A DNA stretch of 64,000 nucleotides from Ulota crispa. Taxonomy: Eukaryota > Streptophyta > Bryopsida > Orthotrichales > Orthotrichaceae. A model generated the notes under the pieces. The model searched no databases, was not told where the DNA came from, and was given only the letters and a program-made list of their open reading frames with translations. The stretch spans positions 6,650,727 through 6,714,726 of the forward strand of contig OY987245.1 in assembly GCA_963920765.1 (NCBI GenBank), given 5' to 3'. This document shows, one piece after another, positions 1 through 64,000 of this stretch. How positions within the stretch are numbered: the stretch's first letter is position 1; every line of letters begins with the position of its first letter. A program made the translations under genes and the position numbers.

Positions 1-316
1 CCTTAGTGATTGATCATATGACTATTTGTGGGACACATTTGGTGACTAATTGTGGAGAACAAGAATTTTGAAGGTTGTTCAAAAATATATGTAAAAGTTT
101 AACACATCAAATTTGACAAGTAAAGGTGGAAATGCTCTAATTGCAAAAACATCTCACAACTTTTTTAAAATATTGGCTTTTGTTCTTTTCTGGATTTTTT
201 TTTTTTGACAAAATTTCAGACTATGAAATGAGGATGTTCATCATATGTCATATGGTTTACATGTTTTGAATAAGTTTATATAAAAAGCTTAACTCTAAAT
301 AGGTTGCTTTGCACAG

Positions 317-3300
317 GTAGTTGGGTTTTGCTTCAAAATTGCCATCTGGCACCTTCGTGGATGCCTGAGCTAGAACGAATTTGTGAAGCTACTGGAGTAG
401 ATTGCAACCAAGACTATCGGTTGTGGATGACTTCATACCCTAGTCCAAAGTTCCCAATTACCATTTTACAGGTACCGGTAAATTTGTATATGTATATATG
501 TGTATGATGATTAGGAATTTAGTGCGGCAAATATAATGTTGTAAATTCTGGAAATTCAATATCACTATCTTTGATTTTGCTATAGATGTATTTACTTTTT
601 AGTAGATTTTTGTGAAGCACATGTGTTATAACCAAGCGATTTTAAGAAACTCCTGTCCTATTTTGATGCCATGTGTTGCACTATCAACCCATTTTCAAAG
701 CATGACTTTCAATGAACCAATATCATGTAGCTTAATTATTGTGAGAATGAATCTCAGACTTAAAGTTAAAAGTTGTATTCTTTTTCATGATTTTTTTGAA
801 ATTGTTTTGGTATTAGAGAGGTTAATTTGTTACTGTATTACACTTGTGGTTTTCATTATCAAGAGTACTTTTGAGTATCCAAAGCTACAGCATTTGAGCT
901 AGGATTTTGAATGCATGTTTTCCTCTATTGCACTTACACTTGTTGATGCCTACAAAGTTTGATCTTTGTCTTATATTGTATATAGTTACAAAGTAGGTTA
1001 TTTTATGCATGCATGCTACGGTATATTAAAAAGTTAAAAAATAAAAATGGTTGGATTACTATTGTGTAAGATGACCTCAATTGAGTTGGTAAAAAGATGG
1101 CCAGTTGTTGTAGTAAATTAGTAATGCTTGGATTAATTTTCATGAATTTCCAAACTTAAAATGTTGAATTACTTATTTTTTTAGGGCTCAACACTTTCTT
1201 CCATCTTCCACTTAAAGAATCTTTCTACTCTTACTAATCTTATTTTACAATCTTCCTTAAATAGATTAAACAACATCTCTATTTTTTGTTGTAAATAAAA
1301 GTTACTTAAAAATATTAAAATCTTTTAGAATTGACTACAGCAATTTAACCAAAATGCAACAAATAGGACATGTACTTTATCAGTCATTAAATTTGTTTAT
1401 TCTTCAAACTTCTTAATAAATCATACATAAACTTCATTTAAGTTTTTATACTAAGAGTGGTTATTGTACATAGAATGGAGTCAAAATGACAAATGAACCA
1501 CCCAAAGGTCTACGAGCTAACATAAGAAGATCATACTTACTAGATCCTATAGCAAATGAAGAATTTTTTGAAAGTTGTAACAAGCCCATGCTCTTTAAGA
1601 GCTTATTATTTGGGTTGTGTTTCTTCCATGCTGTTGTTCAAGAACGCCGCACCTTTGGGCCCTTGGGTTGGAACATCCCCTATGGCTTTGACGACGGAGA
1701 CCTTAGAATTAGGTACATACTTTTATCCCTAAGAAATAAGCAACAACATGCATAATTTATTCAACTAAGTCTAGACTATACAAAACAACACCATATTTGT
1801 TAAATTGGGAAAAACCGAGGTACCATTTTGTACTCCACCTTAAACCCAAAAAGTTACCTCAAACCTGATTCAAAGGTCTCATATTTAGTCTGAGCCATTA
1901 AGATTTTTTCCCTCGCAAATTTCTCCTCTCATGTGAGGGCACGTGTACCAATAAAATGCTGCAAGATAAGGTTTTAGGTGATCACCTAAAACCTCAGAAG
2001 TTCCAAAATATATTGTTTTTTTCAATTTAACGAATATGGTGTTAAACCCAAAAATAATAACCTATATGCAAAACATCAAAAAATCTTTAGATGTTTCCAT
2101 ATTTTGCATATATTATATGCAAAACATCAAAAGATCTATGTCTCTATGTCTCTTAACATTAGGAGATCTTCTCATGTATTGGAGCAAAAATCTAAAATTA
2201 CATGAATAATCTAATAGGAAATATGCGCATAATGGAGATGTTTGTTGTGACCTAATATGGTTGATGTGGGCTTTGTATGTAAAAGTGTGAGACAACTTCA
2301 CATGTTCATCCATGATACCGAAGAAGGAAAATTGATTCCCTTGGAAGCATTGAATTATGTCACAGGAGAATGTAATTACGGAGGCCGAGTAACAGGTTCT
2401 ACAAATTTAAATCCTTTAATAGTAAAACATCAATTCATACTCTACAAACCTCCTGTTGCATTAACCCCTAAACATCACAAAAGCCCTTTGCGGCCGTATG
2501 TATGGTTGTATGTATAGACATATTTGAGTTGTTCTGAGGGTTTTTCAAATTTTTCTATGCACCCACCATCATACAACCCTTTAATATATATGGTTGTGAC
2601 ACTTAATTTCCAGCTGATTCAAATTTTTGAATATTGGTTGCGACCGTATTTGATACCGTAGCTCCTGAGCCCAAGGGCCCTTTAGGGGTTAACACTACTT
2701 ATTTACGTTAACATTACGTATTACTAAGCCATATACATTCCCGTCATTATGTGTTATTAAACTCTCTATACATAGATATCTAAAGTTTGTTAAAAATCAA
2801 TCTCTCAAACATTGAGGTTTTAACAAAGTTTTGAAAAGTCATTGCACTAAAAGAAACTGTGTTCCATAATGACCACAAATGAATCATTTGATAGTCATTG
2901 TGGATACTTACAATCATTGTGAACCAATTGTTAATTAACACCATATTTGTTAAATTGGGAAAAAGGACACATTATGAGACTTTTGAATTTTGTATTTTTG
3001 AGAGTATTTTGGTGATTTAAAGTGAATTTTATGATGGTTTCTTCAAGATTTTACATTAGTGATATAGGACCTTGAAGGAATTATCATAAAACTCACTTTA
3101 ATCCCTAAAGGACTAATTGAAGGGTGTTTTTTGAGAAAGAATCTCACAAAGTGCCTACTTTTAGTACACTGCCTAAAATTGGAAATATAAATTTTTTTTC
3201 TCCCTTTCAACCTTACAAAAGTGCGTAAAACAGATAAATTAATATGTGAAAAAAATTCAGCCTAGTTGACCGTGTGGATAGTAAGATTATACCATTTGAA

Positions 3301-6300
3301 GTGATAAAAACATTTTTTTTTCATTTGTGCAAAACAAGGTCAATAGACTTTGAGCCTTCCTAGAGTAAAATTTTTGCTCTACACAAAAATGACTCTTTTG
3401 ATTATTCACAAGTATATGATGTTAGGTTCACTCACAAAAGTTTTCAAATGTAAATATAGAACCTAGCTTATTCTAAATCACCTTGCAATGCAAAGAGGTT
3501 TAATGAATTGGCAATACACTAGTCATTCTCTCATGATTTCTTGTGCAATGAAGGAATCTTTTATAAGAAATTTGAATGGTGAAAAGTTAGAGATAAACAT
3601 TTGGAATATGTGAAAAAAAGTTTCAAGAGCTTTGGATTTATAGATTGAAAAATAATAGGGCCTAAAGTTAGTGGAATCATTTTTTCTTGAAACTGCCCAA
3701 ATATAGTTAACAAAGTTTGACTCCCTTCAATATGTGATGTGAGAGCTTTTTTTTTTTTTTTTTGTTTTTTTGACAATTGTACACCATGCATTTTTAGTTA
3801 CATACGGCCAAATTTCAAAAGTTGATGAAAGTTTTAGCACAAAATTCTCCAAAGATTCTTGAATTGCCTAAGCTGCCCAATTTCTTTTGAGCAACATAAC
3901 ATTTGAATTGGGCATCTAGTTGAGGAAAAAATTACAATATCCACTTGGAAGATATATATTTGCACGTTGTTTAACAATTTTGAGAACATCCAATTAAAAT
4001 TAACATCATATGAATCTACCTAAGTTCTCAAGTGGCTATTGAGCAACCACTTGGTTCTTTAGGGGTTAAATTGACAAAATACTCTCACAAACGAGCTCAC
4101 AAATGTAAAATTCAGACGTCCCAAACTATATCTTTTTTCCCAATTTTATGAATATGGTGTTCACTACAATTTTTTCTTCTAGTGTTATAAAGAGCTTGGT
4201 GTGAAGCCCAAGGACTTATTGATGCTACCCTAAAATGTGACGGCATTCTTCTTTCTTCATCATACTACTAAAAGCACAGCAATCTCTATAATATCACATC
4301 TTGACCTTCGTAATACCACTTTTCTAGTGTTCATGATATCACATGTATAGTCTTTTTGATATTATCACATAGATACAATTTGAAAACTTATTGAAATTTT
4401 TACTTTATATTCTACCTAAAACATAAAAATCCTAATAAAATTCTAATGCTGAATGTATAGCATAGAGAGCCCAACCCCTATTAATTCTAAAATTGTAGAC
4501 TTACAAAATTAGAGGAGAACAATCCCTTATCTCTTCATATTCAGAAATTACATGTTTTAACAAATAAATAGAAGAAGCTTAGTTTGAGGGACTTGGCATG
4601 ATATTTAAGAGGTTATCTTTTGTTAAAGAGACTGCAAATGTTTGTTTCTCAAACCAACTATTACTAATTAGAATGTATTTAATACTAACATAAAATTTTG
4701 GTGGGGTGGGGTGCTGTTTAGATGACAAGGACCGGATCTTATTAACAACCATTTTGAGAACCGTGTATTGCATAGAGATGACAGTAGAAGGGTATGCATT
4801 GTCTGAGTCGGGTATCTACCTAACACCACCAATGGGAACCAGAGAAGAATATATGACCTACGTGGAAACATTTCCTGTGATCCCCAGCCCAGAAGCATTT
4901 GGGCTGCATTCAAATGCAGACATTACAAAGGATATGAATGGGACCACTTTGATCTTGCTATCTTTGCTGCTTGCATCTGCTGATGCCATTGGTAACTTTC
5001 TCTATTCAATATCAAAAGCCTCAAAAATAAAACTTCAACAATAAAAATGGAAATTCCTTAAAAGATGGAATCATTAAAATTTGGTTTAAAAAGAAGAAGA
5101 AGTATAATCTTTTTTTCCAAACATTGTGTTTTTTTTTCACTTCTTTAAGCTACTTGTGAAGAAGATTAAATTAATGCAATATTTACAAAACCTAAACTCT
5201 ATTTAACCCCTAAAGGATGTTGATACATTCAAAAGTGTTGGATGTATTCATACAAGGATCATTTAGTACTTGAAGAAATGACTCTGTGACAGATACCAAA
5301 ATCCTCCAAAAAATCTTAGATGATTAGTAATATGTTTATGACTTGGCTGAAAATTGGCAGCTCCAATGGGATTCATGTGCTACCCAAATACCCCATCCAT
5401 ATCCAACATAAGAGAGCTTATAAAATATAGCAACATCCTTTAGGGTTAACTTTGTTGTCATACACCACTCACAATATCTTATTGATTGAATCCAAATCAG
5501 ACACTGAACTTTGTATTTTTATCACCCATATACCAAGAGAATGATAAAGTCCAGCTCTCAGAATTTTAAGTGTGGATTTTTTTTTTAAAATTTTGGCTGA
5601 TGTGTACAAATTTTGGGCAAGAGCAGGAACTGGAGGGGAAGGGGGCGGAGGTGGGGGTGGAGGCGGAGGAATCAAGGCTGTGGTACTGGGGATGCTTTCA
5701 GTGCTGCCACCCAATTTTGACATTGAAGCCACAGAACTCAAGTACCCGGTCCTGTACGAGGAGAGCATGAACACGGTCCTCGCCCAAGAAATGACTCGCT
5801 TCAACAAGTTGCTCAATACGTGCGTCACCCTTCACAAACTCACTAATTACGACAACTATCAAGATAAGATAGTAGGAGTTATTGGCAATATCTTAGGGTT
5901 CTTAATCCTTAAATGTTTATGGTCTTTTTGAGCTTCTAGGAATTTGCTTTATATTGAACAAAAAGCCAGTATTTTAATTAGCTGTATAGTTTTTTTTTTA
6001 ATTGTAACTATACAAATTCAAACTAGGTATGTTGGAAATCATATGAGAAAAAACACAACAACACCACTTATGGATTGAAAGATTATAATGTTTAATCATG
6101 AGGGTGTTAAAACTGCAAAAATGACTTGAAGTCTTTCAATCCACTTTTCACATGTTGAATCTAAAAATTAGTCACCCAAAAAAAAAAAAAGGTTAAAGGA
6201 CATAACATAAATAACTCCAATCACTTTAAGTCTTTTCAAAATCTCTTCTACTATATTTTAAAATGATTTTCAGGTGTAAAATTTTCTCCAAGATTTAGTG

Positions 6301-9300
6301 TATTTGAGGCTTGTTTTCAAGAGTTCTCAACACAACAAAAAGTCAAGATCCTTGCACAAAATCTTGAATAGAAAAATCATATTCAATTATTTTCAAAATT
6401 AGGTTTTTGATGCTAAAACTAGATTTTAAAAAGGATAATTCATAAAAATATAAACTACTAAAAATAGCAACTTATTTAGGATTATTGAACTTCAAAGTAT
6501 TATACACCAAAAATTAAGTGCCTCAGGCATTTAGGGGTTAAAGAACTCTCTAACCTCTACTGCGCAAACGTTGGAAAATGCAACACAAGAATTGTATGAA
6601 CTACAAGTGGACAAAAATTATATAATTTTTGAATGCATAGGACTTATCGACATTCATTAACTATTGAAAGTTGTAAAATCTTTACTCATGTATCCACCAA
6701 TTGTATATATACTTAGAATTTGGACTGAAATGGGGTTGTGGTGAAAAATTAAAAAAAACCAGGATTCGAGGCTCCCTTCAGACAATTGAGAAGGCTATCG
6801 AAGGCTTGGTGCTCATGTCCGGGGCTCAGGAAGATGCCTTCCGGAGCATTAATGTCAACATGGTATCTGCTAATCCTTCAAATTCTGCCTACCTTATCAA
6901 CTCTACAATTCATAACAATTAAATATGGGAATTGATATGTGCAAACTCGGGCCGGTTGATATATGCGCATTTGGGGGAGGGGTAAATTTTAGATATTTAC
7001 CTTGAATTTAAAAAGTTTGAATTCAGATTTGGATTTAGAGGACTCAATTTAGTCTAAAATCATGAAGGAGGTTATAATTGAACAACGTTTAGTGAAATAG
7101 CTTAGCTAGGGGATAAATTACTATTTTTACCCTTGTTTGTAAAAAAAAGCTAAGCTTTTCCACTAGGCATTGTTCAATTATAACCTCCTTTAAAGTTCTA
7201 CACTAAATCAAGGTCTCTAAATCCAAATTTGAATTCAAACTTTCCAAATTTAGCTTGTGGATGGTAAACATCTAAAATCCCCCCCCCCCACCCTTGGTGT
7301 GCGTATATTAAACCATGGAAGTGCACATGTTAATTCTAGTAAACATATGATTCTTCAACAATTTTGACTTTGCATAGTTTTGTTGCTTGTGCTTAAATTG
7401 TGACATCACCACGCCACATACATTCATTGCTAGATTTATTAGTTTCCATTATAAGAATAATTGTGTCCACAACAATTAAAAAGAGTGTCCAAAGTGATTC
7501 ATTTCATTTGATTGCTTAGTCATTGTGAACTTAGTTATTTTCTAAATAATGTTCAAAGTTCTTCTATGCAAAAACATTAAATTTATATTTGTGAATATAT
7601 CACTTATGAATGTTGTTTTTAGATTCTTTTTTTATTAAACCCGTTCAAATTTGACCTTGCAAGTTATGGATTTGGTTGTTTTTGTGAAAAACTTCTCATT
7701 TTTAATGGCAATGAAATATTTCAATGCAAGTTGTTTTTCAGTAACTTGCTATGCATTTCACACTTGTTAAAAATTGCGACTAACTTTTATTGAGTTTGCA
7801 GTTTTTTTAATTTTTATAAAGTGATGTTTTTTTGATATGCAATGTTGTAAGCTAGAAATCAATTGCAAATTGATCATAATTGACAAATTCATAATGACTT
7901 GTGATTTTATTGTGAGCAGCTGCCAGCCATGTGGGCTAAGGTTTCCTATCCGTCTCTAAAGCCCCTTGCTTCATACATGAAGGATTTGTTGGAGCGTATT
8001 GATGTAAGCTTACAAAATACCTTTATTGTAATCACAATGGAAGTAGCAATATAGCATTAGAAATGACAAGTGTTCATACGTTTCAAAGTCCTGTCCTCTT
8101 CTAGGACCAATCAAAATCATAATTGCATGTTGTTGAATGTGAAAGTGTATTGAATTAATTAACTTCTAAGGAGCTAGAAGGTTCAAAGAGGATTATTAGA
8201 CATAATGTCAAGTTTTTTTTATGAACCCCTCAATGTTCAAATGTGCACTTTTTGGTTGATTGAGGAACTTGCCTTGACAAAGAGAAGCACTTACTATGAT
8301 TATTCTTTGAATAGCCAATAAAAAAGTGACATATTGCCTTGAACTTTGGACCTAAAATCAAGGTTTGAATATTGTGAATGTAGAGCCTTGTTAACATGGT
8401 CAACCACAAGAGTCATAAGAAATATTATCTCCATAACCACTACACTTTAAGATTTTTGGGCATAACCTCATTAGATGAATTGTGTTCAATCTTACTCAAC
8501 AAGGGCCACAAAAATTACATTAGTATCCAATAGCAACCCCAATTTTTGAAAAATCATATACATCTTCTTGTATACACAAAATTGGGTGCATGAAGGTTAT
8601 GGAAAAATAGCATCGTTTGCCACTTCCATGCGACATGTTATTTCACATAACTAGGCTCTACGCTCATGTTACTATTTTCAAAACCTCAACAAAGCCCATC
8701 TCTACCCATGTGGCAATCACTTGCTAAAAAAAGAAAAAAGACATGTCACTTCTTACAACATTGAACTAGTTTGTTTTCTCCCTTTCAAACCCTCGGTTGA
8801 ACATCAAGATTCAATCATTCATGTTATGTCCAATAACAAAAAATACAAAGATGTTTATAACATGCTTACTTCTCTTGAATTCTCTTAGCACGTTAATTTT
8901 CACAACAATATTATACTTTCACATTGCCTAGTTTCCATTCACAATCTAGGTTGAAATGATAATGTCAAAATTTTATATAGCATCATTTAATGATATATTT
9001 AAACCCTAAACTACAAAGATCTGTTACTTGTAAAATTTGGATCCTAATCTCACATTGCCTTCCTACTTTGATCTCATGTTGCCATTCGTCACTTCACTAA
9101 CACTAAAATAAATGGAGGAAGTAAAACACAAACATGAACCTTTGTGATACAAATTGATCCTTTGCAATGCAAATATGAATCTTCCAAGTCTTTTGTATGA
9201 AAAGCATGAATGTAGCTTGAGACAAGTTGTCTAAGAATTGTTTCCAATGCAATGCAGGTGCTACAAAAGTGGTTTGATATTGGGAGACCAGCAGTGAACT

Positions 9301-9752
9301 GGGTGAGCGGCTTCTTCTTTGCACAATCCTTCATGACGGCGGCGTTGCAAAACTATGCAAGGCGTCGAAAGTTGGCCATAGACGGCATAGGATTTGAGTT
9401 CTACATGCTGGACAGCGAGCCCACAGAGGTGCCTGCAGAAGGCGCCTACATCAAGGGCCTGTTTGTAGAGGGGTGCGCCTGGGACCATGGCAACAAGGTG
9501 CTATGCGAGTCCAAGCCCAAGATCCTGCACGTCCATGCCCCTTGCATCAAATTGCAGCCTGCAATGCTTGCAGACATTGTGCCAGGCAAGGTGTACAACT
9601 GCCCTGTGTACCGAACAGCCGAGCGGAGGGGCGTGTTGGCCACAACCGGGCACTCCACCAACTTCCTCATGAGCATTCGCATGCCAAGTGTTGATCCTCC
9701 CAGTCATTGGACCCGCCGTGGCGTTGCCATGCTCTGCAGCTTGAATGACTAA
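317..9752 (+). CDS. Axonemal inner-arm dynein heavy chain, C-terminal eight exons (5' part outside window)
   Basis: This is the motor subunit of a flagellar inner-arm dynein, an ATP-driven microtubule motor. Exons are 317-471, 1474-1712, 2286-2395, 4722-4991, 5627-5819, 6763-6862, 7920-8003 and 9258-9752. They join in frame through GT/AG junctions into 547 residues ending at TAA. Exon 1 has the AAA6-region motif [13 protein letters not shown]. Exon 2 has [12 protein letters not shown], exon 3 [12 protein letters not shown] in the variant form [12 protein letters not shown], exon 4 [12 protein letters not shown], and exon 5 [13 protein letters not shown]. Exon 8 holds the dynein C-terminal domain, with GHSTNF and the ending [15 protein letters not shown]. 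These are hallmarks of axonemal heavy chains. The family runs to about 4000 residues, so most of the gene lies to the left. The DNAH1/3/7/12-like single-headed inner-arm group is my best guess; the exact paralogue is not resolved. A ten-glycine run in exon 5 expands a loop that is glycine-rich in relatives. Five of seven introns carry mobile elements. Confidence 0.93.
1789..2041. mobile_element. MITE with CACCATATTTG ends, dynein intron 2
   Basis: Terminal inverted repeats start CACCATATTTGTTAAATTGG and return as the complement at 2015-2041. The inside is non-coding and matches copies at 14919-15169 and 30429-30677. All three share a CTCATGTGAGGGCACGTGTA-like core and a palindrome around GGTGATCACC. 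No transposase is present. The superfamily is not settled because no clear target duplication is seen. Confidence 0.8.
2461..2692. mobile_element. TTAA-flanked miniature element (232 bp), dynein intron 3
   Basis: It starts TTAA-CCCCTAAACATCAC and ends GGGCCCTTTAGGGG-TTAA. It is non-coding. An inverted copy of the same family lies at 22452-22682, with shared internal blocks such as CGGCCGTATGTATGG and GGTTGCGACCGTATTTG. TTAA flanks with CCC-type ends are the piggyBac-superfamily signature. Confidence 0.8.
2939..4159. mobile_element. CACCATAT-end MITE split by a TTAA element, dynein intron 3
   Basis: The left end is CACCATATTTGTTAAATTGG at 2939 and the right end the matching complement at 4132-4159. 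Outer parts match the intact 247-bp relative at 12090-12336, including blocks around TTTGGTGATTTAAAGTGAA and AAAATACTC. The 972-bp TTAA element 3098-4069 interrupts it, which is why this copy is 1.2 kb long. Confidence 0.8.
3098..4069. mobile_element. TTAA-flanked element (972 bp) nested in a MITE
   Basis: TTAA-TCCCTAAAGGAC opens it and GGTTCTTTAGGGG-TTAA closes it. The inside is non-coding and collinear with 55074-56039 (966 bp) and with the left two thirds of 46757-48569. The ORF-like stretch at 3561-3791 is low-complexity and has no homolog I recognise. Confidence 0.8.
5203..5449. mobile_element. TTAA-flanked miniature element (247 bp), dynein intron 4
   Basis: Ends are TTAA-CCCCTAAAGGATGTTG and CAACATCCTTTAGGG-TTAA, giving a terminal inverted repeat of about 15 bp with one base missing. 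It has no coding capacity and no second copy of its interior was noticed in the window. Confidence 0.75.
5902..6541. mobile_element. TTAA-flanked element (640 bp), dynein intron 5
   Basis: The left end TTAA-TCCTTAAATG is a degraded match to the complement of the right end, GCATTTAGGGG-TTAA. The right boundary is clear and the left is inferred from this match. It lies wholly inside the intron, 80 bases after the exon 5 donor. Confidence 0.5.
6927..7338. mobile_element. Fold-back element, dynein intron 6
   Basis: Long inverted arms face each other. On the left, blocks such as GAGGTTATAATTGAACAA and GGATTTAGAG occur; on the right their complements occur in reverse order. Termini read GGGAATTGATATGTGC and the approximate complement GCACATGTTAATTCTA. 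A related right half lies at about 54725-54989. Non-coding. The outer boundaries are approximate. Confidence 0.65.
8004..9257 (+). other. Dynein intron 7, no insertion recognised
   Basis: This is the longest intron without a recognisable inverted-repeat element. It is AT-rich and multiply stopped in all frames. The donor is GAT|GTAAGC and the acceptor AATGCAG|GTG. I see no gene in it. Confidence 0.6.
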
Positions 9753-11620
9753 TTAAGTTTAGAGCAACTCCATTCCATTCACGGAAGGATTCTGATTCCT
9801 TCATTGGTTTTGTGATTCTCTTTTCATGGGTGGGTGCTTGGATTGGATTGAGGTTGTGAAGTTGTTGCTACGATTGAGATTAGGAGCTTGGATTGAGTAT
9901 CATTTGAGTTTGTCATGCCTTTGGTGATGCTCATCTTTGTACATGGTGGTGCAAATAAGTGCTTTTTAACAAGTTCTAGTGTATGAGGTAAATATTTGGT
10001 ACTACTATTTTTTATAATTTTTGTAATTGTAATGATGCAATATCACAAAATGAAAGAAGTTTAGCAGTTGGAGAATGATTTCTGAGGTGGAAATAAATTA
10101 TATGAGGCAAGCATGATTATAGTCAAATTATTACTTCATTTGAGTGGGATGTCCAAGTACAAAAATTTAGAGAGAAACTTGCACATAGAAAGAGAGTGTA
10201 TCATAGTCTTGCCTAGAAAGACAATACTTCCACAATGAGAAATGTCCTTATAGAGACTTTGCATTGCATAGAGATACTTGTACATAGAGATACTTCTAAA
10301 ACAAAGGATGGTTTAGTTTTGCAACTTCAATTATAAATAAAACTAGTGGGACCCGTGCGCCCTATGGGCCCACTTTGGAAAATTTTGATGACAGAACAAA
10401 TTCAGGAATGAATTTGAAGGAATGACTTAGACTTGTCATGTTTTTGTAAGTTGATTGTTCTTTTTGAGTGCGGATATATCTGATTCATTTGTGCTTTCTT
10501 GCTTGTCCAATCATAATTTGTGTGTAGCTTATTTTTAATTGCACTTGCTTGCTTAATCACATCATGGTTGTAATCATAATCCATATGTTGTTTATTTTAA
10601 TCATGCTTGCTTGCTTAGTTTATTTTAATAGATTATTTTAACCGCGCTTGTTGCTTAAGAGTGGTATGGTGTGACAAGTGAGAGCCCATGGCCCCATGCA
10701 TGCCTCCCATGGCGCAATTATATTATGGGAAGCTCATGGCTAGATTCATACCCCCTCTTTTTATTATGGAACCCCCTTTTTATCATGGAACCCCCTCTGT
10801 TAACATGGAACCCCCTTCATCATGGAACCCCTCTCTTAACTAATACATATGGACAGACACCCAAGTCTATTATATTATAAATAAAATTCTAAAGAATGGT
10901 GATCACGGACATACTCCCTCTGTTTCAAAATAAGTGGACACATGCAGACCTCGTGCTTTTTTATTCATTTATTCTAGTTTCATTCATCATATTGTAAAAT
11001 TTGTTAATGTCCACTTAATACTATAGCAAAAAGTATTTAATATCAACAAAAAGGCTAGACAGCAAAGAGATAAAAAAAATTATTTTCTTCTCTTCATCAA
11101 CAAACAATACAAATTGTCAAATACTGTCAAGGTTGCACAATTGCCACTATAAACTTAGCGCTCCAGTGTTAACTAGAGAATCAAAGGACTAACTACATCC
11201 ACTCTCCGTCATAACTCTCACATACCCTAACATGCATTGCACTCAAGCTCTTACTTATATTGGTGATATTCAATTGGGTTTAGTGTCAGGTAATTCCAAT
11301 TAAGTTACTCAATGGTAATAATTAACCTGACGGTCAATACAACTAACAATCCTTGCACACATAAGTTATATAGAGTGACATATAATGTGATGAAGGTTGG
11401 TGAGTGAAGGGATCTATACATTTTATTATTTAATATTTCACTTTTATGATTGGGTAGCAAACTACACTCTAATATGTACGTATTCTAATCCTAACTTGTT
11501 ACAAATGTACTATAACACAAAGCCAATTCTACTAACTACAAATTAATCCCCTGTGTGCTCAAAGACAAAAGAGATATAGATATATGAATATTTACATGAG
11601 CCTCTTAAGTTGGCAGAAGT
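9753..11620. other. Intergenic gap between convergent dynein and annexin 3' ends
   Basis: It should hold the 3' UTRs of both genes. At 10347-10375 is an ACTAGTGGGACCCGTGCG motif related to one at 43048 (ACTAGTATACCCGTGTG), probably an end of a dispersed repeat. At 10741-10830 the phrase ATGGAACCCCCT recurs about five times. At 10914 a single Stowaway-type terminus, CTCCCTCTGTTTCAAAATAA, follows TA, but its partner end is not found. No gene is seen. Confidence 0.5.
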
Positions 11621-14600
11621 TTAATTGATTCCTCTCACAAGTGACAAAAGGAAGTGTTGATAGTCTCCAGAAGTCTCACTTGCAATCATTTGCTCAAGAG
11701 GTTTATTAGTCAAGGCAAGGAACTCTTGTTTGATGTTGCACATGTCCAACTCGGCGCGCGTTGTAATGACTCGTATCAAATCGTCATCCTTTGTACCCAA
11801 ACCTTTTGTTGAATCAATAATCTCCTGCATAAACATCATAAATTGGATTTCCGTTGCACCGTTTGTATGTATGCAATACAAATCTAGATTGTACAAGGTC
11901 TAGAATTGAACTTTTCAGATACATATTGGTTCTTTATTAAGAAATCTGCTCATGGGAAATAATAATTGGTTTATATTTCCATTTTCTCTTTGCCTTATGA
12001 TTAGTTCATTAAAACAACAATTTATTTTGCATACAAAGAGCGTAGTACCGCATAAAAATAAATATTGTTGTCGTATTGTGTCACAATGACACAATATTTG
12101 TTAATTTGGGAAAAAACACAATTTTGGGACTTTTAAATTTTATGTTTTTAGAGATTTTTTAGTGATTTAGAATGAATTTTATGATGCTTTCTTCAAGACC
12201 TTACGTCCATGATGAAATATCTTGAAGAAAAATAAAAAAACTCACTTTCAATCGCCAAAATACTCACAAATACAAAATCCAGTATCCTCAAAATCCGGTT
12301 TGGGAAAGACTTTTTCCCAAATTAACGAATATCGTGATGACTTGCATCCACCACCACAAAGCTTTTAAGGGAATACTTACTCTCAAAGTGGCAAGGTAAG
12401 AAGTGGGCAAGACAAACATCCAAAGCTTAGTACGTAATATTCATATTCATGGTACTTATAGTAAAATTGTAGGCATATGAAATAGTGTATCACCCACTAA
12501 AAAATAGAATAAACAGTAGTAGTAATGACGTCGTGTGAAAGAGCCTAAACAAATTAAGCCCTTGAGAACTACATTGCTTGGTTAAAAGAGTCGTATCAGT
12601 GTCACAAATCTGGCTAAATTTGGTAAAAAATTCTACCAATAATTTCTTTCGGTGTTCCGAAATACGTGAACATGATGGTGTTAGAATTTGGAAGTTTAGT
12701 ACATTTATCAATATTATTGTTCTTAAGCCTCAATCATAAATTGGGATCAATGGTCGTACCTGGGCAAAGTATTTGGCAGGATTACAAGTACTTTGAACAA
12801 CAGCCAGAAGTGCATTTTCAAAGCGTCCAGATGTCTCCTTTTGGATCGTCTGTACCATAAGACCAAAGTGTTACATGGCAAACACTTGGTACCTCTAAAT
12901 CTCTAAAAACTACTCCCTCTGTCCCTCTAAGAAGCTCCAAATCATACACATTTCTTGTACCACTAAAAAGCTCCTTTTGCTAATTTCAAATGCTAAAAAA
13001 GCGTTTGCCCTGTTCAATGATCTCATGGGGGCAAGTTAAGCAATTAGAGAGCATTTCTCTCCATAGAAGCTTGGCCTTGTCCATATGAGGTACCAATGTT
13101 GCTACTAATCTTTAAATCTTCAATAACGGGAAGCTAGTAGCATGCAAAATATGGTACTTTTTGCATGGAATTTGGGTTGCCAAAACAACAACATCAAAAC
13201 TGGAAATTTTGCATACATTTGATAAATGATATATTGATTCTAGAATGCATGTGTCACTAGCACAAAGCCTAAAAACACAATTAATCTTTCCCAAGGAAGC
13301 TTTTTAGATTTTTTTTTTAAGAGGGACAGAGGAAGTACCTCCAATTTTAAATGAATTAACCTACTTTTTTAGGTGATTTTTGTGCTGAATCTACAGCAAA
13401 GGCACAGAGGTAGAAAAATATGAAATACTGCAACCACCAACCTTTTCAAAATCTCCGCGGAAGTTTTGTCGGTAGTAATGCAAGGTCATGTTCAGCTGCG
13501 CTGGGCTGCGTGTGGTAAGAATGTGGATGATGATGTCCTCGTTTGTGCCCAGTCGAGCTTCGCCAGCTCGGTATAAAGCCTCAGCATCTGCAAGAGCCAA
13601 GTTGGGGTCCATAGCAGGAGTCTCCGAGCGAATTCCTCGCGTCAGTGCTAACAGGAGCTGCAGAGATCATTATCAATATATCAACATGATGTGTTGAGAT
13701 CACACACAAAAACAGCTTTCTAAAACCCTAAACCTCACCACCATTTTGCTAAACGGGCAAGTCTAATAGGATTGGGCAAATTAGGGTTTTGAGTACAAAA
13801 ATACGCCTACAACTTATCAACATGCTTGAAGGTCTTAGAATTTAGGGGAAATTTCATGGATACCCTGAAGTTTGTCATTTATACATAAAGACCTTTGGTA
13901 TTTCAGAAATTACACACATACCCTTGGTCCATAATTTTCAGGCATTTGCTTTGTTATGCACGCTGCGCCTTTCATGACCAATGTTAAAACAAGGAGTGCA
14001 ATAGTAGGGAAAAGAAACAGCGAGCACACAAGGGAGAAAGTAGTGGGCATGTACAATATAACAAATGTCTGAAAATTATGGACCAAGGGTATTTGTGCAA
14101 TTTCTGAAAAACCAGGAACATTTATACAAATATGGCAAACTTCAGGGGTATGCATAAAATTTTCCCCAGAATTTACTCTCATCTTCTTAGAGAACTTGAC
14201 ATTAAAGTGAGCGGTAGGCTAGAGTTTTTAATTATTAAATTTGAAGCGCATGTAGAATGAGGTAATAACTAATAAGGCATGAACTTTTTAACATTTTTTT
14301 ACAACTATTCAACAAATTGCTCTGCTTAGACATTACAAATAACGAATTTGGTTGTGTTTTTTAAAACTTGTGACGACATTCACCTTTTTGTAATCTCCCG
14401 AAGTATCACCATCTATTTGCCGCTCCAGTGGCTGTTGATACAAGGAATGATAGGCTTGTTTGATCTCGTAGATTTGTGAAGGAGTTCGGGTGCAGATGAT
14501 GCCGATCAATGCTCGGTCTTTGGTGCCCACTCCCTGCGTTGCCTCGTATATCAAAATTGCATCCCTTTGCGCTGGGCCCATCATCCACAACCGCATCGCT

Positions 14601-17087
14601 GTCTACAGAATGCAACAAAACATGGTCACATTTTGAGTTCAAAATGACCAAAACGGTGACACTCGAACACCAAAACAGCTACATTTACAATATACTGGTT
14701 GTAGTTGTGAGGTTGCATGTAGAACTTGAAATTATGCCATTTCAGTAGATATTGCAGCCAATGCGACATCAATAGCAAACCCCCTTTTTCTCAAGAAGAT
14801 TCAATTGCTTAACATCTTATTCTGACCCCATTACGTCAAGAATGGGTCCTCAAATGGACCTTGAGTTTTCCCCCTCAATTAGTCACTTCAAAACCAGGTG
14901 AAGAAGAGATTCAGTCTCTTATTAGGTAAATTGGGAAAAACAGGGGTCGCATTTTGTACTTCACCTTAAACCCAAAAAGTTACCTTAAATTAGATACAAA
15001 TGTATCAGCCACTAAGATTTTTTCCCTCTCAAATTCCTCCTCTCAGGTGAGAGCATGTGTACCAAAAAAAAATGCTAGAGCTCGGATTAAGGTGATCACC
15101 TTAATCTTTCATAAATCCCAAAATGTACTGTTTTTCCCAATTTACCTAATATTTACCTAATATGGTGTTGACTGCTATTGTCATTTTGTGTCCACAAGCT
15201 TGGTCAGACGATGGAAATAGCATTTTCAAAGCAATTTAATAGCTTCTTTTTAGCAAAGTAATAAGTAGTGACTTTGCTACAGAACAGGATGAATCGCCAT
15301 CTGGTGGCCTTGTTCTTCCCCGTTATCAAAAGGTAAGAAACGACAACTTCCACATGTCAGTGAGAGTTGGAATAAACCATTTCAAAAGTTTCAAAGAAAG
15401 ATTGAAATGCATCAACAGAAAGAAGAAATCCACCCATAACTTGCATGTTTCTGGAAGTTCTTTACTACTGATTTTTAAAGGGGAAATTCTAGTTTTGGCT
15501 CCGAACCTCCAGTTTGCCTTTAAGCTCAGATTTGAGGCGTTTGTGAATGCTCTCTCCATATTGCGCGTTGTATGCCTCCGCAATTGCAAGGCGCTGTAAT
15601 TGCGTTCTGTGCGCCAGGATTTGAATGACTTTCTTCTCGTCACAGCCGAAACCTGCCAAGATTGCAACTCTCATGACCTTTTAAAAATTCAGAATTTTTT
15701 TATAGGAGGATTCAGGCACTGATCCCTGGTTTAAGAGAAATCCCATGTTTTTCCAAAAGGGTGATCAACTTTACTCGCTTCTCAACAAAACATTTCTTAG
15801 AAATAATAAACAGCAGTTGCAAAAGAGACTGGGGAATGCTATACCGTGAGAGGGGATTTGTGAGTCATGAGACGTGAGCTTGGATTTTTTTTGTCAAAAT
15901 ACTAAACTCCACTTATAACCATGTACCGCAGCCTACATATTGTTTTTGTTCACCCCTATTTTACGTAGTTTTACGTTTCTGAACCTAAGCATTTTATACA
16001 ACAAGACTAGCATTTTAGAATCTTGTATCACTAGCATTTAATCCTTACTCAATCCTAATCAAGCATACCAGATTATGAGTTTCACAAAACAAAAACCCTA
16101 TTTTTGGTGAACTATTTTATATAATATTCGTGGTTTTACATGATAAATGATTAAAAATGAAATTGGTGATGAAATTTTGAGATTTGATTGCATGGATGTG
16201 TAGGAAACATCCATATGCACATCTTTTCTTCTAACAAGCATCGCCAAAAACTTTTAAAATTTCTTTTATGCAAATTTTAATGTTGAAGAGATCATGACCA
16301 AATCTTATAAATTAGATATCTATATTTTTTTAAACTAGATTTTGGCAAAATAACCATATCATTATGCTCAAAGATTCAAACCTAATTATATTACAGAAGT
16401 CAAATAGCAAAATCTGATTACCATATAGAAACTTCTAATTTATAAGATTTGGTCAAAATCACTTCAACATTAAATTCTACATAGAAGAAATTTTAAAAGT
16501 TTTGGAGATGCTTGTTAGAAGGAAAGATGTGCATATGGATGTTTCCTACACATCCATGCAATCAAATCTCAAAATTTCATCACCAATTTTTTTTAATCAT
16601 TTATCATGTAAAACCATGAATATTATATAAAATAGTTCACCAAAAATAGGGTTTTTGTTTTGTGAAACTCAAAAACTGGTATGCTTGATTAGGATTGAGT
16701 AAAAATTAAATGCTAGTGATACATTTTCTAAAATGCTAATCTTGCTGTATAAAATGCCTAGGTTCAGAAACATAAAACAACGTAAAATAGGGTGAATGAA
16801 AACAATATGTAGATTGTGGTAAATAAGATCTTAAAATTGAACATTTCAAACTTTTGTTGAAAAAATTTGTTTTATTAATTTTTCCATTAATAATTTTGAG
16901 TTCAAAATTGATTCCAGCTCACAAAATCTTGGCTCACTGTTCTGGCTCACCATTTTACGTTCACAAAATAGCATCGTCCAAGAAATCAAACTAGTTGAAG
17001 ATGATGGTGAATACCTTTGAATGCACGATGAAGGATATAAACGTCTTCAGGCATGCTGAGATACGACGGCACTGTTACTGTCGACAT
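11621..17087 (-). CDS. Annexin, complete, six coding exons
   Basis: This encodes a calcium-dependent phospholipid-binding protein of the annexin family, cytosolic and membrane-recruited. In transcript order the exons are 17015-17087, 15507-15652, 14384-14602, 13442-13657, 12760-12849 and 11621-11824. They join in frame into 315 residues, the usual plant annexin length. Four annexin repeats are visible. Repeat 1 has KGFGCDEK and SELKGKLE; repeat 2 QGVGTKD and DGDTSGDY; repeat 3 ARLGTNED and KETSGRFE; repeat 4 KGLGTKDD and SETSGDY. Each keeps a GxG(T/C) loop plus the downstream acidic residue of a type II calcium site. Many plant annexins have lost these in repeats 2 and 3. The ATG at 17085-17087 is preferred because it gives a short N-terminus (STVTVPSYLSMPEDVYILHRAFKG) as in relatives. 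The reading frame stays open upstream but has no ATG. The gene converges on the dynein gene, and each of its five introns contains one miniature transposon. Confidence 0.93.
12090..12336. mobile_element. MITE with CACAATAT/CACGATAT ends, annexin intron 5
   Basis: Inverted ends CACAATATTTGTTAATTTGG and complement at 12311-12336, flanked on both sides by ATGA. This uninterrupted copy is the empty-site comparator for the TTAA element in 2939-4159. Confidence 0.75.
12913..13335. mobile_element. Stowaway-type (Tc1/mariner) MITE, annexin intron 4
   Basis: Left end CTCCCTCTGTCCCTC and right end GAGGGACAGAGGAAG form a 15-bp inverted repeat with one mismatch, and TA flanks both sides. The CTCCCTC opening and the TA duplication are diagnostic of plant Stowaway elements. 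It is 423 bp and non-coding. Confidence 0.85.
13845..14167. mobile_element. Fold-back MITE with perfect 8-bp target duplication, annexin intron 3
   Basis: Ends are GGGGAAATTTCATGGATACC and the near-complement GCATAAAATTTTCCCC. AGAATTTA stands immediately outside both ends, an exact 8-bp duplication as made by hAT (or Mutator-like) transposases. Inner arms pair around TTATGGACCAAGGGTAT and its complement. Non-coding. Confidence 0.8.
14919..15169. mobile_element. CACCATAT-end MITE, annexin intron 2
   Basis: The interior matches 1789-2041 and 30429-30677. The left end lacks the outermost bases. The right end carries a short duplication (TTTACCTAATA twice) before ATGGTG. Confidence 0.7.
15831..16979. 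mobile_element. 1.15-kb fold-back element, annexin intron 1
   Basis: Two arms of about 500 bases are near-perfect inverted copies. Left blocks CATCCATATGCACATC, GGTGATGAAATTTTGAG and CAAAAACCCTATTTTTGG recur as complements in reverse order on the right. Termini are GGGGAATGCTAT and the complement ATAGCATCGTCC. A 228-bp element with the same termini lies at 42709-42936. Transcribed with the annexin pre-mRNA, the arms would form a very long hairpin. Confidence 0.8.
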
Positions 17088-17720
17088 TGCCTCCTCTGAA
17101 AAGGATTCCAGAAACTGCCTCTCAAACTTAGTCTCGTCTGAAAACAAACAAACAAACAAACAAATTAATAAAGAAAATTTAACACGCAGCTTTACTCGAA
17201 AGCCACGTCTAATTTCGCAAAGCCCATAAGTGTATAAATGGTTCAAAACTGATTAGGTGTCGGTACTATATTTTTGAGCTCAAACTACTCAAACATGTAC
17301 AACAGCGAAAAACTAGTAGAGAGTATTTGAGAAGAATGGTACTTCCACATAATACCGACAATAACAGCAACCGACAGGAACAGAATTTCGAAGTTTTCCT
17401 CTTGAGTAATGAGCTTTAACAAAAGTGATGGAGAATTAAGGTGGAGAAATAGACAAGATTGGGATACCCACCTCGCAAAACGGAAAATTCAAAGGCTCGT
17501 GAAGGAGGAGTCGGTTGTAGTAAAAGTACTGGAAAACAGGGAAACTCGAAGCCAATGTTTGTTTCTAATCCCACAACGAAGATCGACAATTCTACAATCA
17601 AAACAATTGCAAGACAATTGCAGGACAATTTGCATGGGGCTTCTGTTTGGGGTTTCGTACAATCTAGGCTCCTCCAAGGGTACTAGAATTGTTGAGTACG
17701 GCACCCGTTCTGTGCACACA
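17088..17720 (-). promoter_or_regulatory. Annexin 5' leader with probable leader intron
   Basis: On the minus strand a pyrimidine tract of repeated GTTT (plus strand 17141-17165, AAAC repeats) ends in TTTTCAG with the acceptor at 17138-17139. An exon of about 50 untranslated bases leads from there to the annexin ATG. A good donor, GAG|GTGGGT, lies at 17471-17472, so an upstream leader exon probably spans 17472 to about 17700. Joined this way the annexin frame is open through the leader exon back to a TAG near 17690, but has no ATG. An out-of-frame upstream ATG (minus strand, 17717-17719) could start a small uORF. The transcription start is not fixed by the sequence. Confidence 0.45.
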
Positions 17721-19556
17721 CATACAGTCGTCGTCCGAGTCTGAGAGAATTAGTAAGAGTTTGAAAGAAAATCAGGTCGGCTCTAACGCAAACACTGCAG
17801 CAGATTTTTTCTTTTCATCCAATTTGAAGTTTTTTTGGACGTCTGGACGATGGACGCTTGTCGAGTGTCGACGTTCTGTGCCGTCCGTTGTTTAGACTTG
17901 TCCCCAGTCGTACACCCTGAGTTTGACTTAGTCTGCACTTGCCACAACAATTTTTAATGTTTCCGTAGTTTTATTTTTCCTTTTTTTGTTAAAAAAACCT
18001 TAATAATTGTTATCGTTTTTTCTCACTCAAAAATCTTGTAAACCGAATTAAAAACAGATTAGACAAAATTAAAATTAACTATAAAAAAAATAGTCTTGTG
18101 GCGTGACCAAAGAGCTCTCTGTTTCAGTGAAAACGTTTTGTGCTAATTATTGCTTTAAATCACAATTGGTGTGGCTAATTGTTCTATAATATTTTTTGAA
18201 AAAATGTAAAATATTCAGCCAACTTTTATACAAGGGTTTGGGAGTAGGAGTCTGGTTTTTAGGGTTCCACTTGATGTCGCGTCATCCTATTAGTGCAATA
18301 TTCTAATTTTTCACAAAATCATCATGAGATTTAATTTTGAAAGCATCCAATTTTACATTTGTACAAAAATGTAGACAATTTTGCAACTCAACCATTTTTT
18401 GGTTAGAAAAGAAGCTAAGCGTCACCTGACACTGGCAGGGCTAATCAATAAAAAAAACAAATGGTTGTGGGTGATTGAGTGATGGTTATGGGTGATTAAG
18501 TGATGGTTGTGGGTGACTAGCATGAGGTTTTGAGTACCCATCTCACTACTTAAGAACCAACAAGTCTTGTGATTAGCATCTCTTACACATGGTTCCTACA
18601 ATTTCAGTGATTTTGGACTTTGAAAAATCTTTGTGAACAAATGCTTGCAGTTGGAACCTTGAAATTGATGCCAATATTTTTGGTTTCCATTTCCTAACAT
18701 ACGGTATTTTTTTCAAAGGTAGTCAATTATTTTACCTACTCCAAAACCCTTATTTCCATGCTTATGGGTGCGCCTACCTTAAAGTGAAGACGACGAGTTG
18801 TAAAGTGGCAACTGGTGAGCAAACTCATAGTGCAAGAGTGGGGGCATTGAGAGCATCCGCACCCTTGCCCGCAGCATGTGATTGGTAAGTGTTTCCATGT
18901 ACTTTTGGAGAGCTCTCAAACTTTTTGTCTCCCACGCTTGCTCTTCAAGCATGCTTCACAAATAGTCAATTGACCAATCATCAAGTGGAGTAGAGGATAG
19001 GGCTCAGTGGCTCACTAAACGGAGAATGAAAAGTGATTTCAAGGTCCATTGTTTGACACTCTCAATTTGAGTGTCAAGACTCAAGAGAACATTTTTAGGG
19101 GCACTCAACATTTATCATCCAATTATTAGGGGGTTTCAAACATAAAATGTGGCCTTTGAACTTCTCAACTCACAAGATCTCTCTGCTCACTAGTGAATTG
19201 TTTTTGTTCCCTCACACGCGCAAAGTTTGAGACACTCGTGAGTTTGCAGAAGTTTCTGCAAAAGAAGTTTTGGGGTTTGAGGAAGCAAGTGAATGAGCCC
19301 TATGAAGGCACGAAAGTGAGTTTCTAAAGTTCACTCCTCACGTGAATCACGTTAGGAGTGGAGTCCAGAGGTGAGTCACCTTGCGGTTCACTAGTGAATT
19401 CACAGAGGTGAATTGTGATGTGAGTCACCTGAAAAAGTTTAAATTTGAAGCCCCCTATTGCGTGCGCAAGTCCTGCGCATGTGTGGGTGTGGATGCTATG
19501 ACTAAACGTCACTTGTGACTGCAGCACGCGCACATTACGTTTTTGGCTTAAAAAAG
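17721..19556. other. Annexin upstream region and dispersed repeat
   Basis: No gene is seen. 17.7-17.9 kb is less AT-rich and may be annexin promoter. 18420-18790 is a dispersed repeat (GGTTGTGGGTGATT three times, then a block ending ATGCTTATGGGTGCGCCTACC). Its second copy at 37.38-39.38 kb is split by two TTAA elements. Confidence 0.45.
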
Positions 19557-19805
19557 TTAACCCCTGAGTGCCCCAAAACCTCAAAATAGGGTGCTTAGAA
19601 ATGAAAAAGTTCTTGTTTGACTTGTTATAATGTTTTTATTAGTACGGTCAAACCATCTATCCTTTTCCTTGTACTTTGGAGCTTGTCTCACCTACCATTC
19701 AATATGGTTAGATTTTGTGGATCTTGTTTGTGATAACAATTTGGTTGGATTGAGTGTGAGTGAGTCTAGATTTTGATGAATATGAGCTGGGCGCTCTGGG
19801 GTTAA
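19557..19805. mobile_element. TTAA-flanked miniature element (249 bp)
   Basis: TTAA-CCCCTGAGTGCCCC at the left and GGGCGCTCTGGGG-TTAA at the right. An inverted copy of the same family lies at 33095-33340, sharing blocks such as CTCACCTACCATTCAATA (as complement). Non-coding. Confidence 0.8.
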
Positions 19806-20523
19806 ACCACAGTCAAAGCCCTAAACCTGCTCTGCTATATTCGTCTTCATGTACCCAACCCTAAACCTAATTCTAGTTCCCTGTATTACCCAGACTTGAT
19901 GTTTGCCTGGATTTCTCCATGGCGTTTCTTCACAGCTGCTGAATCAAGATTGTGTGGCCTCTCCGGCTGCTGCATTCTAGGTGTAGCCAATAACCAGCTG
20001 TGCCAAAATTTATGCCTCTGTGCAAATCAGGTTTGATTATGCTGATTGAAGCTCCAGATGTGTTGTATTACGAGGTTTATATCGTAGACCATTGGCAGAT
20101 TTCTTCTGTATCCCCGGAATATGGGTTGTATTAATGTGAGATTTACAGGATTCGGGCCTTGTTGCACGATGCATTGGACACGCCAGAAGTTCAGGGTTTT
20201 AGGGTTTAGGGGTTTAAGGTTTTTGGGTGTACAGAAAACCCTATACTTGATGTGGCCTGGGATAATCCATTATATTTGCATGCTCGTATGGCGTCTGTGG
20301 TTACCAAAAGTGACTGATAAATTGGACGTTGAAGCTGCAGCTGAACATTTTCCACTGTTTTTATTTTTTGTTCAACCCTAGACAGATTCTAGCCCTGGTT
20401 TTGTTGTTTATCAGTTTTTTCCGTCTATTCTAGGAATTTGTTTTAGGAAGAAGCCATGTTTTCACATAGTTTATGGGATGCAGAAGAGTCATGCAATTTG
20501 GAGTGATGGAATCACAGGTTTAC

Positions 20524-22783
20524 ACAAGTATGCGGAGGTGATAACGAGGCTCTTGTCAATGCTGGTGCGAGCACTCCTGCTCACAACAGGTACGCCTTCA
20601 ATGTGAAGAAATTGTGTACCATTTTGCAATATTCCTCCGCTGTTTGGCTTTGAGTTTAGTTAAAGCATCCACCACTTCATAGCATAAGTGAGAGTTCCGT
20701 GTTCTTCATATAGTTTAGTGTTCAAGAGCTGTTTTTGCAGTAGGGATAGTCACACCTTCACCCAATGGCGTTGTGGCACTCTCTCCTTGATTTAAGGAGG
20801 GCTCGTTTTTTGAAGATTAAGAAGTTTTTTCTGCATATCCAATCCAGAGGAGCAGAATGGGCATGAAAAGATTTAGCACATGAAGTTTTTACCCATGTGT
20901 GTCTCTTATCTTGTTCTTCTTGCTTTCACCCTCCTTGTAGTTGCAGACCGTGATTTACTGTGTGACTGCAACTTGCTTTCTCATCACATCACCATTTTCT
21001 AAGAAAACTCATTCTCCGTTGCCCACAAAAGGGAGTCACACGTTCTTCAAGGAGAAGTGCTCTCTTTGGCTCCTATTTCCACTCCACAACTTCTCATTCA
21101 TCACAGACGTTTCAGTCTCACAAGTTTCAATCTCATAGAAGGTGTGACTTCACAGACGTTTCGGTCTCACAAGTTTCAATCTCATAGAAGGTGTGACTAC
21201 CCCTAATGTAAATGAAGAAAAAGCTTGTAGGTAATATATGATTTTGAAGTTTTACATTAGGTTGTTTTGATCTCGTTTGTTTTAAAGAAAACAGCAGTGT
21301 AAAGAAGCTTTTGGTGGGTTATGTATGGGAGTTTCTAAAGTACTGAGAGATATGGAACAGAACCATTATCAAGGAATATTGCTATTTTTTTTTTTTGAGA
21401 AAAAGCTTGTTTGAAAGGGAAACTTTAAGCAGTTCACATTCTGCAGTTGAAATTTGAAACCTTGTTTTTAGCCTGAAATTCTGTGTATGAGTTATATGCT
21501 GAAATATCTTAAACATTTTTTCTTGTTAGTAGAGCTGAAATTTTGCACTTGTCAATTTTGACTCTGACATTTTCTTTTTCAAAATGCTCTATAATCGAGT
21601 TCTATGTGAAGCAATAATCCATAGCAAATAGCAACCTATGATCCTATCCCTAACCCACATTTGGATTTGAAATTGTTTACGCATTAGGCTCTTAAATAGG
21701 CATGTGGATGGGCATAGCAAAGTTTTAGAGGTACATAATGGATTAATTCCAGTGCATGGAAGTGTATGGCAGGCATAACTTAAGTAGGCATGATTTAAGT
21801 AAGGAAAAAGCTTGTGTTTGAAAGAGTTTGTGTTGAGTGAGAATTTGACCAAATCTGATACTTGAATGTGACTTGCATCAAAGATCACCATTTCTATATA
21901 ACCTACTGTAACTGGGAGGAAAAGTTAAAGTTTAGTTTCAAATGGGGCTTGTACTATACTGTTGGAAAAATATTGTGAATTTTTTTCATCAAAAAATCAC
22001 ACATCCAATCGGAGAAGAAAAAATCTCCACAATGCAGAAGTCGATGAAAGAAATGATGGCAACACATTTGAGATTTACCTGATGTTAAGGCAGTCCTACT
22101 CCTTCACTTATTCCCTTCCTCTCACTCGCATTAAAATGCTTGACATAACTTTTACTTGCAACAATAGGAATGCTCCTTTACCAACTCCAATAAACGTCTG
22201 TCTTGCCCCTTACACTTGAAATGCTGCTTTGTATGCTGTTGTGCAGGCAGCAAAACCACGCTGGGGACGATGAAGTGAAAGTTGAAGTCTTGAAACGGTT
22301 CCTTGAATTAATTACAAAGGTTAGTGTTGTAGTGTTATTTTGTTAACTGCCAGTATTGAGCCGTTTACAGACACTCACACATAAATCCTTGTTCGTGAAG
22401 AACTTATGCTCCAGCAAGCGAGTTCTCCAAATTCCAGTATTTGCTGGTACTTTAACCCCTGAAGGGCCCTTGGACTCTGGCGCTACGGTACCAAATACGG
22501 TTGCAACCAATATTCAGAAGTTTAAATCAGCTGGAAATTAAGTATTACAACCATACATATTAAAGAATTATATGATGGTGGATGCACAAAAAAATTGGAA
22601 AGTCCTTAGAGCAAGTCAAATACATCTGTACATACGGCCATACATATGGCCGCAAAGGACTTTTGTGACATTCTGGGGTTAAGTCAATGTTTTCTTATTA
22701 TCTAGGTTTCGGAATTGTTGACACACGTGTACAATTTAAACAGAACCCCAGTTGCAGACTCTTCTCAGAATTCTGCAGTTTAG
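20524..22783 (+). CDS. Candidate three-exon gene fragment, product unrecognised
   Basis: Three segments splice in one open frame. About 20524-20591 ends AACAG|GTACGC. 22247-22320 lies between TGTGCAG and AAAG|GTTAGT. A third starts at 22707 after TATCTAG and reaches a TAG at 22781-22783. Together they read, in part, NEALVNAGASTPAHNR, then DDEVKVEVLKRFLELITK, then VSELLTHVYNLNRTPV, then a stop. The middle is charged, helix-like and gap-free, unlike the surrounding DNA. No start codon or upstream exon was established, and I do not recognise a family. The TTAA element 22452-22682 sits in the last intron. Chance open frames are possible, and so is a non-coding transcript. Confidence 0.3.
21101..21198. 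repeat. Tandem duplication, unit about 47 bp
   Basis: A unit running from CACAGACGTTTC to AAGGTGTGACT occurs twice in a row with one base difference (CAGTCTC versus CGGTCTC). It lies in the intron between the first two candidate exons. Confidence 0.8.
22452..22682. mobile_element. TTAA-flanked miniature element (231 bp), inverted relative of 2461-2692
   Basis: TTAA-CCCCTGAAGGGCCC opens and GACATTCTGGGG-TTAA closes. Length and interior match the copy at 2461-2692 in opposite orientation. Confidence 0.8.
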
Positions 22784-25700
22784 ACCTGCTTCTTGTGGAC
22801 GACTTTGTGAGGATACTACACAAGAACTTGGGGTCATTTTGCAAACAAGTAAGTTAAGGGGAGAGTCTAGTTCTTTGCAATGTTGCGAAGAGTGCATGTT
22901 TTATCTTTGACCATGTTCCTTTGTAAGAAGTCTTCGGTGGGGTACACTTCGAGAGTTTCTGATTTTACATTTTCATTGCTTATTGCAGAAAATGTGTCAG
23001 TTTTTTCAGCATTTATGTTGGATTTTGTTTCTCAGTACTAACATACACTAAATATTGCATTCAGGTTGCCCCACAATAATTTCTTGACATTTTACACTGT
23101 ATAAATACACTAATTTTCATCAATAATCACTGCAATAAATCAATCTTAAAGGGCTTGGTAGGTAGTTCAAAATATGTCCCCTCTCTTGAAAAGCCTTCCA
23201 CAGGTAGTACAAGAATGGATATGAGGTGGTTTTTTTGAATGGACCCTCTTTAGTCATAGAAGAAAATGTGTTTTCTATTGCAAAAGCCAATCATACTCCT
23301 TGATTTCACCTCATCTCTTTACAAGTTGCAAGAAAACAATTTATGGGAGACTTAGTATCACAAATACTTGCCTATTACAAAAACTTTGAAAATTCATCAA
23401 CTATTCAATAATGCTTCAAAAAATATGAAAAAAATTGTGTTACATTTGGCATCCATTTCTTTTTGTTTGGAAATAGACAAAAAATCTTGCCTCCAAATGC
23501 CTGTGAAAAGGTAGATCAACTCTCAAAGAGGCGCTTTTTGAGATACCTACTTAGTGGCATTTAGGTTGTAAACCATGTGAAATCTTAATATCAAGAGAAT
23601 TGCATGTGCCTCCAAGTGGCCAAGTGATGTGTCATGTTGTAACTTTTCATGATAAGACAACCTAAATGCAATATCTAGTGTAGTGATGTTGTACGTACAT
23701 GACGGTTGAACTACAGGGTGGTGAAAGATTCTATTTGCGTCCTCTCCATGCGTTTAACACTTTTAGGTAGAATTTTCTTCTTGGGAAATGTTATGAATAG
23801 ACCTTTGGAAACAAGGCCTAACTGAATTTTGGTACGATCAAAGTTTTTGTCACCATGTATGAATTCTAAATGCAATCATTCAAAGTGGGAGGTGCATGAC
23901 TTTCGAAATCAATAGAAAACACCATGTTCATTCAAAGATCATTGGTGGTCATAGACATTTATCCACCCACCTGCTAAATTAAAGGCGAACCAAGGTTATG
24001 AAAAATAGATGAGGGGCTGTGGATTCAGTCAATAGGAGACGGAGTCAACTTCATAACGGTCATGGTATTACTTACACAAAATCAACTATTACTATGGGGT
24101 TTCAAAACTCGGTGGGGTTCATAGCTTAGTAGATTTTATCAAGCAAAATTTGTCTTTTCCTCCAACTCCTTTTGGGAGGGAAAGATCTTGATTTTTGTCA
24201 TGGCGGTTTCTGGGTTGGCTTGTTGCCATCTTCCATATCTTCTCATGCAAGAAAGCCCCATGTTTACACTTTTCTGCACCTGGTTCAATGTGCAAAACTT
24301 TTTGGTTTTTCTTCCTAGAGAAAATTTTCTTTCTCCCTCAAGGTTCGAGAAACCACTTTTTGACTGAGAAGGGGTTTGATAGTATTTCTGGTTTGATAAT
24401 ATCTCTAGATTCAACGTCCACCTAGCCTTACCTCTGGAACGGCTGTAGCAAAAAAGGAGGGTAGTTGTGAAATCATTAAGAGTTTCTGGATCAAATTTGT
24501 GAAGCGAATTTGTGATCAGACCTTTCTAGGTGGTTCTCTCGGGAGCATCAAAAGCCCCGTAGATTTGGAAATCTGCTAGTTTGGTTGTGCATTGGTAGAA
24601 GCTTGTGTCAAGGATTTTTCAGGCAGGGTTAGTCCTGGATAATCGCTATTGATGCTCAGTAAATTCATGGAGAATATAGGTGATTAAAACTGGGGAAAAT
24701 TTGATGGACTTCCCTGCATTTTGAAATTTTGATGAGTGTCCTTGATGTTTTGAAAATTGTGGGAGTATTCTTGTAGAGGTTCTTTAGAGGGGATAATAAC
24801 CCGTACTCAAATTTGCCACAAAACAAGTTGCATGTGTGTGTAGCAATGTTGTAATGCATGCCTACAAAAGCAGCCTAGGCTTCAATGTTTGCAACTTACA
24901 TAAGGGGTGTTATTCGCTTGCTTGCACAAAGGACACAACTTCAAGAGCGTAATGCATGCATGCCAACACTCTTTGACATCAAACAAATTTGACAACATTA
25001 TGGTCAAAAATGTGACTGCCAGAATTGCAAGAGTGCAAGCATGTCATTCGTCAGGCTCTTTACAATGCTTATATTCTCAAGAATATCTCCACAATATCCA
25101 AATCAAAGGTATCTATCAAAATATCACAAAATATAGGAGCATCTATCCTGTCTTCCCATAAAACTTTATGTGCTTGAACCTTTGTACAAGTCAGCTCTTT
25201 CTGTAGGCCAGATCTTGAAGTAAATGTTTTACTCTCGATTTGAAGACTGGTAAACTTCGGCATTCAGTTAGGCAGTTTTACATACGTACATATTCGATTG
25301 TAATATTAGAGAGGTGGAGCACTTTTTGGTCAGAGTCAAAAATGTTGAGACCAAACTAGTATTATGATAATGTTCGAATTGTTTATACAGATTGTCAAAG
25401 TGCGAGGTTGTAAACTACCATTCCGTTTCCACTTAAAGATGAGTGGTCAACTGGTCATAAACATCGAGCTAAGTCATGCTTCCACCTCTAAATCTAAAAA
25501 CAAGACCATGAGCGGTTGAGTTATTGTAGCAAATGCGTGTATGTCTATTCAGTTATTCACACATCACCTCAAGACAAACTAGTTTTTGCCCTTGTGGCAA
25601 ACTGTGCTTGTCAAAGAAGAGCCCCGAAATGATCGATAATGGTAGATGTTCCTTAATTTTGTGCATAGTACCAAAGAGCTGGAACATTAGAGTTGTTTCT

Positions 25701-25860
25701 TGTGTGTGAGTACTTTGAGGTCCTAAGACAATTAAACGACTCAAACTTACCTGCATTATGTTAAGCTACGACTTAACCAACAATCCACAACTCATACCTC
25801 TCTCTCTCACACAATACGTCTTTATTTTCCGGGATACTCGTCGTAAATTAGTAATCAGGC
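22784..25860. other. No gene recognised
   Basis: AT-rich sequence with scattered short open frames on both strands, none with a recognisable motif or splice-consistent partner. No clear inverted-repeat ends were noticed. Confidence 0.4.
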
Positions 25861-26830
25861 CGGCCTGCTTGGCCAGGACCTACCCAGTCCCTGAAAACAG
25901 ATCATGAATGGAAGTGATGAAAGCAGGCAGGCGTGGGGGGCGTTACGGTCTGCAAGTAAGATTGCTCTCGAGAAGATCTACCTCTACTGGCGCAACCCCT
26001 CCAGCAAGCATTCCAGCAGCGCTGTTAGATTTTATTCCAGCCCAGTCCTAGCTCTCCTGGTCAGCTCCTGGTCGGTCATCCCCAGACTTCGACAGTTCGA
26101 CCAGGACCCGGATCTTTGCTGTTGCTACAGAAACAGCGAGTACCAGGGGGTAATAATGTGCCTTTTGAGAGTCTTTTGGCAGTCGTTTGTAGCAGGTAAA
26201 TGGCACATTCATTTGGGAGCAAGCAAGAGACAAGGGCATCAAAGCAGCGAATCACCGGGGCAGTGTGTGTAACGCTTGCTCGATCGGAGTCTCGGGGGAA
26301 GATCTAGGGGGCGGGGACTGGAATCACTGGATCTGTCAGTGAGTGAGAGGCTACGTAGCCCGGCCGTAATTTTAACCTTTTGGGATCCGTCGTTTCATGC
26401 ACCGAGATCCGGATTGTTTTGTTTGGTTTGGAGCAGATGCATGCCAGCGAGCTGCTGTGTATGTGTCTGTCTGTGTGTCTGTCTGTGGGACAGCGTTCCC
26501 CGGGCGGCGTTCATGCATGAAATTCCTGCACGATGCCTTGCACATAGATTTGGTCGCTTGCATGCGACGTTGCGAACACACGACGGGGTTCCTCGCAGTC
26601 CCAGAACGCCCTTTCAGGCCTTTTATTAGAGGCGCTCCTCCTCGGACACGCCCCGCCTGCCTGGCTGCCAGCCAGTGGCACCTCACCACCCCCACCCACC
26701 GCCCGTGCTATATTATGCTATGCTATGCTACTTCTTCTTTGCATTTCTCGCTCTCCGCTCCTAAATCCCAGTTCTCCTGCTCCCGAGGCCGGATCCCAAC
26801 TTCTGTTTAACCCTTGAACGACGAGGAGGA
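25861..26830. other. GC-rich low-repeat island, product unknown
   Basis: This stretch is clearly richer in G+C and CpG than its surroundings. It holds overlapping open frames on both strands (up to 137 codons at 26397-26810), a GTCT/GT-rich run near 26460-26490 and a pyrimidine-rich block at 26725-26780. None of the frames resembles a protein I know. It could be a promoter plus first exon, or a non-coding RNA gene. Near 26807 stands a lone TTAA-CCCTTGAACGACG, perhaps a solo element end. Confidence 0.35.
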
Positions 26831-28745
26831 CGGAATTTGTCCGCTGTATACCCAATAATAAATGCTGTTGAGGATAGCCAAAATAATCATCTGATTCATT
26901 TGAAGTGATCATGGAGAAATGGATTATCATGGAAAGGCAAGAAAAAAAACCTCATACATATATTCATACCTTTTAACTTTTAAGTAACTCAAATTGTGAG
27001 AAGATTGAGAGACATGGCGTTAGGTCGCATCACATGCTTTTTTTGCAATTTTCATGAGGTCAACATGCATTGTTGGCTTTTGCAACTTTTGGAAATAGTA
27101 ATATAATGGGTGGGCAATTGCCACACCGTTGTATAACAATGTAGAGCTACTGTAAAAGGGTAATCACATTGACTAGCTTAGCGTTTCAAGGTTAATCCTA
27201 TAGTTGATATTTTGTACCAACAAGAAGTTTTAATTTGGGATCTTAAATAGCTCATTCTATATTCCAACTTTTTTGTTAATTTCAAATGTAAGGTAGCAAC
27301 ACCCATAACCGTCAGTGTACCCATGACCATCACCTTTAAAATCTTAGAAAATCTATGGAAACTTCCACAAAAGTCTGCAAAAAATTGCGTTCCATTTAAC
27401 AAACCCATATGAAGTTGATTGTGTTGAGTTCTCCCTTTCCAAAGCAAAATTCCATGTTCCAATGCAAAATTTGAGTTCTCCCTTTCCAACTCAAAATTCC
27501 ACATTCCAATGCAAATTTTGCATTGGAACGTGGAATTTTGCTTTGGAAAGGGAGAACTCAACACAATCAACTTCGTATGGTTTTGTTAAGTGGAACGCAA
27601 TTTTTTGGAGTTTTCTTCTTGTGAAGCAAATAGATGTAATTACAAGGATGTACAACATGTAAACATGAAACCTTAATATTGATATTAGGTGCAATTACAG
27701 TCAGCTCTTTAAAAATTCACAACTTATTCTCACAATATCCAAATAATACATTCAAAAGTGTAGCCTCGTCATTTTTCTTTTGCTAACAAGATCCTACAAT
27801 TTGCTAAATGTTTATTAATAATTATCATGTTCAAATCCCTTAGTTTGACGGTTATGGATGTTGCTACCTTAATAGAGGTGTGGATTTTGGATCCATTCCA
27901 AACACACAAAAAATACCTTGTGTAGTTGTATTGTACTAGCAGCAAAGGATCTTTCACACATTTGAGGGTTAGTTCATCCTCATGTTGTATTATTTTGGTT
28001 TTACGTCCCAAATTTGCCAAAACTTGAGGGCTTTTGAAAAAGAAATGTTGCTTTTGTAGGGAAACTTGATCATGTATGTTCATGATTGTGTGTAGACCCT
28101 AGATTTTTTCCATGGACATTTGACAAGATCGTGAAATTCAAAGGTGGGACTTTTTATTTATTTGTTTGGGCTCTGTTAAAAGGGAAACTAAATTTGGAGG
28201 CTTGTAAATTGGGAATGTGTTCTTGTTTGAATGTTTAGTGTTAGGATACTTTTCTGTCAGTGTGTTGACAGTTTGTGTGAAAAAAAGTGAGATCAGCTGA
28301 ATTCTTTTATTATTATATCATAAAAAGATTGATTTACGATGTGGTTCAAATTCCATTGTTGAAGGGAGGGTTTTGAAAGATGCCCACTTGTTCATCCATA
28401 TTTTGCTAGGCGTTTGCTTCCTTGATCTTTCTCAAAGCTTAGGTATTGCACAACCACCAATTAATTGGCCCTATTTTTGAATTTGTTGTTTGTTCCACAG
28501 TCCTATGATTAAAAACTATAGTCCTCTTGGAGTACAGGCAGTTTATTATCATTGGGCCTTAATTCAAATATTAATTAAAAGATTCTACAATACACTAAAG
28601 TCATGATTATGGTATCATCTAAAAGATAATCAAATCAAGATTTTGCATTGATTTCCAAATTTCTAAATGAGTGAAGTATGAGTTGGTTATCAAAATTTCA
28701 ATGAGGTAAGGTCAAGGTTTTGCTCAAATTTGAAATTGCCTTAAA
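26831..28745. other. Repeat-derived sequence, no gene
   Basis: Blocks at about 27180-27300 and 27860-27930 are related to the interior of the TTAA element 33768-34001 (shared AAGAAGTTTTAATT, TTTGTTAATTTCAAATGTA, GGTGTG...ATCCATTCCAAA). This suggests a decayed larger relative split by the hairpin at 27360-27626. Confidence 0.4.
27360..27626. repeat. Inverted repeat with a partly duplicated left arm
   Basis: Centred near 27518 (CCAATGCAAATTTTGCATTGG region). Arms share GTTGATTGTGTTGAGTTCTC, AAAATTGCGTTCCA and complements. The left arm contains its GAGTTCTCCCTTTCCAA block twice. Non-coding; probably a fold-back element. Confidence 0.7.
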
Positions 28746-28866
28746 ATCACTTCCTTATCATTTCCTTATCACTTCCTTATCCTTTACTTATCACTTCCTT
28801 ATCACTTACTTATCACTTCCTTATCACTTACTTATCACTTCCTTATCACTTACTTATCACTTCCTT
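28746..28866. repeat. Short tandem repeat, 11-bp unit CTTATCACTTC
   Basis: About eleven units of 11 bp. Most alternate between CTTATCACTTC and CTTATCACTTA, so the pattern becomes a 22-bp higher-order unit in the right half. Confidence 0.85.
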
Positions 28867-30067
28867 AGAGGTTTTCATTGTCATACATGATCATATTTTA
28901 TCATTTTCATCTTTGAACTTCTTCTTCCTTTCCTTAACCTCATAGCTCATCTATAAGTGCTAACATAGTTGACAAATTTCAAATGTTTTGATATTTTGCA
29001 ACTGATATTGATATAGCTAAGGCCTTGGGGCTATAAATTGTATATTTAACTAAGGTCTTCATAGCTTATATGCTATATCTTTTGCAAATTTTGATCAAAT
29101 GTAACAATAATTATACTACTAGTAAAGGTTTTTAAGGCCTTTCTTGCAGTACTTATAAAGTTGGAATTGAAACTAAACCCTAAAAGATATGAAATTTTCA
29201 AGATAAAGAAGTAACAATAGGGGCAGAGTGATAATACTGTAAATTACATGTATGGCTTTTGAACCACAACTTGGTTTACTCTAAAAATTCCAATGCTTGA
29301 AACTTGTAATGGAACACATACGTCATTCAAATTTTATAAGAATCTAACAAAGATTGCACCTGCTAGAACTTGTGTAAACGTAGAAAATTACACAGTTTGA
29401 GTTTCAACCTTTACTCCATAGAGGTTTATGAAGTGTAATAAAAAATGGTCATGGTAAAAAAAATACTCATAAAACATTTAATGGCAACTGGTTCTTAAAC
29501 TCAGTTTCATTTTTTTCCTGTATTTATTGAAGTAAGGTTTTACTTTCTTGTAGCCATTTTATTTTTAAATGTTGCCTTGCAGACTTTAGTAAGGGAATTG
29601 AGACTTGAGATACAGTGTGGATTGTGCATTGGTCTTGTTTGGATCTCTCACTAGAAAAAGCAACCTTGTTAGGTCCTATTATTGATTTTGTTTTGATTTT
29701 TTTCATCTAAAATCTTTATGAACTAGGTTGCTTTAAAATTCATTGCGGTATCACTTAATAACAAAGTTCTTTATCAGTGAGAAATTCAAGACTGATGTTT
29801 GAATATTTACTGCAAAAAGTTCCAAAAGCTCAAATTTCAAATTCTTACCCGTATTTATGTTGAGCGTTACAAAAAAGTATCAAGTTATTTTCTATAGTTT
29901 AGAGCAAATTCTTGTGTACAAACTAGCTCATTACTTTTCAAGTACTACATTTACTTGTTGTAGAAGAAGCTTTGCATGTGCAACAAAAAATAAAATGTCA
30001 TTATTAGCATTCATATCATGAAATTATGCCCAATGAAAATTGACCTTGCAAGGCTTGATGCATAGTG
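28867..30067. other. No gene recognised
   Basis: AT-rich, multiply stopped sequence without clear element ends. Confidence 0.4.
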
Positions 30068-30293
30068 AGGTAGGAGGTTCTAAAAGTATTTGGGTTCTAA
30101 TTTTTAAAAGCATTTGGATTTAGGAACCTCTTACATTTTGCAAAAATATGTACATTTGTCATTGATGAGTTAGGTAGGATATGCTAATCCTACCTAACTC
30201 ATCAATGACAATTGTACATATTTTTTGCAAACTGTAAGAGGTTCCTAAAGCCAAACTCTTTTAGAACCTAAATGCTTTTAGAACCTCCTACCT
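30068..30293. mobile_element. Near-perfect fold-back MITE (226 bp)
   Basis: The element is almost entirely two inverted arms meeting near 30183-30190. It runs from AGGTAGGAGGTTCTAAAAG to CTTTTAGAACCTCCTACCT, with inner pairing of GTCATTGATGAGTTAGGTAG and its complement. The high arm identity suggests a young insertion. The larger element 50778-51106 has similar GGTAGGAG termini. Confidence 0.8.
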
Positions 30294-30428
30294 TAGAGAT
30301 CAATAATGACTTTTGGCAAGCATATTAGCTAGTTTTTTTACTTGTTTGTCAAACACAAAAACACCATGGGACGTGCACTTCCAAAATGTAGCAACTAAAT
30401 GAATGTTCAAAATTGAGAAAAGAATGAA

Positions 30429-30677
30429 CACCATATTTGTTAAATTGGGAAAAACAGAGGTATCATTTTGTACTCCACCTTAAACCCAAAAAGTTACCTC
30501 AAACCAAATTCAAAAGTATCAGATTCACTCTGAGCCACTAAGATTTTTTCCCTCACAAATTCCTCTTCTCATGTGAGGGCACGTGTACCAAAAAAATGCT
30601 TGAGCTTGGTTTGGGGTGATCACCCCTAACCTTCATAAGTCCCAAAATGTACGTTTGACCCAATTTAAGGAATATGG
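30429..30677. mobile_element. CACCATAT-end MITE
   Basis: Starts CACCATATTTGTTAAATTGG and its interior follows 1789-2041 closely. The right end stops at GGAATATGG, lacking the last bases of the inverted repeat. Confidence 0.75.
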
Positions 30678-33094
30678 CAAAAAGGGTTTTAACATATAAA
30701 TCCAATCCACTTAAGTTCTATGTAAAGACTTTCAAAATGTCATTAAATAAATGGATCCTTCAATCCTTCAAGCTCCTCCACAATCCACACAATCATGATA
30801 GCATTCCAATGAATGCTTTTTACAAGAACATGTGCAGAACAGGTACACATCAATGCATTTTAAATCTCCAATTGCAATTTAAAATGTAAATGACTCTTTA
30901 TTGGTTTTTGCTTAGAAAATCCCCCAATTGTATTAGAAGATACTCCCATCACCTTTTTCCATAGCATGTACAATCTTGGCCAATTTGTAAACCATTTCAA
31001 AGGTTGTGCTTGCAAGTCCCATGTTTCCTATAAATGCCTCGCTTAGGCCGCTTAGGCTGCTCAAATAGCTATGCCTTGTTCAACCTTGCTACTCCTTGAC
31101 CATCCCACTCTGCCTAGCTAGCTCTGCCCTTACTATCCAACTCCAAGTTTGTAATTCTAGAAAGATTTTGGGGATTAGAAGAAATTTGCAAAGAAAAATT
31201 TAATATGTAATTAGTTTTCCAAATCATTAAAAGAAAAACATGTCTTAAATGAGTGGTTCACATTGATTATAGATGTCCTCGATATGTATACAATGAATCA
31301 ATTATAGTTATCTAAGATATTTGCAATTTTTGTGAACCAATTGTTCAAGACATGTTTCTCTCCTAGAAAATTGTCCTTCAAATATTAGTGATTTGTAATT
31401 CTTTTTCCAAATGAGTTTTGGATGGGTAGACTTTTACTCAAAGTGGTCATGTGAAGAGTAGAATTTTGAACTAGTTGATATTAAGACGGGCTTAAAAGTG
31501 ATTTGCCCATCGTTTGAGGGTTTTTGACGTATGATAGGCAAAAAACACTGTCAAAAATCAAACACTGCTAGAGACCAATGTTGAGAATTTTTTTGAGTTT
31601 CATTGCCCAAATACCAGTTGTTTTCCATTTTCTAAATCTTTTGTACATGTCTGCACTCTGCACTGGATATTGCTTGTGCTCATACCATAAATAGACAATA
31701 TTTTTTCATAGTCGGGCAGGTTTTGATTTCTTTTGCAAGAATCTAAGGAGTAGAGTACTCTAGAAGAAACTAGCGTATTTTATAACAGATTTTTTTGAAT
31801 TTTTACTTGTTTTTATGTTGAAAGTGACATCAAACATGACATCAAGATGTTAGTATTAACATTTATTATAACACAATTCAAGTGAATATCCAAAAAAATC
31901 CATTATAAAAAACTAGTGAGTGTAAATATGATATTTAGTTGTGATTATTTTTAAATGATTTCAATTTTATAATATATATGAACTAAATACATACATCAAA
32001 TATTTACATCTGTATATATAATGTGTATATATTTTTTGTATGTCTAATTTTAAAAAGTAATACTATCTGCAATACGTTTTCCGTTTTTGAATGGATGTCA
32101 TCAGCGTGGATAAAAAACTCAGAGTAGGGTGACAATGATTCATTTGCATGAATGTACATACATTTGGGTGTCACACCCAATGTTTATCCATTATCCAAAC
32201 GTTTTGTGGATGTAAATTGCTTCGTTGTTCTAATCCAGATTGCCAATGTTATACTTTCTTAATATTTTGGCAAATTAAGTCATCCTGTGTTGCATGAGAC
32301 AAACTTCCTCTCTACAAATGCATTTGTTTAAACGTCCAAAGGTTTAACGTTTCGCCATTGGCTGTAGAGAGGTAGGTCTCTACAACTCCAAAGTAAGGAA
32401 CTAATTTTTACAATGTGCATTCCATGGGCATGTATATAGTATAGGAACATTGAATGAACATTCCTTTGTAGCATGAGAGAGGTATTTGAGCCAAAGTCGT
32501 ACTTTGAAGGAAATATTTGTAGGTTTGTATGTCAATTCAAACAACCTATAATTCTTTCCAAATTGGAAGTACAAAATTTGACTACATCAATTTTCTTCGG
32601 CAAAGTTTCAACAAAATCTTACCTAATTTTGACATTGGCCACCTGGTTACTGAGAGAAACAAAGAGTAAAACTGGATGAAATTGTCAAATCCCTCTCAAA
32701 TATAATTTAAGTTTGCCAAACACATGGATGAAAAGTTGCTACTAGTAGTTAGCTTTATGAATGAACGTGCACATTGCACACTTAGATGTTTCATTCCTTT
32801 TTTATTTGTTTTTATTTTATTTTCCCCTTGCCTGAAAATATTGTAGGGTGCCTGCTACCCCTTCAATGATAAACCAAACAAACTCTAACCTTGCTTGGTT
32901 ATTTGCTATTAAATGTAACTAGAAGGCGTTTATCTTTAGACCTTTTGTGCAATTCCTTTGACTCAATCAAAGATGCGTGTCAGCAGGATTATGTAAGCTT
33001 AGTATTAGTTTCTGCCATTTTCCAACTTCTAGGCAACTAAGGTCTAAGGGTAAGTACAATTTATTGTGGCAATGTTGCCCCTAGGGATTCTTGC
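30678..33094. other. No gene recognised
   Basis: AT-rich sequence. The open frame at 30674-30889 is the only extended one in its first part and has no recognisable motif. No paired element ends were seen. Confidence 0.4.
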
Positions 33095-33340
33095 TTAATC
33101 CTTGAGAGCCTGGCCCATATTCATCAAAATCTAAACCCACCCACACTCAATCCAACCAAATTGTCACAAACAAGATCCACAAAATCTAACCGTATTGAAT
33201 GATAGGTGAGACAAGCTCCAGAGTATAGGGAAAAAGACAAATAGTTTGACCATACCAATAGAAAGATTATAACAAATCAAACAAGAACTTTTTCATTTCT
33301 GAGCGCCCCATTTTGAGGTCTTGGGGCGCTCAGAGGTTAA
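33095..33340. mobile_element. TTAA-flanked miniature element (246 bp), inverted relative of 19557-19805
   Basis: TTAA-TCCTTGAGAGCCTGG opens and GGGGCGCTCAGAGG-TTAA closes. The interior matches 19557-19805 in opposite orientation almost end to end. Confidence 0.8.
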
Positions 33341-33767
33341 CCCTCTATGTCTCAAAGGGCCAAACGGTGGCTTAAAAATGGTCCACCAACAGTTCTCCTT
33401 CGTATAGAAATGCGGATGATTTTTATTTTTGTGGCCTCTGATAATAAAATATCCCACGTCATTGAGTTGTGTGCAAGCCATTGTTGTTTTCTCTTGATAT
33501 AAATATGTAGATTGGTTTCAATACAATTGTATACCTGCATGGCACATTTTAGTACCTTTGGGTTTTCGATTTGTGAAAAATTTATTTTTTCTTTCTTTGA
33601 GCAAATTTCACTTTATTGAAGCATCTTAAGTTTTGTTCTTTATAGTGCGTGACGATTTGAAAACTCTTACAAAAGGTAACTTATTGCAGTTTGGAGTTGA
33701 AAGCCACTATGTATTTTAATGTTGATGGGCACAAGTATTTGGTTAGCATCACAATGTCCTATGTTCT

Positions 33768-34001
33768 TTAACCCTTAAATGACTATAAGGCATAGTATAT
33801 ATGTTGTCATATAATTGTCATTTGCTACTAATAAGAAGTTTTAATTGCAGATTTCAAGTAGTTCACTAGAACAACTTTGATCTATTCTCAAACTTCTTTG
33901 TTAATTTCAAATGTAGTAAAGGTGTGAATCTATTCCAAATACAAGAAAAACAACTAGTATTGTATTGGTCACAGAGGCATGCTTAGACATTTAGGGATTA
34001 A
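33768..34001. mobile_element. TTAA-flanked miniature element (234 bp)
   Basis: TTAA-CCCTTAAATGACTATAAGG opens and AGACATTTAGGGA-TTAA closes. Non-coding. Interior blocks recur at 27.2 and 27.9 kb. Confidence 0.7.
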
Positions 34002-34183
34002 TGTTCATTTACAATGAAGTTTCAAATTTTCAAATTGTTTCCCAACATCTGTTGTATTTAATATGGTTTCTTCACTTTTGTTTCAAAATTTATGAATATT
34101 TTCAAATCTTTCAAAAATGGTTTAAGAAAATCATGACTAATCAAAGACATGTGATTTCACTTTTCTTTTTTTTAAAATTAATG

Positions 34184-35103
34184 TTAACCCCTAAAGGCCC
34201 AACTATCCCCTTGGGGGACAAATGGATTTTGGGCATGTACCTACAGCTAAACTAGTTTGTGTGATTTTTTGAAACTTTTATTGAAGGTGGGGAATTCCAC
34301 AACCTATGTGGGCATTTTTCTTCATTTTGACGTTTGATCAAGAAGTTATCAAGAAATTTTTGAAACTAAGTGAGAAGGGGCACTCTAGGCAAGGCCTCTC
34401 CTTTGTAAGTGAGTGTTCACCAAAGAGGGTCAGCCCTTGTGGGCGCAAGTTGTGGACACTTGGGCAAACAAGAGTGGAGTGGAAGGTGCCCATCTTGGGG
34501 GCTCTCAAACCTCCATTCCTTTTGCCCCTTGTAAAATTTGGTCCTTTAACTTTTTGAGCGGTTTGAGTATATATTTTTTATTGATTTTTTCCTCAAGTTG
34601 TAGTAGACTAAGAATCCTTGGTTTTTGTTGTTTACATTAATGTAATTCAAATTTTTGAATTTTACATAAATCCTCCAATTTTGCCCAATGTACTTGCAAT
34701 TTTGAGGACATTCCGGCATTCAAAGAATTTTTGAAATATGTTTTACCCCTCCAATTCACTTGAAAATACTCCCATACATGCGTGACTTGGTCTTGTACAT
34801 GGATAAAATAAACCTCAACTTTGTGTAGAGCAATTTTTGGGCTATAAGAGTGGTCAAAGGCTTCTGAGATATTTGGGTAGCAAGAAAAAACTTCCTTTTG
34901 CCACTTTAGATGTCAATATCTCACTCCTTGGCATCTAAAATGAGCTGATTTTTTTCCCACAAGTACCTCCCATAGTCTAGGGCAAGATCCTATGGTTGGA
35001 TTTTATGAAAATCCTTTTTTCCTACTTTTTTACTCATTCCCCCAAAAGTAGCAATTTTCAGTGGTTTTCACAAGAAAAAAGGGCTTGGGCCTTCAGGGGT
35101 TAA
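34184..35103. mobile_element. TTAA-flanked element, subtype with unlike arms (920 bp)
   Basis: TTAA-CCCCTAAAGGCCCAA opens and TTGGGCCTTCAGGGG-TTAA closes. The left arm has GGCATGTACCTACAG and TGTGATTTTTTGAAACTTTTA, shared by eight elements here. The right arm (TATCTCACTCCTT, GTACCTCCCATAGTCTAGG) is shared with 44492-45452 and 60037-60975. No transposase frame is seen. Confidence 0.8.
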
Positions 35104-35526
35104 AAGGAAAAGGATATATGTAAAGGGAAAATGGAGTATAAAGAATGAAGGATCTTAACTATTGACTATATAGTTGTAAAGCTTTGTATTTTAAAGATTA
35201 AAACTTTCAACTCAACACAAATCATACAATGTATGACACTTATAACCAACAACTTCCAAATTTGAGCTGCTAGTCTACTGCTATATCAAAAAAAAGCTAC
35301 CAAAAATCTGAGACCACTTGGATGAAGTCTAGGTTTTGTTCTTCTTTCCAATGGAATTTCTTTTGACCTAATGGGTACAATTGCTGTACTTTTATGTTTA
35401 TAGTTGTGACAATAGTTGTTGTCAATGAGTGTCATGCACTATATGGTCAATTTTAAGTACATATTTAATTATCCTTTGGATGTTGGTTACATGTTGGTTT
35501 TAAACCAAATGAAAAGAAGTGTTGCA

Positions 35527-36384
35527 TTAACCCTTAAAGGTTTGTGCATCCAAAAATTGGACGCTCCTTGGTCAACCCTAATTGTAACTTTCAAAATATC
35601 AATTTTTGGTATGTAGTTCAAACTAAAAAAATGAAACTTGAAAAGTTTCCTTTCTATTCCATTTAATTTTTTTGAAAAATGTCAAAAATCAAAAGAGTTA
35701 TTGCCATTGACAGCTCCAAGTGTTAAAATCCAAATAACACAATATGGTCTTTCTTTCATTCATATTTTCTACTCTTTAAATGCATTTTAAGTTTAAACTA
35801 CAAAACTATGTTTCTCATTCTACCATTCATTTATGGTAGAAATCATAGCTTTTTTTAATATATATTCTAATTGATATGATTTTATTTCCATATTTACCTT
35901 AATCAAATCACAATAATTTGAATATTCTATCAAATTTATTGAAAAAAACAGCATAAATAGACAATGTGTCTTCTAGTAAAAAAAATCAAAATTTTACAAA
36001 TTAATTAAATATAAGGTTAAACATGGTTTGGTAGTCAAATTTGACTTTAAATTCTGTGTTGTGGTTGTTTTGGGTGTAAAAAAAAAATAACCAATTGAAA
36101 AATTTTCACACTAATCTTTAATGTTGCTTGTACCTCTTGAAAAAAGTTCAAGTAATTTATAGTTTTTTTTGCTATTTTAACTTATTTATGTTTATTTCAT
36201 GAAAAAAATGATAACAATTACAAATTTTCATGAAAAAATTTGAAATTTCTTGCAGTGATATATTATTCATAGTTTCAAGCAATAAAAATATAAAATTATT
36301 GTTTGAACATAGTTAAAAAGGCAAAGTTAAGCTTCAAAATGAATTTTGACCATTTCAAAATGAATCAAGTCCTTTAGGGGTTAA
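35527..36384. mobile_element. TTAA-flanked element (858 bp)
   Basis: TTAA-CCCTTAAAGG opens and GTCCTTTAGGGG-TTAA closes. The interior is very AT-rich and unrelated to the other families in this window beyond the termini. Confidence 0.7.
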
Positions 36385-36568
36385 GGGTGTTGATCTAAGA
36401 ATAAATACCAAAGAAGGTCATGACTTCTTTTAAAGACAAAAATAAAGTTAATTTGGTGAATTCATTCAAAGGATGTTTGTTTTACATGTGCATCTTCTAG
36501 CACTCATAAGGTCCACAAAACAAAATTTTCCCTTTGGTGAGTGGTCAATTGACTATTTATGAGGTTTC

Positions 36569-36708
36569 TTTGAAGAGCAAGGGACATATACGTTTGATGA
36601 GCAAGGGACATACACATTTGATGAGCAAGGGACATACACGTTTGATGAGCAAGGGACATACACGTTTGATGAGCAAGGGACATACACGTTTGATGAGCAA
36701 GGGACATG
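36569..36708. repeat. Tandem repeat, 24-bp unit, about 5.8 copies
   Basis: The unit begins TTTGATGAGCAAGGG and ends ACATACACG. Copies differ by one or two bases. Because 24 is a multiple of three, both strands stay open across it and produce spurious peptide repeats (minus strand, eight residues per unit). Confidence 0.9.
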
Positions 36709-37447
36709 TTTGAAGTGCAAGGTGGAGAACAATTTTTTTTGAGGACCCTTCAAAATTAGATGCAATCTCTCAAAGTGTCAAATTTGAAGTGCTACATTGG
36801 AGATGCTCTCAACAAGAGGGTTATCTCACCTTGGCCCAAAGAACACTGCATGTGCTACCAAACATTTATATGCACCCAAGCAAGAGAACCTTAGTGTAAC
36901 ACTTGTTGTTTAGCAACATCTACAAACAAACTTAAAGTTACATGTTACTACATCCAAACAAGAAACACATACTACCAAAACTTGTTACAATAATGGGATA
37001 TAAGGAACACAAATTATGTAGGTGGCAAAGAAGCTGCGCATGTGACATTATCTTTTTATTGTTGCTTTTGTATTTTAATACAAGCATTTCAATGGGAGTC
37101 TAGTGTATACAATAGGTAGGTTTAAGGATTTGCCTTCAACAATTCTTGATTTATTCATACAAATTCAAAAAAATTCAATTTTGTTTGCTTGCATCTATGC
37201 CCGTTTCCTAACAAGCACATGTCATTATATTCTCAAAAGACCCTCAAAATCACCACATCTAAAGTAAGTGTTAGTTTTAAGTGCAGCTACCTTAGCATTT
37301 TTAGTTGGCAAACCTCATCATTAGTGTCCCCGTCCTTGATACCTAGTTGTGTTAGTGACTGACAATTGAGAATTTTTTTTGTTATGGGTGACAAAGTGAT
37401 GGTTATAGGTGACTGGAATGATAATTTTGAGTGCCCAATCTCACTAT
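36709..37447. other. No gene; part of a dispersed repeat at its right end
   Basis: At about 36793 is a lone TACATTGGAGATGCTCT terminus of the Tourist-like type. 37370-37447 is the left part of the repeat also found at 18420-18545, cut off by the TTAA element that follows. Confidence 0.5.
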
Positions 37448-38190
37448 TTAACCCAAAAGCAGCGCCAGCGCCATTTTGTGGCATTCAAATGACAATCCAA
37501 TGAACCAAAAAGGGTTTGAAAGCATTTTTTCATCCATGTTTTTGTTGTTGATCTATCATGTTGGGTTATGAAGATTATCCAATTGAATTTATAGTCTTGC
37601 TAGTATTTCTCTTGATGTAAATGAGAAGTTAGTAAAAAACACAGATCATAAAAGGTGCAATTTTAGTATATTTTCGGAAGTTGTTGCTCCTTGCTCTAAA
37701 TCTAAAATTCCTCCATGAAAATGATGTTTTTTGAATTTTAGCCCAACTAACAAAATGAAGGCCATCTACTCTAGTTTCTATTTCAATTTAAAATTTGGAA
37801 ATTCCTAATAATGAATAGTTTATTTCAATTTGAATTTTGAATGTATTTTCAATGTCTATTATTTTTCTAATTACAAAATGACACTTAAATTGAGTTTAAA
37901 CCATGATGTTTGTCATTGTAATATACACACGTGGTGAAATTTTAGATTTTATGAAATGATTTTCTATTTGATGTGATTTTTCTTCACTTTTTCTTCAAAA
38001 ATTCTAAAAAAACATATATAATTTTCTTAAAAATCTATAATTTTTTGTGAAGTAAAAACGACATGTCATTCCATCTTTGAAAAATAAATACAAATTTTTT
38101 CATACATATCTAATTGCAAAATGGCAGCAAACTAAGTGATGGATAGTGAAGCTTGGATCAACAATCATGTGTCTATCATTTGGGGGTTAA
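37448..38190. mobile_element. TTAA-flanked element (743 bp), first of an adjoining pair
   Basis: TTAA-CCCAAAAGC opens and CATTTGGGGG-TTAA closes. The interior is related to sequence from 49246 rightwards (GCCATTTTGTGGC, TTTTCATCCA, CTAGTTTCT). The boundaries are supported by the uninterrupted flanking repeat at 18.4-18.8 kb. Confidence 0.7.
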
Positions 38191-39116
38191 CCCCTAAAAT
38201 TCTTTTGAATTTAGAGGCCCAAAACTGCTTCAAAATACTAGTCCCAAAACCAAGGTCAAAATCTTCATTGAAACTTATTTTTTAACAAATCCAACTGTAG
38301 AATCCTTTGGTTGACTTGCACAAGTACATTGTCCCAAAATTTCAGAATGAATATCCCCACCAATTGCAAGACCAATGTGCCTAAACTTCAAAATGTAGGT
38401 TTTCTAGTCCTTTCAAAAGGTGAAGTTTTGATTTTCAAATTTTTAAGAAAAAAACACATATGTTGTATTTCTTGTGCAATTTTTGCAATATGTTGGAAAA
38501 TGGGTTGAAAGCATATATATAAAAGTTAAACCAGAAAAAAATTTAGATTCATTTTTACAAAAATTGTAAAGTGAAAGGTATTGATGAATGAAAGATGTAA
38601 CTTATATTCTAATAAGTTTTGAAAGAATTTGAAAGAATTTGAAAATTGTTAATCCCAATGGTGAGAATGCTCTAACAGACAATTAGAAACTTTGAATTTC
38701 ATTTTCATTTGTAATTTTTCAAAATTGAGAGTAAAAGATAACTTTATGTGTTTTTTCTACCCTCTTTCAACCTTCATTGCCCGCAAAAGAAAATTCCTTG
38801 TAACTCTTACCTCATTATTTGGAATTGAGTGATTCAATTTTTTTTGAGTAGGTATCAATCTATGCAATTCTATAAAAAAATAAAAATAAAATTTAGAATA
38901 TATTTTTTGCTGCCCAGTTTGACATTGAAATTGAAAAAACCTTATAGCTTTTGCAATACTTATTTGAATGACATGAAATAAAGCTTCACATGTAGATTAG
39001 GATGAGTAGCATCCATCCTAAAAATTTCATGAAAAATTTCCAAATTATGAAGTCAATAGAGCCTGCCCGAGTTCTCATAAAGCCCAAAGTGGGTTCCTTG
39101 GACCTTTAGGGGTTAA
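38187..39116. mobile_element. TTAA-flanked element (930 bp), second of an adjoining pair
   Basis: Shares the TTAA at 38187-38190 with its left neighbour, opens CCCCTAAAATTC and closes TTGGACCTTTAGGGG-TTAA. Non-coding. Confidence 0.75.
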
Positions 39117-39762
39117 AAACTCCTCAAGTTAGTACTATGAGCGTATGAGCACACCAAAGACATCTCCTACATACAACTGTATGTTTTTAGTGATTTAGGA
39201 CTTTGAAAAATTGTTGTAAACAAATACTTACAATTGAAATTTTCAAAATTGATGCCAATGTCTTTAATTTCTTCTTCCTAACTTAGCATGATTTTTTTTT
39301 TTTTGCAAAGTTCATCAACTGATTTTCCTACCCCAAAACCCTTGGTTTCACGCTTATGGGTGCTCCTACCTACCCATCACTCCCTCAGGATTCAGTGGGA
39401 ACGGGGGAGAGCAAAAAAAGGTTCCGTAGCATTTAAAAGCCGCATAGGAAGGGGCACAAACAACTTTTGGTGGGGGGAGGGCGGCAGGCAGTCAGTCAGA
39501 GAGGCTTTGATTGCTGGATTGTTGAGGATGTTGCTGGCTGCTGACCTGGATGTGCGTTACAAGCCTGCCATTGGCCCATTTACATTTCACACAACTTTGG
39601 GCTGCGGCCCTTGCCGCCCAAAGTCCCCAGCCCTTGAAATGGCATCACGCTCACATACCTGCACCAATGGACTCGCCCCGCTTCTCCACTGGTTCCAATT
39701 CCCAACAATGGGGGTTTCATGATTAGCTCTACACTAGTTGTCAAAAACAGTGGTTAATGCTC
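39117..39762. other. Right half of dispersed repeat, then a less AT-rich tract
   Basis: 39140-39380 matches 18545-18790, including ATTGATGCCAAT and ACGCTTATGGGTGCTCCTACC. From 39390 to 39720 is G+C-richer sequence with a 144-codon open frame whose product I do not recognise. It ends at AATGCTC-TAA, which may be the end of a third Tourist-like element. Confidence 0.4.
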
Positions 39763-39765
39763 TAA

Positions 39766-40187
39766 GAGCATTCCAATGTAGCAGTAACAAGGCACAGAAA
39801 AGTTTTTACAGAATGTTATAACTTATCTAGCTTGAGTGAAAATCAGGGCTCCACTGCAGCAATTATTTGCAACTAAATTTTTTAGACTTCCTCACATAAG
39901 AGTCCCACTCTTGCATATTTGCACATTTTGGAGAGTTTAGAATACCACTCCAAAGTGTCTGATTCTCTGACCCTAATGCAATTTCAAATGTTTCTGACAT
40001 GAATCTTCTCACCTAAACACTTAAAAAAAAAGCTTAAACAATTAAAAATTGTGGTTAGTGAGTGTCAAAACTTGTTTGCATTGGGGGCAGGTAGGTTGGG
40101 AAATGCCACTGCTCTATAAGTGAGCCGCAATCAAAGACGGTCTGACAAGGTTTTTGTGGCAGTGTTACAGCTACATTGGGAATGCTC
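39766..40187. mobile_element. Tourist-like (PIF/Harbinger) MITE, copy 1 of tandem pair
   Basis: GAGCATTCCAATGTAGC opens, GCTACATTGGGAATGCTC closes, and TAA stands on both sides. Non-coding, 422 bp. TAA/TTA duplications and GAGCAT-type ends are typical of plant Tourist elements. Confidence 0.8.
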
Positions 40188-40190
40188 TAA

Positions 40191-40607
40191 GAGCATCCCC
40201 AATGTAGCCGTAGCAAGGCATGAGAAAGTTTGTACAAAGTATTAAACCAAGCTTGAGTGAAAACTAGGGCTCCAATGCAACAATTATTTGCAACTGCATT
40301 TTTCAAGACTCCCCACACAAGAGCCCCTCCCAAGCATATTTGCACTCTTTGGAGAGTCCTAAAAATCACTCCAGAGTGTTTGATTCTCGGACTATGATGC
40401 AATTTCAGATGTTTCTGACTTGAATCTCCTCACATAAACATTTAAAAAATAAAAAAACAATTAAAAAATGTGTTTAGTGAGTGCCATAAAGTGTGTGCAT
40501 TGGGGGTTGGAGAGCTGGGAAATGCCCATGTCCTCCTTCTGCCTTGTTGTCAAATCCGGTTTGACAACATGGCGGGCTCTTCTATTTTGGTTACATTGGA
40601 GATGCTC
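40191..40607. mobile_element. Tourist-like MITE, copy 2 of tandem pair
   Basis: Starts GAGCATCCCCAATGTAGC directly after the TAA that closes copy 1 and ends TTACATTGGAGATGCTC before another TAA. The 417-bp interior is collinear with copy 1 throughout. Confidence 0.8.
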
Positions 40608-40610
40608 TAA

Positions 40611-42708
40611 GGGCATTTGCACTCTTCCGCACCAAATGAGCTTTCAACAACTACCTTTAGCTTGCTCACTATACCCTTGCTAATAGAATAATTAGGCCCG
40701 GTTTGAACTAGCTACCGAGCAAACCATGAAAAGTGGGGCATCACACCCAGTCTTTCATCCTCCAAAGCACTTCCATGTTATTCAAGAGTGTTGGAGAAAA
40801 AGTTGCTACATTGCTTATCATCCAAAAATTAGAGGGGAGGGGACATTTGGAGGGTTGCAAGAGATGCTTTGAGATTATTATTTTTCATTGGTCAAGCAAC
40901 AAGCACCCAACAATGCAAGCAAGTAAGGAAACTTTAGATAGAAATAGAAAGAATCAAAGACGTGTGAACGTTCACCTATAAAGTCTACTCATTTTAGTAG
41001 CTTTCATCCAAAATTTGACAAACCTTGTGTTTACTTGGGAGGGACTTGGCAATTTCATCCATTTTTTCACCTAAATTTTCTAGTGTTATGGTAGCCAATC
41101 ACAAATTGAGATAAGACTTTGGCAAAAAGTTGCTAGAAATAAGAATGTTGGTTGCGCACACCAAATATTGCCTAAACATTTATACTATAACTACACGTTT
41201 TTTGAGAATACAACCGGTTTTTATCTTGTGGATTCAATTTGTTGACAGCCTTTTTTTGCCTTATCATTTGGTTGACTTTCTTTTGGTTTACAAACCCCCT
41301 TGCTCATTGCCAAGGACCAATGTCCTCATTTTTCTTGAACATGCCCCATTTGTGTTGTAGAAAATGGGAGACATGGCATGAAGGATGATGTAGAGGTAAC
41401 AAGAAAAGCCATTTTGAGATAGCCAAGAGGAATTTTCTCCAACAGGCAAGGTTGTCATGATCCATGTAGCACGCATTAGCAGAGGGCTCCAACTTTCCTA
41501 ACTCATGTTGCATTGGGTTGGAGAGCCAAGGGTGCAAATACCCTACGGGCATCTGCATTTTTGCTTGCTAAATGAGGTTGGAATGTTGTTTTTCTCTCAT
41601 GGACTTGATGACAAATTCTTCCTTCACAATGTCTCCAATTTAAACCTGTATGGTCTAACCACGCTAGGAAGTAGTCTTGGGAAGGGAGAGTTGTGACATA
41701 GCAAATTCTCTTTATGTCCTCAAGATGTGAATTCTCATAAACAATAAACACTTCTTCATATTTTTTTCACTTATTTTCCAAATGCTCTTACTAGAAGTAA
41801 ATATGAACTTTGGATATTTAGATGCAAAAAAAGTCAATCTCCTTATCCATAAATAGGAGGTACGTTTATTATTGACCTTGGCATGATGTGGTTGTAAATT
41901 AGCTAGTTTAGAAGGCCACAATGGAGGACCTCAAAAATATGGGTCCAAACATGAAACCACAGGCAAAATCTTCTTTGGCATAGCAAACTATATTTAAATT
42001 GTAAGGGTGTGGATGTTTGTTGAGCATATGCACAATCATTAGCTAAATTTGACTTGTTAGAAGTCTTCATCTATTCCTAGAGTACCCTCAAAATTCTTGT
42101 ATCCTAGCCTTGCTCACCAAGTGCTCCTTATAAGTTATTAATAGATCAACCACCAAGTAAAATATAGGATAAAGCTCATTAAGCTTAGGATATGATAGGA
42201 TTAAGTGCCATGAAAATATTTGAGAAGCTGAGAGCATTTATCATCCAAGTTTAGCTCTTCTCAAATCTTTGGCAAGTAACCATGCAAATACTTTGATACT
42301 AGGTTATTTTACATTGCTTTGTTTCTAATAGTAAGAATAACCAAAATTAATGATACAAAATTTATTGAAGTTGACAATAGTTGCAAACTTTGCTTTGGAA
42401 GATGCTTCATAGATGGTATGGGCTAGGATTTTTTTTTTTTTTTTTTTTTAATTTCCTTGGTTGAGCAACAAGCATCCTAAAATGCATGAAGATAAGAAGA
42501 AGAAAAAAAATAGCATTGTCTATTTTTAATGTGCATCCATTTGCATGTTAGTCCATAAGCCCTTAGTAACTTTCATTTGTGCATTGACAAACCTGGTTTT
42601 TCCTTGAGAAGGATTTTACAATTTTGTTCCTTTTTTCACCCAATTTTTCCATTTTAATGTTAAAGTAGCTGTTGCAAAAATGAGGTAAGGTTTTGAAGAG
42701 AATTTATT
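40611..42708. other. No recognised gene
   Basis: Overlapping open frames at 41288-41751 on the minus strand are longer than chance would suggest in this AT-rich DNA but carry no motif I know. GGGCATTTGCACTC at 40613 and GGGCATCTGCATTTTTGC at 41547 look like related repeat ends. Confidence 0.35.
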
Positions 42709-42936
42709 GGGGAATGCTATTTCATGAATAGAGTTTGTAAGCCGTGAGCAATGATTTAGGATTCTTTGTTAAAATAATAGATTTCACTTATAATTGTGTA
42801 AATAGGGTCTTCTAATTAAGCATTTTAAATTATCATCTCTTGAAAAACTTGCTTTATTTTTTATTATACTATTAGTAAAAATTTGTTCCTGCTCGCTTAT
42901 GACCCACAATTTTATGCTCACCAAATAACGTTGTCC
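42709..42936. mobile_element. Short relative of the annexin-intron fold-back element (228 bp)
   Basis: Ends GGGGAATGCTATTTCATGA and TCACCAAATAACGTTGTCC match those of 15831-16979. Flanks AGAATTTATT and AGAATTCATT differ at one base and look like a 9-10 bp target duplication, as in Mutator-like elements. Confidence 0.65.
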
Positions 42937-43268
42937 AGAATTCATTTTGTTTTATAAAATAGCTAACAAGAATGTAAGTATTCTTTGATTTGTGTATTAA
43001 TGCCGTTATTCATCGTAAAGCATCCTCAATACCATCATTTAGCAACTAGTATACCCGTGTGCCCCTTGGACACATTTTGGGCCTACTTTGTAATTGAAGT
43101 ATGAAACACAAAATAACAAAAAATGGCAGCAAGCTTCGATGAGTCCTCTCAATCAATTTGAAGGCCTTCAATTTGATTTTACAAAGTCAGCCCCTCAACC
43201 GCCCACAGCGTCTCATCATGACAGCTTACATAAGTGAGTGTAGGAACTGCCACGCAGGCACTCACAGC

Positions 43269-43397
43269 CATTGCCATCCACGTAGGAAAAACATGCTTGA
43301 CCAAGAGACAAAACTCTAAACCCAGATCTATTATATATAGATGCCATCCACATAGGAAAAACATGCTTGACCGACAGACAAAGCTCTAGACCCACAT
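43269..43397. repeat. Direct duplication of about 54 bp, 74 bp apart
   Basis: The block from TGCCATCCAC(G/A)TAGGAAAAA through GCTTGACC to CTCTA(A/G)ACCCA occurs at 43269-43322 and 43343-43397. It lies in a dispersed repeat that begins near 43048 with ACTAGTATACCCGTG. Confidence 0.7.
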
Positions 43398-43769
43398 AAA
43401 TACAGATACAGACATGGTATTATTTGAGTCCATGGAGTATAGAAAAGTTTAAAACATTAATATCAAAATGAAACGAGTTTTGGTGTCAGTATGAAACACG
43501 AAATTAACTTTTACTTAAGCTTACTTTGTATTCCAAACTTTCAGAACAGTATTTAGTTTACATGTTTTCGTTTATGCTTTGGATTGAGAGTTTTGAGACA
43601 TTGTAAAATCCATCCTCGAGCAGATTTTTTGGGTATGTCAAAATTTCGTAATGAGTAGAGAAGACCAAAAATTGACTAGTACCTATGTATAGAACTGATA
43701 GAAGTGTGTTTCATTAGAAAATACAAAATCGACAAACATTGCTAGCATGATTTACGAACAAAATGTATT

Positions 43770-44495
43770 TTAACCCCTCAAGGACCAAGCCCCCTTTTTG
43801 GGATAAATGGGATTTTGGGCACGTATCTATGGCTAAACTACTTTGTGTGATTTTTTGAAACATTTATGGGAGATGGGGAATTCAAAAATCTGTGTGGGTA
43901 TTTAATTTTTTCCTCATTCCGATATTTATTGAAGAAGTTAAAAATGAATTTATGAGAATTTTTGTTCGGCGGGCAACCAAAAACTTTTTTGAAATTTGCA
44001 TTTTTTAAAATAAAAATTTGAGGTTAGTTCTTTAGACTTATGTATATGTGGGAAGCTTTGAATCATTCAATTCTAATTGATGACATGAAAGTTATATGAG
44101 AAGCTTTAGTTTGCGTGTAGGCATTGTTTTGAGATTCTCCACACCTACCGGCAAACTAAAGCTTCTCATAACTTTCATCTCATCAATTAGAATTGAATGA
44201 TTGAAAGCTTCCCACATATACATAAGTCTAAAGAACTAACCTCAAAATTTTATTTTTAAAGAATGCAAATTTTAAAGAGGCTTTTGGGCTGCCCACCAAA
44301 CTAAATTTCTCATAAATTCATTTTTAACTTCTTCAATAAATGTTGGAATGAGGTAAAAATTAGATGCCCACACAGATCTTTGAATTCCCCATCTTCAGTA
44401 AAAGTTTCAAAAAATTAGACAAAGTAGTTTAGCCATAAGTACATGCCTAAAATCCCATTTGTCCCCCGAGGGGACTTTGGTCCTTTAGGGGTTAA
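43770..44495. mobile_element. TTAA-flanked fold-back element (726 bp)
   Basis: TTAA-CCCCTCAAGGACCAAG opens and TTGGTCCTTTAGGGG-TTAA closes. The whole element is a palindrome with arms of about 350 bases meeting near 44130 (blocks GAGATGAAAGTTATGAGAAG type and complements). Closely related to 57211-57940. Confidence 0.85.
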
Positions 44496-45452
44496 CCCCT
44501 AAAGGACCAATTGTTCCCTTGGGGACAAATGGATTTCGGGCATGTACCTACAACTAATCTATTTTTTGTGATTTTTTGAAACTTTTATTGAAGGTGGGGA
44601 ATTCAAAGATCTATGTGCGCATCTAGTTTTTTCTTCATTTTGATATTTATTGAAGAAGTTATGCATGACTTTCTGAAAAAGAGCGAGGGCGGGCAGTCCA
44701 AAAAAAATCAAAATTGTATTTTTTAGAAAAAAAAAAAAAAAACTGAAATGGGATTTTTAGATTAATACAAATGTGGGAATCTTTAAATCATTCAATTTTG
44801 ATTGATGAGATGAAAGTTATGAGAAGTTTTAGTTTGAGGGTAGGTATGGGACTCCCAAACCTCCATTTTTTTTGCCTCTTGTAAAATTTGTTGCTTTCCT
44901 TTTCTGAGCTCTTTGTGTATTTTTTTTTTTACTTTTCTTTTTCCAAGTTGTATTAGACTAAGATTCCTTGGTTTCTACCACTTGGATCAAAGTAATTCAG
45001 ATTTTTGAATTTTACATAAGTCTTCCAATTTTGCCTAGCATATATGCAAATTTCATGGCCTTATGGTACTGCAAGATTTTACAAAGCGTGATTACCACCT
45101 CCAATTCATTTGAAAATTCTCCCATGCATACCTAACTTGGTCTTCTACATGGAAAAAATAAACCTCAACTTTGCGTTGAGCAATTTTTTTGATATAGGAG
45201 CCATCAAAGGCTTCTGAAATTTTTGGGCAGCAGAGAAAAAAACTTTTTTTCCCCTTTTAAATGTCAATATCTCACTCCTTTACCACTAGAATGAGCTGAA
45301 ATTTTTCCCACAAGTACCTCCCATAGTCTAGGGCAAGATCTTACGATTGAATTTCCAAAAAAACTTTTTTTCCTACCTTTCTACTCATTCCTCCAAAAAT
45401 GATAATTTTGAATGATTTTCAAAGAAAAAGGGCTTGGTCCTTTAGGGGTTAA
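44492..45452. mobile_element. TTAA-flanked element (961 bp), abuts the previous one
   Basis: Shares TTAA 44492-44495, opens CCCCTAAAGGACCAATTG, and closes TTGGTCCTTTAGGGG-TTAA. Same subtype as 34184-35103 and 60037-60975. Confidence 0.85.
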
Positions 45453-46058
45453 AGATGTTTTGTCAATCATGAAACCGGCTGAATTTGGTAATTGAACTTG
45501 ACGTTTAGTAGAATATCGTCAATATTCCTCAACTTTCATGTAACCTTGCGCTAAATTGTAATTTAATTTCAAGTAGAACATGCGATATTTCAATAGAAAA
45601 TTATTTAAGCTGTACATCCAATTTGGATAATAACTCTTCTAATGAAATTCTATTAAAACACTAATGGCAGATTCTTAATTTGAATTAAACATATATGAGA
45701 TCATTTAATCAACAAGGCAATCCTATTCCTCCACTTGTTTTTCTCTCTACTTACATGAAAGTGATCAGTAAAACCTCTTCTTGTCAATATGCATATATAC
45801 TATGCCAATTCCAGTATACATTTTGAACCTTTGCCAAGTTTACCAACACATTGTTTGCCCCTACAACAAAAGTTGATTTCATATTTTCCCTATTTTATTT
45901 TATTATTTTACAAATCTTCTCAAAACCGGAAAGCTTGAACTATGGTATTCAGTGTGAAAATGGCCCTTACTGATCAGTTTGTGAATTGAAAGAAAATTGA
46001 GGGGGACATAACAGCCTACCACGAGGTTTGTGACTTTAATAAAATTACATTAGAGCCC
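45453..46058. other. No gene recognised
   Basis: AT-rich sequence between two mobile elements with no extended frame and no paired ends. Confidence 0.45.
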
Positions 46059-46061
46059 TAA

Positions 46062-46475
46062 GAGCATCTCCCCCGGCTGGCTCCAGCCGCTGGGGTGGCG
46101 AGGCCTGAAGGACTCTTCTCCATTTCTGATTTCCACCGCCCGCCCGCCTCGGGCAGTTGCTCCTCTGGCCTTGCCAAGCAAGGGTCTAGGGAGGGGGAGC
46201 TCCCGGGTTCTAAAGGTTTGTAGCGAGCCAAAACCCGCTCAGTGCAACCAATTTCTCTGACCTTGATTCCCATCCCGAACTCTACGACCTTTATTTAGCT
46301 TGGTTGCTCCAAGTCATCACACTTGCATGGCATCAAAGCAACTTTTTTCAGAATTAGAGCCTAACCAATGTGCCACTAGTGGAGATTGGGGCGCAAGCGT
46401 GGCCATATTCTCCTCCCCGGGCCCTAGCAACTTGCTCTTGCGAGTCCAAATTTGCCTGGTCCGCTGGAGATGCTC
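46062..46475. mobile_element. Tourist-like MITE, GC-rich interior (414 bp)
   Basis: GAGCATCTCC opens and GGAGATGCTC closes, each with TAA outside (46059-46061 and 46476-46478). The interior differs from the pair at 39.8-40.6 kb and is markedly richer in G+C, which explains the overlapping open frames here. Confidence 0.75.
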
Positions 46476-46756
46476 TAAGAGTACATTCAGGGTACGGTAC
46501 ACTGGTTCATCTCTTGACTTCTCGTGACACTAATTTACCAAACCATACTATTTGTCAAAAACCCGTATTTAAAGTTGTGCGGGTTGCAATACCGTACTAA
46601 TTTCACACAAAATACAAAAAAACCGAGTTTGTAGTAACACTGCTTTTGCACACTCTATAACGAAGTGCTCCTAGTCTTCCAATTAGCAGTCGCCACTTGT
46701 AGAACATGAGAGCATTGTGTTGTATTTCACTTTGCAATTTTAAATAGGACTTTGAA

Positions 46757-48569
46757 TTAACCCCTAAAGCCCGACGGGTGTTGCAGAGAAAAATAAGACC
46801 AAAACTGCCCTTTTTTTGATGATTTATTTAAAATTCAAAATAATTTTTTGAGTTTCAACTCCTTACAAAAATGTAATATATAAGTAAGGTAATGTGTGAA
46901 AAAAATTTCAGCTCCTTTGACTAGGTAGATTGTAAGGTTATAAAGTTTGAAGTAAGAAAAACAACCTTTTTTCATTCTTGCAAAACAAGCAAACAAGGTC
47001 AGCAGATTTCAAGCCCTCCTAAAGTAGAATTTAGCTTGACACAAAAATAAGATTTCTGACCATTCATAGGTATATGATGTTAGGTTCACTCATGAAAATT
47101 TCTAGAAGCAAATATAGAATTTAGGTTATTCCAAATCACCCTATAATGCAAGGAGGTTCAGTGAATTGGTAATACACTAGTCATTTTTTCATGATTTCTT
47201 GTGCCATGAAAAGGTCTCTTATTTGAAATCTGAATAGTGAAAAGTTAGAGGCAAACATTAGAAATATGTGAAAAATGTTTCAAGATATGTGAATTTATGG
47301 AATGCAACATAATAGGGCTGAAGTTAGAAGAAACTAAATTTTCTTGAAACCAACCGGACATAGTTAACCCTAAAGGCCCAAGTGGTCCCTCAGGGGCCAA
47401 GTGGGATTTTGGGCATGTACCTATGGTAAGCAAAACCACACTTACCCGCAAACTAAAACTTCTCCTAACTTTCATCTCATCAATCAAAATTGAATGATTC
47501 AAAGCTCCCCACGTCTATAAAAGTCTAAAGAAACTATTTCAGATTTTTATTTGAAAAATTGCAGTTTTTAAAAGTTTTTGGGCTGCTTGGAGTCCCCTAT
47601 TTTCCATAAATTCATTTTTAGCTTCTTCAATAAATGTTGGAACAATAGATTTCCACATAGATCTTTGAATTCCCATCATCCATAAAAGTTTCAAAAAATC
47701 ACAAAAAGCTATTTAGCCATAGGTGCATGCTTGAAATCCCACTTGGCCCCCAAGGGACCACTTGGGCTTTAGGGGTTAACAAAGTTTTACTCCTCTTATA
47801 TTGTGATTTGTGAGCTCAATTTTTTTTGACAATTTTATACCATGTTTTGTTAGTAACATAGATGCCAAGTTTTAGAAGTTGATAAGAGTTTTAGCATAAG
47901 ATTCTCCAAAGATGCCCAAACTACCCAAACTACCCATGGTGCCCAATTCTTTTGGACATCATAACTTTTAACTCATGCATCCGATGGGAGTTTTTTTTTT
48001 TTTTTTTTTTTTTTCACACAAAGGTGTTCATTGTGTGCACCTTGTCTCCAAATTTATAGATGTGTTATAAAATGGTACTTCTATAACTTTGATGAAGTTT
48101 GCTTCAACAAGAAAATAAAAACCATAATGTTTAGTAATTATCCATATGGTCAAACACTCAAAAAAAAGTTTTGGATTTTTATGTAATGAATTTAGGAGCA
48201 TTTACCATTTAATATTCACCAAAATTACAAAATTTACTCATAGATTTCAAATTTTGGTATGATTGACTAAAAATAGATATTCTATCCTAAAATTCAAAAA
48301 TGCAATCTTTTGAAAGGAGAGAACATCATTAGTTTCCCGAAATAGTAAATTTTACAACACTAGCAAATATTGAAGTGTTTGTTTTTGGAAATTTCTCCTT
48401 GGTGGAGTTTAACTCGGATTAACATGATTCAAGTTAAGTTGGAAAATAAACTTGATTTTCTATTATAAAAAAAAAAGTTTTTTTTTTTTTAAATGTTTTT
48501 TTTAGTCAGGGCAGCTCAAAAAGAATGGGCAGCGACTAGAAAATGGTTGATTGGATGCTTAGGGGTTAA
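46757..48569. mobile_element. TTAA-flanked element (1813 bp) carrying a nested element
   Basis: TTAA-CCCCTAAAGCCCG opens and GATGCTTAGGGG-TTAA closes. The left part is collinear with 3098-4069 and 55074-56039 (blocks TATATGATGTTAGGTTCACTC and AATACACTAGTCATT). It is interrupted at 47364-47779. Beyond about 47990 (long T run) it diverges from the other two copies. Confidence 0.75.
47364..47779. mobile_element. TTAA-flanked fold-back element (416 bp) nested in another
   Basis: TTAA-CCCTAAAGGCCCAAG opens and TTGGGCTTTAGGGG-TTAA closes. Flanks read CATAG-TTAA and TTAA-CAAAGTTT. The paralogous elements read ATAGTTAACAAAGTTT (3.7 kb) and ATATTTAACAAAGTTT (55.7 kb) without it. A shortened derivative of the 43770-44495 type. 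Confidence 0.85.
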
Positions 48570-50433
48570 TCAAATTGGTTGTCATTCTTTGGCCTTGTTG
48601 TAGGCTTGCATTGCAAAAGAAGACAAAAGAAGAAACTGTGATTTTTGTGTTCATTACCTGTAATCTTAGTTAGTTAACACTTAATGTTTTGCCTTAATAA
48701 GGCAAATGGCCCTAAAATGACATATATAGCTGTTCATGAACTATTTATGTAATTATGGACTTTTGGTGTTCATGAGTGTTTGCAGATCTCTTTATGTTTT
48801 GCATGTAACTCTAAGCATTTTGCATGTATCTTTAGATATTTTGTATATCAAATCAATTTCTAAATTACTAGTTACAGATGTTGGATAATCATAAGTAGTC
48901 AAGTATTTCATACAAGGATTAGAGGCTCATAAATTGTAGTAATTTATATTTCCATTTTTCTCGAAAGAAAGTGGCATTTTAGGTAGATTCTGCACTTTTC
49001 AACTCAACATCATTACTATTTTAACTTTCCAAAACAAGTAAGCTATTTTACAAGGTAAAACATACAAGAATAATTTAATGATGAGCATTGCATTGTAAAA
49101 ACATCACATGGCATATGAAAATGTCACAATTCATATTTTTGAAAGTTCAAGAGATTAAGTCACAATTTGTGACAGATGTAAAGTCAATGCAAAACATGTT
49201 AATAATCAGAAACCCAACGACATAATTAGTTTAAAATTTAGAATGTTAATCCTTAAATGTCATTGCAATCATTTTGTGGCTTCTGGATGATTGAAAAGTG
49301 CTTTGATAGTGGAATAACATTGTTTTTCATCCAAGATTTTGTTGGGATATGAAGAATGCGATTTAGAGCATGTGGATAGATAGTTTTTGCATGCACAATG
49401 CTCACAAAAGAGTCCCACTTATCAATTGAGTAGTAAAGATGCACCACCGTGTAGTGTATTTTGAATTTTGAGGATTTTTTTACCACAACTCAATATGAGT
49501 TATTAAAATGATGTGTTTTTAGTTTGAGCATAACTAGCATTAGAAAGTTTACCAAATCTAGTTTCTCCTTGTATTTTAAAATTTAGAAATTTTTGAAGTT
49601 TTGAAGTTTTTATTATTGTCACAAGTTGAGTACCTATTACCATGGAATGGTTACTTTTTCTAATTTTACCAACATGGAAAGAAAAATTCCATTATGATGA
49701 TCTTTGTCATGATTCACATCCATGATAAAAAAAATTGGCATAATTGAATACATTTTATAATTAATATGAATTTCTTTAGCATTTGCTTCAAAAACTACAA
49801 CAATATCATTTTTTCCCTAAAATTTATGAATAGTTTTTATACTTGTAGTATGCACATACCTTTTTGTACTAAAATTGTAAAATTGAATTTTGATGTTGAT
49901 TACATTGCCATTAGCGTTGTCTTGTCAGACAAATTTTGAGGTCTAGTCGTTGTGTTCTCTGTATGACATCCAGTGTTGCGCATGACAAATGTCAACTATG
50001 AGTGACATTCTTGTCTAATAAGGCCCTATTTAACAATTGAGATCATTTGAAAATCTACTTTAAATATGACCCAAAATGTTGAATCTAATAAGTGTATATT
50101 GAATTGAGATACTTCAATAAAACAAAACATTAATATGTCAAGATCAAAAACAAAAAGTGCTTTATTTAAAAATCAACCTTAAAATTGACTTTACTAGACA
50201 GACCGGGTCTCTTGTCCATCTGTAACATCAAGTTTGTCAAGTTGTTGCCATGTCGGGGAAGACAACCATTTGCCAAAATAACTCCTAGAAAATTATTGCA
50301 ATTCCATAGAAAATCCATGGTTGTAGGCCTGCCCTTTAAGGCCGGTTAATAACCAAAGCCATTGTCTATATGGTTGAACGAGGCAAGACTTATAAAAATG
50401 TCACATTCATACATGGCATCTCACAAACATAAT
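48570..50433. other. No gene; decayed repeat from about 49246
   Basis: TTAA-TCCTTAAATGTCATTG at 49246 is a probable left end of a relative of 37448-38190, with shared interior blocks to about 49.9 kb. No convincing right end was found. Confidence 0.45.
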
Positions 50434-50702
50434 CATAACACTCAGTAGCCTGAAGAGAGGTTGCCTTTCCCTCTCTTCAAGGATCACGCACAAATTGCAT
50501 CCTGACACCTTTTTTTTTTTTTTAAATTTTTTTTGACATGGCTAGCTCCCACATTGACATATGTGCACTAAACTGAGCCTCTCTTTCATAAACTCTCTAA
50601 CAAATTCAGCCAAGTGTCCTCTTAGCTACTGATGGATGTGGAATATTCCACACTTTTCAGTTGGAGGGAGGGCAAGCTTGTTGAGTGCTACTGAATGTTA
50701 TG
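50434..50702. mobile_element. MITE with CATAACATTCAGTAGC ends, copy 1
   Basis: CATAACACTCAGTAGC opens and GCTACTGAATGTTATG closes. The interior is about 90 percent alike with 52507-52784 by eye, apart from a T-rich versus AAAAT-rich patch. Non-coding. Confidence 0.75.
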
Positions 50703-50777
50703 ATGTTGATGATGTTTAAGTAAAAAATTCAACTTTGATCCATGAATCACATGCCCATGGTTGAAACCCCTCAAACC
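50703..50777. other. Short spacer between elements
   Basis: Unremarkable AT-rich sequence. Confidence 0.4.
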
Positions 50778-51106
50778 TAAGGTAGGAGGGTCATAAATGG
50801 AGCATCTCAGGGCTGAAATTGAATTTTGAGTAGGTGAAACTTCTTGAAATATTTTTCAATAAATTTCCTTAAAAGAGAAGAATCATTGACATCTAATCCA
50901 AGTTGTTTCATATTTTTTGAGACTTTGAGGAATTAGTTATAAAATTTTGAAGTGGAAAGGTCATAGGGCTCTAAAATGGAGCACCTCCTCAAATGTACAT
51001 ATATGTACATTGTTGTAGGGTTATGAAAAACAACATGCACAAACAGAGTACATTTGAGGAAGTGCTCCATTTTAGAGCCTGCTCTGAATTAGAGACTCCT
51101 ACCTTA
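50778..51106. mobile_element. Fold-back element with TAAGGTAGGAG ends (329 bp)
   Basis: TAAGGTAGGAGGGTC opens and GAGACTCCTACCTTA closes. An inner inverted pair, GGGCTCTAAAATGGAGCACC and its complement, lies at 50967-51081. Termini resemble those of 30068-30293. Confidence 0.6.
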
Positions 51107-52506
51107 CCTTTACACTTACCAAAATTTCCCTAAAGAATCAAGGAACCAAAATTCGAAATTTCTTTCTGAAGGCAAATGTGAATGTGATTCCCCTAATCGT
51201 TTTTTATAGTCTATTAGGTTTAGAATGATAAACTCAAACAGGCTAATTTCTAGTTACATATTTCTTATCTATTTTCTTAAAGCCAATTCTGAGAGCTATT
51301 ATTTGCAACTGAATTTTTATTTTTGAAGTGCAACACATTTTTGCACTTCAAGGATATAATGTAGAGAGGAGATTTAAGATTCCATGCCCTCAAAGTGTTG
51401 AAAATATAGGACAAGAATCTAAAAGATAGCACAAGAACCTAAGAGTATTTAGATCAATGAAAAAAAAGAAAAGGAAAGAGTTTTCGTGTGCATAACAAGT
51501 GTTTTTGAATTTAATCATTTCTAAAATTCTAACACGTAGCATTGAACTGTGGTTAAATTATGGTTGCAAGGTTTTTAGGTACCTATCAAGATTCATAATA
51601 AACAACAATTGGAGACTTTGTTTTTAAAATTACTGCAAAGAAATCTCCTATTCATTCCTAGGATGGTATATTTTGTAAAATTAGGATAATGGAGGATCAC
51701 AAAAGAAAACTTGTGTGATTGAGGATTATGGATTCTTCATTCACTAGTTCATCTATTTTTTTGTTGGGCAGTATCCCCTCCAACATTCATGGAAAACTTT
51801 AATTTCACTGGTTAAAATCTGGCATTTCTCATTTTCATTTGATTGTTTTACAAGTACTCACCATATATATTTCCTGTATTAGTATCTTGCCTGTTTTTAC
51901 CAGATAGTTTCAAATTTTATAATCTTGCCGGTTTTTTATCCGGTAATTTACAGTTTTAATCAGGTTTTTTGCATTTCAGACCGGCTGACAATACACTAAA
52001 TGCCTGTTCTCCTCAAACACTGCTCTCCTCATTGAGCACCACGGGTGAGAAAGAAGGGCTTCCTTGTTGAGCTTAGCCCTCTCACGCTGAATCCATTATT
52101 TCCAGCACGGCTCTCTTCATCAAGCATTACCGTACACAGTTGCAATATTAAACTGCTTAAAGAGTTGCAGTAACAAACTTGCAAGGAAGCCATGGGTAAG
52201 AAAGAGTGGGAAACACTTTAAAGGCTCCCTAATCCACAGGGTGTATGCAGGTACGTATATGGTATTTGAAAAGTTCGGAGTATGATTGCAACCAAAAAAC
52301 AGCAAATCTGTTTCTGACAGCTTTTTCCACCAGGGGGAACATAATGCAGACACTTGAAAGCTGAAACAGAACATGAGGTTTGACCCACAGACCCTTTTGA
52401 AGCAGAACATGACGCTGAGCACACTTCTAACGCTTACATGCAGACCCAGGGTTTTTTTTTGGTTTTCCGACCAATGCTTATGTGGCATTCTTTGAAAATG
52501 GCTTGT
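51107..52506. other. No gene recognised
   Basis: The minus-strand open frame at 52120-52560 (146 codons) runs into the MITE at 52507 and has no known motif. I treat it as incidental. Confidence 0.4.
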
Positions 52507-52784
52507 CATAACATTCAGTAGCCTGAAGAGAGGCTGCCTTTCTCTCCCTTCAAGTATCATTCACGAACTTCTTTTAACAAAAATAAAAATAAAAATAAAA
52601 ACAAATTAATTTTTCTGACATGGCTGGTCCTCACATTGACATATGTGCACTAAACTGAGCCTCTCTTTCATAAACTCTTTAACAAATTCAGCCAAGTGTC
52701 CTCTTAGCTACTAATGGGTGTGGAATATTCCACACTCTTCAGTTGGAGGGAGGGCAGGCTTGCTCAGTGCTACTGAATGTTATG
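52507..52784. mobile_element. MITE with CATAACATTCAGTAGC ends, copy 2
   Basis: CATAACATTCAGTAGC opens and GCTACTGAATGTTATG closes as a perfect 16-bp inverted repeat. Flanks ATGGCTTGT and GTAGCTTGT agree at seven of nine bases, compatible with an aged 9-bp duplication of Mutator type. Confidence 0.75.
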
Positions 52785-53876
52785 GTAGCTTGTAGACTCC
52801 ATCCTATTTTTGGTTGGAGTTGAGTGTTGCCCCTATGCATGGATTTTGCAGCATCATGAGATTTTTTTGTAGGCAAAAAGTCTTCATTGACATTTTTTTT
52901 AAATATCTGAATAACCATTACCATTACTTAATTATTGCATGAAATTGGATTAGACAATACCTCAAATAATTTTAAATTGATGACATCATTTTCAATTTGA
53001 CAATAATTTTATGGAAGCTTAGACTGCTATGCAATTTTCATTATTGCAATCTGACATTTTTTGAAAAAAATCCCCTTTTTTTTCTATAGGCTTGAAGCTC
53101 ACCTTTTTTTTGAGGCAATTGGGCCTTAAAATGCCCCCAAAGAAAAAAACACTGGTGCAGACTGCAGATTCATTGCAGAATATTTTTCTGAGAAAACGAC
53201 CAAATTCTTCTAGAATTTTGCTAACTTAGACCGGCCAGAAAATTTACAGACAATCTCCACAGCAACAGCAACAACAACAACAGAAGTCACAAAGTCGTTA
53301 GATTCCCAGACTTCCAGGCTTGCAAGATGTTGTACTTCAGGTACAACAGCTTGCTAACGCATAATTGACAGAACAACCGCCGGTCCTCAGCAATGATACT
53401 GTAGTAAGTTAGTGTAGTACTACTGTACTAGTAACTGTAAAAGCATGATGCCGGGCTTATTTAAGGAAATTATATCATTATAATATATGATCAGCTGATC
53501 GAGTCACACACGCTGTAACAAGAATCTTGAATGCAGCACGCACAGAAGTACAGTACATTAGACGATGAATGAATGCAGAGCCTTCTCATTACTTAACACT
53601 AATCCCAGTAATCAGCTGCCTAGCCTGCCTAAGTAAGACGAAACACAGGGCTAGATATGAGTTTATCTAATCTAATGCAAAACACCCCAAGCAAGCACGA
53701 AGTTTGATCGAATAAGCCTCGAAAAGCAGTTAGTACTGGTTGAAAACCGGGATACGTTCAAAAAGTTCACTGCAAAGTTTGGATCACATAAAAGCAAAAT
53801 GACTGGGTGACGATGTAAACCACGCCAGAGCGATTGGCGTAATCTGGAGCAAGTGAGGGTGGGTTGGAAGCAAGCT

Positions 53877-53953
53877 ATTCCTGCCTCGTCAGTAGCTCCT
53901 TACCGCAGAACCAGCTTGGGTTCGAGAGGGATGAAGCTAGTGAGAGGCAGGAA
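53877..53953 (-). ncRNA. MiRNA-precursor-like hairpin A
   Basis: Arms are 53877-53906 and 53924-53953 with a 17-base loop. In minus-strand sense the 5' arm begins TTCCTGCCTCTCACTAGC. By hand, 28 positions align with 24 pairs (one G:U), four single mismatches and one single-base bulge. The arm 53924-53953 is identical to 54140-54169 in hairpin B, while the opposite arm and loop have changed. I do not recognise a known miRNA family. Confidence 0.5.
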
Positions 53954-54088
53954 GAGGCTGAGTGTTCCATAGAAAAGTACCGCTAGGGTACTGATGATCT
54001 GGTTGCGTGCTTGTGTGATTCGGAACTGGGACTAGATCGAAATAGGAGGGAGGGAGAGAGAGAGAGAGAAAGAAGTGGTGTGCGTGCT

Positions 54089-54169
54089 ATTCCTGGCCAT
54101 CAGTAGCTCCTTCCCTCCCAGACTTCTACGCCGGAGGCAGAGAGGGATGAAGCTAGTGAGAGGCAGGAA
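54089..54169 (-). ncRNA. MiRNA-precursor-like hairpin B
   Basis: Arms are 54089-54119 and 54140-54169 with a 20-base loop. Of 30 aligned positions 26 pair (three as G:U), with four isolated symmetric mismatches. Two of them, C opposite C at position 14 and A opposite A at position 22 of the minus 5' arm, recur at the same places in hairpin A. A stem of about 30 pairs with few small mismatches meets the usual plant miRNA precursor shape. Confidence 0.5.
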
Positions 54170-54511
54170 GAGACACGGCACGCTTCTTCGATCACAGGCC
54201 ACAAAAAAAACAAAATTCCAGGACTTCCAAGCTAAGGTCGCATGATCCTGCAGAAACGCACCAATAGTATAATAGTATACTCCGATCCTCTCGGTCTTGC
54301 ACGAAGCATGCATGCAGAAGAGGCTGCATGCTTCTGAGGCCGGCATTGGAAATGGCGGAACACGAGACAGGACTGAGATGGAATCCCGAGCAAGCAAGCA
54401 CCCGAGTGGGACTGCTCGCGAGAGAGCGAAGCGTAAGCGCAATCGCCAAGGATGGTTGAGATTGGAGCCGGCGATGGTGGAGCTTGAGAGAGGCGCCGTG
54501 GTGCGTTCAGC

Positions 54512-54517
54512 TTTATA
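54512..54517 (-). promoter_or_regulatory. TATA-like box upstream of hairpins
   Basis: The minus strand reads GCTATAAAGC. It lies between a GC-rich upstream block and a CT-rich stretch that could hold the start site near 54480. This is position-only evidence. Confidence 0.3.
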
Positions 54518-54724
54518 GCAAGCAAGCAAGCGCTGCAGGCGTGCCTGGCCCGGCTTTTCACTTGGCCTCGCCACTCGCAAGGGCGGCCCCTTGGAAATTG
54601 CATTGCGCGCCCAAACATGCTACTCACCTAAACTCCCCACCCCAAAATCTCAAGTTTCTTAACCCCTAAAACAGGGTATAATTTTGGTTTCTGAGTAAGG
54701 TAGATAAACCCAATCCCGTTCGTC

Positions 54725-54989
54725 TCCCCAATATCGTTCAAATGTATAAGAGTGATTTTTTTTAGGGCTGAAATCTAGGCACCTCATTACTTTTTGTTTG
54801 TAAAAAGATAAGCTTTTTCATTAGGTGTTGTTGAATTGTAACATTTTTTATGGTTCTTGACTAAATTATGATATCTAAGTCCATGTTCAAATTCAAAATT
54901 CTCAAATTCAGCTTTATGATGGTAGAAATCTAAAATTTACCCAGGGGGTGTGCAAATATCAATCCCCAAGTGTGCATATAACAATTCCC
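54725..54989. mobile_element. Partial relative of the dynein intron 6 fold-back element
   Basis: Ends in GGGGTGTGCAAATATCAA and GTGTGCATATAACAATTCCC, matching the 6927-7338 termini, with shared AAGCTTTTTCATTAGG and AAATCTAAAATTTACCC interior. A lone TTAA-CCCCTAAAACAGG end stands just before it at 54659 without a partner. Confidence 0.55.
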
Positions 54990-55073
54990 TAATTTCGTAA
55001 TCTAGGTAACTAATCTCCTTTTGCCTCCACAACTTGGCTCTTGATAATTGCTGGAACTTTTGTACAAAAGTCA

Positions 55074-56039
55074 TTAATCCCTAAAGGACCAAAGGTGTTT
55101 TTAGAGAAAAATCTCAGAAACTCCCAACTTTTAGTCCATTGCCCAAAATTGAAAGTTTTTTTTTTTTTTTTTTTTTTTTTCTCAATTTCAACCATAAAAA
55201 AGCTTGTAGAATGGATAAATTAACATGTGCAAAAAAATTTAGCCCATTTGACTGCATGGGTTGTAAGATTATAACATTTGAAGTGGGAAAAACAACTTTT
55301 TTTCATTCCTCCTAAACAAGGTCAGCAATCTTTAAGCTTTCCTAGAGTAAATTTTTTGCTCTACACAAACTTGAGCGTTTTGACCTCACAAGTATATGAT
55401 GTTAGGTCCAGTCATGAAAATTTTAGATGCAAATATAGAATTTAGCTTATTCTAAATCATCCTCCAATGCAAGGAGGTTAAGTGAATTGGCAATACATTA
55501 GTCATTCTTTCTTGATTTCTTGTGCAATGAGGAAGTCTTTTATTTGAAATAAAGACCACTGAGAAGTTAGAGACAACATTTGGAAAATGCAAAAAAAAAT
55601 TCAAGAGCTTTGGATTTACAAATTGAAAGATAATGGGGCTTGAAGTTAGAGGATTTTTTTTTTCTTCTTGAAATTGCCCAAACATATTTAACAAAGTTTG
55701 ACTCCCTTCAAAATGTAATGTGAGAGCTCATTTTTTTTTTGACAAATTGTACACCATGTTTTTTTGGTTGCATATTTGCCAAATTTCAAAAGTTGATGAG
55801 AGTTTTAGCATAAGATTCTCCAAAGATGCCCAAATTGCCCGAGCTGCCCAATTTCATTTAGGCAACATAACTTTTGAACCGGGCACTTGATTGGAGAAAA
55901 AACTGCATTTCCATTCGCAGAAGACATATTTACACCTTATGTAACAATTTTGAGAACATCTAATAAAAATTGAGTCCATATGACCCTACCCAAGTTCTCA
56001 AGTGGTTCTTGAACAACCACTTGGTCCTTTACGGGTTAA
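55074..56039. mobile_element. TTAA-flanked element (966 bp)
   Basis: TTAA-TCCCTAAAGGACCAAAG opens and TTGGTCCTTTACGGG-TTAA closes. It is collinear along its whole length with 3098-4069. Confidence 0.8.
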
Positions 56040-56309
56040 TGTTGTAGTTGAAAAAATGAATGTTCAATATAATATAGTGCAAACGTCAAGCAAATATTGT
56101 GGGGCAACCTAATGAGCCCTTTTAATGTAGTTTACTCAATACAAAGGCCACCATCATCCAAAGCCTACTAGTCATCAACAATAGTCATTTTCATATGAAA
56201 TTGTTTCAACCATTTTAATATTTCTAGACATAGTAGAAACTCTCTGATTGCAATTAGGATCATGATAAGATATGCAATTGGAAAAGTTGTTCATTATAAG
56301 AGGTTAATT

Positions 56310-56755
56310 TTAACCCTTTAAGGATCACACCTATTTTCACAAAATCCACTCAAAACAAGGGCTATAAGCTTAGATGTGCAATTGACTCAAATATAAAACA
56401 ATGCCTACACGCAAACTAAAACTTCTCATTACTTTCATCTCATTTATCAAAATTGAATGATTCAAAGCTCCCCACATCTATATAAGTCTAAAGAACCTAT
56501 TTTAGATTTTTATTTGCAAAAAATGAAATATTTGAAGAAGTTTTTGGCTGACCTAGGAGCAGTTTTTTCTAGAAATTGATTATTAACTTCTTCTATAAAT
56601 GTCAAAATGAAGAAAAAATTACATTCCCACATAGATCTTTGAATTCCTCACCTTCAATAAAAGTTTCAAAAAATCACACAAAGTAGTTTAGCCATAGGTA
56701 CATGCATGAAATCCCAATTGTCCCCCAAAAGGGCCCTCAGTCCTTTAGGGGTTAA
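56310..56755. mobile_element. TTAA-flanked element (446 bp), abuts the next
   Basis: TTAA-CCCTTTAAGGATCAC opens and CAGTCCTTTAGGGG-TTAA closes. It keeps mainly the right arm of the 43770/57211 palindromic type, so it looks like an internal deletion product. Confidence 0.75.
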
Positions 56756-58392
56756 CCCCTTAGGGCCGGAGGAGGTAAAAACTGCCTTTTTAGGTTTTGA
56801 AATGAAATTTAGGGTGTGTTACCAATTTTGGATCATGGATTGACCAATTACAAATATGTAGGGAATGAAGTCTATTTTCACGAGCACTTGTTTGATCAAA
56901 GTTTGGAAGTACGTCTTATTATAGAGAGAGGGATTCATGAGAAGGGGTATCAAAAAATTTGAGTGTTTAGTATAAATCACTCATTGAAACACCAACAAGA
57001 GGATGATGTCACTTGATGTCTTTAAACACCAAGTACATAGTGCCATGACAATGGTCAATCCGATTATTCTTTGGCTTTGTACCCCCTACTTGAGCATTTC
57101 AATCCTTTTAGCATTGCACAGTTAAAATCACTTATATATTGTCACACTTCTTTTGAAAAAACACATGGTCGTAGATCAATACTATTCAAATAACTTGTCT
57201 AGTTGAATTTTTAAACCCCTAAAGGACCAAAGTCCCCTTGGGGGACTTTTGGGATTTTGGGCATGTACTTATGGCTAAACTACTTTGTTTAATTTTTTGA
57301 AACTTTTACTGAAGATGGGGAATTCAAAGATCTGTGTGGGCATCTAATTTTTACCTCATTCCGACATTTATTGAAGAAGTTAAAAATGAATTTATGAGAA
57401 ATTTAGTTTGGTGGGCAGCCCAAAAACTTCTTTAAAATTTGCATTCTTTAAAAATAAAATTTTGAGGTTAGTTCTTTAGACTTATGTATATGTGGGAAGC
57501 TTTGAATCATTCAATTCTAATTGATGAGATGAAAGTTATGAGAAGCTTTAGTTTGCCGGTAGGTGTGGAGAATCTCAAAACAATGCTTACACGCAATCTA
57601 AAGCTTCTCATATAACTTTCATCTCATCAATTAGAATTGAATGATTCAAAGCTTCCCACATATACACAAGTCTAAAGAACTAACCTCAAATTTTTATTTA
57701 AAAAAAAAGCAAGTTTTAAAGAAGTTATTGGACTGCCCGCCGAACTATAATTCTCATAAATTCATTTTTAACTTCTTCAATAAATGTCAAAATGAGGAAG
57801 AAATTAGATGCCCACACAGATCTTTGAATTCCCCATCTTCCATAAAAATTTCAAAAAATCACGCAAAGTAGTTTAGCCATTGGTACATGCCTGAAATCCC
57901 ATTTATCCCCAAAAAGGAGGCTTGGTCCTTTAGGGGTTAACCATGCAAATCTCATTTTTCTAAAAATGATCAAAATTTCATGATCTTTTCCACAATTTAT
58001 GCACGCTAACCACCCATGCCTTTTTTACATTGAATACAACAAATGGTACAACTTTTTCCCAAAATCCTAAATCCAAGCCCTTCAACATATCACATATAAG
58101 AAAAGTGCACAATTTCAAAATCTAATTCTACAGTAGTTGCTTGTAGGAGCCATGCATTCAACCTGTACAATCCAAACTTAATCTAATGCACCACCTTTCA
58201 CTTAACCGATGCAACACATATCATAAGCAGATAGGTTCAAAAAATTTACTTGCTTATCTTTCAAGACCACAATTTACATTGGTACGGTTGGATTGTGCTT
58301 TTTACATTTGAATTAGTTGCTAAAAAATCTGAAACAATTAGTTTTTCAAAAAGATGGACCAGCTTGGAAAGCAGGCGGCCCTAAAGGGTTAA
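56752..58392. mobile_element. TTAA-flanked element (1641 bp) carrying a nested element
   Basis: Shares TTAA 56752-56755 with its left neighbour, opens CCCCTTAGGGCCGGAGG and closes GCGGCCCTAAAGGG-TTAA. After removal of the nested 57211-57940 element it would be about 910 bp. The interior is not shared with other families here. Confidence 0.7.
57211..57940. mobile_element. TTAA-flanked fold-back element (730 bp), nested
   Basis: TTAA-ACCCCTAAAGGACC opens (one extra A) and GGTCCTTTAGGGG-TTAA closes. It is a palindrome with two long arms, nearly the same sequence as 43770-44495. Confidence 0.8.
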
Positions 58393-59640
58393 TGGTTTCA
58401 TGCTCCCAGTTTCATGCTTGGGAGTTGATACTCTGACATCTGACATGTTGGCTTTTGCCCTCAACAAAGTTCTAAATCACGTTTGAGGATAACATGAAAT
58501 TCTAGGCTATGATTGAAGGGAAATCAATATTTCATGCATCTCCTTTTCATGGTTTTCATGGTTGTTGAGATCACTTTAGGGACAAACACTTTTTTTATTG
58601 TTATAATTGAGAATACCCCCACTGTGACGGACGGTGTTTTATTACACTGAAGTACAAATACTACAGTATTCACTCCAAATAGGGGCCAATGTACATTAGG
58701 AATCAACTGAAGGCCATGAAAACTTGAAGTCATTTTCATCAAAATTTCAGTTTGAATGGCTTCAAGAACAACCCAAGCACCCATTGTAAGGTGGAAGCAC
58801 CCATATCCAATAACTGAAACGATTCTGTAGAAAACTACAAAGAGTTTGAGGTAAAAAATAAAAATTTTATGTAGGAAGATAAGAAATATTGGGATCGCAA
58901 TTTTTTCATAATTTTATTTACAAAACTAAAATTATTGTAAATTTTGGGAGTCAAAAGTGTTCCATACCCATTGCCAATGTCTAAATGTATATAAATCCGT
59001 TACTAGCCAAACTAATTTCAGCTCATTACTTCCTACCTCACTTTGGGACATGTGGCATGACTTAAGTGGCCCCAACCTTGAAAAGTAAAAAAAAAGCATT
59101 CCAAAGCACCTATCCTGGAAATAGCACACCCTACTAGTTGAGAATGGAACGTTGTTGGCAAAAGGTGCTTCCACCTTAATATGAGTAAAATAGGACCAAT
59201 ACTATTGTGTGTAAGCTCTTTGAGGTCATTGATGCAAATGTTGCAAATTTTAAAAGAAAGGGGATAAATAAAAAATAGATCAAATAGAACCATTGATATG
59301 TTTGTTCCATCTTATGTTCTTAACTATTTAAAAATAACATTATATATTTGAATAGTCATATTTTGATCAAACTTGACAATAGCCCCAAGGTCAAGAATTG
59401 GCTTCCCATTTTTGAAAAATACAATTTTTGGAATTAGGACCATGTCCAATCTTGCTTTTCAAATATTAAAATATTTTTTGAAAATTGACCTCAATTTATT
59501 AGAAAAATCCCCTTGTTCGAGGGAAAAGCAGGGCACGTCCCTTGACTGCGGTGTTTTCTATATTAATTCAGCTTGAAAGAATATAGAAAAAAAAACCCCT
59601 ATTTTCTAGGGGGAAAACCTGGGAATCCTTATAGGGAAAA
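58393..59640. other. No gene recognised
   Basis: AT-rich. Minus-strand frames at 58524-58784 and 58932-59293 show no motif. Confidence 0.4.
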
Positions 59641-60036
59641 AATCGAGTGCGTTCTAAGATAATATGTCCTATGGGACCATAATCTACTCTATGTTTAATT
59701 TTTTCAACTTTGGTTAACTCTTTTGTCCAAATTTCACTTTGGTTAAATTTGTACTCTACTCTATATTTAGTTTTTTCAACTTTGGTTAACTTTGGTTAAA
59801 CTCTTGCTCCACTCTATTTTAAGGGGGAATGGAACTAAAAAACCTTGGCTAGCTTTGGTCAAATTGGAGCTCTACTTCCACATTTGGGTAGAAAGCGAGC
59901 TAAAAGTGGATTCATCAAACCGACACACACACGCACACACGCGCCCAATTCTTTTGTATATATAGACAAGTTTGTAAACCCATTTTGCTATTGCAAAATG
60001 AGTTCACAAACTTGTTCCATTTATAGCTTTTGCACT

Positions 60037-60975
60037 TTAACCCCTAAAGGATTGTTGTCCCTTTGGAGGACAGGTGGGAGTTCGGGCATGTACCTTTGGA
60101 TAAGCTACTTTGTGTGATTTTTTGAAACTTTTATTAAAGGTGGGAATTCAAAGATCTACGTGGGCATCTAATTTTTTCCTCATTCCGACAATTATTGAAG
60201 AAGTTACGCAAGAATTTCTAAGAATTTGGGGAGGATTGCCCGCCCGGGCAGCCCAAAAACTTCTTTAAGAATTATTATTTTTTAAATAAAAATTTGAAAT
60301 TGGTTCTTTAGATTTTTTTACAGGTGAGAAGCTTTGAGTCATTCAATTTCAATCGATGAGATCAAAGTTATGAGGAGTTTTTGTTTGCGGGCAATTATGA
60401 ATTCTCTACTCTAAAATAAACTTTGAAGTCCTTTATTTTACTCAATTTTCATTATTTTGGAAAAAGATTAAACCAAAGGAAGTAGATCTTTTATCACAAT
60501 ATTATGACCATTAGGATTTGCATTTTTCATTTCAATAATTAAATTCTTAACAATTCAGTGTTTTGACTCATGCTCTACTTTGTTTTACTTACTATTTTTT
60601 TCCATGTGTTGTATAGTTCCAATTGATTTGAAAATTCTCCCACACATACCTAACTTGATCTCCTACATGGAAAAAATAAAGTGCAACTTTGGGTAGAGCA
60701 ATTTTTTTCATGTAAGAGAGGTCAAAGGCTTCTGAAATTTTTGGGCAACATGAAAAGAACTGTTTTTTTTTTCATTTAGATGTAAATATCTCACTCATCT
60801 CCATCTAGAATGATCTAATTTTTTTCCACAAGTACCTAATCCAATCTAGGGCAAGATCCTATGGTTGGATTTCCCAAATTAAAAAAAAAATACTACCTTC
60901 TTACTAACCCCCCCCCAAAAGTGGCAATTTTGAGTGATTTTCATCGAAAAAATGGCTCAGTCCTTTACGGGTTAA
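60037..60975. mobile_element. TTAA-flanked element (939 bp) in the repeat array
   Basis: TTAA-CCCCTAAAGGATTG opens and CAGTCCTTTACGGG-TTAA closes. Same subtype as 34184-35103. The flanking repeat reads TAGCTTTTGCACT before it and CTTTTGTCCA after it; the copy at 61231-61260 has these joined. Confidence 0.85.
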
Positions 60976-61452
60976 CTTTTGTCCACACTGGTATTCCACT
61001 CTAATTTTAAAATTTTCCACTCTAATTTTAAAATTTTCTACTTGGGTCAAACTGGTGCTTGACTCCTACTTTTAGGTGGAAAGTGAGCTAAAAGTGGGTT
61101 CATCAAATTGATGCACACACGTGCACACGCACACAAGCACACACGCACCCAATTCTTTTGTATATATAGACAAGTTTGTAAACCCATTTTGCTATTGCAA
61201 AATGAGTTCACATAAACATTCCATTTATATAGCTTTTGCATTTTTACTTTTGTCCAAACTTGTACTCCACTCTATTTTTAAAATTTTCTACTTGAGTCAA
61301 ATTGGTGCTTGACTCCTACTTTTAGGAGGAAAGCGAGCTAAAAGTGGATTCATCAAACTAACACACACACGCGCGCGCGCACACACACACACACACCCAA
61401 TTCTTTTGTACTATTAGGCTAGTTTACGCACCCATTGTACCAACAAGATTAT

Positions 61453-61567
61453 GTCCCCACCCCCTATCCTCGTGCCCCCTATCCTTGTGCCCCCTATCCT
61501 TATGCCCCCTATCCTTGTGCCCCATATCCATATGCCCCTCCATCCCCGTGACCCCCTATTCCCGTGA
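61453..61567. repeat. Minisatellite, 15-bp unit CCCTATCCTTGTGCC, block 1
   Basis: About seven units, the last ones degraded to CCCGTGACC forms. Confidence 0.85.
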
Positions 61568-61678
61568 CCCTTAAATTTTATTACTTTAGTTAAATTTGAA
61601 TTCCACTCCCCGTGCCCCTCAAATCATACTACTTTAGTTAAACTTAAACTCTACTCCTTGTGCCCCCCAAATTTTACT

Positions 61679-62541
61679 TTAACCTCTAAAGCCCCAAATT
61701 CCGCTTGAGGGACTTTTGGGATTTTGGGTAGTCTCGTGTGACCTCAAATTTTTACATGAGTTTTTTAAACTTTTTATGAATGTGTAGGAATGTATAAGGT
61801 TTGTGGGATGCAAAAAATAATGTGATTATGTCACACTGTTTACAAGTTATGGGCTTTTTTGGCCAAAAACAATTTGAAGGGTAGTTTGGGCAAGGCAGGG
61901 GAGCAAGGAGGGGTTGCCACATGTTGCTCTTGTGGTCCCCATTATTCCCCTATCATTTCCAATTAGGAGGTCAGATTAGGCTTTGGGAGCTTCTAAATTT
62001 TAGAGTTTTTGAGGTTTTTAATTTTTTTTCTTTTGGCATTTGAAGTACATGTTCATCTTCAAACATATTGTTTGGCTTTTCCATATTTAAAACATGTGGT
62101 TGTAAACTTCACTCAAAAATGGTCATAGTGTATTTGCAAAACTTGTCATATAGTGGCATTGCAATATTTTTTAGGATGTGTTTTGTGTCTTTGATTGCCT
62201 TGAAAATTGACATACAAAGGTCTAACTTGATCACTTATAAGACGAAATTACAACTTTAAGGTTTGTAGTTCAAAAAAAATCATCAAATGTTAGTCAAAGC
62301 CATCTAAAATTTTCAGGCACAATGGAAAAAAAAAAACTTTCCCTTCAAATGCTCAAAACATTCAATCCAAATAGTCAAATGTCACAAAATTTGTACTATT
62401 TCTTCTTCTACAAGTGCATTACAAGATCCTATGGTTAGATTTTCAAGAACAGCATTTTGTCAAATTTTTTGGTGAACGCAGCAGTATGGGCAGTTTTGAG
62501 TGGTTTTTGGCAGAAAATGGCCTTGGTAGTTTAGGGGTTGA
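61679..62541. mobile_element. TTAA-flanked element (863 bp) in the repeat array
   Basis: TTAA-CCTCTAAAGCCCC opens and TAGTTTAGGGG-TTGA closes, so the right TTAA has one transition. Interior parts resemble the right arm of the 34184-35103 subtype. Confidence 0.65.
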
Positions 62542-62767
62542 TCCGTTTATAACTTTAGTCAAACTTGAAATCTACTCTATTTTTAAGTGGATCTAAGATG
62601 GACTATGCGGAATTGTCCTCCACACCTATGGAACCGTCGAGTGCGACCACCACCACCATTGCCTGATATTCAATTATTACCTAGTTTATGCACTAGTTGT
62701 ACCAACATAGGTAATAAAAATATCCTTGCAATAAACAAATTGTTGCAATAGCAATTTTATTTTTGTG

Positions 62768-62893
62768 TCTCCTATCTCCTTGCCCCCTATCCTCGTGCCC
62801 CCTATTTCCATGCCCCCTAATCCTCGTGCCATCTATCCCCGTGCCATCTATCCTTGTGCCATCTATCCCCATGCCCACTATCCCTATGCCCTC
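62768..62893. repeat. Minisatellite, 15-bp unit, block 2
   Basis: About eight units of the CCCTATCC(T/C)(T/C)GTGCC type. Because the unit is five codons long, both strands stay open (for example minus 62693-62878) without being genes. Confidence 0.85.
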
Positions 62894-63152
62894 TTTTTGC
62901 CAAGAGAAAGTTGTAGTGCAACTGCTAGTGACAATGCAACTGCCAATGATCTATTGCTAACGTTTGCTAAAGAGTTGTAGGTGATTTTACTTTATTTCAT
63001 TTATAACTTTAGTTAAACTTGTACTTTACTCTATTTTGTAGGTGGAACTAAAGATGAACTAAAGATGGACTTTGCATAATCGTCATCCTCACCTATAGAA
63101 TTGTCAAGTGCGACCACCACCACCACCACCACTATTGCTGCCAATTCAATTA

Positions 63153-63735
63153 TTATCTCCTAAAGGCCCATTGTCCCTTCGGAGGACAAATGGAATTTTG
63201 GGCATGTACCTATGGCTAAACTACTTTGTTTAATTTTTTGAAACTTTTATAGAAGATGGGGAATTCAAAGATTTGTGTGGGCATCTAATTTTTACCTCAT
63301 TCCAACATTTATTGAAGAAGTTAAAAACGAATTTATGAGAAGTTTTAGTTTGCGGGTAGGTGTGGAGAATCTCAAAACAATGCCTATACGCAAACTAAAA
63401 CTTCTCACAACTTTCATCTCATCTATCAAAATTGAATGAGTAAAAGCTCCCCACATCTATATAAGTCTAAAGAACCTATTTCAGATTTTTATTTGGAAAA
63501 AACGCAATTTTTACAGAAGTTTTTGGGCTGCCCAGAGTCCCCTATTTTTTAGTTATTCATTTTTAACTTCTTCAATAAATGTCAGAATGAAGATTTTTTT
63601 ATATTCCCACGTACATCTTTGAATTCCTCACCTTCAATAAAAGTTTCAAAAAATTGCGCTAAGTAGTTTAGCCATAGATACATGCCCGAAATTCCATTTG
63701 TCCCTCAAAAGTGCCCTTGGGCCTTTAGGGGTTAA
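63153..63735. mobile_element. TTAA-type fold-back element (583 bp) in the repeat array
   Basis: TTAT-CTCCTAAAGGCCCA opens (TTAA altered) and TTGGGCCTTTAGGGG-TTAA closes. Arms are those of the palindromic subtype. The uninterrupted relative of its flanks lies at 62670-62710. Confidence 0.75.
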
Positions 63736-63873
63736 TCTACTAGTTTACGTACTTGTTGTACCAACAGAAGCAACAACAACATCCTTACAACAAACAAATT
63801 GTCACAATAGCAACTTTATCATAAAATGTGCCAATTTTAAAAATTCAAATTGTTTTATCCGCAAACCGCTAGC

Positions 63874-64000
63874 ACTATCCCTATATCTCCTATCCTTGTG
63901 CCCCCCTTAGCCCTGTGTCCCCCTATCCTTGTGTCCCCTATCTTCGTGCCCTCTATCCTTGTGCTCCCCTATCTTTGTGCCTCCTATCCTTGTGCCTCAT
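63874..64000. repeat. Minisatellite, 15-bp unit, block 3 (runs off the window)
   Basis: At least eight units of the CCTATCCTTGTGCC type, with some one-base length changes. Confidence 0.85.

Follow-up and report, generated by a model that had tools for sequence, protein, structure and literature searches.

The closest described system to the hairpin pair analysed here is the miR1219 cluster of mosses. A passage of PMC2358906, citing Talmor-Neiman 2006, describes miR1219 as clustered in Physcomitrella, a passage of PMC3433442, citing the same work, refers to a cluster formed by miR1219a and b in moss, and an entry of PMC3464803 lists a Physcomitrella transcript that contains a miR1219 precursor as well as a target site. 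According to the relevant passage of PMC12014491, the PpARFb genes of Physcomitrella carry miR1219 target sequences and are regulated by miR1219. Clustered MIR395 and tandem MIR156, as excerpted from PMC2358906, are similar to the present pair in having nearby hairpins of one orientation that encode the same miRNA, and are different families. The hairpins studied here lie in the window, i.e., the whole 64-kb stretch of Ulota crispa DNA that was analysed, which belongs to contig C4 of a 275-Mb assembly. MIR160, MIR167 and TAS3 tasiARF are also small RNAs acting on mRNAs of AUXIN RESPONSE FACTOR (ARF) genes, and they differ in acting via other sequences and sites; when all Rfam families were searched, no family besides MIR1219 (RF03849) reached its gathering score in the window, and the MIR390 matches in the genome all stayed under the cut-off of 77 bits (best 53.2). 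No tRNA was found in the 64 kb.

The window hairpins share with the moss miR1219a/b cluster the full-length match to the MIR1219 model, the unpaired positions, the clustering and the complementarity to ARF genes. They differ in that two tandem pairs are present here and one of three similar ARFs has no good site, Physcomitrella being compared through the family model and the published descriptions. Tandem clustering, which is a known trait of miR1219a/b and not a strictly defining one, was found in both pairs. The window hairpins are almost certainly a MIR1219 tandem pair and an ordinary member of this known moss miRNA family. A preliminary description of the DNA had not recognised the family and implied that it was new, which does not hold because the MIR1219 family, its clustering and its ARF targets are already in the literature.

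Family, strand and folding of the hairpin pair

The features of both loci and of the candidate targets are collected in Table 1. Of the four genome hairpins, two (one of them in the window) scored under the Rfam gathering score, which counts against the MIR1219 reading, and the low-scoring window hairpin taken alone would favour a new, undescribed miRNA family. This hairpin nevertheless matches RF03849 over its full length and shares all 33 nt of its arm with the hairpin above the cut-off, and the complementarity to ARF genes is consistent with the miR1219 targets in the literature, so we regard a new family as extremely unlikely. Seven of the 14 control genomes gave MIR1219 matches at a loose E-value limit of 10, and none gave a match over the cut-off. 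A full-text literature search with the presumed mature 21-mer returned no paper, and the matches to its 11-mer core look unrelated, as judged from the listings.

Table 1. Positions of the MIR1219 hairpins, their parts and the candidate ARF sites. Positions without a contig name are those of the window.
Feature	Position	Strand	Basis
MIR1219 hairpin, first in sense order	54085..54174	-	RF03849 match in Rfam (83.6 bits), over the gathering score of 79 bits
MIR1219 hairpin, second in sense order	53873..53958	-	Full-length RF03849 match in Rfam (69.1 bits, E 9.8e-15), under the gathering score of 79 bits
Presumed mature miR1219, 21 nt, 5' arm, ends inferred	54149..54169	-	Within the 24-column invariant stretch; ARF-site complementarity
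Presumed mature miR1219, identical copy, ends inferred	53933..53953	-	Alignment of the four hairpins
Star (3') arm, first hairpin, limits approximate	54088..54112	-	Predicted pairing
Star (3') arm, second hairpin, limits approximate	53877..53901	-	Predicted pairing
TATAAA, candidate TATA box for the primary transcript	54512..54517	-	Motif match only; sole TATAWA within 1.1 kb sense-upstream
MIR1219 hairpin, C1 pair	C1:23131486-23131574		RF03849, 85.0 bits, over the cut-off
MIR1219 hairpin, C1 pair	C1:23131649-23131733		RF03849, 74.7 bits, below the cut-off
Candidate ARF site	C9:9332172-9332192		Penalty 5; mismatches at miRNA positions 5, 19, 20, 21 (assumed register)
Candidate ARF site	C7:10578516-10578536		Penalty 5; mismatches at miRNA positions 4, 10, 20 (assumed register)

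The model score of the sense strand exceeded that of the antisense strand in all four genome hairpins (85/50, 83.6/49.1, 74.7/50.4 and 69.1/37.1 bits). The minus strand of the window is thus the better-supported one, and the frozen arm is therefore the 5' arm. Compared with 200 dinucleotide shuffles, the segment 53870-53960 folded with z scores of -5.60 on the plus and -4.62 on the minus strand, no shuffle being equally stable on either, and the segment 54082-54176 with -3.46 and -3.83 (2 and 0 equally stable shuffles, respectively). Its folding energy of -45.8 on the plus versus -40.9 on the minus strand makes 53870-53960 favour the plus strand, against the minus-strand reading. Stable folding of the plus-strand transcripts, together with their weak MIR1219 matches (49.1 bits at 54085-54174 and 37.1 bits at 53873-53958), would suit a bidirectional locus in which both strands are processed and the plus-strand product is functional. 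A near-palindromic hairpin, however, yields such a plus-strand fold and match automatically, and when both strands of the 13 stretches of the ARF loci were scanned with the frozen arm alone, sites of penalty 5 or less were found only on the coding strand of two ARF genes. A bidirectional locus is accordingly very unlikely, and a plus-strand reading of the hairpins was rejected on the model scores and the targets.

The observations of the preliminary description were confirmed with corrections, and its interpretation is partly supported. The two tandem hairpins with a common arm stood, both segments folding more stably than shuffles on both strands, as it had proposed to check; the shared arm, given there as identical over 30 bases, is a perfect direct repeat of 33 nt (53924-53956 and 54140-54172) with a spacing of 216 bases. 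Stable hairpins with few mismatches in the miRNA/star duplex are among the plant miRNA annotation criteria, and both window hairpins have these properties. The C/C and A/A mismatches reported in both stems are indeed there and are unpaired positions in the MIR1219 family model as well; across the genome, on the sense strand, C/C is kept in four of four hairpins and A/A in three, with G/A in the fourth (C1_A), as read off the alignment and the predicted pairs. The loops differ and the flanks do not align, as had been described. The opposite arms, of which 16 nt are repeated at 94% between the two window hairpins, were said to have drifted with compensation; the pairing was confirmed and true compensation is slight, with double-sided changes in 2 of 29 predicted pairs of the four-hairpin alignment, both close to the loop, and a slightly unfavourable covariation term of +0.5. 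The structure therefore rests on folding stability and the family model, not on covariation. As for the TATA-like box, the TATAAA motif lies 343 nt upstream of the first hairpin on the sense side (54517-54512), is a motif match only and may differ from the box that was meant. A minus-strand open reading frame of 182 aa spanning the region (54580-54032) was taken as a chance frame, and its stop-to-stop form had no Pfam match at E 0.01.

Elsewhere in the window, dynein heavy chain exons were found on the plus strand at 4694-9752 (AAA_lid_11 at 4694-5041, Dynein_C at 5548-5928 and 9216-9749) by a Pfam search covering 6 of the 19 stop-to-stop open reading frames. Flowering plants are not known to have dynein heavy chains, and these exons fit a plant with motile (swimming) sperm. 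Two near-perfect tandem repeats were also present, each with 96% matches, one of 22 bp at 28746-28867 (5.5 copies) and one of 24 bp at 36569-36707 (5.8 copies). Several tandem repeat arrays with periods between 15 and 48 lie in 61460-63996, and they are mostly built from related units, C-rich and of the CCTATCCTTGTGCCC type.

Genome copies and conservation of the 5' arm

At least four MIR1219 hairpins are present in the genome, namely the window pair and a second tandem pair in the same order on contig C1 (C1:23131486-23131733); the count is a lower bound because scoring covered 56 of the 25,413 first-look candidates. Between the two loci, sequence identity is 85.6% and 84.6% for hairpins of the same order and 77.4% and 76.9% for crosswise comparisons, which indicates that the pair probably predates the split of the two loci. 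An ancestral hairpin pair was thus probably duplicated as a unit, judging from these identities. No shared gene order was detected between the window and about 99 kb around C1:23.13 Mb, where the blastn rows above 45 bits, which are those inspected among 263 in all, consist of dispersed repeats and the hairpins.

These dispersed repeats, many of them common to the surroundings of both loci, are what would speak for a transposon-derived inverted repeat giving heterogeneous siRNAs. Against it, two loci were found (a lower bound), only the hairpins match the C1 region within 53500-54700 (blastn rows above 45 bits), and one arm is frozen while the loops have diverged; a transposon origin appears exceedingly improbable. 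Many genome copies, which the preliminary description had named as evidence against a miRNA, were likewise not seen, the hairpins numbering four at two loci on the same lower bound.

The MIR1219 hairpins are instead distinguished by their 5' arm, in which 24 consecutive columns are invariant across all four aligned hairpins, as expected of the conserved 5' arm that holds the small RNA in this family. The earlier proposal that this arm was frozen by selection on a mature small RNA is well supported by the MIR1219 matches, the invariant columns and two homologous ARF sites. A search with the 24-base arm pattern, allowing up to three mismatches, returned seven places in the genome, four of them being the MIR1219 hairpins. 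The other places, all on the minus strand and selected for their resemblance to the arm, are absent among the MIR1219 matches. C1:39985716-39985739 (2 mismatches to the arm) and C2:34690862-34690885 (3 mismatches) are purine-rich and repeat-like in short excerpts, and C3:24941927-24941950 (3 mismatches to the target-sense arm) is neither an ARF_AD nor a MIR1219 match and could be another target or chance.

Candidate ARF targets

When the genome was searched with the ARF_AD domain, 13 exon matches were obtained and grouped as seven ARF loci; none of the 14 control genomes matched. Sites complementary to the frozen arm with a penalty of 5 were found in two of the seven loci, at 9.33 Mb of contig C9 and 10.58 Mb of contig C7, both at the same protein position immediately before RVSPWEIEPFV. 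Among 1000 dinucleotide-shuffled 21-mers, 32 had any site with penalty 5 or less in the ARF loci and none had two, the register of the real 21-mer having been picked after an earlier scan with the frozen arm whose control was four shuffles only. The predicted pairing is mediocre to moderate overall, and the mismatch at position 10 of the C7 site would hinder slicing. The ARF sites are also not the best matches of the arm in the genome, where penalties of 2, 3 and 5 were obtained at C1:39.99 Mb, C2:34.69 Mb and C3:24.94 Mb, places outside ARF genes that were chosen for arm resemblance. In a third ARF of similar type (C9:9.96 Mb), the penalty at the homologous position (about 4560-4620 within C9:9958500-9968000) was 11.5, with values of 10.5 to 14 across the registers tried, and this gene may escape miR1219 control. 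The other four ARF loci had no site better than 8.

The KLFG motif occurs in open frames of the three similar ARF loci, only motif-filtered frames having been looked at and the link between frame and gene being assumed. As excerpted, PMC6797205 describes K/RLFG as the motif of repressor ARFs and PMC10299833 reports KLFG in PpARFb2. The candidate target ARFs are probably class-B repressors, given KLFG in the same loci. In phmmer searches, a short ARF domain piece ranked 6sdg first, followed by Arabidopsis ARF5 and then ARF1, and a comparison piece from another ARF matched 6sdg at E 4.2e-5 and ARF1 at about 0.06, without ARF5; this ranking, coming from short pieces, does not favour the class-B call or settle the class. 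Of these proteins, 6sdg is a liverwort class-B ARF, ARF5 belongs to class A and ARF1 to class B.

Proposed circuit and its meaning

A primary transcript of the minus strand would fold into the two MIR1219 hairpins, and DICER-LIKE processing would free the same small RNA of about 21 nt from both 5' arms. Once in ARGONAUTE, this miR1219 would pair with the coding-sequence site in the ARF mRNAs, probably those of class-B repressors. The ARF level would thereby be lowered and auxin sensitivity set, in the way the literature describes for miR1219 acting on PpARFb in Physcomitrella. Two copies per locus and a duplicated pair elsewhere may give a higher dosage of one small RNA. A possible, though on balance rather unlikely, reading is ongoing remodelling of the miR1219-ARF circuit in this lineage, with the tandem pair duplicated and one of three similar, probably repressor-type ARFs, which lacks the site, escaping control.

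The known picture of the MIR1219 family is unchanged by this finding. The three similar ARF genes allow presence and absence of the site to be compared, and the two miR1219 tandem pairs of this genome show strong retention of the mature arm alongside turnover of the loops and flanks.
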